DNA of 64,000 nt from Megalonaias nervosa (lineage: Eukaryota > Mollusca > Bivalvia > Unionida > Unionidae): NCBI GenBank assembly GCA_016617855.1, contig JAECUM010003228.1, positions 1 through 64,000 on the forward strand, in the 5' to 3' direction. A program made the position numbers and the translations under genes. The notes below the pieces were generated by a model that saw nothing but the letters and a program-made list of their open reading frames with translations, did not search any database and had not been told where the DNA came from. Below, piece after piece: positions 1 to 64,000 of the stretch. Numbering within the stretch: the first letter of the stretch is position 1; the number at the start of each line of letters is the position of its first letter.

Positions 1-3000
1 AAATTCTAGTGTACTTTGATTGCATTCCTGGACGGACTGATGATGGGGGGGGGGGGTCAAAAGTGAGAATTCGCAAGACTGGTGCAGATTTGAAAAAAAT
101 CTGACTTTAGTCTTTACAGTTTCCGCTTCAGGTGATGTGTTGCCTCTAAAAAATTTTCATGGCTTGAGAAAGCTAAAAGAAATATTCATGTACCGAAAGA
201 ATGGATCATATGTGTGCAGGAGAAGGGTTGTGTTATGAGATGCTGCTGCAGTGGATTAATGGTTTTATCTCAAGTACACAGTTTTATATTTTTTAAAATA
301 AAATTTCAGTTGAAGTGCATTTTCCGACATGTAATTTTCAAATGATTTAAAAGGTGTCCTACAACTTATGACTCGAAAATAGGATGTGTCCCAGAACATA
401 GTGCACATAAAAAAAATTACATTTAAAATTAATTTATGGTGTCCCAACAAATACGGTGTCCCAACATATACAGTAAATATGGTATAATGTACATCCATGT
501 TGATTGATTAAATGTACATGTTAGTGTTAGCATATACTGAGATGAATACTGACAATATTCTGCATCAAGCATAAACTTCTATGTTCTTCCTCAATAAATG
601 GTATTTCATAAAAGTGCTTCATGTACTGCTTATTAATGTGTCATAGTTTCATACTATTCCAAGACCCACTTTGAAGAAATCATTGAAAGCAGTAATAAAT
701 AAACCTTGAAATGAGATTGCAAACACCATACCATTTATAAATACATACATGTGTAATCAAGAACACTGGAACATTATGACATGCCAAAATTCTTTACAAA
801 GTTAATTCCACAAGAATAAAGTGTCACTGTATATTTAATGAAAAAGATACTGTGCTACAAAAAAGTTCTTCTGTACCTTTAGCATTTTAAATTTTTAAAT
901 GTGTGGAATTGTGTACACTGTACTGACTACTGTGTTCTATCATTGGCTATTTTAGTACCAAAACTAGCACCCCTATATTGTGGAAATCAAGGCTATGACA
1001 TCATATCTATGACTATTTATGTTATGAACAAAGTGATTTCAGTGAAAATAACAAATGTTAAAGAAGTTCTACCAGGGATATGTGTTTAAAGCCATTAAAT
1101 ATATGATGCCACATATTCACAGTAATCAATGCAATTAGATATAGATCTTTTATGACCTTGGCAAACAGGTAGCTTTGCAATTCCAGGTGATATACAAGGC
1201 GTTATTGATATGACATGTTCAGCTTGTGCCTATACAAGTTAAATTGTGGGGGGGGGGAGCATGAAAAAGAAATTCCACTTTGATAAAGCTGAAACTAATC
1301 TGATGTACAAACCTGGACAGCAAGTACAACCATATCTGCCACAGATACCCATTTTCACAATGAAGTTTGCATAATAAGGTAGCATTATGGTTCAATCACA
1401 AAAGATGATGACATGATGGATATTCAGAAGGAATTAACTGCTACTGCAATATGGACAAAAGCAAAAATATTGTTCCCCATCCACACATACTAACTGGTCT
1501 CACCTTTTCTTTTTCTATGCCTTGTACATGTACATGTTTAGGCAGTTAACCTTTGATTATTATAGTGCTTTTATTTCAACTAGTCCAAAGTTTGTACATG
1601 TGACCTGATGCTTAGTTCTGGTTCCCACGATTCAGTACAAGTTGGGAAATTATGGACATAATTGGAAATTTCAATGTTGACCTAACTGCTAAACCCTGCA
1701 TAAATACGCATCTGGTCTGCTCTATGTCAACACAATATTTTATTTGTATTCATGTCAGTTTCTTAAAATCGATAATTGTGTCTAAATGTAACAAAATTAG
1801 TAACTAAACTGATAAACAATACTTGCTTGGCTTTCAGAAATAATTTTCCAGTACTTATTGTGTATACTGAAAGAATGTACTGTACCAAATATATTCTATC
1901 TGCATTAACTGAAAGTAACACAAGTTTATTTCCTACCGAAAATATTCATCATTAAACACATGATCCCTTTCACACGTCCAGTTGGTAACATCAGCCTCGT
2001 CAGATTACCAAACCAACAATCCTAAGTATACTTTTTAGCAGTTGATTATGGAATGCAACATCACCTGCTTCACAGAGACTGAATAGCTCTATGGTAAAAG
2101 TAAATATACATCTATTTCTTGAAAAAAAAGTGTTGCATGGACATGTATATTGGGTTCACAAGTACTAAACAGAAGCTGGACTAACAGGTATTTTAGATAG
2201 TGCTTTGTATATTTCACTGTGTGGGCACAATCTAAAAGTGACAGGGAAAAAAATCATTTAATAGAATGACAACGGCCAATACATATGCTTTATTTTTCCA
2301 TTTGTTTGTCTGAAAGGAGAATTCTCTACCTCATTAAAATTACTATAATTAAACTGCATATTTTGTGAACCACCTAAATAGTCTCAGGAGTCACTGGTTG
2401 GAAATTTAACCTTCATCTCTTGTAATTAATGTATGTGAATGCATTTTAGTATGAATATTTAATGGAAATGAGTACAACTCAAAAAAAAAGCATTCTGCAC
2501 TGTGTGCTGAGCTGAGCTCAGAGGAAAGTTCCATGCAATGCAGTGAAGTCCACTATCACATAATTATATTGCTGCAACTTTCTAATTGGGGCAACAAAGC
2601 TCAATATGTCCACTATAAGCCATGATGTGGACACTCCACACCAACCTGTACATATGGCCAGTAATGGAAACAGCGTGAAAGGATTTGCGTTCACCATAGG
2701 AATGTGGATGTTCCATAATCCATGATGTGTGTATTGTAGACAACCATCTGAATCCCAGAGTAACCATGTACAAACATGAAAATAGATTGTCTTGCCATGC
2801 CAACACATTAAATTTATAAACATGTTCTGCAGAATGCAATGTCCTGTTTATCACTTTCATTACCTTCAACAGGGCCTAAATTCATAATTTTATGATAGCT
2901 TAACATTAATGTTCATCAAAATTTTCTTTTCACAAGGCAAAAAATTGTGGATAGTGTCTCTGTAACACCTCTTTCATAAATAAGTGTTTAGTGTGAATTA

Positions 3001-3460
3001 TGTACAGCTTACAGCTAACAAGTTTCATGATGCAATGAAGTGGTAGTTTTTATCTGGAAGATTATCAAATCAATGGGCTACAGAATCAGCATATGTCACC
3101 TGCAAGTTATTCTTTACATTTTTGAGATTCTGTAAAAAAATAAAGGACAGTTAAGTGATCCTAGGTGATGGAGTCAACCAAATCTGAACCACTGATTCCA
3201 GTTTTCACGATCAGCAAGCAAGCTTTAAACAAACTAAATCTTGCAAAACCAAAGGCAATCATAATTTGGATTTATGTCAAGAAAGAAATGGAAGCCTTAT
3301 GAGAGGATGCATAAAAGGTACATGATACCACAAAATTAAAGATACCCCCTCCCCCCTCCAAACCATGACATAAAATTCCAAGTCCATTTCCCTTTGCTGA
3401 TCTCTTGTAATGTATACCTATAATTACTATATAGCACAATGAGTAAAAGCAATTACAATA
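1..3460. other. A+T-rich DNA with no recognised gene
   Basis: Short open frames occur on both strands, but none has family motifs, splice borders or codon structure I can support. The stretch has two G runs, near 45-55 and 1248-1257, and scattered poly(A) and poly(T) tracts. Nothing else is recognised. Confidence 0.5.
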
Positions 3461-4040
3461 TGTTATGTATATGTAATTTAATTACTTGTGTGTTAGTTTT
3501 AAATTCTCTTTTATTTTTATTTCATTACATGTTATTGTAATGATGACTTTATTCACTGGATTTGACATTTTTCCAGAAAATTCAGTTCAGTTCTGTTAAA
3601 CCTGATAAACATGCAGTAATTTGAAACTTTGTATCTTTTGGTGACCTAGATTTTGGAGCCAGTTTCAGCTCTATTGTATACAACATTTTAAAAAAATTTT
3701 TATTATTGAATCTTATAGTAAGATTCGTTCAGTACAATCAAATCCATACATGGCCTACGTGATAATTGACATATGATGTTTCTATGTCTCTTGAAAGGAA
3801 GTGATCACGTGACCCTAACAGGTGGTTCGTTCTGCGTTGTAGTTAGGTTTAAAACTGACATATCATAGTGATTTAGAGTCATTCTTAATTCATACATTCG
3901 GGCTCAAAGGATTTATTTTGTTCTTGCCAGTTTGAATTGATTTTTTTAAAATATAAAATAATTTATTCACCCTGGAAAATACTTGTGCTCATCAGAATTC
4001 TTGGACAAAGACATTTACTGAAAATTATTTGGAATTCTAA
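3461..4040 (+). mobile_element. Family A solo-LTR-like repeat, copy 1 (3'-truncated)
   Basis: It starts TGTTATGTATATGTAATTTAA, as in the other copies, and shares the later phrase ATTCTTGGACAAAGACA with the copies at 38.8 and 59.8 kb. Similarity fades near 4040, so the 3' third is missing. See the complete copies for termini and target duplications. Confidence 0.55.
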
Positions 4041-4194
4041 ATATAATTTATGCTAATATGACCCCTATCTGAAGCAATATAAATAAATAAATCTAGGTGT
4101 CTAACAACACCAGCAAAATAAGTCTACTAATGAGGGTTTAATTAAAATATTTTTATCTTTTATTTAATCTAGCAAACAGCACATATATGTGTAA

Positions 4195-4445
4195 AATGAG
4201 TACCGAAATGCAAACTGCAGAAGCCCTGATCCATTTTCACATAATGCATCAACAAACTGCAGGGGCCCTGATCCATTGTTGCATAATGTACCAGAGCAAA
4301 CTGCATGAGATGGCCCAGATCCATTGTTGTATAATGTACCCTGATCCAACTTTAAATAATGTACCAGCAAACCACACTTGCCCCAATTTGTTGTTGAATA
4401 ATGCACTGGGTCTTTGCAGTTTGGTTTTAAGAGTCTTACTCTGAT
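4195..4445. mobile_element. MITE-like repeat D, copy 1, with internal 42-44 bp tandem units
   Basis: The left side reads CAAACTGCAGAAGCCC, and the complement of the right side reads CAAACTGCAAAGACCC, forming imperfect inverted termini. Between them, units starting CAAACTGCA at 4211, 4253 and 4297 repeat, each containing GATCCATT and ATAATG. The repeat resembles the elements at 6530-6720 and 36447-36636. It explains the overlapping open frames on both strands here, which I do not consider genes. Confidence 0.5.
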
Positions 4446-4641
4446 ACATACATTGTAACATTTTACAACTGCAAGAAAAAATTTCAATTCTAAATGTTAA
4501 TAAATAATAAAAGATAGATTGGACACACAAACACATATACCACAAATCATATGCTGTTGACCAAATCACTGACTTGCATATTAAATTTTACAAATATCTG
4601 TCCAGGAAGAAAAAAAAGGGTGATCCCACTGACCAACCAAA

Positions 4642-4747
4642 TCAAAGGTCAAGGTTGATAAGAAATTGCAAAATTGTTAATTTTACATATCTAATAAGAT
4701 ATGTAAAATTAACAATTTTGCGACTTCACATCAACCTTGACCTTTGA
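4642..4747. repeat. Long hairpin, 51-bp arms, 4-nt loop
   Basis: Bases 4642-4692 are nearly the exact reverse complement of 4697-4747, with about four mismatches clustered mid-arm and a four-base loop. The inner 26 bp of the stem pair perfectly. It contains no recognised gene. Confidence 0.85.
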
Positions 4748-6529
4748 CCTACTAATCACAGATTTAATAAGGGTCACCTTTCCTCAATGAAGTTTATCAA
4801 AACTGGGTGCAGGGAACTTGAGGTAAGCAGATCTTAGACCATGCAGCCTGATATAATTGTGGCATTTAAGAAATAATTACCACAGCTAATCAAGATAAGC
4901 TGCAGAAATCGGCTTGTTTACAGTTAGAGAGAGAGAGAGACATCACTTTACATTTACAATATCTTCCAGCATCTTCAACTGGTGGAATACAAATTAATGT
5001 ACACCTACTGGTTGCAATATTTTTATTCCATTTTTGTTTCTGTACATGACAATGTGCAAGCATTACGAGATCGTTTTCGGTAATCTATATAACAACAGCA
5101 AAAGGTACAAAAGTATCCAACATAACTTTGACATTATTAATAGCAATTTGCCACACAAATATACTTGGCATTTTGTAAAGTTCCTCTTTTAAACATACCC
5201 ACTGATTTAATATATAATAACTGCAATGATCACATTTGTAATTTGTTCATAGGTGATTATGTTTCAAGAAAAAAAAGATGTGGTTATTCACACAAGTACA
5301 CCTTTGCAAAAGTGACCCCAAAATTTAACCTTGCAACAGAATACATACATTTTCTGGGAATACATATATTTATTAGGGCTGTATGACTGTCACATCTGGG
5401 TTATTCCATTTAAATTTAAACAGGTGCACTTGTGTTTTTGTGGGGTGGGTGCTGAACATTTTTTCAGTTTTTCTTTCTGTACAAGTTTGATGTTTTACAT
5501 ACATGATACACTAAAAACAACCAAGAAGGTCAAGGTCTACATGACAAGCTCACAAAGCATAATTGTAAAACATGTTACCCTGACTCCAAGGTCAAAAGGT
5601 TGTGCCAGTATGTTGAATTGTTTTAGCTTCATAATTATTCATCTGAAGAAATATAATCCATCATGGGATTTAAAAATACAAGCAAACAAAATGTACTCAA
5701 AGCTCAATGCCAATTTTCTATGATGGTGACATTTACCCCCCTAGGTAATAGGGATGAGTACACATGTCATACAATGAATTGCCTTAGCCTCAAAATGAAA
5801 CATCCCAAGAATAAAGAAAATCCATCAAGGGGTTAAGGAAATGTAAGCTACTGATACAACTCAACCAGAACCTTATGACTTCGATCCTGTTGTCGAGGTA
5901 AAAGGGGCCAGTGAGCATGTTGTAGAATGAATTTTATTTAGCTTTATAATGAGTGATGCCAAATACAATTAGAATCTATTAAAGGGGTTTAGGAATTGTA
6001 CACAAATGGTTAACTTTAATCAAAACCTTAACAACACTATTAATGTGACTGCTCCCAGAAAAGTGACTATCTCACTTCCCACTAATGTGTGCTAAAAAAA
6101 AAAAAAAAGAATCCCCACCCACATTGTATAGATAAATGCAATATTTATACACCAAGCAAAATGCATATACATTATGATATATCTGCAAAGTAAACAATGC
6201 CTTATTAAATACCTAATCACTGAGGAAAACAATTATTTTGGCCAAGTTGATTAAAACCTAAAATTTTCTATGAATTAATGTTTAAAATAATTCAAAGTTT
6301 TTTTAATCTGTTTATACCTCTGCTTTCTAAAGGGAAATCATTACAAAAAAATTACAAAATTCACTGTATTTTCTATTTTCTGATTCTGAAGAGCAATTTC
6401 TTCAGATGAGAAATTTATCATGGAAATCGAGATTGGAATCAATTAAATTTATCATAATCACCAATGAAGCCAGGACTCTGAATTACGAGAAAACATTGTG
6501 AAGTATACCAACAAAATGCATTGCTCATG
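4748..6529. other. No gene recognised
   Basis: A+T-rich, with a short GA run near 4926-4940. Frames on the plus strand around 5165-5723 show no family motifs. Confidence 0.45.
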
Positions 6530-6720
6530 TATGATTCAGGTCCAACTTCAAACAGTGTATATGCACAGTTGCTATCACAAATTGCTCTGGCAGATCATTG
6601 TCTATACTGTTCCATCTACTGCAAGCATGAACACTAATCTGCCAAAACATTATGCAGTGGCATATCTGGGTCTACACTGTTTGGAGCTGGATGCAAGTGA
6701 AACACAACTGTATACAAGAT
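6530..6720. mobile_element. MITE-like repeat D, copy 2
   Basis: The left side has GTCCAACTTCAAACAGTGTA, and the complement of the right side has ATCCAGCTCCAAACAGTGTA. This is a terminal inverted repeat of about 20 bp with a few mismatches, enclosing about 150 bp with internal GGCAGAT and CATTATGCA motifs shared with copy 3. Confidence 0.5.
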
Positions 6721-7893
6721 ATAGTCCATTGATTCCTATGAAAACCCTGTTTCATCAAAATATATTTGTTTTGCAAACAATCAAAAGTCTCATAGTTACT
6801 GCTACTGCCATGTGCAACTGGCAATGAAATAATGGATCCTTTCAGAAAGTTTATTCTTTGTGATCTATCTTTATATGAGCATAGATTAAATAAGTTTTCA
6901 AAGTAATGTTTATTTGTTAATCTAAAAATCAGTGGAAAATTCACTGCTATGTTGACCTATGTTGACATTTGTCCACCTTGCTGAATATTCACTTGAGTAG
7001 ACAGTCTATTCAGCAGTGACAAATTGCCTTCTGCACAAACAGTGCCTAATGCCTTCCTTACTGAACCAGTCCGGCTCAGGAGTAGGATGGTATGTCCTTG
7101 ATGCATGTCAATTCCTGGCCAAGAACATCAAATTTTCTTAAATGTATATACCTGTATGAGGTCCAACTTGGCTGTGTTACAACGTGGACTAATACCATGT
7201 TTGCAAGGAGCACATTTTAACAACTTAAACAAGAGTTACCCAAAAGGGGCTGAAGCTCTACTGGGTGACTGGGTGAAACCAATTTCTAGGTAAATAAGAC
7301 AAGACCATTTTTTCATTTCAACTGCTGAGTACTGAAACAATGTATGGTATACTTCACTGATAACAAGATGCTGAACCCTTTGTAAATATGGCCATCCACT
7401 ACGGGGATTGGTAAAAGTAAGATTTTCGAGACATCCATGACATTAACATTAGTAACAATAACAATATCCATTTTAAAAGTATATTTCAACATGACATTTT
7501 GGTCTGGATGAATGACAAAAGGGAAGCATATCAAAGTAATCAGCATGATATTGATGGAGAGGACAGTTTTAGCTGTGGCAATCATAATAATCCATCAGGA
7601 TTTATTGATCTACCTTGACTTAACCCTTTGAAAAGAGGTGCAATTGAAACACTAAACTACCACAAACTGTCCAGAATGGATGTCAAAGATGCCACTGGTA
7701 GGTTTTAATTGTGATTGATGCCGTTTCTCGTCAAAAAGCCATAGGAAGTTAGCTACTTTGGTATGGATGCCTGCAGTGTTAAGTGTTCTTGTGTGTACCA
7801 CTGTAATAATATATTCCATTGCCTTTGTATGCCTCTGAGATGGAAGTCCATCTTGCTTAAGTGATTTCTTCATTGTAGAGAGAACTGTTGATT
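6721..7893. other. No gene recognised
   Basis: No coding motifs, splice-bordered exon or repeated unit was recognised. Open frames are short and of ordinary intergenic composition. Confidence 0.45.
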
Positions 7894-7895
7894 CC

Positions 7896-8790
7896 TATAT
7901 TATGATTCTTTGGTCTTAAACTAAGTAATAGAAAAGAACAAAATCCAACAAGGTTTGTAAAATATGACAAATATTATATTTCCCTAAAATACAAAGTGAA
8001 AATGTTAAAAGAACTTTTGGTATTGCAAATTAAATCCCAAATAGTCCTGGAATTTCAAACACAAGTACTAATGAATAAAGTTCTGAATAAACTTTAGTGG
8101 TGTTTCAAATAAAATCCAAAGTGAAGGTGTTGACATGCCTCTAGTGGCTTGTAGTCTTAAATGTACTAATGTACTAACGGCCTGAAGCATAATGATGTGC
8201 CAACAGTCTTTTGATGAATCACCATAATATAATTCAAGAAATCCTTGTCTGAATTCACTAAAATTCCAAATTAATGTTTCTGTCCAAGAATATTATTACA
8301 GATGAGTACTTTGTATTTCCAGTGAATAAAAATAATTTGAATAAATTCCAGTCCAAATGAAATACTGAACACAACAAATGATTCTGCATCAAGATCTTAC
8401 AGCATTAATAATTCATTTTTCCAGTAAACAATATATAAAAAATCTAAGACAAAAAAGAATAACCTGGATAAGGGCCATACGTTTATTTCTAGAACAATCT
8501 AAATTATAATTAGGTCTGTTGCTAAAAATATCCTAAAGAACATGATAAACATAATGTCCTTCACTTGGACTATGATAATATTCTTAATATTTAACCTACA
8601 TTCACATAGAAATATAAACTTTGTATTAGTTGGTTACAGAATTAAAAAAATGATTTCGGTCAAGTGGACAAGGAGCTTGATTTTGGACAAGCTACAAGCT
8701 ACAAGATACAATTTTACATAACCCACAGCATATAATGAATAAAAAGCAAATTCTGCAAATTAATGTGTTATGTATTAATATACCTGAGAG
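7896..8790 (-). mobile_element. Family A solo-LTR-like repeat, copy 2
   Basis: Reversed copy of the family A unit. Near its left edge are GGTCTTAAACTAAGTAATAG and TATTTCCCTAAAATACAAAGTG, complements of the AATAAATT / TTTGTATTCTAGGG block near the 3' end of plus copies. The far end is diverged: the expected ATACATAACA is replaced by a rearranged sequence around 8757-8785, so the right border is approximate. Confidence 0.65.
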
Positions 8791-8819
8791 AGTATTTTAA
8801 CAAGATCCAGACATGCAGG

Positions 8820-10740
8820 TTCAGCAATTCGGGATTGGGATGAAACACGTGTCATCATGATTGCTTCAGCAGATGAGATAATACCTCAAACTCCTGTCAA
8901 TTCTTTTGCGAGATTGATCTCGTCATTGATTCTAAATTTCCCATTTTAGTGGAACAATCAGGTTGAGGTGACACTCTGATTCTCTTGCTTTCTATATCAC
9001 CTTCAGAACCCTAGGTGTTGGAGGGTAAACATATATATTAGGCTGTTCCAATCTATAGAAAGAGCATTGACTGTCCAGGCCTTTGAATCCAGGACTGGTG
9101 AGACAAAGGTTGGGAATCTGTCATTCCACTTTGACACAAATAGGTCCACCCATGGTTGATACCATTGGGCACAATTAGTGAGTGAAAACCGAGGGATGAA
9201 GAGACCATTCCATCTGCATTAGTTGGTTCTTGTGGGATGAGTCCAGTAATACATTCAGCTGTCCTAGGATAAATCAAATGTGGACATGGATTTGTCAATG
9301 AAGACACAACTTTAGAAAATGCCCCCCAAAAAGTACAAAGTTCTGGAGATTTGGTTCCACCTTGCCATTCGAGACAAGTCACTATAGTGGAGATGTCAGA
9401 CAGAATGAGAACTTCATTCCCATGTAGGTTCTCCAGTCATAATGAAAAACTTTCAGAATGGTTTCAGTCTTGAGAATTTTGATATGTAGATGGCAATCCT
9501 GAAGGGGCCAAACTCCACTGACAACCCATACTGATGGAAGGAGACTCTCCACCCACCAGCCCTCTGTGTTCACATCCATAAAGATTTTGATTGCAGAAGG
9601 TTGTACTAGCTGAGGTTTCCCCAGCTTCAAGATGGAACCTCATATTGTGCAGACTGTGAAAATGGTCTAATGGTCAAAAGCTTGCCTTCCATTTGGACCA
9701 CACTAATTGTAATGGCAGCCCAAGAAGGCAATCTAGGACTAAGATGTCCGCTGCCACATTAAACAAAAACAGCAGGCAAAGGAATTTTCTGGCAGGTGGA
9801 TTCTTCTGTATAAGCAAGGAAGCTGCCATTGAACTGTCACAGTTCTTGTTCCAGAGGGAGACATACTCTATTTACTAGTGTTCAGCTCTGGACCTAGATG
9901 ACCCAAGTCTTGAACTGATACAAGGTCCGAGATGTCATTGTTGACAAGGAGACTGAGAAAGAGAATGAGAATGAGATTAACAAGGAATATCATGTCTTGG
10001 CCCAATATATAAATTGCCTGCTGTTCTGTATAATGTAGTCTTAAAGTAAAATCACAGGAACTTCCTGGAAGCCATGTTAGTGGGGATATTAAGTCTTACA
10101 AGTCCATACTGATTGTATAGTCTCTCTACTGGATGGCATTTAGAATCTGCTGTTGCATTCCATCATGAAGCAACGAGTGCAAGATGAGTTCACTGATTAA
10201 TTTAAGGTCAATGCCAGAGTGAAGAGCGTCACATTTGATGCTGAGGGAACCCTGGGGAAAGGAAGAGGTGTGCTAAATGTGATATGGAGTCCCCCTGAAA
10301 ACAACTGTCTGGTCCATATGTCATCATGACAAATCTTCCCCATTCCATGATGAGGGCAGAGTGAAGAGAGGTCATTTGAAATTGGGACTGTCTTGTGGAG
10401 AAAAACGCCAGGGAAAACAATCACCCTCTCTTTGCCTCTTGCACACTTTAGTTCAGGAGAACTGTGGTTTTTGACAGTTTGTAAATCTGGTAGGTCTGCT
10501 TCCCACTGGCCTGTGTTCTAGGGACAACCATGCGATCTCTGATGATGATCTTACAAATCCCTCCACTGTGCTGTGACTGTAAGGAAAAGAAAGAAGGTAT
10601 CCTTGGTGGCTTGTTCGCAGATGCCATCAACCTGATCATTAAAGAAGAGATCAGATGATTAAGGTTGTGAGCACTGCATCTTGTTCCACCAGTTTTAAGT
10701 TCATAGTTGCTGTTGAGGCCTTGACCAGAATATGATGGGC
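8820..10740 (-). mobile_element. Decayed DIRS-like (tyrosine recombinase class) retroelement segment
   Basis: This block is less A+T-rich than its surroundings. Minus-strand frames at 9040-9640 carry traces of the RNase H domain typical of DIRS elements. First comes an HIKIL-type stretch after GVWPLQD (family form: asgvW...HINvLELkA). Then EWSLHPSVF follows, and, after a frameshift, DLFVSKWNDRFPTFVSP with DSKAWTVNALS (family form: DLFATrxNhklPxFVSPxPDPxAWaxDALS). No intact reverse transcriptase or recombinase was recognised; 9640-10740 probably holds the rest of the element, too decayed to assign. Compare the better-preserved element at 28.7-31.85 kb. Confidence 0.6.
9040..9640 (-). pseudogene. 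DIRS-type RNase H fragment
   Basis: Two minus-strand frames with at least one frameshift and one stop between them carry the motif order expected for the DIRS RNase H domain: the GVW..HI.IL start, EWSLHP, a DLF..KWN..FPTFVSP block, then AWTVNALS. In intact elements this domain degrades the RNA of the RNA:DNA hybrid during reverse transcription. Here it is nonfunctional. The same motifs recur at 30182-30700. Confidence 0.6.
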
Positions 10741-11692
10741 TGCTACATTTTAGAAGCAGGCCATTCTATAAACCACATATGTCTGGTGTAATTAGGAGTC
10801 GAAGAAGATAAACTGTGTTTCACCTGTTGAAAGATCGCCATAGATACTATGTCCAACACCGAGTCCACAGCCATGTTATGCATCAATTGCTGGGTATCCA
10901 AATGTAAAACTGGTGTGTGGGGCTTGCAGAATAACCGACTACAGTTGGAGGGAAGCAGAACTGCCAAACCTAACAAAATGTTCTCAGTAAGGTAGTCAAT
11001 TTTATTCCACAAGTTAGACCAGTTTTCAATAAGGTGTAACAAAATATCATGTATGTTATTGTCAAGCTGGAAAAAACATCTAAAAGTTCAGAAGTGTGCT
11101 TCAAGACAGATGCTGTGATGGTAAAGATTGTCTTCAATTAAAAAGTTTGTAAAGTGTACTTGGACCTTAATTACCTCCAGTACAGTTTCACAAACTGCAA
11201 TTCCAAACCCTATGGAGCTCAATTTCTTCTTGCTATCTCTCAACTTGTTGTAATCCTCACAAAAGCTTTAAATTTCATGTGGCGATAGCAATCATCCTTC
11301 CCACAACGAGACATACTCAAATCAACACATAATGTCCAATAAACTTAATTGTTGTCCTTTCTGCTATTTTCCATAGGAATCTGAATATTCCTTTTTATTT
11401 TCCTGTACTATTAAACTTTAAAGAGGCTTACTGCCCCTTTCATCCTGCAAATGTATCGCTTGCTGGATGCCAGTTATAGAAAATTCTAATATGCAACAGC
11501 TTGATCATGCAGACAGTTTGCATCACAAAATATGCACAGTTTAAAGTGTCTGAGGTTCTCCTGTAAAGTTAGTCTGGTTACCAAATCCACTGAATCTAAT
11601 TTGAAATCCAGAGAAAAGCCAGTATCTGGATTTTACCACAAAATAAATAATATTTCTGTAATTTGTGCTTTTATTCCAGAAGTCTATAATTT

Positions 11693-11693
<1 letters not shown>

Positions 11694-11730
<37 letters not shown>

Positions 11731-11731
11731 G
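11694..11731. repeat. (GT)n microsatellite, SINE tail
   Basis: A GT run with one GC interruption, at the 3' tail of SINE-1 copy 1. Confidence 0.95.
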
Positions 11732-12042
11732 TGATTTCGATTTTTAACACAGCTTTAACAATTTTTTAGTCATATCACTACGATGTCTGCAGTGTGACAG
11801 TTTATAGTGATATCTAGCACTGGGGCATCATGCCGCAGACATGTGGCATGATGTCCCACCCAGTCACATTATCCTGACACCAGGCCGACCAGTCCTAACA
11901 CTAACCTCTTAATGCTGAGCACCAAGCAAGGCAGCTGTTAGTACCATTTTTTAAAGTCTTTGGTATGACCCGGCTGGGGTTCGAACCCGCGACCTCCCAC
12001 ATCCAAGGCGGATGCTCTAACCACTAGGCCACCGGAGCGGTA
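11696..12042 (-). mobile_element. tRNA-derived SINE-1, copy 1
   Basis: On the minus strand the head reads GTGGCCTAGTGGTTAGAGCA (box A type), followed by GGTTCGAACCC (box B type). A shared body (GGCATGATGCCCCAGTGCTAG, CTGCAGACATC) and an (AC)n tail follow. It is flanked by TATAATTTAAG at 11685-11695 and TATAACTTAAG at 12043-12053, an 11-bp target duplication with one change. The insertion splits repeat B. Confidence 0.93.
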
Positions 12043-12119
12043 TATAACTTAAGGGTCATTTCCGTAAGATCTATACAACATTTTAAGTGTTGGCAGGTCT
12101 GGGGAAGGTGCCTGTGAGA

Positions 12120-14939
12120 AAAAGCATTGCTAGACACTTGAAACTTGTAAATGACGATGTAAGCATCCCAAAATATCAGCAACTGCCAGACAGTGGAAAC
12201 AGCTTTAATACTGATCTGTCTATGTTTGGAAGCCATTTAGGTACACAGTTGGCAACAATTAGGTCCAATGAGAACAAATGATGTACTAATTCTCTATTTC
12301 AAGTACCTTGCATTTCTTCTACATTATTTGGCAAAACATAACCATTAAACATTAGATTTTGTCATAAATAATCTGCAATTGTCTTTTTTTCCATCTTGCC
12401 TGCCATTTTACACCTTTGTACAGTCAAAATGGCTGGTTTCTTGTATTATATATTCTGATTTTACAGAGAAACTACCACCACGCTCTATGCACTAGTCCAT
12501 CATCCTGATACAGTACTCTTCTCCATACCGGTGTTCACACAGGAAATTCCTGTTCTGACTTTATCCCAAGAAATTTTTATTTTTTCCAGAATTCTGTAAA
12601 TACAATTCAGAAAATGAAACTTTTACTAAATATATATAATTTTGCAAAATCCAGAAAGCATCTCTGCATACTTGAACAATATGGATCTACCAGAAAAGTC
12701 TGTGAAATATCTGACTACATGCCATGAACTGTTTGCAGGAGTGACATATTGTACTATTCAACAAGTTTCATAAATTTCATCTCACAGGAGTACTAGTTAT
12801 AGAGTCTATTTACCTTAAAACTGTAAAGACTCAATATTACCTGTGTGGCAGTGTGACAGTAATTACGTAAAATTACTATTTATGTAATTATGTAAAAGAG
12901 ATATTACTTTGAGTGCATTTGATAAGAACAGAAGTTTGAGTCAACTGTGAAAAAGAATTAACAAAGTACTTTCTTAACCTAACATACAAAAACAAACTTT
13001 CAATGTAAATGTCTCACAATGAAACAAGAAATAAAGATAAAAAAAAATTAAATGATTTATGAAAAAAATGAATGAACAGAGAGCCTTAAAAATGGCTATC
13101 CAACTATCATATTATCAAGGAATTACAGTAGACAGCTTATGACTCCATTTTAAAGACCATGATCTATGAAGCACTAGACTGAACCAGCAGAACAATCCTT
13201 AACACTCTGCCAAGATGGCCTTCCCATTTCACTGAACAGTTGCTCACCGATGAAGCTCAGAACACTATCTCAATCTCCATTTATGCACTTTTAATACAAT
13301 GTAATTCTTAAATCTACTTCACCAAAGATGCAGAATGTAGTACTCCACTGTATCTATAACATGAATAAAGACAACTTTAGGTATGTACCACCATGGAATG
13401 GCCATGTCTCATGAAAAATGTCTCTATATCATAAAAAAGTAAAACTGGCAAATTTCCTTTATCTCCTCTATAAGACAAGAATGATATAAGCTAGGAGTCA
13501 TTTTTCAAATAATGACAATTTTCCAACTGAACTTTCACTAATGAAAAGTGTGGTTTATAGATGATGTTTAAACCTGTCACATAACTAGACATCAGCTGTA
13601 TTTTGGTTAGCAGAAATGTAAGAAACACAGGAATGAATGATATCAAATGTATAGATGTAAATCTCCCACTAATTGTCATTTGTCTCACTTCTGTCTGGTT
13701 AAGATAATGTTTTGCATGGTTCGTTTGCAGATTATGTGAACTGACTCCCCCTATTAGGCACATATGCTTCTGCAACAAAACAGTCTCAATGAAAGAATGG
13801 CTTCTTTTGAGAGGGACACACAGATAATGTTCTCCAACTGTACAGATGATGTGACCTTATGTAAGGGACTGGTTGTTTTGAGAAAGGTTCCTCAAAGAAG
13901 GTAAACCAGTGAATAAATACTTTATGAGATAATGCTTAAGCAGGGGCTATCTTGCAAATAACATAACTTAATTACGCTTGTTCCATTTAAATATACATGG
14001 TGTCAAAGTGATGAAGATTTTTCAAAATATATGCCAAGTTACTCTGATTGCTCCGAGTTCTTATGAAATTGATACTAAATTCCAAATTGCTTCTATGAGT
14101 GACTACTCCACTGTAAAGGTGTCTTCCCTGGGTGCCAAGTATGTTTTACTTCTGAAATAGGCATTACAAAATGATTAATCTCTTTAACAATCATTGATTA
14201 CAGAAAGAAACAATCCTAAAAATGTACTGACAAACTGGAATATGGCATACAAGAAATGCCATAATGTGGTGACATGCCCCCAGCAATTATTCACACTACC
14301 TTTATATAAAAATGTGGTTTGCAATGAATGAATTTCAAACATCAGGATATATCTTCCAGTTCTGTTAAGAACTTTATTAATAAACTATTAATATCACTGA
14401 GTTGCATATTTATTATCATGTATATTATACCTGTAACATTGTTAAGAATTCATCAATATAGAAATATCAATAAACAGAATCCTTCAAATTGATAAATTCA
14501 TTCAAGAGTGACTGAAACATATACATCTAGTCAGCCTTATTTGATCCATTGTTCACAGAAAAGACACTCCAAAACTTCAATACAGGTCTTTCTTGTCATT
14601 TCACAAGCATCTTCCTTTTGAAGATTAATATTTTTCATCATGAAAGAAACTGATTTTGAAAAAGATTATCACTATAAGAGTCTTCAAAACTATTTCCATA
14701 CTTGCCACAGTTGTCTTGCTGATTCTGTAGTATTATCTAAGAATGAAATTATCAAAACTTTGCAAATGAAACTTAAACATCTTCATTAAATTACTCAATT
14801 AATTTAGCACAGATTCATATTCAGTAGCATTAAAAGTAATGAAAGACTTAAACAGACAGAGTCTGGTGATTAGACTGGGTACAAATTCTAAATGACAGGA
14901 ACACCTTTTCAGTGTCATTAGTTACTAATCAGACTATCA
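12120..14939 (-). other. Probable SLAIN 3' UTR and downstream flank, no gene seen
   Basis: This follows the SLAIN stop codon on the minus strand and has no convincing coding region on either strand. A minus-strand AATAAA lies at 14373-14378, about 565 bp past the stop, and is a reasonable poly(A) signal candidate. A+T content is high, so hexamers occur by chance and the true cleavage site cannot be fixed. No recognised repeat was found apart from repeat B ending near 12108. Confidence 0.4.
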
Positions 14940-15033
14940 CTAAAAGCACCCTTCCCGCCAACTGTCATCAAAGTGGTTATTGTTCCTATTGCCATTGTTG
15001 GGTGTAACTTGTCTTGGAGAGGGAATGCCAGAT
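14940..15033 (-). CDS. SLAIN: SLAIN-family protein, terminal coding exon with stop
   Basis: A good acceptor (CTTGTTATTGCAG) opens this exon on the minus strand. Its first base completes an Arg codon left by the 36.7-kb exon, and 30 codons then run to a TAG stop at 14940-14942. The peptide contains RSGIPSPRQ, whose SGIP is a textbook SxIP EB-binding motif, and ends DDSWREGCF. Vertebrate SLAIN2 ends DDSWKDGCY, as I recall it, so both position and composition support the assignment. The three exons here give about 175 residues, against about 570-580 for vertebrate SLAIN1/2, so this is only the C-terminal third. The 3' UTR continues to lower coordinates. The reading frame appears to extend upstream of the acceptor into hydrophobic codons, but those are intron. 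Confidence 0.82.
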
Positions 15034-15259
15034 CTGCAATAACAAGAGATTACATTAAACTTTGAGAGCTTAAAGTATAAAATGAAAACTCTTTTGACTT
15101 TACAAATCCAACAATATACAAAAAGCAATAATCTGCTTAAAAATATTTTTTGTCTCTAAAATATTGGAATTATTCATATAATTTTTGTCTCTACTGTCAG
15201 TTTGTATTAAACATTTTGAACATATGTTTTAAGGAGTTTAATGTATAGTGTTTATCTTT

Positions 15260-15313
<54 letters not shown>

Positions 15314-16981
15314 TTTTTACAGAATAATTTTTTTTACAGAATTGTAACAATTTTACTGCTATATCTTGCAGTTCATGTTTAAAAAGACTAGATTCACTTT
15401 ACTTTTGAAACAGCACTAAAATCTGTAAAAAAAAAATTTCTGACATAGACTTGTCACTATCATGTAATACTACAACCGTGACAAGTCTTCAACTTGGTAC
15501 CCTATGACATAGGCATGTGCTGATGTCACATGACAAAATGGTAGTTGAACAATGAAAATTGCAATATACTCTTTTGGACAATATTTAACATCAAGTACAT
15601 ATATTGCCCACTGCAATATTTTGTTAAATGATTGTAAAGACTAATCATGACATAATGTGAGAAAACCAAGCTGGGTTGTAAATGTGCTCCATACTAAAAT
15701 TAATGTTAATTGTTTTTACTGCTCTCCTCAAAAATCCTAGTGTCACAAAAACAAAAAATTTGAAAATTCCTATTAAAAAAAATGAAGAAATATCACTATT
15801 TGATTTTAATAGGTGAAGAAATATTAATAAAATATGTTTTAAACTATTTTCATCCATACACTATTGTGGCAGAGTTTTAGAAAGATTAATTCAGTTTCTT
15901 TTTTCAGAACAAAACCCAGAGATATTTAAAATAATAAGGTTGCAATGTTTACAGAAATATTTAAATGTGTCTACCAACTGAAATGATGCCATTTAATGAA
16001 ACTGATTCAAAACTTTCCTCCAACTGTAACCTTCGACTCACAACTAGAGCTATATCTGTATAGCTATGAAAAATGGCATCTATCCATTTTTCCACATTCA
16101 AAATTAACTTGGCATACACATTCAATTGCAATGAAAGAAAGAACAATACATCTGTACTAAAAGCTGCCAAAATATTCATATAGCATAAATGACTATGCAG
16201 ATTTCAAGTTTGGTTGAAAGGAAATGATGACATAGTTTGTGACATATTACAAACTGTTTACAAGATATACACATTCAATGAGCACATTTTCCTTCACAGA
16301 TAATGTTCAATCACTTGTTCTGACCTCCAAGGAGGTCTGGGTTTTTTCCAAAATTCAATTGCTTCATATGAAAATGATTAAAACTTGCATCAGAATACAC
16401 CAAACTTGATCATTTACCACATAAGTACAAATATCTTTTCATAAAGCGTTGAATTACCTTTCAACTTATTTTATCATGGGAACAATTAAATTGCAGTGAT
16501 AATATGATTACTGACTATGGTCTTCATGCAAAATATGTGAAAAGAACAAGATGTACAACAAACAATCGATTTAGATTCATGTGTTTACAATATGTAATAA
16601 ATAGCTAATTAAGATTTGTCAGGAGTCTTTTCATAAACTTATTCGACAATTATACATCTTTACAGTCTGAATGTGACTGAATCCAATCTTCTTTGCTTGC
16701 TGCATTATGTGATCACAACAATGACATTGCATGGAACATATATCTATTTTAGAAATAGTATGATATAATTTAGTTTAAAAAGGTTTTTGTTAATCTGACA
16801 ATTTAGGTAAAATAACTTCATTGTGATATTGTTTCATAGTGTTGCTACAAAAGTACAGAACAATTCTAGCAAAGTTTTTATCAATGACAATATGTTTCCA
16901 GTTAAAACTTGAAGGTTGCAGAATTGGTATATATCAAAAGCAAATGTCAATTATGTACCTAACAAGAAATAGGGGATAACT
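15034..16981 (-). other. SLAIN intron, no other gene seen
   Basis: Beginning of the 21.6-kb last intron. It contains an (AT)n tract at about 15263-15305 followed by poly(T). No coding motif was found. Confidence 0.5.
15263..15305. repeat. (AT)n microsatellite
   Basis: About 21 AT units followed by a poly(T) run. Confidence 0.95.
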
Positions 16982-16995
16982 TTCACAATATTTTT

Positions 16996-17304
16996 TGACC
17001 ACTCCAGTGACCTAAGAGGTTAGAGCATCCACCTCAGATGCGGGAGGTTGCAGGTTCGAATCCTGGCCGAGTCATACCAAAGACTTATAAAAATGGTACT
17101 GACAGCTGCTTGCTTGGCACTCAGCATTAAGAAGTTAGTTTTAGGACTGGTTGTCCTGGTGTCAGGATAATGTGACTGGGTGGGACATGATGCTATATGT
17201 CTGCAGCATGATGCCCCAGTGCTAGACATCACTATAAACTGCCACACTGCAGACATCATAGCGATATGACTAGAATTGCTAAGGCTACATCCAAATCACA
17301 CACA
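16996..17304 (+). mobile_element. tRNA-derived SINE-1, copy 2
   Basis: The only plus-strand copy of SINE-1. The head has CCTAAGAGGTTAGAGCATCC, then GGTTCGAATCC, the shared body, and a short CACACA tail. Flanking 14-bp duplications TTCACAATATTTTT lie at 16982-16995 and 17305-17318. Box A and box B show it is tRNA-derived. The anticodon region is not a real tRNA fold, so this is not a tRNA gene. Confidence 0.93.
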
Positions 17305-17318
17305 TTCACAATATTTTT

Positions 17319-18960
17319 CAGCACAAATATTTTGCAACAATACGAAAACAATATATATATGTAAGAAGTATCTCAAAAAAGTTAATACATACAAATTACC
17401 TTGCTGCTAAACAACACAAATATTAACATATAGGTAAGATTAAGTAAATTTAAAGAACTCAAATTTAAATGATTCTGTTCCCTATAAACTCTGCAGTCTT
17501 ATTGTTTCATCCCATTTTGTCATGCATGTCAAAAATATTGACAAAAACATCTCTCTTTCCTTCCCTTTTCTATCTGCTATATACCAATTTGTATTTGTAT
17601 TAAATCTGTTATGTCTCCTTTTAGACTGGAGTTGATAATCAAGTTCAGTGTAGTTAGGTTTGTTAAGAATAATCTACTGTGTCTTTATTTTAACTGTGTA
17701 AATGACTGAAGGTTTTGTGAAGGGCATTATTTAGTAAGAATTCTTAGTTTAATTTATTCAAGAAAGAGAGGGAGAGAAAAAGAAAGAAATCCTAAAATCC
17801 TATGTTTATGTGCTCATTTTTCTGCATTTATTTTCACCAAATATATTTGTATTTTGTCATTGTATTTTGATACAATGATTAATTGGACTGAATAGTTAAT
17901 GATCGTATATATTATGATAAAGTATTTTCTGCTTGTATTGAACACTTTTGGGAGAAAAAAAAAGAAGAAAAGGAATCAGTAACAACTCTCAGTACTGGAA
18001 AAAAACTAGTGTTGTTTTAAAGTGAAATCACCTGGGAGAGGGTGGAAAGGAGAAGGTGTGAGCTATTAAAACTTAGTAACGGTGGAAATATTACATTGAA
18101 AGAGCCTTGGAAATGTGTTTATAATATAATGTCTTCGTAAACGACTTCTTAAAAAAATTAATCTATTCACCTTTCCACCTATTCTGAAACAAATGAGTAC
18201 AGAACTAGTCAACTAATATTCAATCTATTCAAACGTTTTGTTGTGTGATAGTTATTTTAATTGGTCTCACACTTATCTAAACGAATGCTATACAATTATT
18301 GGAAATATCACCCATGCTTCTGTCCAACAGTTCACTGGACAACTTAATTACCTGTCTAAAACTCCATTCATTCATCTGTGCATTTTTCAGTCCATTTTTC
18401 CTCTCAATCTATCTATTTGTGTGTGTATGGGCCCATTCATTATATGCTCAATGATCTGTCCACAGTCCTTCTATCCTTTTATTTGTCTCTAAGTCTGTCT
18501 GTCCATCAGTTCCTTCAGCCATTCATTTGCCAAAACTGCCAATCAGTCTATCTGTTCATTGCTGATCTGTCCATTTGTCTTTTCATCTATTCCACCAATT
18601 TGTCCAAATTTTTATCCATCTGTTGTTGTGCTTGTCTGCCAATCCAAACAGCCATCTGTCTTGTCAAAAAATCTGACTGCTAATGATGCCTTCAAATAAT
18701 TTTGGTTGAAACAGAAGATATATTAATTTTGTAATACACTACAAAAGTTTGCTTTATTTTCCAAAGTTGTACCTCCTGTTTTGCACTTTAAAGGAAGATT
18801 GTTGAACAGAAGAGTTCTTATTCTTGACCATGTGCATACCCACTTACCTACATACATAAACTGCACATATATACAACAACTGCATATTTGGAAATAACAG
18901 TCTTTGAAATATGTGCTAGTCTTTTTAATCGGGCAGCTAAATTTATGAGTTCAAAGGCAC
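17319..18960. other. Intronic DNA with degenerate TCTGTC/CATC-rich stretch
   Basis: No gene recognised. Between about 18350 and 18670 the plus strand is enriched for short phrases such as TCTGTCCAT, CATTTGTC and CTATCT, an old degenerate simple repeat. It keeps two overlapping frames open by composition alone. Confidence 0.5.
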
Positions 18961-18961
18961 A

Positions 18962-19852
18962 TGTATTATGACCTTATGGTCTTAAAATAAGTAACAGGAA
19001 AGAGTGTGAAGCAACAAGCTTTGTAAAATTCAACAAATAATTTATTTCCCTAGAATACAAAGTGAAAATGTAATAAGAATTCATGGTATTTCAAATTAAA
19101 TCCAAATAAGCTTTGAATTACAAATGCAAGTCCTAATGAATAAAGTTCTCAATAAACTTTTTTACTGATATTAAAAATAATTTCCAATGCTGAAGTTGTT
19201 GATGAGCCCGTAGTGGCTGGTAGTCTCTAATGTGTTACTGCGCCAATGGACTGAATTGTAATGATGTACCAACAGTCTTTTGTTGAATAACATGAATATA
19301 ATCCAAGGTTTTCTTTTTTAATTCACTACAATTCCTATTTAATGTCACTTTCCAAAAATATTATAGGCTTTGCATTTCCAGAGAAGAATAATCTGAAATA
19401 AATCACTTCAGCCCAAATCAAATACTGAACACGATAAAGATTCTGCCTCAAGTTCTTATAGCATAAATGAATACTCTCCACACAGACAAAAAATTCAGAT
19501 ACAAAAGAAATGCCAGGATGAAGGACAAAAGTTCATTTCCAGAACAATCCAACCTATAATTAGACAAGATCTGTTACTAAAATTATAATAAAGAACATGG
19601 TAAACATTATGTCCTTGACTCAGACCAAGATAAATATGTTACTTCAATTGATAATGATCCTAATTTTAAACCAACACTCAGAGAAAAATATTAGACATGT
19701 ATTAGTTGTTTACAAAAAAAGATGATTCTGGTCAGGTAGACAATGAACTAGATTTTGGACAAGGTCAGCTACAAATACAAATTTACATAACCAATAGCAC
19801 AGAATAAATTTTAAAAAAACTTACAAATAATGCGAATTAAATATACATAACA
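18962..19852 (-). mobile_element. Family A solo-LTR-like repeat, copy 3
   Basis: Reverse-oriented full-length copy. It begins TGTATTATGACC, runs through GGTCTTAAAATAAGTAACAGG and TATTTCCCTAGAATACAAAGTG, and ends TTAAATATACATAACA. Flanks CATG and CATC may be a decayed 4-bp target duplication. Confidence 0.75.
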
Positions 19853-20916
19853 CATCAGGCCAGTAATCATTCAGAATAACTGCAAAGAAAAAGTGCAGTC
19901 ATAAACAATGTTCTCCTAGAACTATTGTCCTTTCACTATATCCAAACTGCCAAGTATCTATCATGAATAATCTAGTCTTATTCTGCCTCTCTCCATTTGC
20001 TATATTAACGCCTCATCAGTACCAATGAGATTGGACATATCTGATTGGCTGTCTAGTTTTGACAGCATGTGATGCATTTGTAAAGCATGGTGCATTAAAG
20101 TCCTCATGTGGTGGATGGAAGGTGCTGAATTGTTTGAGTTACTAAGTATCCAAATTCTATGCTTCATGATGTCATCTTATTTTTTTTTCTGATTTCACTA
20201 CTTGTAATGAATTTTCTATGATATTTTGAGGGGGCCAGAATTGGCAAAAGGCCCATATCAATGCCAGATGAATCATAATCTCAGCAAGGTAAGCGATTCT
20301 ATGAACTAGGCAACAGCATTCCTTTTAACCCAAATGGTTGAATAAAATTGAATAGCTGAGGTATGACAAGGAGAAACAAATCATGTCTTGTTCTTCATGT
20401 GAAACAAAATCAATGATTGATGACCCCTCAACATTTGTGAAAGGAATGGGCAAATTCAAAATTGATGCTATCAAAACTCACAAACTTCTAAAATGCATAC
20501 AAAGTGTACTTCTATTTTAAAAGCTACATCAATACCAGTGGCAACTAGAGCAGCAGCTCAATGTTTATTCAAGTTAAAGCAAGCAGAATATGACAAAGTG
20601 GTTATACAATTCAGAACTACACATACCCTAGCAAAATGTAATCTGATAACCTCCACAGAATATGTTGCTTGCAAAAGGCATAGAAGAGTGTTCAAACTAT
20701 TAGCTAAATGACAAGCCAGCAGCTAGATTTGTAACCATTGCCAATACTGTCAAACAAAATGTAATACAGAAGTTGAAGACATCCAGATTCTGCACTTGAT
20801 GACTGATGAAGTTATGAAGATGATAAAATGGAGATGCCTGAAGAAGTTGTTAATTCTAATAAATTCTTTTATGAGGGAATAAATAAATAGAAATTTCAAT
20901 GTTTTTCTCATTTTAA

Positions 20917-20961
<45 letters not shown>

Positions 20962-21197
20962 CTATAGTCAGAATAAGATCTTGATAAGAAAATACTATAG
21001 TAAGCTTGATACTTTTATTTTTCTGCAGGCCACTGAAATTTGGTGTGGACCAGTACATTTTTGAAGTTTGCTGGCCCAGTGCCTTGAAAGATTAATTGTA
21101 AGAACTGGTGACTGCATGTTATTCAAAAAGTATACTTCAAACACACTTGTTTAATGCTGTCTTGATTATTTCCCATCTGGTCAACCATCCAAGAACT
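19853..21197. other. Intronic DNA with (AT)n tract
   Basis: No gene recognised. An (AT)n microsatellite at about 20919-20958 creates an artefactual repetitive Ile-Tyr frame on the minus strand. Confidence 0.5.
20919..20958. repeat. (AT)n microsatellite
   Basis: About 20 AT units. Confidence 0.95.
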
Positions 21198-21397
21198 AGC
21201 AAAACTAGAAATAGCTAGACAAGATTGTGATTCAAGCAAGGCAATGAAGGTGAGAAGAAACAAAATTATATTAGTACATCAATATCTTGTGCAAGATATT
21301 ATCATGAAGATATTAATGTACTAATATAATTTTGTTTCTTCTCACCTTCATCGCCTTGCCTGAATCACAATCTTGTCTAGCTATTTCTAGTTTTGCT
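21198..21397. repeat. Long near-perfect hairpin, 91-bp arms
   Basis: Bases 21198-21288 pair with 21307-21397 with about three mismatches over 91 bp, around an 18-nt spacer. The sequence has no coding frame and no recognised transposon end. See findings. Confidence 0.92.
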
Positions 21398-22508
21398 TTT
21401 TTGATGAAACAACTAATTTACAAGTGCTTGTGTTTGTGTAGGTTTTCCATGGAAAGCATTTGTGTGCATGTGTATGAAGGTGATGTTTTATAATTCCGAT
21501 GAAAATAAATAATATTGCACTGACATGTAACAAGATTACCTTTACTTCCTCTAATTTACTTCCATGAAATATGTACCCATTCTAAACACCATACTCTCAT
21601 TCTGAATATCTCAGCTGTTTCTACTATGTTGGCATAGTAATTTGCAGAAAAATAACACATTTTTGTTCACCCAAAATTTCTTAGCTAAAATAGAAACTAC
21701 AATCTATTCGGACTACCTCGGTCTTTTTACAACTGGAGTTACTGTAGGACTGACAGAAGCAAAGAATGAAAAAAATAGTTTGATGCATTCATAAATTCTG
21801 TCAATCTTTGTTTAGTAAATAACAGTGGTGGCCCAAATAGCAGCTAATAGCATTTATTGACATATATGCAAGGTACAATCCATAGAAATGATTGAGAATC
21901 AATGCTCCACCCATGAAGCTGTGTGATGAGCAGTAACCATCAAAGCGACAAGGGGGTAAACAAAATATGCTAAAAAACTGTTTATGCCTCTCACCCTACA
22001 CACACACACACACACACACAAAACCATACACTAAAAACTAAATTGCAATTTCAGATTAGAATGTACCCATAATTTCCAGTAATACAGACAACTTACAATG
22101 AATAAACTAGTTTCTTATGATGGCGAACAAACATTACTGTTCTTTGTCTATTAAGTAACTCCATTTCTCCTTGACTAATCTATCAATAGCCAAACTAAAT
22201 ACAATACACTAAATAAATTGTTGGTATAATGATTAATTTCACCAAGAAAACACTTCCCAATCACAGAACTGAGAACCATCAATACCTAATCCAGAAGCTT
22301 TTATAATGAATGAAAAAAATGTTGCCATATTTAGTTAAACTTTTGCAATAATATACCTTATAAGAAAATATCAGTTTTAATAAATATTAACGGAAAAGAG
22401 AGCATTAACTTGTTCCTCTTGTACGTCTATGTTTACACCATAGCACACAAACTGAACATGTCACTCATATATTTGGAATGTTAATGCACATCAGTTGATG
22501 TTTTATGT
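21398..22508. other. Intronic DNA with a short (CA)n
   Basis: No gene recognised. A CA run lies at about 21998-22020. Confidence 0.5.
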
Positions 22509-22518
22509 TGTATGTGAC

Positions 22519-22834
22519 GTGTGTGTGTGTGATTTGGACTTTAACGTCGCTTTAACAATTTTTCAGTCATATCACTACAATGTCTGCAGTGTGGCAGTTT
22601 ATAATGATGTCTAGCACTGGGGCATCATGCTGCAGACATGTAGAATCATGTTCCACTCAGTCACATTATCCTAACACCAAGCCGACTAGTCCTAACACTA
22701 ACCTCTTAATGCTGAGTGCCTAGCGAGGCAGCTAAGTACCAGTTTTATAAGTCTTTGGTGTGACTCAGCAGGGGTTCAAAACCCATGACCTCCCATGACG
22801 CAGATTCTCTAACCACTAGGCCACCAGAGTCATC
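22519..22834 (-). mobile_element. tRNA-derived SINE-1, copy 3
   Basis: Minus-strand copy. The head has GTGGCCTAGTGGTTAGAGAA and a box B with one inserted base; a small deletion lies between boxes A and B. The body is shared with the other copies and the tail is (AC)n. The 10-bp duplication TGTATGTGAC lies at 22509-22518 and 22835-22844. Confidence 0.92.
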
Positions 22835-23309
22835 TGTATGTGACATCAACATTTTGCATTAAAATACAATAAAGTCTAAGACCTATGTCAAAAACAAAAC
22901 TGTTCTATTATGTACCCATATGGATTGCATTGGGCTTTGCCAATGTCACAAACTGTGACCTAGCTGTAGCACACTCTCTTATAACATGAATTCAGATATA
23001 ACTTGGTCATGGCATGGCTCCCAAAATTTCATATGCATGTATTTTTCCCATACACACACACAAAAAAACCTTCTTAAAAGTAAGAACAATAACGAGTAAA
23101 AAGTTTATTATATTTCGAGGAAAAGAACGAATATGAATTCTAATATAAAATAATCATGTCATGGCTACTGAAATTATGTACATATCTATTTTTCTTGTAC
23201 ATGACAAAAAAATTTCTTCTTGTAAGTATGAAAAATAACTAGTAGCAAGTTTATTCAGGGATCACACTGGGCTTCAGCAATGTCACAAATTGTTTTGTTT
23301 TTTTCTTAT

Positions 23310-24200
23310 TGGAGACAAAATATACCTTCTGGCAAATTTTTTGTGACACATTGTTAGCTATTTAATCTTGCCTACATAATTCTGGGTTTGGAGTGGAGAA
23401 ATTTAAATGCACCATGAAAGGAAGCTGCAAACTTGGATATAAAATGCACTGGAATCGTTACATAAACAAATCCTTTGTTTATATTGACAAACCATCTAAA
23501 CATTGTTACATCATACTCCTCTTATGCTGACATCTGGCCTGACTACTGTATGCTGCTGATCCACTCAAATAGACATGCTATCGGACTAGCTACAATTGAC
23601 CAAACTTTGAAGACAGGAACATGCTGTTGTTGTTGTTATAAGGTTTAACGCCATTTTTCAGCACAAGATAGGCTATACATGGCAGTCAGGATAAATGGTA
23701 GAGGAAGAACCACTGACCCATGAGAAGCTACCGGCAAGCTTTCTCACATACCCATGTTGGCCGTGCTTGAGACTCGAACCCACACAGACAGAAGTGAGAT
23801 GGCAGTGATCCGTAACAGTGAACACTTCAGACCGCTTGGCCACTTCGGGCCCTTGAAGACAGGAACAAGAACTACAATCGACCAAATGAGGACTAATTTT
23901 TCTTAATGTACCCATTAAAAGAATATTTTGCTGAAACTTCATAGAAACTGATTACCTCTGAAGCACCGATCGTTCTGTGTAAATACTGAAACAAAAAATT
24001 CAGTCCCAATCAGTGTTCTACACTTATTTGTAACAAACAAAATGGGGATTTGCTTGGTCCTCCAAATTTTTTCTTTAGCTGTGACTTTAATAAAACATGC
24101 ACCCTTCATCAAACCCAGCTGACTACAATCTTCAATAAAAACAAAGCACATTTCATCAAAGGAACTTAAATAAATACAATGGAATCTGATGGATTGTGCA
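23310..24200. repeat. Repeat C, copy 1 (split by SINE-2)
   Basis: Segments on both sides of the SINE match 63540-64000 in the same orientation. Shared phrases include GACAAAATATA, CTACAATTGACCAA, ATGTACCCA, GATTACCTCTGAAG / AATTACCTCTGAAG, and CATCAAAGG. The class is unknown, and the minus-strand frames in it are not conserved. Confidence 0.75.
23622..23852 (-). mobile_element. tRNA-derived SINE-2, copy 1
   Basis: The minus-strand head reads GGCCCGAAGTGGCCAAGCGG, a class II tRNA-like box A, and a GAGTCTCAAGC box B remnant follows. The body includes TGTATAGCCTATCTTGTGC, and the tail is (AAC)n. It is bounded by an exact 15-bp duplication TTGAAGACAGGAACA at 23607-23621 and 23853-23867. It interrupts repeat C. 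Confidence 0.92.
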
Positions 24201-24475
24201 TTTTCCAAAGTGACTGGGAGACTTTACTGTGCCATGAAAGTTTCCTTTCTACAGGAAAAAATTTATGTTTACAATCGCTACTAAAGGCACATCAAACACA
24301 AATTAACTCTCCAATCTTTTGAAACCATAAATATCTGGCCATCAAGTTACTTTGTAATTTGCTGACATGTTTTCATCTCCCTATGAGTATCTTCATCCTT
24401 TGGGTAGCCTCAGCAAGACAGCTCTCTCCAGCTGACCAAAATCGAGGCCAGTTTAAGTGCATGTACATGTAGCAT

Positions 24476-27400
24476 TTTTCATGTGGTCATTTTTCATGTG
24501 GTGTGTCTAGGGCAGCTGATGCCTGGTGGAGCCCAACCCTCTCCAGGCCTGACCACAGCCGATTTCCTCCAACTAGGTGGCTCGCCTTGGTCATGAACAC
24601 GTAGCCGTTGAGCTGTTTGATAGCCTTTCTGCTTGGCCGTTGACTTTGTCTCAGAAGTTCTTCCGCCCAGTGATGCCGTGTTAACATCACACTATTTATC
24701 CATAGCTGGAAGACTCGTGGGGGGCGGGAGCGTCTATTTTCCCGTGCAAATCTGGAGGACTTGCCCACTGCCACTACATGAAAAATGACAACCATTACTC
24801 ATCCCATACCGGCTCAGTCGTTGCCCGGGTCAACAAGGGCCGCGCCTTCCGTCGTGCACCAGGACGGAAGTGGAAAGTATGCGACTGGTGCTCAGAGCAG
24901 CAAGATCCGTGTCAGGAACAACATCACCATTGGCACCTGGAATGTGAGAACACTGAGAGCAGCAGGAAAGCTTGAGGAGCTTACATATGAAATGAACAGA
25001 TACCGCTGGAACATCCTAGGACTCTGTGAGATACCATGGAAGAACATTGGAGAAACAACTACTTTGGAAGGCCACAAACTGTACTTCAGTGGCAGAGAGG
25101 ACAAACATGAGCAGGGAGTTGGGCTCCTTGTCAACAAGGACAGCGTGAGTTCTGTCATGGGATGTCGGCCAGTCTCCAGCCGGCTCATCACCATCCGCCT
25201 CAGGGCAACTCCATTCAACATCACCATCATACAGGCATACGCCCCAACATCAGACTATGATGACGCAGATGTGGAAGATTTCTATGACCAGCTACAAGAA
25301 GTTGTGGATAAAACACTGAAGAAAGACATTCTGGTTGTGCAAGGCGATTGGAATGCCAAGACAGGTGAGGATGCTTGCATGAACTGGAAAGGAACATGTG
25401 GGCGCTGCTGCAATGCACAAACCAACGAGAGTGGCCTGAGGCTCCTGGAATTTGCTAGTTACAACGACCTTATGCTGGCAAACACCTTCGGCCAACACAA
25501 AGTATCCAGAAGATGGACATGGCACAGTCCAAGCGGAGACCATCACAGTCAGATCGACTACATCATGGTGAAGAGGCGCGTACAGTCAAGTGTAAACATC
25601 GCAAGACTCAAAGCTTTCCCCGAACGGACATTGGAAGTGACCACGATCTGGTGATGATGACCTTCAGGCTACATCTAAAGAAGGTCAAGAAAGAGAGCCA
25701 CATAAGAATAAAGTTTGATCTCGAGAAACTGAAGGATCCCGAAGTAGCAGAAGCCTTCCGGGCAATGATTGGTGGGAAATTTGCACCGCTCACCATCCTC
25801 GACGCTGACGATACAGACATGGACACGTTGATCACCACCTTTAATACAGCAATGACCGAAACAGCCAGCGAGATCCTTGGTAGACATCGCCCAGTCAAGA
25901 AGCCATGGGTCACAGCTGAGGTCCTGAACCTGTGTGACAAGAGGAGGGAGCTGAGGAAGAAAAAGAATGATACAGAAGGGCAGAGCAGTACAAGGCAGTC
26001 AACCAGGAAGTCAAGAAAAGCCTGAAAAAAGCAAAAGAGAACTGGATAGAAGAACAGTCCAAAGACACTGAAGGAAACTTTAAAAGGAACAACAGCAAGA
26101 AAGCGTACCAAGTGGTCCAAGATCTAACAAGCACAAAACAACGGCGAGTTACCTCCTTACTGGACAAAGCCGGCAACTGCCTCACAGAAGAAAAAGACAT
26201 TCTGAAAAGATGGACAGAGTACTGCGCAGAACTTTACAACCACCGAGCCACAATAGATCCAGAGGTACTGAACGTCCCTCCAGCAACTGACAATGACAAC
26301 CACCCTATCCTATGTGAAGAAGCAGAAGCAGCAGTGAGATCGCTGAAAAAGAGGAAGTCAGCAGGATTGGACAACATCCCAGCAGAACTGGTCCAACCAG
26401 GGGGAGAAGCAATGATTAGCGCCCTGACAAACATCTGTAAAAAGATCTGGCAAACAGGAGTATGGCCATCGCCGTGGACCCAATCACTGATCATCATCCT
26501 CCCGAAGAAAGGCAACTTGCAACAGTGTCAAAACCACCGTACAATCAGTCTTATAAGCCATCCAAGCAAAGTCATGTTGAAGATACTGCTGAGCAGACTA
26601 AAGCCACAGGCTGAAAAGATCATTGCCGAGGAGCAGGCAGGTTTCAGAGCAGGGCGCGCACAACAGAGCAGATCTTCAACCTCAGGATATAGTGTGAGAA
26701 ATACCTCCAACACCAGCAGGATCTGTACCATGTCTTCATGGGTTTCAAGAAGGCATTTGACAGCATATGGCATGCAGCCTTGTGGGCGACCATGAGACTG
26801 TACAACATCAATGCCAACCTCATTACAGTAATAGAGCACCTCTATGACAAGGCCACCAGTGCAGTATACTTCAATGGCAGCATAGGGGACTGGTTCAGAA
26901 CAACAGTTGGAGTCAGACAAGGCTGTCTGCTCTCTCCCACATTATTCAACATCTTTCTGGAGAGAATCATGGCTGACGTACTTGAAAAGCATGAAGGGAA
27001 CAGTCACCAACTTACGTTTTGCCGACGACATTGATGGACTAGCAGGAAATGAGCAAGAACTAGCTAGCTTAGTAGAGAGCCTCGACAAAACCTCTGCAGC
27101 CTATGGCATGGAAATCAGTGCAGAGAAGACAAAAATGATGACCAACAACACCAAGGGCATCAGCACTGACATCAGGGTCCAAGGTACGAAGCTAGAAACA
27201 GTCCAGAGCTTCAAGTATTTGGGGGCAATTGTAACAGATGAAGGATCGAAGCCTGAAGTACTCTTCAGGATTACGCAGACAACAGCAGCGCTGACAAAAC
27301 TAAAGCCCATCTGGAGCGACAAGAACATCGCGCTCAGTTCAAAGGTCAGACTGATGCACTCACTGGTGATCTCCATATTTCTCTATGTCTGTGAATCATG

Positions 27401-27825
27401 GACCATAACAGCTGACTTAGAGAAAAGGATACAGGCCACAGAGATGAGATGCTTCCGAAAGATCCTCGGCATTTCATACAAAGACCGTGTCACCAATGAA
27501 GACATACGGCAAAGGATCAGACAAGCCATTGGGCCTCACGAAGACCTCCTGACCACAGTGAAAAAATGTAAACTGCAGTAGTATGGGCATGTCTCACGAT
27601 CATCAGGACTTGCCAAGACAATCCTGCAAGGCACTGTACAAGGAAGAAGAATGAGAGGCAGGGAGAGAAAGAGGTGGGAAGACAACATTCGGGAGTGGAC
27701 AGACTTGACACTGGGTGACTCACTGAAAAAGATGGAAAATCGAGAGGAATGGAGGAAGATGGTTGTCCGGTCTCATGCGGTGCCCCAACAGTTACCAGAC
27801 TACGGGACTGATGATGATGATGATG
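24476..27825 (+). mobile_element. RTE-clade LINE, near full length
   Basis: A 3.35-kb element bounded by an exact 11-bp duplication ACATGTAGCAT at 24465-24475 and 27826-27836. It has a roughly 300-bp 5' leader, one endonuclease-reverse transcriptase frame broken into pieces, almost no 3' UTR, and a (GAT)n tail. That layout, and the basic C-terminal block (RRMRGRERKRWEDNI...W), match RTE/BovB-type LINEs, often annotated as craniofacial development protein 2-like. It lies antisense to SLAIN inside its last intron. Minus-strand open frames across it are shadows. Confidence 0.93.
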
Positions 27826-27833
27826 ACATGTAG
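24785..27833 (+). pseudogene. RTE endonuclease-reverse transcriptase, frameshifted
   Basis: Pieces run in frames 2 (24785-25640), 1 (to about 25980), 0 (to about 26670), 2 (to about 27010) and 0 (to 27833), so at least four frameshifts plus one stop (27579-27581). The N-terminal AP-type endonuclease shows GTWNVRTL, GLCEIPWK, QGDWNAKTG, SQIDYIM and GSDHDLV, the usual catalytic set. The RT domain shows KSAGLDNIPAEL, LPKKG, EEQAGFRAGR, FKKAFDSIWH, GVRQGCLLSPTLFN, the catalytic FADD and YLGAIVTDEG. A C-terminal basic block ends near the GAT tail. The first ATG at 24785 gives a conventional endonuclease start. In intact relatives this single protein nicks the target and primes reverse transcription. 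The modest number of lesions implies fairly recent insertion. Confidence 0.92.
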
Positions 27834-27836
27834 CAT

Positions 27837-28708
27837 ATAAACAACTATAGCCACATGCTACTGGCAACAATATCAGTGTGTAGTTTAGTGATAACGTGTT
27901 TGTTGACAATGGGATATAGATCAAACAAGGACTACCATTTTTTATACGTTTAACTTGTATTTTCTAAAGGGATGTGAATTTTATAACATATGATCTATAC
28001 TCTAATTATTGGAGATCTCGTCAGGGTTGGATCAAGGGCCCCACCACCATCCCGCTAAAAGTACATGTACACACAAACGTACAGTCACTTGTCACTTGAA
28101 ATTTGAACATTGTTTTATTCTTACGCACATTTATTGGGCATAATGAATACTTTGAGTAAATAGACATATATACTTTTGCATTGGTGCCCTTTTGAGGAAA
28201 GTCTGGGCCCTTTTGAAAATCTGGACACCCCCCCAAACACTTGACCTGATCCACCCCTCCTCATGCATATGGTAACTATCAAAGCAAACTGTTTCAAATC
28301 AGTCAAGTATAAATGAGATTTTGTTGTAAAATGTTTGACGTTTATTGTTTCTTGTCGTTCTTTTTTGAAACAAGATATCTGGCCGCAAAGATGCTTATTC
28401 ACATTTTTATTTCCCTATGAACTGCCTCATCCCCTTGGTAGTCTCTCTACCAGTTATCATGATTTTCTCACATAACCAAAACCTCAGTTATTTAAGTACA
28501 TGTACATGTGCCATGTAATGACAATTATAGATCCACATAAGACTTTGGCCAACAATTTTTAATGTGTCTGACAGGACCCTTAAGATGGGGTTTTAATGCA
28601 TAATTTTTAATTTTATTGCATCAGCGAGGCACATTTGTGCATTATCGGAACCCCTGCAAATATAGAAATCCACTAAATACTATTGAAAGAAAGTAAATTA
28701 TGTTTCTT
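27837..28708. other. Intronic DNA, no gene recognised
   Basis: No motif or repeat assignable. A short richer stretch around 28020-28260 (GGGCCCCACCACCATCCC) has no supported coding frame. Confidence 0.45.
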
Positions 28709-28716
28709 GGAGAATA

Positions 28717-28867
28717 CTTACCCAAACACATTATGTTAGAAATATTAGTTTGCTACCTCGCAAATCCAGCACTACTTAAAGACAAAAATAGTCTTTTTCT
28801 ATTTCAATAGACAAAGGGCAATAACTCTTTGCCTATTACCTCCCCCTGGTACTGCAAGGTGTGGCTA
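28717..28867. repeat. DIRS-like inverted terminal repeat, left
   Basis: Aligns with the reverse complement of 31681-31830, sharing the central AAGGGCAATA and ATTACCTCC phrases, with moderate divergence and small indels. Confidence 0.75.
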
Positions 28868-29198
28868 GATTTTAGCAGATCAAGATACTAATGAGAATGC
28901 TTGCATGGCGGGGTGGTTGGAAGAATTTTTAAGTAATGTGATTGAGTAAGTATTCTCTTAAAAATTTCTTTCTCTTTCAAATACATTCCCCAATCACATT
29001 ATGTTAGGATAATAAGCAATAGGAGGAGGAGATGCTGAGCATCCAACCTGTACCTTGGGTATCCTTCTAGGGAAGAATAGCTGGATTCCCCATGTGAACG
29101 ATAATCTGTTCTCATAATTACATAAGCAACACAGCTTAGGGTCACTTGACCTGTGACCCTAACATACATTCAGAAGATGAATACTGAAATCTTCTTAC

Positions 29199-29650
29199 CT
29201 ATAAAATTTCACCAGTGAATCTAGTTAAGCTAACAGGCTGTGTTGATTGATCTAGTTGGGTCTTGTGGCTGTCTGTGCTGCCGCCACTGGACCTACCAGA
29301 TCCAAGGTTTGTCAAGGTTTGCCTCTGCAATGCTAAATCTCTGAGATGAAGGTTTGAGAAGGTTGACTTGGCATGCCAACCAACAGCTATTATATCTTGG
29401 ATCAAAATCGAAGAGAGCGAGTGAGTGACGACTCTTTGCTCAACGATAGATGATATTTTGGGCTACAAAGTCTGGTTGTGTCCAGAGAACCACTGAACCC
29501 TCCGATCTGAACTGAAAAGAGTTTGGGTTGATATAAACGGCATGCAGCTCACTTACTCTGAATGCAGAAGCTAAAGCTATCAGGAAACATGACTTGGATG
29601 ATAGTGACTTTAGTGAAATCTGGGCTACAGGTTTGAAGGGATTCAAACTG
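29199..29650 (-). pseudogene. DIRS-type tyrosine recombinase remnant
   Basis: Minus-strand frame 29646-29440 begins with the recombinase box A region, containing SSKSCFLIALASAFRVSELH (family form: lLaLASakRvSeLhal, with the catalytic Arg), then FRSEGSVVLWTQPDFV. After a stop and an apparent internal deletion, 29405-29199 holds the C-terminal block IIAVGWHAKSTFSNLHLRDL, matching the family's aWksxsTFxxfYLrDl. The HxxR segment between them is not seen, so the enzyme would be inactive. This domain integrates circular DIRS cDNA without target duplication. Confidence 0.8.
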
Positions 29651-30181
29651 AGCCATGGTAAAACTCTGGATTGGTTCCATTTGGAAACAGAGTATGGGAT
29701 TTTGGTTAATTGAGTACAAAAAGGACTGAAAGATCAGATAGGTCTATATCAGGCCTACAATCATGTCTGCCAGAATGTGTCCAATATCATGGGGCAGTAG
29801 CATTTGATACAGTTTGGAGCCAACTTTTTCTCCTCAAAGAGCCAGAGAAAAAGTCAGCCAGTTAAGGGATTATGTCATGCAGAGGGACAATGTTTTGTTA
29901 TGGCACCAGTCCCTGAAAACACACCACTTTCCCTCATAAGCCTTCAGAGTGGAGGGACTTCTTGCTCTCAAGACTCTCTCCACAAATGAATTTAACTGTT
30001 TGTCTCACAAGGCTGAACTGATAAGAACTGAGCACGTAGAAGAGTATGGTCCAGGCAGGGAAGGACCACCCATGACCATGGCTACTGGAGAAGATTCAGG
30101 TTGGCTGGAATCTTCCTGGACAGATCTATCACTAGAACAGGTAGATTGGTGGCCCAGGATTTTTCCCATCTATTAGAATCA

Positions 30182-30731
30182 TCATGCGATTCTGACTTCT
30201 GGATTATTTTTGGAACCAACACCGTGGGAGGGGAGGCAAATGGCTATAACCCTTCCAAAAAATGATTGACAGCACATCCACGACCCAAGCTTTTGGGTCT
30301 GGAACTGGAGAGCCAAGGTGGGTAGCTTATGATTCCACCTTGTCACAAAGAAGTCAAACACCAGACGCCCCCATAGTGTGCAAATCCGAGTAAGGACTGC
30401 TCGATGAAGAGACCATCCTGTGTGAAGAATTTGACCTCTTCCGGATAGAATGTCAGCTAAGACACTGAGTCTGCTGGTAAATGTGTCTGATTTGTACATT
30501 GATATGGAGATTGTTGCACAAACATAGAAACTGCCAAATCAGAACATATAGGCTGGGAGAACTGTTGCCTCCCTGTTTGAGATAGGTCACCACCACAGTT
30601 GTCAGACCAAATGAGGACCATTTTTGCCATAAAGTCGATCTTTCCAGAACTGAACAGTGTTGATTACAGCCTTCAGTTCTAGGATGTTGATGTGTAGAGG
30701 CTGTTCCCTGGTTCCCATGTGTCACTGACAA
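30182..30731 (-). pseudogene. DIRS-type RNase H remnant
   Basis: On the minus strand, a frame with LHIN, then a LELKAVIN-like stretch and VQFWKDRLYGK after frame changes, leads into DTFTSRLSVLADILS. It then runs through WSLHRAVLTRICTLWGRLVF and FFVTRWNHKLPT, and, in other frames, the FVSP / AWAVDALS region. This is the motif order of DIRS RNase H. Several frameshifts and stops are present. It sits directly upstream of the tyrosine recombinase remnant, as expected for this order. Confidence 0.78.
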
Positions 30732-31680
30732 TAGTGATTGTCAGCAACAGGTGGAAACCCCAAATTAGATGGCTGGTGGTGGTGCGATTGTATTATGCAT
30801 TCAATCTAATGGATCCGGTACAAACCCCATACCTCCAGACTTATAGGCCTGAAGATCATGCTCAGATGTGCAGGGGGGACGTGCGCCACTGGGTTGCTTA
30901 AAATTGGGGAACACTGCCCCAATGAGTTTGAGTTGACTGGGCCATCCTCTCAAAAGGTCTCCCATACTGGATGGTTGGTGATAGCTGTACAGCTGTTGAT
31001 GGCTGGACAGCCAGTAATGATGCAGTGGTAAAAGGAGGTGGATCCAATTTGATCCGATAGGAACCCCATGCGCCCTGAATCAATATCGCCAACAGTGAAT
31101 CTTAGATTGTCTTCCTTGACTTATTTCGTCTCTCCTTCCCTTCAATGCTGAAATGGACTATGGCTTTGAACTTGCATTTCATGCATTTAGTAAATATTTC
31201 TCCTGAAATGACACAAGAAGAGAAAACAAAGCACTGATCAGCAAATTAGTATGTGACTAACTAGCAGGTAGCCCAGACTTCCTCTGACCACATATTTACA
31301 AATGCTCTATATGACAGACAGTGAATAAACAAAACGAGTCAGGGTTCACTTTGAAGCTCTTAAGTTGCATAAATAACATTTAAATGACATTCTGTTGAGA
31401 AGACACAAGAAGAGAAACTGAAGCATAAATTGGTAATTCAAGAAGTTACTAACTTGCTAATATAAATATATTCTCCATTACTAACAAAGGAATTGAAAAA
31501 GTCAGTGTTGCATTCGAAACTTATAGACTAGGATTTTAACTTGTCCATTTCTATTATCTAGCTGACCGTTCTACTAAATCCAAAAGGAACATTGGATGAG
31601 TCAATTTGAACACCAAAATGGTTTGGATTGGCACAGGATAAACTGGATGATGTTATCCAGTACAGCAGCAAAGTAAAAAA

Positions 31681-31830
31681 TTAGCAACACCAAGCGGTGC
31701 CAAAAGGAGGTAATGGGCAAGAGCTATTGCCCTTTTGCCTATTAAACAAATAATGATGATTTTCGTCTTTTAGTAGGGCTGGATTCACGAGGAAGGAGGC
31801 TAATATTTCTAACATAATGTGAGTGGGGAA
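31681..31830. repeat. DIRS-like inverted terminal repeat, right
   Basis: Reverse-complement partner of 28717-28867. The open frame on its minus strand is a by-product of the repeat. Confidence 0.75.
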
Positions 31831-31850
31831 TGTATTCGAAGGAGAAATTG

Positions 31851-33741
31851 GTTTGCATGTTTTATTTTTTTGCCTCAACAGTCAAATGCCCCAACAATCA
31901 CAAAGAGGAAACTGCATAAAAATAATTAAACTTCTTAGATATATATTACAATCAGGTTACTGACACATCATTTCCATATGACTGATTAGCTTTTACTATT
32001 GTGATATAAATTTTGTTTTTTTATATATTTCCTTACACAAATGAATAAATAATAAGACACATGTGGATACAACCACATAGAACGCATCAAAATTGTTGAA
32101 CATTTAAGATCCAACAATTTTTTTCATTATTATTCATTTCAACAATATGCAGAGGTCAGATTAATTAGGAACAATTACCAAACAACTACAACGTGCCAAG
32201 TCAGATTGATGTGTTAAAAATGCACCTTTCCCACACTGAAATTGACATCATCTTCTGATGCTAAAATTTTATAACTGTGCTACAATGGTCACTATCTTTA
32301 TTAAGTTTTCCAAGGGTTATATTATTTGAAACAATTTTATCTTGTGAAGAATGAAAGAATTTTAAAAATGCTCCAATTCGAAAGAACAATTAACGACCAG
32401 ACCCATACAGTATGAATGCAGTCAGAATTGAACTAAAGTTTGTAGCTGTGTACCTGTATATTCAGCCTCATGACTGGATTGTTACTTTAAAAGGACTCAA
32501 TACATGGTTCGCATGTAAGTGCAAATTCAGTGGGGATTTTTGTTCCATTTTTAAACAGAAGCTGCTGTCATCAGGAATTTGATTGTCCATACCTCAGATG
32601 AACACTTTTCATGTTTAAACAGTAGGATCACTTTGCACTGTTCAAGTGAAGAGCAACAAGGTTTCATCAAGCCAGTATGTAAGTTTGTTCAGATTTTTTT
32701 GAATAAAGAAAAAGCATAAACTTTTTGCAAAAGGTGTCAGTCAGCCTTGTGTACATGAAAAAAAATACAGTAGTATTACTACAGTTTTCGAGGCATTGTG
32801 AATATGCAAATACTAAAATTTGATTCGGCATTATATCTATTACATAATCTTCATTAGAACTAGGAAGTGTGTATAATCATCTGATAGCGACTTAGAAAAA
32901 TTGCTCTCTCCCTTCCTCTTTCTCTCTCTCCTTGCTGGGGTCATACACAGTAAGCCATGCCCATTTGAGTGACCACATCCACTGTGGTGGTCATCCTTGA
33001 CGACTCTGGGAGAAAGCATGGTGTGCAGAGCAATTCTCTGCAAGCAGCAGCAGCAACTCTGTCAAGACATGTGGAGAGATGGTGGAGGTTTTTTTTTTTC
33101 TTTAATCCTCTCCATTTTCTCTCTACTCCACTTTAATGCATGGGGTTCCAAAAAATACACATAAGCTGTACTGTATACAAACTCTACAACATTAAAAGAA
33201 TTAAATAAAGGTTATCTCATATTTCACATAAAGAAAGCTGTGCAGTGGCAGACAGTTTTATTCCATGCACATATCAAGTAAGTATCTACAAAGCAACCGC
33301 AAAAATTATAATTTAACTAATTACGTGTAGTTTAAGTAATACACAATGCATTCTTCTCTGGCCCCTTGCTGGGCCCCTCTTTGTCTACTATGATTTCTCA
33401 GCCCAGACATGTCATTGTAGCCAATATATGTTAATAGGCTAGAAACTGTATTTAGATATGTTATCAAGTTGAAACAATCAAATGAGTTGGTGCATGTGAT
33501 CAAACACTGTGTCAGTTAGGGCCGCATTCATATAGCAGCTGGGACGTCTGTGTAGATGCTGCATTTAATTTAACATTATTTGCAGAAAGAAAATGGATTT
33601 AGAGTCTCGGCATCAAACTATTCTTATGGATTTGTGCTGGATTTGAATCTGTCTACACTGGGACAATGTTAACAACATGGCTGACATGAATCGGTGAAGC
33701 AGCCATTACAGTAGAGTCAACCCTTTTGCTCACCCAGGCTC
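31851..33741. other. Intronic DNA, no gene recognised
   Basis: No coding motif. A pyrimidine-rich patch (CTTCCTCTTTCTCTCTCTCC) lies near 32910-32932. Confidence 0.45.
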
Positions 33742-33918
33742 GTCATCAATGGCCAACTATGATGTGACATAGTCTCTGCCAAAGCTTAAACAAGAACTTT
33801 CTTGACAAAGCATTCATTTCAGCCCAGTAATCCTGGGCTGAAATGAATGCTTTGTCAAGAAAGTTCTTGTCTAAGCTTTGGCAGAGACTATGTCACATCA
33901 CAGTTGGCCACTGATGAC
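33742..33918. repeat. Long hairpin, 86-bp arms, 5-nt loop
   Basis: 33742-33827 is the reverse complement of 33833-33918 with only a few mismatches, around the loop TAATC. It abuts the left 575-bp inverted repeat at 33915. No coding frame. Confidence 0.93.
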
Positions 33919-34489
33919 ATGAATGGTTGTTAAACTAAATTTGATTAGTATGTTCGGTCCAGCTACAAGCATTCTGTGTTAGTTTTATCTTTGCATCAAG
34001 GAAGTTTTACAAATAAGTGTTTAAAATATGGGATACCTAGAACCCCAAAATCATTTATTCCCAGTGTGGTTCATCCTCAGATGATGATTTAATTTGGCAA
34101 ATAATACCTCAATGTAGTGATGATGACAGAGATTTTCAAAGTTATAAACTATATCAGATTATTGGAGCTGGGGATGTGTTTATGAAGATTACAATGAGTG
34201 ATTTTGAAGCTGAAAATAATGTTGAATATTAATCCAATATACATGCTGGATGGACAATTTCAGTGGTATTTCAAATTTAAATGTAGAAAAGGCAAAATGC
34301 CAAACCTAATTAAAACACAAACAGTATAAAAGTAGAGTGCAATATTGATTTCTTTTTCATATGGAATTTAGCCCAGCAGAATCTTGTGCTACAAAACTAT
34401 GTTGATCAAAATATCTCTGTCTTACAAATGACACTGCGACATTGATGGACCTTAAGCCCTTATATGGCATTATGGAGTATATAAATCTG
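33915..34489 (+). repeat. 575-bp inverted repeat, left arm
   Basis: Reverse complement of 37654-38228 over the full 575 bp with only about ten substitutions seen and no length difference. It begins TGACATGAATGG and ends GTATATAAATCTG. Inside, a plus-strand frame of about 55 codons (GSSSDDDLIWQ ... AENNVEY, then stop) looks protein-like but was not recognised. See findings. Confidence 0.95.
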
Positions 34490-34597
34490 TGTAATGTGTA
34501 ATTTGTGTTTTCGGGGAATGTAGCACCAACACTGGATACTGATAGTCAGCCAATTCTCAGAACGGACAAATTCGCCCATGCGCAACCAAAGTTCCTC

Positions 34598-35392
34598 AGA
34601 CCTGCCAACCCTGACGAGTCCATCTCAGTAAGGCAGCTGATTTTTTTCCATAAGACTGACCAGTTTTCAGTAAGCTTTAACAAAATATCAATAACTACTA
34701 CTGTAAAGCTGGAAAATGTAATTAAAAGTTTGATGCAGCAATGATAAACATTATGTTCAACTGAAAAGTTTGTAAAGTACGTGTTGACTTTATTTACCAC
34801 TAGTACAGTAGCACAAACTTTAGTTCCAAACCCTATGCAACTCAATGGCTTGTTGCTATCTCTCAACTTGACTTAATTCTTGGAAATTCTTTTTCCATTT
34901 CACATGACGATGGCAATCATATCTCCCGCCACGAGACATACTCAAATTGGCATGTGATGTCCAATAAACGTACTTGTGTCCTTTCCTGCTTTAATTCACA
35001 AGAGTCTGAATACTCCTTTTTATTCTTCTGTGTCGATTATTAACACTTTTCTAGAAGCTTATTTTCCCTTTTGTCTTAAACATGCATTGCATTCTGGACA
35101 CCATTTTAAAAAAATTCTATAATCCACAGTTTGATCATGCAGACACTTTGCATGAACAAATAGGTGCAGTTTAAAGTGTCTGGGGTGTTGCTTTAAAGTT
35201 AGTTTGGTTCCCTGACTAATTTCACTAATTCTAATATGAAACCTGGGTCCAAATCAAACACGGACAAACCAATTATCTGGATTTTTTGGCAACAATCATT
35301 TCTCTGTAGTTTTTGCTTGTATGCCATAAGTCTGTATTTTAAGGGTAATTTTCGTAAGACTTACAGCAAAATTGTAAGAGTTGGCAGTTCTA
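34598..35392. repeat. Repeat B, copy 2 (uninterrupted)
   Basis: Same orientation and order as copy 1, without the SINE. The junction phrase AAGTCTGTATTTTAAGGGTAA shows the empty-site arrangement matching the copy 1 insertion point. It lies between the 575-bp inverted repeat arms. Confidence 0.82.
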
Positions 35393-36446
35393 GTTCTTTC
35401 AACACAGCCTAATGGTTTGACAGTTATGCTATTGTTGACAGCAGTGGTGGCATTGCAAAATATGGTAGCTACGTTAACTGCAAATATTCACTCCTTGACT
35501 GACTCTAGAATATTGGCATGAGGGAAGCACGGACCCATCTGATACACTATTCTTCAGGGCATGCAGAATCACTGCCGCTGGATGTCTCCATCTTGGACAA
35601 CAATGCAGCGCTAGGAGAAGACAACTTCCATCACTTCTGTGATGGTCGCAACATAATCTCAGATCTGTTTGGGCTAACTTCAGCCAATTTTGTTAAAACA
35701 ATCTATGGATACACAGCGGAGTACTTGCCGTTCATGGAGACAGTGCATCCAAATCTTCACAAATAAATTCAAGAAGATGCACATATTCTTCCAGCTCTCA
35801 TCTTATGGGTTTGGTTGGGATGATGTCACTTGCTTAGCGACCTACTTTCCGCCATATTGTGTGGTCACCTAGATTAATAGCAGCTGTTTTCACCTCAGCG
35901 GTAGTAACTATGTATTGAAAATGCCCAGATGTGAAAATGTGCCCGTCTTCAGACCCAACCTATGCAGAGGAAATCCCAGAGTAGGTCCCAGAACTATCGA
36001 CATTAACAGACTGGGAGTAATATTGCCCAATTTACTATAAATTGCTCTTTCTCATAGAAAAGGTATGTCAGAAGCGAGTAGTCTACTGAAAATAGGAGAT
36101 TAGCAGCACAGGGTTCATACAGTTATCCTGCTATAATTTCAAAGAAATGCAGCCCTTTTCTTATTTGATATAATACATAGAGAGAGTCAAACAAGAAGAT
36201 AGATCAAGAATATTTCCTTAAGACAACTATTAAAAAGATTCAAACACAAAGACCAGGCATTGATTAATGCAAACAGACAAATCAAAATTATGTTTGAATT
36301 ACAAACAGAGAGAATATCTGGGCAAAATGTAAACTTCTTTCCTTTTCCAAAACAAAACAGTACAACAAATTTGGCAGTACCTCAAAAACTCTTTGACAAA
36401 AGCTTGTGAAAACAAAGATATCAATTTTAGTTACTGATTATACTTG
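35393..36446. other. Intronic DNA; one unassigned plus-strand frame
   Basis: A plus-strand frame at 35518-35766 (82 codons, containing NNAALGEDNFHHFCDG) has protein-like composition, but no family was recognised and it has no clear splice borders. It is possibly an old mobile-element fragment. Nothing else is supported. Confidence 0.3.
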
Positions 36447-36636
36447 CTTATAAATCAAGTCCAACTGCAAACTGCACAGACCACAATCTGGCAATGCTTA
36501 ATGCACTGGCAGATCTATGTAATTAATTAGGAGTAATAAGTATAACAAACAATATAGACCCTGATCTGCTGGAGCATTATGCAACAGCAGATTAGGGTCT
36601 TTATTATTTGCAGCTGGACCAGACTTGAAAGTAAGT
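36447..36636. mobile_element. MITE-like repeat D, copy 3
   Basis: The left side reads CAAGTCCAACTGCAAAC, and the complement of the right side reads CTGGTCCAGCTGCAAAT, forming inverted termini. Inside, AGACCCTGATCTGCTG and its inverted partner (one mismatch) form a 16-bp stem around a 13-nt loop. It ends about 40 bp beyond the SLAIN exon donor at 36676. Confidence 0.55.
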
Positions 36637-36675
36637 ATAGACAGTAGTTTAATTCAGCTGTATTATCAAGCTAAC

Positions 36676-36994
36676 CTTCTAGGGGTGGGCAATCCTGAGG
36701 GTGTGGATCGCCCTGTACTCATCATTCTAGGTATCGATCTCCGAGTAGATGGCTGTGGAAGCCCAGGCCTCTGGGGTGACATGCCACGCTCATTCCGCTG
36801 TTGAGATGTTTTCAAACCACTGATGCCTGGTGAGGAAGTACGTCTCAGGGGCTGAAGCCTAGAAATCTGGCTTTCAGGTGACACTGCATCTTCATAATGG
36901 GCTATATCTAGATGTGGCTCACTGCCATGCAAGGAAAATTGGGGCTGAGCAAGGTGTGATACATTGGGAAGGCTTCTCCGCAAATGAGACGTGT
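36676..36994 (-). CDS. SLAIN: SLAIN-family protein, penultimate coding exon (319 bp, phase 1-2)
   Basis: The minus-strand acceptor TTTCTTTCAG is followed by 319 bp without a stop, and the donor is AAG then GTTAGC. The first two bases complete an Asp codon with the G left by the 63-kb exon, and the last two bases (AG) are completed by the first base of the 15-kb exon. The peptide is basic and Ser/Pro/Arg-rich. It begins DTSHLRRSLPNVSHL, matching the RRSLPN motif known from SLAIN1/2, and ends with proline-rich repeats (RPGLPQPS, TPSGLPTPRR). SGLP fits the [ST]-x-[IL]-P EB-binding consensus. SLAIN proteins are cytoplasmic plus-end-tracking factors linking EB1 and XMAP215/ch-TOG. The exon lies between two near-identical 575-bp inverted repeats. 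The donor is weaker than consensus at +3/+4. Confidence 0.82.
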
Positions 36995-37166
36995 CTGAAA
37001 GAAATATAGTTTTCATGAAAAAAGGTTTGGAAATGTGCTGCATAGCAATGGAGGTTAAACAAGGACATTCACCTGTGACCAGTGCTATTATGTATCACCA
37101 CTATCCACCCCAGCTTCTACTGAAAAATCTTTACAGACAAAAAGTCGTGATGTGAATTATTCAATC

Positions 37167-37232
37167 ACTGGTATTGCCACCATCAGAAATGTTATACCTA
37201 GGTCTAGCCATCACTGGTACCACCACTGAGGG
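37167..37232. repeat. Isolated unit of the 46-bp minisatellite
   Basis: CATCAGAAATGTTATACCTAGGTCTAGCCATCACTGGTA-like unit, the same as the array at 38487-38760 but on the other side of the right 575-bp arm. The middle of the unit is within the 46-bp period. Confidence 0.75.
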
Positions 37233-37653
37233 GGGAGGAGGAAATGCCCATAGTTCAGTATGTACCTCACACTTCAATATCCATCTCTTTCTTCATACTT
37301 CACTCTGAATGAGCTCAACTGAAATCAAAATCTTTAAAAAGATGTCACCTTTAATTGCATAGCATTAATCTGCTGACTGTTTGTGAACTTAATCTGTGCC
37401 TTATCTGTGTTTGAGTATTGTTCTTTGCTGAGACCACTCCCCCTTTTCACAGTCTGCTGTCTGAAGGGGCATATACAAAGCTAGCTTAGTCAGTCTGAAC
37501 AAGTTGGGAAAATGTTCTTTAAGTTAAGTACAATTTTCCACACCTCATAGGTGTTGTCCTTTGGATATTTTTGCTCCAAGATAAGATTTTTCATTAACAT
37601 AAGCTCTACCCAAGTTTGGCTTTCTTAAGCCAGTGCTTTGCTGACTATTATGC

Positions 37654-38228
37654 CAGATTTATATACTCCATAATGCCATATAAGGGCTTAAGGTCCATCA
37701 ATGTCGCAGTGTCATTTGTAAGACAGAGATATTTTGATCAACATAGTTTTGTAGCACAAGATTCTGCAGGGCTAAATTCCATATGAAAAAGAAATCAATA
37801 TTGCACTCTACTTTTATACTGCTTGTGTTTTAATTAGGTTTGGCATTTTGCCTTTTCTACATTTAAATTTGAAATGCCACTGAAATTGTCCATCCAGCAT
37901 GTATATTGGATTAATATTCAACATTATTTTCAGCTTCAAAATCACTCATTGTAATCTTCATAAACACTTCCCCAGCTCCAATAATCTGATATAGTTTATA
38001 ACTTTGAAAATCTCTGTCATCATCACTACATTGAGGTATTATTTGCCAAATTAAATCATCATCTGAGGATGAACCACACTGGGAATAAATGATTTTGGGG
38101 TTCTAGGTATCCCATATTTTAAACACTCATTTGTAAAACTTCCTTGATGCAAAGATAAAACTAACACAGAATGCTTGCAGCTGGACCAAACATACTAATC
38201 AAATTTAGTTTAACAACCATTCATGTCA
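37654..38228 (-). repeat. 575-bp inverted repeat, right arm
   Basis: Near-identical inverted partner of 33915-34489. Outside its 38228 edge the sequence is unrelated to the hairpin that follows the left arm. It lies about 660 bp upstream (in transcript sense) of the SLAIN exon acceptor at 36994. Confidence 0.95.
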
Positions 38229-38486
38229 AGCCAAAGAACTCAGATGCATAACAGATGACTATCTGAAAAGAAACAGATGTCACGACAAGTGCTACAATAC
38301 GACAGGTCGCATGACTTGTGACACAACAAGCACTTTATGGTTTAACAGTTAAATAAAAATTGTATACTGCACGCAGTACATTTTTATACATGCCACTTCA
38401 AACTAATTTGAAGGAGTTTTCGCACATCATTCCTTCCAAAGTGTGCAAATTCGTAAAAAAAACTTTGTATGATTCCAGGATTCGCA

Positions 38487-38760
38487 CGTCCTGGCATCTC
38501 CGTACCATCATAAGAAATGTTATACCTAGGTCTAACCATCTCTGGCATCACCACTATCAGAAATGTTGTACCTAAGTCGAACCATCTCTGCTATCACCAC
38601 CATCAGAAATGTTACACCTGGGTCTAACCATCTCTGGCATCGCAACTATCAGAAATGTTATACCTAAGTCGAACCACCTCTGGTATCTCTGCTATCAGAA
38701 ATACTATACCTAGGTCTAGTCACTTCTGGTACTGCCACCATCAGAAACATTATACGTACT
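38487..38760. repeat. 46-bp minisatellite, about 5.5 units
   Basis: The unit contains CAGAAATGTTATACCTAGGT and then CTAACCATCTCTGGCATC, repeated with a period of 46 bp and scattered substitutions. It creates overlapping plus-strand open frames that are not genes. Confidence 0.9.
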
Positions 38761-38838
38761 GTATTTCATGTATTTTTTCATACCCTTTAAACTTTTGTAC
38801 ACAATCCACTTATCAAAATAATAATTATTTAAATGTAT

Positions 38839-39754
38839 TGTTATGTATATTTAATTTAATTGTATGTCTGTTTTAAATTTTTTTTATTTCATTACATGTT
38901 ATTGTAATGTAACATTGTTTTCTGGACTTGACCTTGTCCAAAACCGAGTTCATTTCTGCTTGACCTGGCTGACTTTATTTCATTTATGTAAACAACGAAC
39001 AATAATCATTAATCTCTATGTGCATGAACTTATTAACAGAATTATTATTCAGGTAAACTAGAAGGAGTAAATATGTTGATTTGGGTCAGGGTTTTGGAGA
39101 TTACCAAGTGAATTTTATAGGCTGTTGTGTTGTAAATAAACAAGGCTCATTAGATCATTCTAGACACTTATTTTCTATTAGGTAATGGTTGTTTTTAGAA
39201 AATGCTAACTGTGACCTGAGGTCAAGCAGAGAACTATAATATCTTGTCACTGTGAGGATTTTACCAGTCGTGCTTTAACATCTAGCACTTTTAAGTTCTA
39301 TTATGTTGTGACCAGTTTGGGCTGAATTTTATTTTCTTCAAACTACTGAATTCAAGTGATTAGTTTCTCTGGAAATACAAAAGTGCTCTTATAAAATTCT
39401 TGGATAAAGACAATCACTGGAATTTATACTGAATTCAAACCTGGAATAATATCTCTGTGATTCAACAAGAGACTGTCAACACATCAGTATTTCATAGGCT
39501 ATAACAGACACATCATCGCCTTCAGTTTTGGATCTCTAGGGGACTTTAACTGAATTTTATTCAGGACTTTTTATTACTAGGACTTGTGTCTTTAATTCTT
39601 GGATTATTTTTGGATTTAATTCACAATACCCTAAGTTCTTTTTTTCTCAATTTTCACTTTGTATTCTAGGGAAATAAATTATTAGTTAAATTTTACAAAG
39701 CTTGTTGTCTTCACTCTTTTCTGTTATTTATTTTAAGAGCATAGACTCATAACA
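38839..39754 (+). mobile_element. Family A solo-LTR-like repeat, copy 4 (complete)
   Basis: 916 bp, starting TGTTATGTATATTTAATTT and ending AGACTCATAACA. The ends are TG...CA with 7-bp inverted termini TGTTATG/CATAACA, flanked by GTAT at 38835-38838 and 39755-39758. An AATAAA sits about 85 bp before the end. This fits a solo LTR of a Ty3/gypsy-type element; no coding region is present. Confidence 0.82.
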
Positions 39755-39779
39755 GTATCATATATAAAAGTTCTAATCA

Positions 39780-40900
39780 GAAGATTTATGTTTGCAAAAA
39801 AAGATCGAAAATACTGTATTGCCATTTTGTTTTTACAAAACTTAATAAGAGAATATAATCACAATCATAAAAAAATTAAGGTGGATTTTATAGTTGTTTT
39901 CTTTGTTTTTTTGTGTGTTTGTTTTGTATTATTTTTAACTCGTATTTTAATGTTTTAAATTTGGGATGGTTCCCATTTCAAATGGCTTTGAAAATATGCC
40001 ATGGTACAATTCAGATATGTCAAATGATGAAAGTATTGTTTTGCTAAGTGTATGATATAAACAGTGATTAACTTTGGGTACATTTTTCAGTAAGGCATCA
40101 ATAATGAAACAAATGATTAAGAAATAAAAGAATCACCATTTATAATCGCGCAGAAAGGTCACTTATAATTTCATTTATTAATTTTTTATCCATGTACTTC
40201 TACGTTTTTTACCGGAATCAAAAAGAAAAGTTTGTGTTTCAAATGGCTTTGAAACAATACTGATGTACAATATAGATAGGTCAAACTACCAATGTCTTTA
40301 TATTCTGAAAAAGAAAAACAACTATTTGTTTCCTCCATTAAAACTTATCTGACTTTTTGTTACCTTCCTGTAAATCTGTAATTGAGGCATCAAATAATGA
40401 AACAGGTGATTAGGTAATCAACAAGTCACCATTTATAATTCATTTCATTCTTTTATTACTTTTTAACCAAATATTTTGATGTTTTCTTTATTTGAATCAG
40501 AAGAGAGGTTAGAATTTCAAACTGCTTGGAAAAATACCGATGTAAGATATAGATAACTCAAACTATGATGTACAGACAGGTCACTGATCATTAAATTCTT
40601 TTATTACTTTTCAAACCATGTATTTTGATTTTTTTATTTGCTCAAGCAGAAGTTCACATTTCAAATAGCTTTGAAAAAATACAGATTTTTGATAATAGAT
40701 ACATCAAACTACGAATACACTGTTTGCTGAGAATATGTTTCATATAATACCAAATGAAAAACGTAACTATTTGTTGCCTCCAATAAAATTTACCCAACCT
40801 ATTTGTTAACTTTGCATATTACATTGAATAATGAAACAGGAGATCAAGAAATAATCAACATCATAATCATACAGAAATGCCTTTAATCATCTCTCACTGA
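39780..40900. repeat. Decayed tandem repeat, about 270-bp period
   Basis: Four diverged occurrences of a CATTTCAAATGGCTTTGAAA-like phrase, followed by ATAC.GATGTA and a GATA..TCAAACTA block, start near 39975, 40236, 40514 and 40656. A second phrase, AATGAAACAGGTGATTAAG-like followed by CACCATTTATAAT, recurs near 40100, 40392 and 40834. No coding frame. Confidence 0.65.
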
Positions 40901-41319
40901 AATGGCAATTATTCTGTTAATCTATTCTCATTCATCGATCCACCCTTATTTGCCTTCTTTGTTGGTGAGAAAATACGACTGATGCATAAGCTCTCTTATT
41001 GTCATTACAATATCTACTGGTGTTTATTAACAACTGGACAAAGGCCTTTACAGAACATATCCTTAAATATTATTGGTCATTAGTTCTCCTTATTAAATCA
41101 CTGTAACAAAACACCATGTGCATTTCAAAATGAGTTCAGTAGCCCTTTATGTTTTCTTATCCAACAAAAATTATATCTCAGCACACGATAAAGTGAAGAC
41201 CACAGACCAATGGTCAGCTAGTCTTTTTTTTCATTATAGTCATAAAAAAATTAAATATAAAAATCTTGTCATTTTCTATCGTAAATTTGCAAGTCACGGA
41301 CTCTGTTAAATCGATCTGT

Positions 41320-41331
41320 ATGTGTGTGTGT

Positions 41332-41362
<31 letters not shown>

Positions 41363-41370
41363 TATATATA
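41320..41370. repeat. Compound (GT)n-(ATCT)n-(AT)n microsatellite
   Basis: A GT run, then TATATC units, then an AT run. Confidence 0.95.
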
Positions 41371-41747
41371 AAATCTTTTATGTGCTTGTACTGTTTTGAC
41401 TTGGATATAATTAACATTTTATTGCGAACCTATTCTATGATATAATCCTCTATTGTTATCTTTACTGATGAGTTCAAATAACAAGTAATGTTTATGATCA
41501 CTTGTCCTTACAACATCTGCTCTATCATAATTAGAACAAGAATGAATTGGTGATTTAGAAGTGTTAATTGATAATGGAATAGAGTAGTGTCCTAGTACGT
41601 GAATATGATCACAATTGTCAGGTAACTGAAAATACTGTACAGATTACAATTGACCTATAACCTCTCTTTTTTCTCTTTCCAAAAAAGCTACAAATAAAAA
41701 CCACCCTGAATAAATACTGTCTTGTACACTGACACAATGTTGTTTCA

Positions 41748-41760
41748 TCTCACACACACA

Positions 41761-41807
<47 letters not shown>

Positions 41808-41808
41808 T
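41748..41808. repeat. (CA)n microsatellite
   Basis: CA run with a few interruptions, followed by TATACTTGTGAGGACC, a phrase also found beside the CA run near 57.2 kb (there on the minus strand as TATACTTGCGAGGACC). Confidence 0.95.
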
Positions 41809-42013
41809 TGTATTCATATACTTGTGAGGACCTTGACATATGACTACATTTCGAGGACCATAAGAAGGAATGAAAGTATAGGTTAGAAATTTGAAAGTAA
41901 ATCTTTTTTTCCCTTTCTTCTTTGTTTATGCCTTAAAACCATATGCCCATAATTAAAGTTATCAAAAACGTGTGTAAACAGTAAATGAAGATAAATATGT
42001 ACGCGAGAAAAGG

Positions 42014-42338
42014 TGTGTGTGTGTGTGTTTTAGATTTTTAATGCAGCTTTAACAATTTTTCAGTCATATAGCTACTATGTCTGCAGTGTGACAGTTTACA
42101 GTGATGTCTAACATTGGGGCATCATGCCGCAGACATGTAGCATGATGTCCCATCCAGTAACATTATCCTGACACCAGGCCGAACAGTCCTAACACTAACC
42201 TCTTAATGCTGAGCTTCAAGCAAGGCAGCTGTCAGTTCCATTTTTTAAAGTCTTTGGTATGACTCGGCCGGGGTTCGAACCCACGACCTCCCGCATCTGA
42301 GGCGGATGCTCTAACCACTAGGTCACCAAAGCGGTCGT
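42014..42338 (-). mobile_element. tRNA-derived SINE-1, copy 4
   Basis: Minus-strand head with ACCTAGTGGTTAGAGCATCC and GGTTCGAACCC, the full shared body and an (AC)n tail. An exact 11-bp duplication GCGAGAAAAGG lies at 42003-42013 and 42339-42349. Confidence 0.94.
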
Positions 42339-42911
42339 GCGAGAAAAGGAAGGGTTAGAATGCAGATATATGCATGTGTATATACATAGATAAATATATT
42401 ATGGCTTTGAAATAGCTAGAATTGAGAAAGAGAGTATAGAAAGAAGGGGTGATGTAGGTAAAATACGTTGAACTGAAACATTAAATATTTTTCTTCGAAA
42501 TTGTTCATTTGATTTTCTTTTGGAAACGTTGTTAAGTTCACTTTTCTACTCCTGGATATGCTATCAGATCAATATGTACAGTACTGAAAGCTAGACTTTA
42601 TGGAATAATTTTTTTTTTTTTTAAACTAAATGATTTGAGAATATTGACTTATTCATTTGCTTAATAATAATCATCTAGTCACCTTGAAGTCGGGGACATG
42701 CATTTAAACTATCTCTGACTAGCTGACTTTTGAAAAGGAGTTCAGAATACTTATTTTTATTTGTTTACTTCTTTTCCAAACAATAAATAGTTATCCGCCT
42801 TCTATAATTTCAAGTAAACAATCAGACAATAGATGATAAACACCGACTGGGTTGCTAGTATTTAGGTTGATTGATTATTGGGATAAAAAACAACACAAAC
42901 GCCGATAATTC

Positions 42912-42955
42912 TGTGTAACTAGTTTCGCATTTAATACATGCTTCTTCAGAAACAA
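42912..42955 (-). ncRNA. Hammerhead-ribozyme-like core (candidate)
   Basis: On the minus strand, CTGAAGA (42949-42943, fitting CUGANGA) is followed by A, then GCAT, a 7-nt loop, ATGC (a perfect 4-bp stem II), and GAAAC. This is the conserved core order of hammerhead ribozymes, which Penelope-like elements are known to carry in their terminal repeats. The cleavage triplet and stems I and III could not be established, and the orientation is opposite to the adjacent coding region, so activity is doubtful. Confidence 0.35.
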
Positions 42956-42957
42956 AA

Positions 42958-43809
42958 TGTAAAAACAGTATACCATATAGCCAGGCCAAAAGATACCGAC
43001 GCATTATTTCAGATGACTGTCAATTACAAAATTCGTTGAATGATTTAAAAACATATTTCCAAAACAGAAATTATCCTAAACATATCATTGATTCTGCGCT
43101 GAACAAAGCCCGTAATCTTACTCAACATGAGGCTTTAAACACAGCAAATTGTACAGTAAAGAAAAATATAATTCCTTTTACAATACAATATAATCCTTCA
43201 TTACCTAATATAGGCCTTGTAATTAATAAATATTGAAGTCTTCTAAATTTATCAAATAAAAACAGCGTAAAATCACTTTACAACAATAAACCAATTTTTG
43301 CTTATAGAAGACCCAAGAATTTGCAAGATTTTCTAATTAGAACTAAACAAACAGAAAATAAAAAAAGACAATTCTCGTCATCTAAATGTAACAGACACCG
43401 GTGCTCTCAATGTGCAACCATATGAGAAAGTGCTTCTTTCAGTAGCGCTAATACTAACGAGGCATGTTCTCTACGTTATAACACTAACTGCATATCAACT
43501 GATGTGATTTATTTGATAACCTGTAAAAAATGTAATATGCAATATGTTGGATAAACACTTCAACAAGTTTCTAAGAGAATGAATAATCATCGCTTTCATA
43601 TAAAAAATTATAGAGATCCTCAGTTTTCCTCTAATATTTCAACACATTTTAATACTAATAATCATTCTCTACTAGATTTTTCTTTCATGCCAATAGATAC
43701 TGTGCATGGAGACATGAATAGGCTCATAAAAGAAACTTACTGGATTCATAAATTAGATACTTTGTATCCTAATGTCCTTAATACCAATACACTATATAAA
43801 ATTGTATAA
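42958..43809 (+). pseudogene. Penelope-like RT C-terminal region plus GIY-YIG endonuclease
   Basis: One plus-strand frame runs through about 280 codons with three in-frame stops (43234, 43423, 43552) and no frameshift. It opens with PYSQAKRYRRIISDD and LNDLKTYFQNRNYP, the RT-thumb/linker signature of Penelope-like elements (family form: lPysqalRlrRIcsd...L...f..RGYP). A cysteine pair, RCSQC, precedes the GIY-YIG domain, seen as DVIYLITCKKCNMQYVG, followed by ERMNNHR-like helices and DTLYPNVLN near the end. In intact elements the GIY-YIG nuclease nicks target DNA for primed reverse transcription. This copy lacks the RT palm and is dead. Confidence 0.88.
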
Positions 43810-43926
43810 TTGTTTTTTTTTTGTTTTTTTTTAAATTGATAAATTGTATATCATTTATAACAACATAATTATATGTATGACTGTTTGTCTCTATTTTATT
43901 TTATAATTTTACTGGTTGATTGATTA

Positions 43927-44179
43927 GGCATTTAAAGAAACAGAAATGGCTATAATCATTATGGATAAGTGCTTTATTAAGCATGCCTGTAAAAAAAATC
44001 TCACATGAGTTAAAGTATTAAGTTATACATGTATTACCTAATTACCTTCAAATCAGAGACATGCATCAAAATAATCTTTGAGAAGCCAGTTGTTTAGAGT
44101 CTGGAAGCTCGGCATATAATGCATCCCAAAAACTTTCCATGGCTCCGTTGGCTGCGTTAGGGCTTGAAGTCCGCAAATC

Positions 44180-44231
<52 letters not shown>

Positions 44232-45630
44232 CATGTACGCTGTATCAATGATATACCATGAGATGTATAACTTTTCCATTAAAGAAAAAGAGGCTTGCCA
44301 AATTATCCAGATCACACACACACACATCACAGTACATGTCGTATAATGTCGACAGGGTATGCAACTTTCTGTCTTTGATTATAAAAATCATAATGCAACT
44401 GCACACATACTGTTACAACGAACCATATTCTTGTAGGTTACTTGGTCTAAGTTCAATTTCAAGGTTTTCATTCAGCCCAAATTATTTTTCTCTCTCACCC
44501 CAGGTTTCTGAGTATTTTGACCCCGATGCATGAGAGGGGAGGGAGAACGGAAAGCAGAGAGGATTGCGATGAAATTGTGTACCATATTAAATTCATTTAT
44601 AAAACGGGGATTATTAATAGTTTTTATCGTTATTTTCATACGTCACTAGTGATTAATGAGTGGCCAGCACACAGCTGCAAGGGCACAGTTGCAAGAATGT
44701 TTATATATGTGAATCATTGCATCACGGGCAGATTACAATTTGATATGCCAATATATATATATATATTGAAATGTAACTGACAAGTTAAAATATAAATATA
44801 TAGTTCCTGCTGTCAAAATTTTCAAATATTCATGTTATATCACGGATTACAAAATGGAAATTTTGCATTCTAACAGGGATAGACTGATTACAGAAACTGT
44901 GGACTATTAAGTAAAAGAAGACTGCGATATATGTAATCATACATAAAGGAGATGATATGTGTACTTTGGGGAGATCGCAAAGTATGAAAATTGCAGAACA
45001 TAAAGATTTATGAACTGTACTCGACATCTCATAATTTTTTCGCCTTGCTCACGGGATAATGCCCGGGACTAGTATGAACTTCTTCTGGCATCAGACAAAT
45101 AGATTTCGAAAACCCTAATAATAATAATACGAGGGTTTATTATTCTGCATCAGATTGAGGACTTGTACTGGTAACTGATGACGAGATTTACAACTATAAC
45201 CATTGTACTAGATGGGCAAAGGGGAGAGCATAAAACCCGATTCAGTTATTTTTTATTCCTACTTTTTGAACATCTGACATCATCAGTATTCAATTTTTAA
45301 CATATAATATATTGCATTGAAACAGTTTCAGATCACATATCGTAACAAGTTCATGATCCCTCCTCCAAGAAGATCAAACTAACTGGACCAAAGCAACACT
45401 GTTGTGTTCATATTAGACATCAGATCAGCACCATATTTGTTTAGAGTGATACATTGTTACAGTGGTATTTTGCAATAAAAGCAAAACTGGAGGTGGTTTG
45501 TCCTTGTACATATTATACAGGTGAAACAATGCAAGGATTTATTCTCTTAATATAAATGTTGGAAGTAGCCGAGACTCTAGATACCGCTGACATATAAAAG
45601 CGCAAATTTTAAAAAACATGTAACAATGCT
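43927..45630. other. Intronic DNA, no gene recognised
   Basis: Contains the (AT)n tract and a second short AT run near 44752-44766. No supported coding region. Confidence 0.45.
44182..44230. repeat. (AT)n microsatellite
   Basis: About 24 AT units. It opens artefactual Ile-Tyr frames on both strands. Confidence 0.97.
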
Positions 45631-46900
45631 TGTGATGTATATTTAATTTATATTTTGTTGGCTTTTATCCATGATTATTTGTCACGTATATCTAAACTGT
45701 AAGATTGACCTTGGTCAGTAATTGAGTTTAATGCCTACCTGACAAAACTCTTATTGTTGAGTAAACAATATAATTGTCACGTTTGCTATGCCCCAGCTAT
45801 AAAGTCATGTATAAGCAAGCTATAATCTTCTCATCTTGAATAGTACCATGGCTTTGTGTTTGATCTCCAAACATTGCTGCTGGGCGAGTGTCAAACTCTT
45901 ACGCTAAGTTACCTGACCAGCCGTAGACCGGAATCTTTAATCGGTACAAGCGATAGATTGCACCACTTCACACCTATGTGTTACAGCTTAGTCCTAAGAT
46001 CAGAGGGAAGCCCACGGACTGAGCGGGGCGTGTTCTCATCCGTCCCTACGCTGACAGACAGCGAGAGGGACATTGTCCGCTAAGTTTGATTGGATCGGTT
46101 CATAGCGATATCCAATCAAAATTGAGATAGAGGGTGTGATTACAATGCAGGCCGAATTATAACTTTCAGAGCTCTAAGAAAAAATTTAGTTTTGCCTAGA
46201 CAGATTGCTGAGCAATAGGGTTACTCGGAGAGAAGCCACTTGTAATTTGGCAGTAAAACTTAGAGGTAGATTCTAAGGAAAGACAAAGCTTCGAAAAGGA
46301 AGCTTTATAGGGGACAGAACTCCTGGTTCCGTTGAGTCCCGAGTCTCCAAGAGTTAAAGATGGAATTGAGACTAGCCGAACAGTTTAAGTCGACAGAAAT
46401 CTAGTCGGTGGAGAGAAAGTGGAGGAAGAGGAAAAGGAGTCTGGAGGAGAAAGTAGAGGAGGAGGAGAACGAGTATAGGGCAGTCGTGGAGGAGAAGGAA
46501 TTTGGAGAAAGTTGGGGAGGAAGAGGAGAAGGAATTGGGAGAAGTAGAGAGAAGAATACCACAGATGAATAGAATACAAGGACAGGTGGAAATCAATCAA
46601 ACACTGCTAATCAAGTGATGCAGTAAGCTATTAAAGGGTCGAGCGGAAGGAGTGTAATTGGAATTTTGAATCATTTGGCTATTGAATTGTTATTAAACTG
46701 TTATTCATTGAATTTCACCCTTTTTTGTATATTTAACCATCTAACCGTTGGCATTGCTGTCTGGGGGCTCGGAGCTTTACATCTATCTTTCACTAAATTT
46801 AACTTCCAACAAACTCGAGCCTGGGTGGGACTTCTACAATAGTTTAAATGAAATATTGGGAGCATCCCACTCCACCATAACAAATCCCCACAATAATACA
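45631..46900. mobile_element. Possible LTR-retroelement remnant related to family A
   Basis: It begins TGTGATGTATATTTAATTTA and soon has TTGACCTTGGTCAG.AATTGAG, resembling the family A start and its GACTTGACCTTGTCC..AATTGAG block. A TATAA-like stretch follows near 45800. Composition then becomes less A+T-rich, and a purine-rich segment (about 46360-46560) reads as an E/K/R-rich plus-strand peptide beginning MELRLAEQFKS, interrupted by stops. That could be a decayed LTR, leader and gag start, but no RT, protease or integrase motif is present and the right border is not defined. Confidence 0.3.
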
Positions 46901-47497
46901 TAACTAATATTTCTCTATGATTTTAGATTATAGATTAAGTTCATTATTACTGGAGGTAAATATGTTTACTTGAGTTTAAATTTAGGACACTGGTGTTCCT
47001 CATGGGAATTCCAAGTGTACCTGCTGCATAACATTTTCTTAACTGAAGTTTTACTAAGAGACCTGACCTTGTTTAAAACTTAAAATATTCCCAAAATAAC
47101 CTTCAACTTAGTTCTGTTATTAATTTTTGGGGGTTTTCTAGCAATGGGAGAAGTAAACAGAATTTCTTTATTGCATATGATGTCTTAACATCAGTTTCTG
47201 AGGACTCAATTTAGGTTATGTTTCAGTTAATATTGCAGAGGATTCATTTCTTTAAATTATTCACTGAAATTTCAAGGTGCTCATTATTACTTCTTGAACT
47301 AAATCACTATTTTGGAATTGTACTGAATTCATTCAAAGACGTTTTGGATTATATCACCATGATACAGGAAGACTGTTGGCATATTAGCACATTCGAGGCT
47401 ACTGACATATCATCAAGTTCAATATTGAAATTTGTTCGGATCACTACTGGAATTCATTTGAAGAAGAGAAAGACAAATGCAATTGCAGAAAGAGAGT

Positions 47498-47499
<2 letters not shown>

Positions 47500-47573
<74 letters not shown>
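47500..47573. repeat. (GA)n microsatellite
   Basis: More than 30 GA units. The Arg-Glu repeat frame through it is an artefact. Confidence 0.97.
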
Positions 47574-47577
<4 letters not shown>

Positions 47578-47588
47578 ATGCAAATGGA

Positions 47589-47904
47589 GTGTGTGTGTGT
47601 GTGTGTGACTTGGATGTTTATTGTAGCTTTAACAATTTTTCAGGCATATCGCTATGATGTCTGCAGCATGGCAGTATATAGAGATTTCTAGCACTGGGGC
47701 ATAATGCTGCTGTCCCACCCAGTCACATTATCCTAACATCAGGCCAACCAGTCCCAACACTAACCTCTTAATGCTGAGCACCTAACGAGACAGCTGTTAG
47801 TACCATTTTTATGGTTTTGGTATGACTTGGCCAGGGTTCGAACCAGAGACATCCCGCATCTGGGATGGACGCTCTAGCCACTAGGCCACTGGAGTGGTCG
47901 GTAG
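47589..47904 (-). mobile_element. tRNA-derived SINE-1, copy 5
   Basis: Minus-strand copy, with GTGGCCTAGTGGCTAGAGCG and GGTTCGAACC in the head, a body with a short deletion after the CATGATG region, and an (AC)n tail beside the (GA)n tract. The likely duplication is GCAAATGGA/GCAAATAGA at 47580-47588 and 47905-47913, with one mismatch. Confidence 0.9.
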
Positions 47905-47913
47905 GCAAATAGA

Positions 47914-50900
47914 AATAAAAAAGAAGAGATGGAAATACAGAGAGAAAAAGGGGAAATGCAATTTACATTACAAATTAGAACTGAAAAGTGAAAAGCAACC
48001 CCTCCCTTTACATTCAAATTCATATTTTGAAGCTATCATAAATAATAGGTTAGTACCAATTTTTAGAGAAGAGAAAGTAGATTAATATGGCCAAGAGAGC
48101 ATTGGGATATATTTTTACAAAGTGTACTTATGGGCAAAGCTAATAAAAGTAAAAGGTTGAAACACTAGAAAATGCTGCTTATACAGCTGATGATTATTCC
48201 TTGACTCAAAAGTTTCTTTTGCCTTTACGTTTTCCTCTCAGCATTTTTTCTGGTAAAAATCATCTCATTCTTGTATCAGTACTCGAAAGTCTGAGTCTGG
48301 CATGTTTTAGATATCATAATTATGTCAAGACTGATAAGGAATCTTAATCTTGACCTATGTGCACTTATTGCAACAAGAAAGTGCATGTTATTTCTGATTG
48401 ATACAGATTGAAAAATAAGCAACATAATAAAGACAGACTTTCCAAATACTCTTATTTTAAGAGGTCAAGGTCACAGTCATGTATTGAAAGAAATAAATTT
48501 GTTGGATCAAGCAAATCAGTCTGAATTTATTATTGAGAATTATACGCCATTCATGCTGAAAGGTTCTATATGACCTGTGGGCAATTCTGCCAAGCCCAAC
48601 CCCATTAAAATATTAAGTTACACAGGAGCTTCTCCAAGTCTTTTATTATCAGGTACATTGCCTGTATCTGAGAAAAAATCTAGTCATAGTGTTCTTATTC
48701 AGGATGCAAAGTCCAGCTTTATTTTTCCTTTCCAGTGTAGTGAACTCATGACCAATGATCCACCTACTGAGCTGCTATGGCCACCTACCTAATAATGTCT
48801 GAAACTAAAGTATTAAAAATAAATAACAGTAGGAAGTTGAGAAGAAAAAGAAAAAGATTAAATTATTAAATTGCATTATAATTTAGTTAAGCCATTAGGA
48901 TAAGCATGTATGAATATGACACATATTTAACTGCATACAGTAATTGAATCTAATCATCATCACCACAAAAATGTTTAATATAAAAGATGCAACCCAAAGA
49001 AATTAATTTCAGTCAATTTGTTTGTCATTATTGAATAAATACAAGAAGCTGGCCACAGCCTGCATGTTGAGTCCACTCATGAACAATATTCAAAATGTTG
49101 GTTACAATGGTATTAAAGTGAATGAAAGTAAAAAATGCAACATTGAGGGTAATCTAGGGGGTTGACAGATGAAAGAAATTACATCAACTACCATCTAAGG
49201 TGGAGGAGTCTTGACAAAATATGGCATCACAGGAAGACATATGCAATACTACTGCATTGTTACATGAAACATCATCTTAGTTATCTTTACTGTCTGCATG
49301 AACAATTTCTGTTATAATCAGACAAGGTAGTTCCTTTCAAACCTAATGAAATGTCAAACTGTCAATTTGTTTTTGGATGGAACATTAAAGCAAGACAATT
49401 TCCTTTGTAAAGTGCAAATGTATTGAGTAATTCAAATAATTTCATCTTCACTTATTCAGAGAAAGAAGCAAACAAAATTTAAGTTATCTGTGCTATAATT
49501 CCAATTAGATTTTTTTCCCAGAAGTCCAAAAAGACTTATAAAAATGAGAAGTGGGCAGCGGACCTTTGAGCACACTAAAGCACATGCTAAAATACAAGTC
49601 AAGAATATAGATGCAACATAATCTTGTTGACTGACATTTTAAACGTCTGACAAACAGAACAGGTGCATAAACAGATTCATCTGAAAGATGTTTAATAAGT
49701 TTTGCCTTCAGAATATTCAGACAAACTTAAGTTGGAGCAATAAAATTGTACTAGACTTGCATTTAAGGCATGCAATGTACTATTTCAAAACTGCTGTATA
49801 TATCTTACCAAAGTATACATGTCTTAATCTACTATGGGTAAAGAAATTAAAATGCAAATTTCTTTAAAACTAATACAAAAAATATGTACAGGAAGAGCAT
49901 ATGTGTAAAAGAAGCAAAATTTAAACAGCATGTTAAAAAACCATACTGCATAATTATACTGAAGTACTCTTTACTTCTGAGACAACGCTCTATTTTCTGA
50001 TGAAAATATTCAAATTTACATTTTTGAAACATGGTAATACTTTCAATGTTTGTTTATTGAATGACAAATATATAAGAACTACTTCACTGACAGGAAAAAT
50101 ATTTGCTTAACAAAAATATGAAAATGTACAAATAACAAAACAATAAATCTGAATACAAATTTAAACTTTCTTGGCCTGAATGCAACAAATTAATCTAATT
50201 ACTAAAAAGAAATCTAAGAACACACTGTAATCACAACTGGAAAATTTAACTTCAGAATCATGCATTGTGGTAGAGGGTGGAGGACATTCTAAAGCCTGCA
50301 ATGCCCGGTACATCTCTTAAATGGCAGCCTCAAAACCAAACTCCATCCTCTTCATGGTCAGATAGGAGAAGGGCTGTTGCTCAGAAGTATTTTCACACTC
50401 AGTGAATGAATACTCTTGGTACTTGGCTGCTTCCATTTTCAGATAAACCATGCCCTAGGTTAATGATGGTGCAATACCACTGTCCCAACTCAATGCTAAT
50501 ACCCAGTGGGGAGCAGTAAAAATAGGATAAGCTGGCTCTGTCTGGAGATTTTGTTGCACCTCGAACCTATTTGTCGGCCTATAAGTCACTGTCAAGTTTA
50601 AGTCGAATTTGCACATTTTGTACAGTTCCATCCTTCATCCATATAAAAGTAGATGCTGAGCATAAGACAAGGAAAGAGTAATACCTGTATTTTTACTACT
50701 GTTTGTTCCACACAGCATCATGAATTTTCCATAAATTCGCAGATCAGCACCATAATATAGCTAAAAGTACCTAATTTGTTTCACACAAAATATTTAAAAC
50801 AAATCTGCTACTTTTAGCTACAGATGACCTGAAAAGTTAATAATTTACAGATAGGTTAAAATTCGCAATGCTGTGTGAAATGAACTTTAGTAACTTCCAT

Positions 50901-52160
50901 TTTCAGGAATATTAATAGTATGTATTTTAGATTACAAGGAAATTGCATCACTGATGGTAAAATGTCTTTTCCAGAGTTCTGTTTTGATGAGAGAGGCATG
51001 AGCATTCCATCGCATTTCATGCTATTTTGTACATTACTGCCCTGTTTATTGCAGCTTTTATGAAAGAGAAAACAGTAATAAAGTAAACAGTAAATGTGAA
51101 CTAATAAAATACATGCCATAATCCTTCAGTTTCAAATTTAAATATTCACAATATTTATACCCATATAGGCTCCATCTAGGTCAAATCCCAAAAAATGACC
51201 ACTGAATCATATTGTGTAATTTTCTTTGTATGCACAATGACATCTGCTTTCCCAACAAATAAGAGTAAGTTCATGTACACTTCCCATAGTCATATGGCAT
51301 ATAGTTTTCATCTTTGCTCATGCTAGTTGTTAGTCTGAATGACATTTCTGTTGTTGAGTACAAAATGTGTCACTGGTTGAGAAATTTGCACAAGTAAGCA
51401 CCTGGCATTACATGGTACTGTATTCATAATACCCTATGTAAGTGACATTCCTAGCACACCGCAATTACCGATATGTAAGGAAATTTCGATCAATGAAAAT
51501 GTCACTTACGCCGAGTGGAGGCAGTTCTTCAATAAATAAATACAAATTAAATAATTTTTTTTTCAATTGAAATTTGTGTTCTACTTCTATCTTCTAGTTC
51601 CTTTTAAGTGTAATCATCATAAATGCAATGTGTCCTCTTGTAATTAAACATAAAATGTGTCAATCTACTGTAAAAGCTATGTCCGCAAGCATTTCTCTGA
51701 GAACCTATTTAGGTGCCGACCGTGTTTTGATAACTGACTTGCATAAGTATTTGTTGCACTGTTGCACTGAATTAAAAGCTGGCCACCTTTGTATTATTAC
51801 GTTAATTATGTCTTTTGAATCAAATAATGGAGGTGAAATAAAAGAAAAGTTAAAAGGCACGAAAATCGTACAAACTTAAAATCTAGCTGCCCCAACTGTA
51901 TGTCGGGTGAACTCACTTCAGTTGATCAATTGAACACTTGTATAAATGTTATTGTGTATGTAACATAAATCATTGGTAACTGTGATCAAAGATAGCACAG
52001 CTACCAAGCGAAAAGAATACCATACTTCGTAAAATAAAGAGCTTGCTTTCACAAATACGGACCATTGTGGGCAGGCAAGTTTCAGAGAATTCTGGAACTG
52101 GCACTTTGAGATATCCTCAAGAATGATAAAAAGTTTCATTATTACTTCCAATGAAATCAC
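47914..52160. other. Long intronic stretch; one degenerate coding-like trace
   Basis: Mostly plain A+T-rich DNA. On the minus strand around 50460-50270 a frame reads MEAAKYQEYSFTE, then SEQQPFSYLTMKRMEFGFEA, one stop, then EMYRALQALE. This looks like decayed protein-coding DNA. More broken coding-like sequence continues to about 50640. I do not recognise the protein, and no splice borders fit, so a processed pseudogene is more likely than an exon. Confidence 0.35.
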
Positions 52161-52164
52161 GATA

Positions 52165-52440
52165 TCAATAGTGTACTAATTGAACAGCACAAAAATTGAG
52201 ATTCGACGTAGACGATTGTCTCACGAACATTTCGCTTGTTTTTTGAACAAAAGGAATCTTGTTTGGTGGTGTATCAACAGTTAGTCTAGCTCCCTGCTCT
52301 TTTGACCCCCAATTTGGCAGGATACAATGCCATACTAATCCGGGAACCAGACTCATCAAGAAAACAAAAAGCAGTGACGTAATACACACGTTTTCGTGTA
52401 AATGTAATGGTTGTTGAAACCAGCTGGAATGATCTTTCAC
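52165..52440 (-). other. Unassigned minus-strand ORF with hydrophobic N-terminal segment
   Basis: A 91-codon frame. After about 17 polar residues it has a hydrophobic run (ITSLLFVFLMSLVPGLVW) that could be a signal anchor, then a polar region with TVDTPPNKIPFVQKTSEMFV. A G+C-rich patch lies about 120 bp upstream at 52570-52700. These fit a small nested gene or first exon, but no family was recognised and a possible donor (TTC then GTGAGA) is weak. It may equally be chance. Confidence 0.25.
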
Positions 52441-52569
52441 ATGTTGGACATATTGAAAATAAATGTTATTTAAACAGAATAATGAACAACTTCATTAGAA
52501 AAAGTACGTCATTAAAAATTATTATTGACGTGAATGTAAAATGAGGATTCAGTCGTTAAACAGTGAAGT

Positions 52570-52705
52570 TCCCTAATCCCGACCGCCCCCCCATGCTGTT
52601 TTCTCGATGTCCAAGTAATTTTTGGAGGTCCCTCGGTAACTCGCGCCCTCGCTTATAGCACAGTCTATGTTTGTGGACCCCGTTGTGCGCGAGTTATTGA
52701 GGGAG
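52570..52705. other. G+C-rich, CpG-containing patch
   Basis: Contains CCCGACCGCCCCCCCATGC, CTCGCGCCCTCGC and GTGCGCGAG in otherwise A+T-rich DNA. It could be a small promoter-like region or the remnant of another repeat. The CR1/L2-like LINE fragment starts just after it. Confidence 0.4.
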
Positions 52706-52710
52706 TGGTG

Positions 52711-53775
52711 TATTTGCCATTCACAATACAGCCTTACTATGGTTCAAGTCCTACTTGGTCAACAGGACACAAATTGTGTCTGCAAATGGAAAACACTCCA
52801 GCCCAGTTGATCTATGTTGTGGTGTTCCACAGGGGTCTGTTCTTGAACCTGTTTTCTTCATTCTGTACACTCAGCCACTCTCAAGTGTCATAGATCATCA
52901 TCCAGTGTCTCACCAATTATATGCTGATGACACCCAAATATACAAATCTAGCCACCCAACTGAAGTTGAAGCTACCATCCAAGGTGTAGAGAGGTGCATT
53001 TCCAATGTGAAATTATGGATGACATGTAACAAGCTGCAGATGAATGATGATAAAACTGAAGCCATTCTGATTACAACACAAAGACTTTCTCACTCACATC
53101 CTTTACCTCAGACAATAAATATCAGCAACACCAACATTAAATTCACACAGTTAGTACAAAACCTAGGTGTTGCTCTCGACAGTACTCTCTCATTGCACCA
53201 ACATGTCATGAACATATGCAAGGCTGCATATCTTGTGCTGAGACGCATCAGCTTGATTCGCAAGTATCTTTCAGTTGATGCCACTAAAACACTTGTGTGT
53301 TCCTTAGTACTTTCAAGACTGGACTATTGTAAATCAATTATATCTGGTTCATCTCAACATCTACTCCAGAAACTTCAAAAAAGTTCAAAACACAGCTTCT
53401 TGGATCATCCTCAGAGTACCACGATCAGAGCACGCCTCCCCCCTGCTCTGTACCCTACACTGGCTATCCATTCAATCCAGAATTAAACACAAAATTTGTT
53501 CCCTGTGCTACGTTTCACTGATGGGCTCCAGTCCAACATACCTATCCGACCTCACCTATGTGTACACACCAGCAAGATACTTACGCTCCTCTTCTGACAC
53601 TCATATTCTCATTATTCCCACTATGAAAATGAAATCATATGGACAATGTTCCTTTGCATATCAGGGCCCAGCAACGTGGAATGAATTGTCCACTGAACTT
53701 AGACACAAAGACACAGTGATCTCATTCAAGAGAGCTCTTAAAACTCACCTATTTCAACTGCAAGAACAGACTTAA
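52711..53775 (+). pseudogene. CR1/L2-like reverse transcriptase C-terminal part
   Basis: One frame (52711-53390) carries ALLWFKSYLVNRTQ, CGVPQGSVLEPVFFILYTQP, the catalytic YADD (YADDTQIY), MNDDKTEAI, NLGVALDSTLSLHQH and SRLDYC. A frameshift near 53385 moves the reading to the next frame, with SEHASPLLCTLHWLSI, YLSDL, RYLRSSSD, WNELSTELR and FKRALKTHLF, the conserved C-terminal blocks of this group. The N-terminal endonuclease and RT fingers are absent. Confidence 0.9.
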
Positions 53776-53972
53776 AGACCTAATAATGTTTCCTTACCTT
53801 AAATAGTTACAGCATGTTTTTTGTTTTCTAATTTCATGGTGTTTGATTTTATTTTTGTAATCATATCATTATATATGTTTTTTAAGTGTTGTCAAATGCT
53901 GTAAAGCGCTTAGAGCTTCTAAAGATTAGGCGCTATACAAAGTCCTCATTATTATTATTATTATCAAAGTCC
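52711..53972 (+). mobile_element. CR1/L2-like LINE, 5'-truncated
   Basis: About 1.26 kb: RT C-terminal half, 3' UTR and an (ATT)n tail. The 3' end has AAGCGCTTAGAGC and TTAGGCGCTATACAAA just before ATTATTATTATTATTA, the end type common to CR1/L2-group LINEs. The 5' truncation falls within the RT, as is usual for target-primed insertion. Confidence 0.88.
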
Positions 53973-54234
53973 TTAGTAACTATTTCGATGAGGCAAACCA
54001 ACCTCTGCCTAAAACAGTCAGCTACTAAACATGTGATGGCAATGTGACAGACAGTGGACACCTACATCAGTAACACTGTTCAGAATACTGTAATGAATTC
54101 TCAAGTTCCATGCAGAGCTGTTGGAACTGATTTTTTTCAGGTGTTTCTTTGTTACTGTAATATGCGCATATTTACAAGAAACAAATACTTTTATGATACA
54201 TTTCATAGTTGTATCGGCAACCTTTACATTTGTT

Positions 54235-54480
54235 TTAGGGGCCCCGGGTGGCTGAGTGGTCTAAAGTGCTCACCATTCCAGATCACTGCCGTCTCACCTC
54301 CATCCATGTGGGTTCAAGTCTCATGCTCAGCTAATGTGGATATGTGAGAAAGCATTGCCAGTAGCTTCTCTTGGGTCGGTGGTTCTTCCCAGGGTTTTCC
54401 AGGGTTCTTCCTCCACCAGTTATACTGGCCGCCATGTATAGCCTATCTTGTGCTGAAAAATGGCTTTAAACCCTAAAACA
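54235..54480 (+). mobile_element. tRNA-derived SINE-2, copy 2
   Basis: The head reads GGGGCCCCGGGTGGCTGAGT with GTGGTCTAAAGTGCTC, and GGGTTCAAGTC is box B. The body has GCCATGTATAGCCTATCTTG and the tail AAACCCTAAAACAACA. A 9-bp duplication ACATTTGTT lies at 54226-54234 and 54481-54489. Confidence 0.9.
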
Positions 54481-54489
54481 ACATTTGTT

Positions 54490-56310
54490 GCCTCTCAAAG
54501 TACTATGATCTTGGATGATGATAAAAGCAATTTTACTTTAAAAACAAATTTTCAATAATCTTGATATTTAACTTAATCTGACCTATATAATTTAGTTTTT
54601 TTGAAGATAAAGGTAAGAATGATAATAAACTGAAATTAAAATCTTCGCCTGTAACTTTGTCTTTGTCTACAATTATCTGCACTTTTCAAGAAATGAGTTA
54701 TGATGGATGCATATGCACATTGGTCATTAATTTTTTTAAAAATGGGTCATAAGCTAAATCTAATAAGCTATATTTTTACTAACAAGTACATGAATTTATT
54801 ATAATACCATAATTTTCCCCAACTTTTATTAATTTTCCTTTTGAGACAAAATCTCTCCCCAAATCAAAATCATGATAAATATAAGAAAACCTCTAGGAAT
54901 GCTAAAGTGAGTTTTGTTGTCGCATTTTCCCTGTAAATCTGAGTTTTCTATGTACTACTGTTGTTACTCAAAAACACTGTATTATACTGGGGCATATATT
55001 ACAATGGTGGCACAGGGAGTAGTAAACTTGTGTGAAGGTGCGAAGTGCGACAAATCTTAACTCTGGGAGTTTGGGAGCCATATATTTATGGCACAGGACA
55101 GTGTCGTCTTCTGATGTCCAGTCCAGGCCAACTATTAACCGTGTGCTAATAATTAGCAGGGAAATAGCACTTGTGTAAGTCCACAGCTCTGTATCAATGT
55201 AACAAAACATCAGTGAAACAAATATTACAACAGACTTATTTGCCCAAGAAAGCTGTTGTCAACACTGTATGTTGATGTAAGCAATATGGTGACTGTTAAT
55301 TATAGTTGCAGTCTCGCAGCTGACTCACAGCCAGTTGCTGCTGACATTCATATATATGAATGGAATAGTCTTAATAGAATAAAGTTTGTTAGGGCTTTGT
55401 GTGAAGTGTAGAGATATAAATAGCAATATGCAGAGTTTTCCAAACTTGAGAATTAATTTTCAGCAGGAATATATGTGTTGATGTGAAAGTGCTCTGACAT
55501 ATCATGTGTTGACATGGTCATCCCATTCTGTAACAACATTAAGTTCCACTAAATCGAGCTTAAACTATAGTCTGAACATACCTCCCTGTTTATATGTACC
55601 CACCCCAATTCCAATTTAAAAAACACAAGCACAAACGAGATCAAAGATGCTCAGGACTTAATCAGGTTATTTATTGATTTATAATTTCAAACATGATTAT
55701 GCCCGGGGTGGGGGGTCCTAACACAGTTACCATCTGCATGTTTCACTTCAAATGAAGTTTTCAGTTTAAAAGAACACCATGCTTGTCAGTCATTTCTGGT
55801 TCCTGGATAAGTCCATTTTCGGTGAAGGAGCATATGCAGGACTACACATGTACGCACATAGAAGGAAAATACTATGTTGTCTGCTTCCTATATTTACAAT
55901 GTCAAATCAAGCAAAAGAAAAGAATGACAACTACAAATGGGCCTTTCCCATGGATTTAACAAGCAGTGTAATTTCTTTATTCATGTAAGGAAGGAGATAT
56001 AAAAGTTTGTTTATCAACGAGTCTGTCATGTACAGAGCCTTATCTTCTGTTGAGGCATATATTGCATCATCAAGAGTGAGAACTGTACTAGCTTGAAAGG
56101 GACCAACCATTTACTTTTCGAGGGTATCAGGTACTGACACAGAGGTATTCCATTTTCCTTTCCTTGCCTATCTGACTTGTTTTAATTTTCTTTTTCTTTT
56201 TGGTATTTTTTTGGAACAAAAAAAAAACAAACAATAAAAAGCACAATATTCTTCTTGTACTATAAAGTTCATTTTGGTCTGCTTCTCTCTCAACAATGAA
56301 GTTGAAAAGG

Positions 56311-56357
<47 letters not shown>

Positions 56358-56950
56358 GATCCACTTCTTCGTTAACCCATTCTTATGACATCAATGTGAA
56401 CTGTTTGTGACATGGGAATATAATAATCAACACCTTTGGACAGGGGCTGGTATTGCTGCTTACAATTTAACTGTCAGTCATAATATTATTTTATACTGTG
56501 TGTATGACTGATAGTTAAATATAAGCAATGATACGAGGCCCTGTGCATCAAGGTCATTGGTGGAATGGGACACAAGCAAGTTGTCACAGACGATAACGAA
56601 TGAAAGAACGGACAGCTGTTTTGAACGAATATAATAAACAACTATAAGTTATAAAGATTCTTTTTGTTTCTTACCAATTTGATCGAGGTCTTGCCATCTT
56701 CCAAGAGTTAGGTCACAGGGGCATTAAGTCTCGAAGCAATAAAATCCATGTACACACCAAATCACGTGCCAAAAACACCGCACTATATCAGTCTCACCGG
56801 GCTTAAAATATCGCACTTTTTGCTGGCATCACCAGTTTACCATTATTACAAAATCATTCTTTTTAAATCACTAATAATGCTAGTAGTTATTTTTTTGAGT
56901 CGTACTTATAGGTATATAAAATTTACAGTGACACTGCACAAAAGCGATGT
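54490..56950. other. Intronic DNA; one coding-like minus-strand frame
   Basis: A minus-strand frame at 54968-55210 (80 codons, with LDWTSEDDTVLCHKYMAPKL) has protein-like composition but no recognised family; it may be a piece of a dispersed repeat. A (GA)n tract lies at about 56318-56355. Nothing else is supported. Confidence 0.3.
56318..56355. repeat. (GA)n microsatellite
   Basis: About 18 GA units. Confidence 0.95.
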
Positions 56951-57099
56951 TCTGATTGTATGACAAACAATCAAAAGTCACATGCCTTCTGATTGGCTAA
57001 GCGTTTGCACACCAGTCTACAGCCCAAGGAAGACTGCAAATTGTGTGAACTGTACACAAAGAGTGTAACTCAGTGTCAGACATTACCGACTTTGTGAGG

Positions 57100-57275
57100 A
57101 CTATCACAATAACATGTAGTTCATCTAATATGATCATTCTCAACCATTTGCTGATGAATCATTTCGAGGACTGGTGTGTAAGTCCTCACAATGTCGTCAA
57201 GCCCTCGAGATGTTGGTGTGCATTCAAACTTAGGTCCTCGCAAGTATAGCAAAATACACACACACACACACACTT
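57100..57275 (-). repeat. Low-copy repeat beside a (CA)n tract
   Basis: On the minus strand, a GT run is followed by TATACTTGCGAGGACCT, then CGAGG and GTGAGGACT phrases. The related phrase TATACTTGTGAGGACCT follows the CA run at 41.8 kb. Family borders are not defined. Confidence 0.4.
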
Positions 57276-59828
57276 GGATGCATTAACTAAAACATTTTTT
57301 CAAGTTCTTTAATTTTTTTTATTGCAATTTGATAATGAGGTTATTGTTGCTGTTAGAATATAAGTGCACTTAACTTCTTGACAATGAGGGCTCATATCAT
57401 TGCGTACAATTTACCAATAAATAATACCCATAACTAATACATTCTTAATCATTTTGCCAATGTTACACACCTAACAGCTACAATGAAGTATGCTCAAAAT
57501 GCAGATGAGCTTGCACATTGAGACATTATCCTCTCTCTGTCTTCTGCTAATAACAAAAATCATTTTGAGTACTTTTATTTTTATTGTAACTGGATTCTTG
57601 AGTTGACAGCTGAATGAGACAATAGATTTCGTTTATTTTGTATGTTTGTATCATTAGGTTGTTTAGTAGCATGTGTTCTGTACACCTTGTTCAGGTACGA
57701 TCCCTTTATTTTTCATACACAGTCAGTACCACAAAATGATATTTATTTTCCAATTGATTTTTCATACTCTGAAATTAATAATTATTTTTTTGTGTTAAAA
57801 AATTACATGCAATACATGGGTCTAGATATCTGCTGAACAAAGGAGCAACAATAAATCTGTCCTCACTTATGGTAATAAAACACCGGAGTCTATAAATGAA
57901 GAACTTTCTGAAAACTTTAAATCTCAGGATTCTGGCCTCCATTGTCCCTCTCATAAATGAAGCTAATAAAAAAAAACTGTACTGATAAAAACTGAAAGTC
58001 TCCAACAGAAGAAAAGTTTTGTTTATCCCAATAGGTGTTTGGTTTTCACAAGTTTATTTATACTATGAGTTGGGGAACAGAATGTGTTCACTTGTATGTG
58101 ATGTTCTCTCTAGATAATTCAGTATGTTTAGAATATATGAGAGTGTGGGCCAGATTAAATTTATGGCCTCAACTATAATGAAGTTTCTGGATGGGGTAAA
58201 ATTTAATGATGTAGTATTTACCTGTTGCTATTGTGTAGCTTACTCTATATGGGATGAAAATTCCCGTCGTCAATATGAGCATTCATCCTCCAAAAGAACG
58301 ACTTCCAGAAATTTCTGGAAGCCAATCTAGCATCACTAGCCCATGTGCAGTCATCCTTGTCTATTTTCCAAGGATGCAGACTACTTGTGGGACATCAGTG
58401 TGAGGAGAATCTGGAAATAGCAACAGTTGAGTATTACATCATTAAAATTAATTTTACCCCCTACCAAAACCAAATTTTAATCTCAGTAATATGTTACCTG
58501 TTGCTATTGCATGTCCTGGCTTTAATGATGTACTTGGACACTTTGTTTGAAAACTCTTCCTGGCAAAGAGATCATTTGAGACAAGCCATGCAGGAAGGTG
58601 GTGAATCTGTGGGTTGTTGTGCAGGAGAGACCCCTGTGCTGTGACAGAAGGTCCCTCCTCTGGGGCAAAGTCCTAGGCTGACCTACCTGCAGAATGAGAT
58701 CGCTGAACCACTGAGGCCACAGATGGGCAAATAAAATGTGTGGAGGTCCTTATTTACAGAATTACTTGTGGAATCATCTTGATTGGTGGCAAAAGTGTAA
58801 GCAAACAGATGATCTCACTTCAGGTCACTGGGGATCCCTATCTTCCAGTATTTCAATCACTGGTTGATCATTAGAACCCCTCCTGTGTGACAGACTGGCC
58901 AATGTGGATCAACCAATGATTAAAGTACAAAGCAGCAGGAGAGGGGTCATTTAGAAGAACAGAGCCTATCTCCCTCTCTCCTTTGAATTTCCACTTTGCA
59001 AGAGGGTGATGCCAGTCTGTAGACCACAACATTGACTTGTCTAGTATAAGGCCAAGGCATGAAGTCCATGTCTGCACAAAAGAGAAGGCCCAATTACTTC
59101 CATGCATTGGATGACCTCACATCCCATAGAAATTGAGTAGGATAATAGCAAAGAAAGGATGCCAATCTGATCCCCTTCCCAAGTCTGGTGCCTGAATGCC
59201 AACTCCTAGTCCTTGAGGGATTCTATGATAGTGCTTTTAGTAAAGTATTCGTCTGGCCAGAGACAATAAAATGGACAACCCTCTGTCCATTTAAAACTGT
59301 GCATGCCATACAGAATGGGTGGGAATACCTGAAAGATTTTTTATGTCCACATTTTGTCCAAGTTTATTTCTTAGACATTGCTGAAAAGAAAATTTCTTAA
59401 AACAAGATTAATAATCTTGTATATAAATACATGATCTGTGAGTATTTGCAAAGAACCAGACATCACTACACTTTAAAATAGCAATATTGTACTGTGCCTG
59501 TCTTGAAGTCTCATATTAAAAGAATTAAAACAACACTGATGTTTCAATCATAATTATGTCATCAATACTGACTGCTGAACACCAGAGATAAATAATAGTA
59601 AAATGAACAGCAAGGTAATATGAAATAATAAGGAAATTCTGTTCTTCACTGACTATAATAAACAAAAGGGTGTGTATTTACCACTAAACACAAATGAATA
59701 TGAAAGCTGGTGTAAGACTACCTTCCGCGAGTCAAGTACAAAAAAAACTGAACGGAAAATCGATTTAGTCATATGTACTCAGTAAATTAATAAAAGAGAG
59801 GTCACAAACCAATCTCACAAGGATAGGG
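57276..59828. other. Intronic DNA; weak trace of another DIRS-like element
   Basis: 58600-59200 is less A+T-rich than its surroundings. A minus-strand frame at 59107-58871 contains WTSCLGLILDKSML, loosely like the LGliwdt motif of DIRS reverse transcriptases. This is too weak to call. The rest shows nothing. Confidence 0.25.
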
Positions 59829-60755
59829 TGTTATGTATATTTAATTTGCATTGTTTGCTTGTTATTTTTTTTAAATTTCATTACATGCTATTGTAATGTA
59901 TCATTGTATGTTGGACTTGACCTTGTCCAAAATTGAGTTCATTTCTACTTGACCTGAATTGACTTGATTCTGTAAAAAAAATTATACATAGCTAAATTAT
60001 TCTCTATGTGTATGGGTTTAAAATCAGAATTATTATTAATAGAAGCAAATATGTTTATTTGGGTCTAGGTCTAGGTTTTGGAATTTCCTTAGTGTATTTG
60101 ACATAATCCAGGTTCTGGTTTCTAATAATAACTAATATTTTTATTTTGTAAACATCAGGATAATTCTATAAGGCTATTTTCCATTAGGTAATAGTTTTTC
60201 TAGAAAATGCTAATTGTGACCTGAGATCAAGTACAGAACTATATAATCTTGTAACTGAGAGGATTTTTCAGTTGTGTTTTAAGATCTAGCACTTTCAAGT
60301 CATATTATATACTGTGTCCAGTTGGGCTGAAATTTATTTCTTCAAATTACTGAATTCATGTGATTATTTTCTATGGAAATACAAAAGTGCTCCAATAAAA
60401 TAGTTGGATAGAGACAATTGCTAGAATTTTAGAGTGAATTCAAACCTGAAATTACATGACTGTGATTCAACAAAACACTGTTGGCACATCAACATTCTAG
60501 GAGCTACCACAGACACATCATCACCTTCACTATTGGCTTTAGTTTTGACTTCTACCAAATTTTAGTTAAGACTTTAAATTATCAGAACTTGTGTCTGTAA
60601 TTCTAGGATTTTTTTTGGATTTAATTTTAATACTGTAAGTTTTTTTCTCATTTTCACTTTGTATTCTAGGGAAATAAATTAATTATCAAATTTTACAAAG
60701 CTTGTTGTTTTTCACTCTTTTCTGTTATTTATTTTAAGAGCACAGACTTGTAACA
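59829..60755 (+). mobile_element. Family A solo-LTR-like repeat, copy 5 (complete)
   Basis: 927 bp. It starts TGTTATGTATATTTAATTTG and ends CAGACTTGTAACA, with an exact 4-bp target duplication AGGG at 59825-59828 and 60756-60759. It shares blocks along its whole length with copy 4, including GTATTCTAGGGAAATAAATT near the 3' end. Confidence 0.88.
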
Positions 60756-60894
60756 AGGGAAACTAAACAGATACCACTACCCAAAGTCTAGAAAATATGA
60801 AAAATGTAATTAATTTACAATAAAAAATTACCCTAACACCTCTGTGGAGAAGGGGGTAACCTAAAGGTAAGATTATGAATAAACAATGTGACGA

Positions 60895-61750
60895 CATTAT
60901 GGTCTTAAACAAAGCAACAGAAAGAGTGAAAACCCAACACATTTTGTAAAATTCAGCAAATAATTTATTTCCCTAGAATACAAAGTGGAAATTAAAAAAC
61001 TTATATTATTGTGAATTAAATCCCAAATAGTCATACACATTCTATCACAAGTCCAAATGTATGAAGTTCCAACTGATTTCAGTGGTATTCCAAATACATT
61101 CCAATACTGAATGTGTTGATATGCCTGTGGTCTCAAATGTGCTGTGTGACAATGGCCTGGAATGTAGTGATGTACTAACTGTCTTTTAATGTAACACAAT
61201 AATATAATCCAAAACGTCCTTGTCTGAATTCACTATAATTCCAAATGAATGTTTTGGTCCAACAATATTATTTAGCACTTTTTAATTCCAGTGAATAATA
61301 ATTTGAATAAATAAATAAATAAAACCAAATTAAAAAATGAAAACAATAAGACTGATTCTGCTTCAGATGTTAAGGCAAGAATGAATAATTCTTAGGTAAA
61401 CAAGATTATGCTCCCCTTTATTTGAACTAGGTCACAATTACCATTTTCTGGAAATACTGCCAGCTTAATGTGAAGTGTCCTTTCTAGAAGTTTCTAAGGT
61501 CAGAATCAAGACAGTTTTGTATCTTTAACTCAAACTGAAGTAAAAATTTTTACGGTTAATAATGATCTGAATATTCAATCCACAATCAGTGAGAAATATT
61601 AGCTATGTATTATACTGTTTACAAAATAACTGTCACTGATCAGGTACACCATTAACTTCATTTTGGACAAAAGTCAAGTACAAAATACAGATATATATAA
61701 CATATAATCATGGAAAAAAGCCAACAAATACAAATTGAAGATACATAACA
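60895..61750 (-). mobile_element. Family A solo-LTR-like repeat, copy 6
   Basis: Reverse-oriented, about 856 bp. It begins CATTATGGTCTTAAAC and ends AGATACATAACA. Flanks ACGA (60891-60894) and ACGT (61751-61754) form a 4-bp duplication with one change. It lies 139 bp from copy 5 in opposite orientation. Confidence 0.82.
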
Positions 61751-61754
61751 ACGT

Positions 61755-62220
61755 AACTTAAAAATACAAACAACTCTAAAACAGAATGAATTCTAAGGAA
61801 CAACACCAGACTGAGGTTAAATGGGCTAGTGTTGTGGTGTCATTAGGTGGCGGGGTCCAAGGATTTACCCCAGCAACTTTGCTGCTAGCACCTGCCTATA
61901 TTCAGTAAATCAATACATGCTTTTTAAGTAAAAAGATATAAAAATTATATTGCACAACATATTTCTCAAATGAGCTTTTTTATTGACAAAAATAATACAA
62001 AACTATGCTGATTTTCAAAGCTATTTCCGTGTCAATTTGCTTTTGTTACTTATGGTGTCGTAAAGATCGCATGCATGCCAGATTCTCTTGAATCTAAGTA
62101 AGAAAACATTTACAGATGAACAATTAATTTATCATCATGCGCCTGGATGATTTCAATAAATCCAGAAGTTAATTTTTAAAAATCGATCTCAAAACTGAAA
62201 CAAGCCGTCTATCCTTGCAA
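61755..62220. other. Intronic DNA, no gene recognised
   Basis: No coding or repeat assignment possible. Confidence 0.4.
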
Positions 62221-62515
62221 AAATGTCATGTGATCAAATTTTGCTCAAGTTCAACTACCAGAGGTTATAACAAGTGATGCATCTGTTCAAACAGATGTGT
62301 CAGCTGTACCAATAAAAAGAGATGAACCAGCTGAACTTGTTCAAATTAAAATTTATGCTACTCAAAGGCTTTTAACCTGCCTTCTGGAGATGAGCTTCAA
62401 GAACATCATGATGAAGATGGTTGCTTTTTCTAAAGCTGGAAACTAGTCATGACTCTAGTCAATGTGTTTTATTGTTTGAAATTGAAGAATAAAAATTATA
62501 ATTGTTAAAAACTGT
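62221..62515 (+). pseudogene. Unassigned coding remnant with poly(A) signal
   Basis: A plus-strand frame reads PEVITSDASVQTDVSAVPIK, then RDEPAELVQIKIYATQ. A one-base frame change gives FNLPSGDELQEHHDEDGCFF before a stop at about 62435. An AATAAA lies about 60 bp later, near 62490. The clear codon-like composition, stop and poly(A) signal suggest the 3' end of a gene, probably a retrocopy given the frameshift and the location inside a SLAIN intron. I do not recognise the protein. Confidence 0.4.
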
Positions 62516-63264
62516 GTTGATTTGGAATTATTTAGTTTTAAAGCTGTTAAAAAAATGCCTTTTTATACCCAATATTAATGAAAAATACTTTCCAAAAATG
62601 GTTATTTGCTTTCACAATACAGTGATTTTACCCCCTACAATTCTCTGAAAACTGTTTCTGGACTGGGGCTCCACCCCTCTAGACCTCTAGATGGCTACCC
62701 CTACAACCCCTGCAGAAGGAGGTCCCCCAGACCCCTGTCCTATTTTTGTGGAAAACCCAGGTACGTGTAAAATTAATAAATACACTACAGTGATACATGG
62801 TGGGCTTCTAGATATTACTAGAAATCAACCTTTTTTTGCAAGAATGAATTCTCATCATATGGACATGGTGAATTTCTATCCAGGAAAGAGTAAACTATGT
62901 GAAAGATAAAGTAACATATTAACAATATTAAAGATGTAATTGACAACTGAATCAACAAAGTTTTTCAGCTTTGTTAAAACTAGAAGAATTACAGGAATAT
63001 TCTGAATAGCCCACTTGGCACCATGTACAACCACCATCAAGACTAAGAAGAAGTGGTCTTAAATGGGACATGGTCACATTTTGAAGCAAATGAGACAAAA
63101 TAAACATGGTTGCTATTAGGAAGTGGTCTTTATTCAGTGTTCACAGTATGAGGTTTCAATGTATTTTTAAAAGCAACAATGGGGCAGGGGCTGAAATCTA
63201 TGCACCCTCTCCTTTTTATTTTTGACATCTGTTTAGATAATAATATTGAAAGTGCTGTGCTTAC

Positions 63265-63378
63265 CTGACTGTGGATGTAGATGCTGGTTACTACCAAAAG
63301 GACTATCAGGGGGACTGCTGCTATTGTCTGAACCAAGACTATTGTTACTGTTGTTCATCTTATGATTTATTCCTTCAG
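63265..63378 (-). CDS. SLAIN: SLAIN-family protein, internal exon (114 bp, phase 1-1)
   Basis: Read on the minus strand, a pyrimidine-rich acceptor (CTCTCTTTATCAG) precedes an open 114-bp exon, and a strong donor (CAG then GTAAGC) follows it. The exon starts with two bases completing a codon and ends with one base of the next, so it is phase 1 at both ends. The reading is Ser/Asn-rich, with SSPPDSPFGSNQHLHPQ near the end. This suits the low-complexity, phosphorylatable middle of SLAIN proteins, which bind EB1 and ch-TOG and promote processive microtubule growth. Assignment rests mainly on its phase match to the next exon (36994-36676), whose SLAIN character is clearer; by itself the peptide is not diagnostic. 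A 114-bp symmetric exon could be skipped without changing frame. Upstream exons lie beyond the window. Confidence 0.72.
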
Positions 63379-63489
63379 CTGATAAAGAGAGAAATGACAT
63401 CCAAATTTAATTCCCATATATTTTGGTATGATGCTCAGTTTTGATGAAATAGTCTAGCTTGCAGATGAAAGTTATCATATGGGTTCACA

Positions 63490-63496
<7 letters not shown>

Positions 63497-63530
<34 letters not shown>
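63497..63530. repeat. (AT)n microsatellite
   Basis: About 17 AT units followed by T-rich sequence. A 40-bp tandem duplication (GGTGACAAAATATATC units) follows at about 63549-63622. Confidence 0.95.
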
Positions 63531-63533
<3 letters not shown>

Positions 63534-63539
63534 ATTTTT

Positions 63540-64000
63540 TTTTATTACTGGTGACAAAATATATCGGCCGATTTTTTTAAATTATTGGTGACAAAATATA
63601 TCTGGCGAGATTTTTTTTTCCTGCAACATACCAGAACTAGCTACAATTGACCAACCTTTGAAGGCATGAACAGTAGCTGTTACAATCAACCAAATGACAC
63701 CTAATTCCTTTTATTAAATGTACCCAGGAAAATAATTTTGGTGAAACTTAAAAGAAAACCAATTACCTCTGAAGGACTGATTGCTCTGTATAAATACTAA
63801 ACAAATGAAAAAAAAAAGTCTCGTTCATGTTCTACTATTATTTGATGTTGTCGCTGCAATAAGAAATGGGCATTTGTTTGTCCCCCAAAGCTGCCTTTTA
63901 ACAGTGACTTCAATAACAAAATAATGCACTCTACAATGCTGACTAAAAGCTTCAATATAAACAAAGAACCTTTCATCAAAGGCAGTCAGCACCACATTTA
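63540..64000. repeat. Repeat C, copy 2 (runs off the window)
   Basis: Matches 23310-24200 in the same order and orientation, without the SINE-2 insertion. At the insertion point the empty site reads ACCTTTGAAGGCATGAACAG. Truncated by the window edge. Confidence 0.75.

What the first reader, a model, noticed from the sequence alone, without database searches (positions are those of the whole stretch)
33915..38228. Single SLAIN exon bracketed by near-identical 575-bp inverted repeats
The arms 33915-34489 and 37654-38228 are exactly equal in length (575 bp) and differ by only about ten substitutions by eye, far fewer than the neighbouring repeats. They sit in the two introns around the 319-bp exon 36994-36676. 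Inverted intronic repeats flanking an exon are a known driver of back-splicing into circular RNA, and can also mediate recurrent inversion of the exon. The similarity implies either recent origin or continuing gene conversion between arms.
Basis: partly seen in the sequence, partly recalled or inferred. Interest (0 to 1): 0.78.

Follow-up and report, generated by a model that had tools for sequence, protein, structure and literature searches.

The report
Mirror-image intron copies flank SLAIN exon
In what looks like a freshwater-mussel gene, one exon sits between two nearly identical 575-base DNA copies in opposite orientation; this looks like a fairly recent local copying accident that could make the exon form a circular RNA, but no RNA data were available to test that.

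Summary
Arms 33915-34489 and 37654-38228 are reverse complements over exactly 575 bp, with 7 substitutions, no indel, 98.8% identity. All four edges run into unrelated sequence. The enclosed 319-nt exon (36994-36676, minus strand) is very probably the penultimate coding exon of a SLAIN gene. It fits in phase to exons at 63378-63265 and 15033-14940, and the joined peptide matches Pfam SLAIN weakly (E 3e-4, below the curated cutoff). The one protein relative found is from the freshwater mussel Potamilus streckersoni. The arms are by far the strongest of 34 inverted pairs in the window, 11 of which span the exon, and have no third copy there, so a duplex that could promote back-splicing or skipping is plausible but untested. 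No target-site duplication was found. The exon's strand argues against a simple inversion. The left arm shares 4 bases with the end of a 177-nt near-perfect palindrome. I favour a local, templated inverted duplication over two insertions of a young repeat. The copy-number test that would decide could not be run: the genome search did not complete six times.

The parts
33915..34489 (+). left arm of the inverted repeat, 575 bp, in the intron downstream of the exon
   Evidence: 98.78% reverse-complementary to 37654-38228, no indel
37654..38228 (-). right arm of the inverted repeat, 575 bp, in the intron upstream of the exon
36676..36994 (-). 319-nt probable SLAIN exon, enters in phase 1 and leaves in phase 2; inferred penultimate coding exon
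   Evidence: splice sites, phases; joined peptide, Pfam SLAIN, sub-cutoff; Potamilus streckersoni protein 91% identical over 62% of the joined peptide
63265..63378 (-). upstream exon, 114 nt, phase 1 to phase 1
   Evidence: AG/GT boundaries, phase fits 36994; within the 175-aa joined query but outside the stretch matched by Pfam (80-175)
14940..15033 (-). coding part of the terminal exon, ending DDSWREGCF and stop
   Evidence: AG acceptor, phase fits 36676; the Pfam stretch runs to the last profile position (429 of 429)
33742..33918 (.). 177-nt near-perfect palindrome whose end shares 4 bp (TGAC) with the outer edge of the left arm
   Evidence: mismatches at 3 of 86 pairs outside the loop
34490..36675 (-). 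2186 nt of intron between exon and left arm; holds a diverged repeat copy 34597-35346 and a weaker palindrome 36432-36646
36995..37653 (-). 659 nt of intron between right arm and exon; holds one stray unit of a 46-bp repeat at 37164-37227

Best explanation
Shown: two 575-bp copies, inverted, 1.2% diverged, with unrelated flanks, lie in the two introns around one probable SLAIN exon in a genome that looks like a freshwater mussel's. Inferred origin: a replication or repair fork that stalled or broke at the palindrome 33742-33918 switched template, using about 4 bp of microhomology, copied 575 bp from the site 3.2-4.3 kb away in inverted sense, and switched back; the left arm is then the copy and the right arm the source. 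Inferred consequence: in the nascent transcript the arms can pair into a duplex of about 575 bp that loops out the exon with 659 nt of upstream and 2186 nt of downstream intron. That should favour back-splicing of the exon into a 319-nt circle and/or its skipping. Skipping shifts the frame and replaces the C-terminus. I put circle formation at detectable level at about 0.4 and a selected role at about 0.05; both are judgements.
For: Sharp edges, no indel, no homology outside. No target-site duplication: best exact flanking match 3 bp (left arm) and 4 bp (right arm), typical of 500 random 575-bp segments. No third copy in the window. The arm starts and ends in unlike sequence and has no terminal tail; the peptides read from it and tested gave no Pfam hit with E below 0.06 and no Rfam family at its gathering score. 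The palindrome ends within the first 4 bp of the left arm; my scan found three strong palindromes in the window (no row dropped by its G+C filter), so a palindrome end within 4 bp of one of the four arm edges is expected about 0.3% of the time (6 x 4 x 9 / 64000, my arithmetic). Short-range template switches that leave inverted repeats, and hairpins that stall forks, are described in PMC7954356 (passages); repair as the source of inverted duplications is also discussed in PMC7584159 (passages). Pairing: predicted duplex energy -995.6 kcal/mol against -474.2 for the second-ranked exon-spanning pair.
Against: The genome could not be searched, so a multi-copy family is not excluded; 51% of the Potamilus assembly is repeats and 25.5% uncharacterised repeats (PMC7937423, passages). 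A copy of 575 bp over more than 3 kb is probably longer than the short-range events of PMC7954356 (their size limit was not read). The inner junction cannot be tested for microhomology without the ancestral sequence. The 4-bp match alone has a 1 in 256 chance. Palindrome divergence (3 of 86) does not differ clearly from the arms' (7 of 575; Fisher p 0.13, or 0.046 counting 4 of 88), so whether the palindrome came first is open. At the one difference in a CpG the left arm keeps the C, which speaks weakly against the left arm as the copy if CpG decay is the cause. No expression data. ADAR1, which binds double-stranded RNA, lowers circle formation (PMC4999478, passages).
Confidence: 0.55

Rival explanations
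1. Two independent insertions of one young, unclassified repeat family landed in opposite orientation about 3 kb apart; they would act on splicing as an inverted pair of interspersed repeats does.
For: Both copies share the same two ends, as a complete element would. The window is rich in repeats, and 25.5% of the Potamilus assembly is uncharacterised repeats (PMC7937423, passages).
Against: No target-site duplication at either copy; no terminal inverted repeat or tail; no Pfam hit with E below 0.06 in the arm peptides tested and no Rfam family at its gathering score (the permissive scan gave each arm one weak lncRNA match, E 0.24, 19 of 37 bits needed); no third copy in 64 kb, while separate copies of other repeats listed are at most 93% alike. 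Canonical Helitron ends (5' TC, 3' CTRR, recalled) are not at the arm ends in either orientation.
Confidence: 0.27
2. Inversion with staggered breaks: the 3.2-kb segment was inverted and the overhangs filled in, leaving inverted duplications at both ends.
For: A described cause of inverted duplications at inversion ends; at the Drosophila O7 breakpoint duplications of 59 and 534-540 bp are reported (PMC7584159, passages).
Against: The enclosed exon is on the same strand as, and in phase with, both neighbours; one inversion of that segment would mean that the exon lay on the wrong strand before. It would need a second, restoring inversion.
Confidence: 0.04
3. The arms are the 575-bp terminal inverted repeats of one 4.3-kb fold-back type element.
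For: Equal arm lengths and high identity.
Against: The interior holds a phase-compatible exon of the host gene plus an older repeat copy; no target-site duplication at 33915/38228 (best 4 bp, at shifted offsets).
Confidence: 0.03
4. Assembly artefact: one arm is a misplaced haplotype copy.
For: 1.2% is within the range of allelic divergence in molluscs (recalled); no reads were available.
Against: Each arm has its own unrelated flanks; hairpin-read or haplotype-duplication artefacts normally mirror or repeat the flanks too (general knowledge).
Confidence: 0.06
5. The pair is kept by selection because a circular SLAIN RNA or regulated skipping of the exon is useful, with arm identity held by gene conversion.
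For: Human SLAIN1 gives a circular RNA, hsa_circ_0000497 (PMC8248110 and PMC9092689, passages), so the gene family can host circles; long flanking introns.
Against: The human circle is 788 nt and multi-exon, not one exon of 319 nt; skipping here shifts the frame; no conservation data; the differences show no tract edges, with little power.
Confidence: 0.05

Closest known systems
Inverted intronic repeats that promote back-splicing (mouse Sry, reverse complementary matches; Alu pairs recalled)
   Same: Complementary sequences in the two introns around the exon, long flanking introns, single exon of a few hundred nt
   Different: Longer and more nearly perfect than any other inverted pair in this window; not shown to belong to a repeat family; no circular RNA shown
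Template-switch or microhomology-mediated inverted duplications
   Same: Inverted local copy, abrupt edges, no target-site duplication, palindrome with 4-bp microhomology at one junction
   Different: 575 bp copied over 3-4 kb; the ancestral state has not been seen, so the event itself is inferred
[quoted passage not shown]
   Same: Duplicates of about 0.5 kb around a few kb
   Different: Orientation of the enclosed exon contradicts a single inversion
Human circSLAIN1 (hsa_circ_0000497)
   Same: Circular RNA from a gene of the same family
   Different: 788 nt and multi-exon in human; this would be a single 319-nt exon, and it has not been observed

Membership tests
circRNA-promoting inverted intronic repeat pair | reverse-complementary sequences in the two introns around the exon | tested here: met
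   575 bp, 98.8%, one in each flanking intron
circRNA-promoting inverted intronic repeat pair | cross-exon pairing not outcompeted by pairing within one intron | tested here: met
   the arm has no other match in the window at E 1e-3; 11 of 34 inverted pairs join the two flanking introns, and the arms are the best of all 34 (1006 bits, next 351). By sequence only; folding of the whole introns was not computed
circRNA-promoting inverted intronic repeat pair | back-splice junction in RNA | not testable with these tools
SLAIN gene family | match to the Pfam SLAIN model above its cutoff | tested here: inconclusive
   PF15301 E 3.1e-4, 20.8 bits (cutoff 27), residues 80-175 of the three-exon joined peptide, profile 351-429 of 429; only the C-terminal part of the gene lies in the window; the middle exon alone matched 0 families
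Transposable element insertion (two copies) | target-site duplication around each copy | tested here: not met
   best exact match 3 bp (left arm) and 4 bp (right arm); of 500 random 575-bp segments 42 gave none, 212 gave 3, 147 gave 4, 61 gave 5 and 38 gave 6 or more. Some element classes make no such duplication
Transposable element insertion (two copies) | further copies in the genome | not testable with these tools
   none in the window; own-genome search unanswered six times
Template-switch inverted duplication | microhomology at the junctions | tested here: inconclusive
   4 bp at the left outer junction; the other junction cannot be judged without the ancestral sequence
Staggered-break inversion | enclosed segment inverted relative to the ancestor | tested here: not met
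   the exon is on the gene's strand and in phase with both neighbours; indirect, no outgroup genome was available

The most novel reading that the evidence does not exclude
One replication accident made both the 177-nt palindrome and the 575-bp inverted copy, and thereby gave a mussel SLAIN gene a lineage-specific circular RNA from a single penultimate exon: a new circRNA locus born in one step without a transposon.
Probability: 0.12. Interest if true: 0.55.

Novelty: new member of a known kind. Interest (0 to 1): 0.33.

Why it matters
Exon-spanning inverted repeats known to drive circular RNAs are, as I recall, mostly pairs of interspersed repeats. A young, nearly perfect pair without a visible repeat family around a single exon would be a clean natural case for measuring how a new duplex changes splicing, editing and stability of a gene, and for asking whether circRNA loci can arise by local copying accidents. 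As it stands it is a structural observation without RNA or population data.

Tried and rejected
Gene-conversion reading: no tract edges or gradient visible, but 7 differences give little power. Terminal repeats of a single element, and staggered inversion: rejected on exon phase and strand. Coding content of the arm: a 63-aa open frame gave no relative (1 candidate, none with E up to 1) and one sub-cutoff Pfam hit (E 0.064, an archaeal-virus capsid model), taken as chance; three further reading frames with X at stops gave at best E 0.11; the remaining frames of the arm were not searched. The open frame next to the left arm (34549-34872, minus) gave one sub-cutoff Pfam hit, E 0.046, also taken as chance. 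An open frame on the plus strand at 35509-35763 gave no Pfam family and no homologue. Rfam permissive scan of 33600-38500 (14 matches with E up to 0.5): 12 are microRNA models on the two palindromes, some with low E-values (best 6.9e-15) but all below their gathering scores and several on both strands, taken as generic hairpin matches; 2 are one weak lncRNA model on each arm (E 0.24). A 27-base exact pattern from the arm had 0 matches in genome contigs, a bacterial and archaeal set, so this says little. Guess of a cephalopod from recalled SINE words: no support. Literature: a search for 'circular RNA' with 'freshwater mussel' listed 3 papers, off topic by title and start of abstract; a search for mollusc with circular RNA, inverted repeats and intron listed 1 off-topic review. 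These cover only the held open-licence library. All six papers cited were seen as passages, none in full.

My errors: one search took the upstream exon one base too long at its start. One search took it one base too long at its end, so its joined translations are shifted; its second palindrome count (66 mismatches) and the Fisher value printed there came from an off-centre cut. One search replaces all of these.
Full report
What was checked. The repeat finder returned the inverted pair at exactly the stated coordinates, 575 nt each, 3164 nt apart. A direct comparison gives 7 substitutions, at arm positions 41, 51, 101, 261, 353, 407 and 461, 5 transitions and 2 transversions, with no gap: 98.78%. 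One difference is a C in a CpG on the left against T on the right, which hints that the left base is ancestral there. A local alignment that included about 300-400 bp of flank on each side stopped at the same 575 bp. Jukes-Cantor divergence is 0.0123, Poisson 95% range about 0.5-2.5%.

The gene. The exon 36994-36676 on the minus strand has AG before and GT after it. It enters in phase 1 and leaves in phase 2. An upstream exon 63378-63265 (114 nt) and a terminal exon with coding part 15033-14940 fit these phases; the joined reading frame runs through to a stop after DDSWREGCF. That these three exons are consecutive is inferred from phase and sequence, not from a transcript. The first came from an open frame, the last from a scan with motif patterns that I recalled from SLAIN proteins. 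The joined 175-aa peptide matches Pfam SLAIN (PF15301) with E 3.1e-4 and 20.8 bits over residues 80-175, profile positions 351-429 of 429; this is below the curated cutoff of 27 bits. The middle exon alone matched no family. So the SLAIN name is likely, not proven.

The organism. The joined peptide had 1 relative with E up to 1 among 67 candidates: a 117-aa hypothetical protein of Potamilus streckersoni, a freshwater mussel, 91% identical over 62% of the query, E 5.1e-52. Only proteins of 0.55 to 1.75 times the query's length are candidates in that search, so full-length SLAIN proteins could not appear. The Potamilus model also contains residues that this window encodes in the introns next to the exon (MKTIFLS before it, LA after it), so it looks like a gene model that reads out of the exon, and the intron edges are conserved. 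The window is therefore probably from a unionid mussel of another species; this is an inference from one protein.

Is it a mobile element? The arm had no other match in the window at E 1e-3. Neither copy has a target-site duplication: the best exact flanking match, with shifts up to 6, is 3 bp for the left and 4 bp for the right arm; of 500 random 575-bp segments 42 gave none, 212 gave 3, 147 gave 4, 61 gave 5 and 38 gave 6 or more. Start and end of the arm are unlike each other and there is no terminal tail. The 63-aa open frame in the arm had no homologue; of the arm peptides given to Pfam the best hit had E 0.064, below its cutoff; not every frame was searched. The permissive Rfam scan gave each arm one weak lncRNA match, E 0.24. 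The own-genome search, which would decide, did not complete in six tries. Potamilus has 51% repeats, 25.5% of its assembly being uncharacterised ones (PMC7937423, passages), so a family without known hallmarks remains possible.

Is it an inversion scar? Staggered breaks can leave inverted duplications of this size at inversion ends, and repair has been offered as another source of them (PMC7584159, passages). But the enclosed exon is on the gene's strand and in phase on both sides. A single inversion of the enclosed segment would mean that it was on the wrong strand before, so this reading needs two inversions.

The palindrome. A 177-nt palindrome, 33742-33918, with mismatches at 3 of 86 pairs outside the loop, ends 4 bp inside the left arm, the shared bases being TGAC. 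My scan for strong palindromes found 3 places in the window, at about 4694, 21297 and 33830, and its G+C filter dropped no row; a weaker one lies at 36432-36646. With six ends and four arm edges, a coincidence within 4 bp is expected about 0.3% of the time (my arithmetic). Hairpin-forming sequences can stall replication, and template switching leaves inverted repeats (PMC7954356, passages). I take this as moderate support for templated copying into the site beside the palindrome. Against it, the CpG difference named above would, if it is CpG decay, make the left base the older one. Whether the palindrome is older than the arms is open: 3 of 86 against 7 of 575 gives Fisher p 0.13, and 4 of 88 gives 0.046.

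RNA consequences. Of 34 inverted pairs in the window (E up to 1e-3; palindromes counted as pairs), 11 join the two introns around the exon. The arms are the best of all 34 with 1006 bits; the second in the window has 351 bits and the second across the exon 338 bits at 84%. Predicted duplex energy is -995.6 kcal/mol against -474.2 for that second cross-exon pair. The arms lie 659 nt before and 2186 nt after the exon in the transcript, within introns of about 26.3 and 21.6 kb. Inverted repeats around the exon and long flanking introns go with circle formation, while ADAR1 lowers it (PMC4999478, a review, passages). A human SLAIN1 circle is known (hsa_circ_0000497; PMC8248110, PMC9092689, passages), but it is 788 nt and multi-exon. 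Skipping of this exon would shift the frame and replace the C-terminus DDSWREGCF. A one-exon circle of 319 nt has no endless reading frame; stops occur.

Verdict. The repeat and the exon are real. The most likely history is a fairly recent local inverted duplication; a pair of young repeat insertions is the main rival. Circle formation is a fair prediction, untested. Recurrent inversion and continuing gene conversion have no positive support. The kind of thing is known; the pair stands out for its length, near-perfect match and lack of a visible repeat family.

Noticed in passing
window 24782-27581 (+): Remains of a non-LTR retroelement: endonuclease domain (PF03372, E 2.4e-7) and reverse transcriptase (RVT_1, E 3.6e-8) in separate frames.
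   Followed up: partly
window 52701-53483 (+): A second reverse transcriptase fragment (RVT_1, E 2.6e-12).
   Followed up: no
window 11715-12041, 16997-17310, 22512-22830, 42009-42332, 47589-47899: Five copies of a tRNA-derived SINE-like repeat about 300 bp long; two still score as tRNA in Rfam and ARAGORN.
   Followed up: partly
window 38464-38801 and 37164-37227: A 46-bp tandem repeat array just outside the right arm, with one stray unit between the right arm and the exon, so the right arm sits between pieces of the same repeat.
   Followed up: no
window 10956-11698 and 34597-35346: Two copies of a repeat, about 71% alike; the second starts 107 bp beyond the inner edge of the left arm.
   Followed up: no
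window 21198-21397: Another long palindrome, 97% over 91-nt arms; no long inverted pair abuts it in the list.
   Followed up: partly
window 38839-39752 and 59828-61458: Diverged interspersed repeats present several times around 39 kb and 60 kb, in both orientations.
   Followed up: no
window 35509-35766 (+): An 85-aa open stretch on the strand opposite to SLAIN, between the arms, preceded by a TAG that could be a splice acceptor; no Pfam family or homologue.
   Followed up: partly
protein P0001: The Potamilus streckersoni database protein seems to read out of the SLAIN exon into both flanking introns, i.e. a faulty gene model.
   Followed up: no
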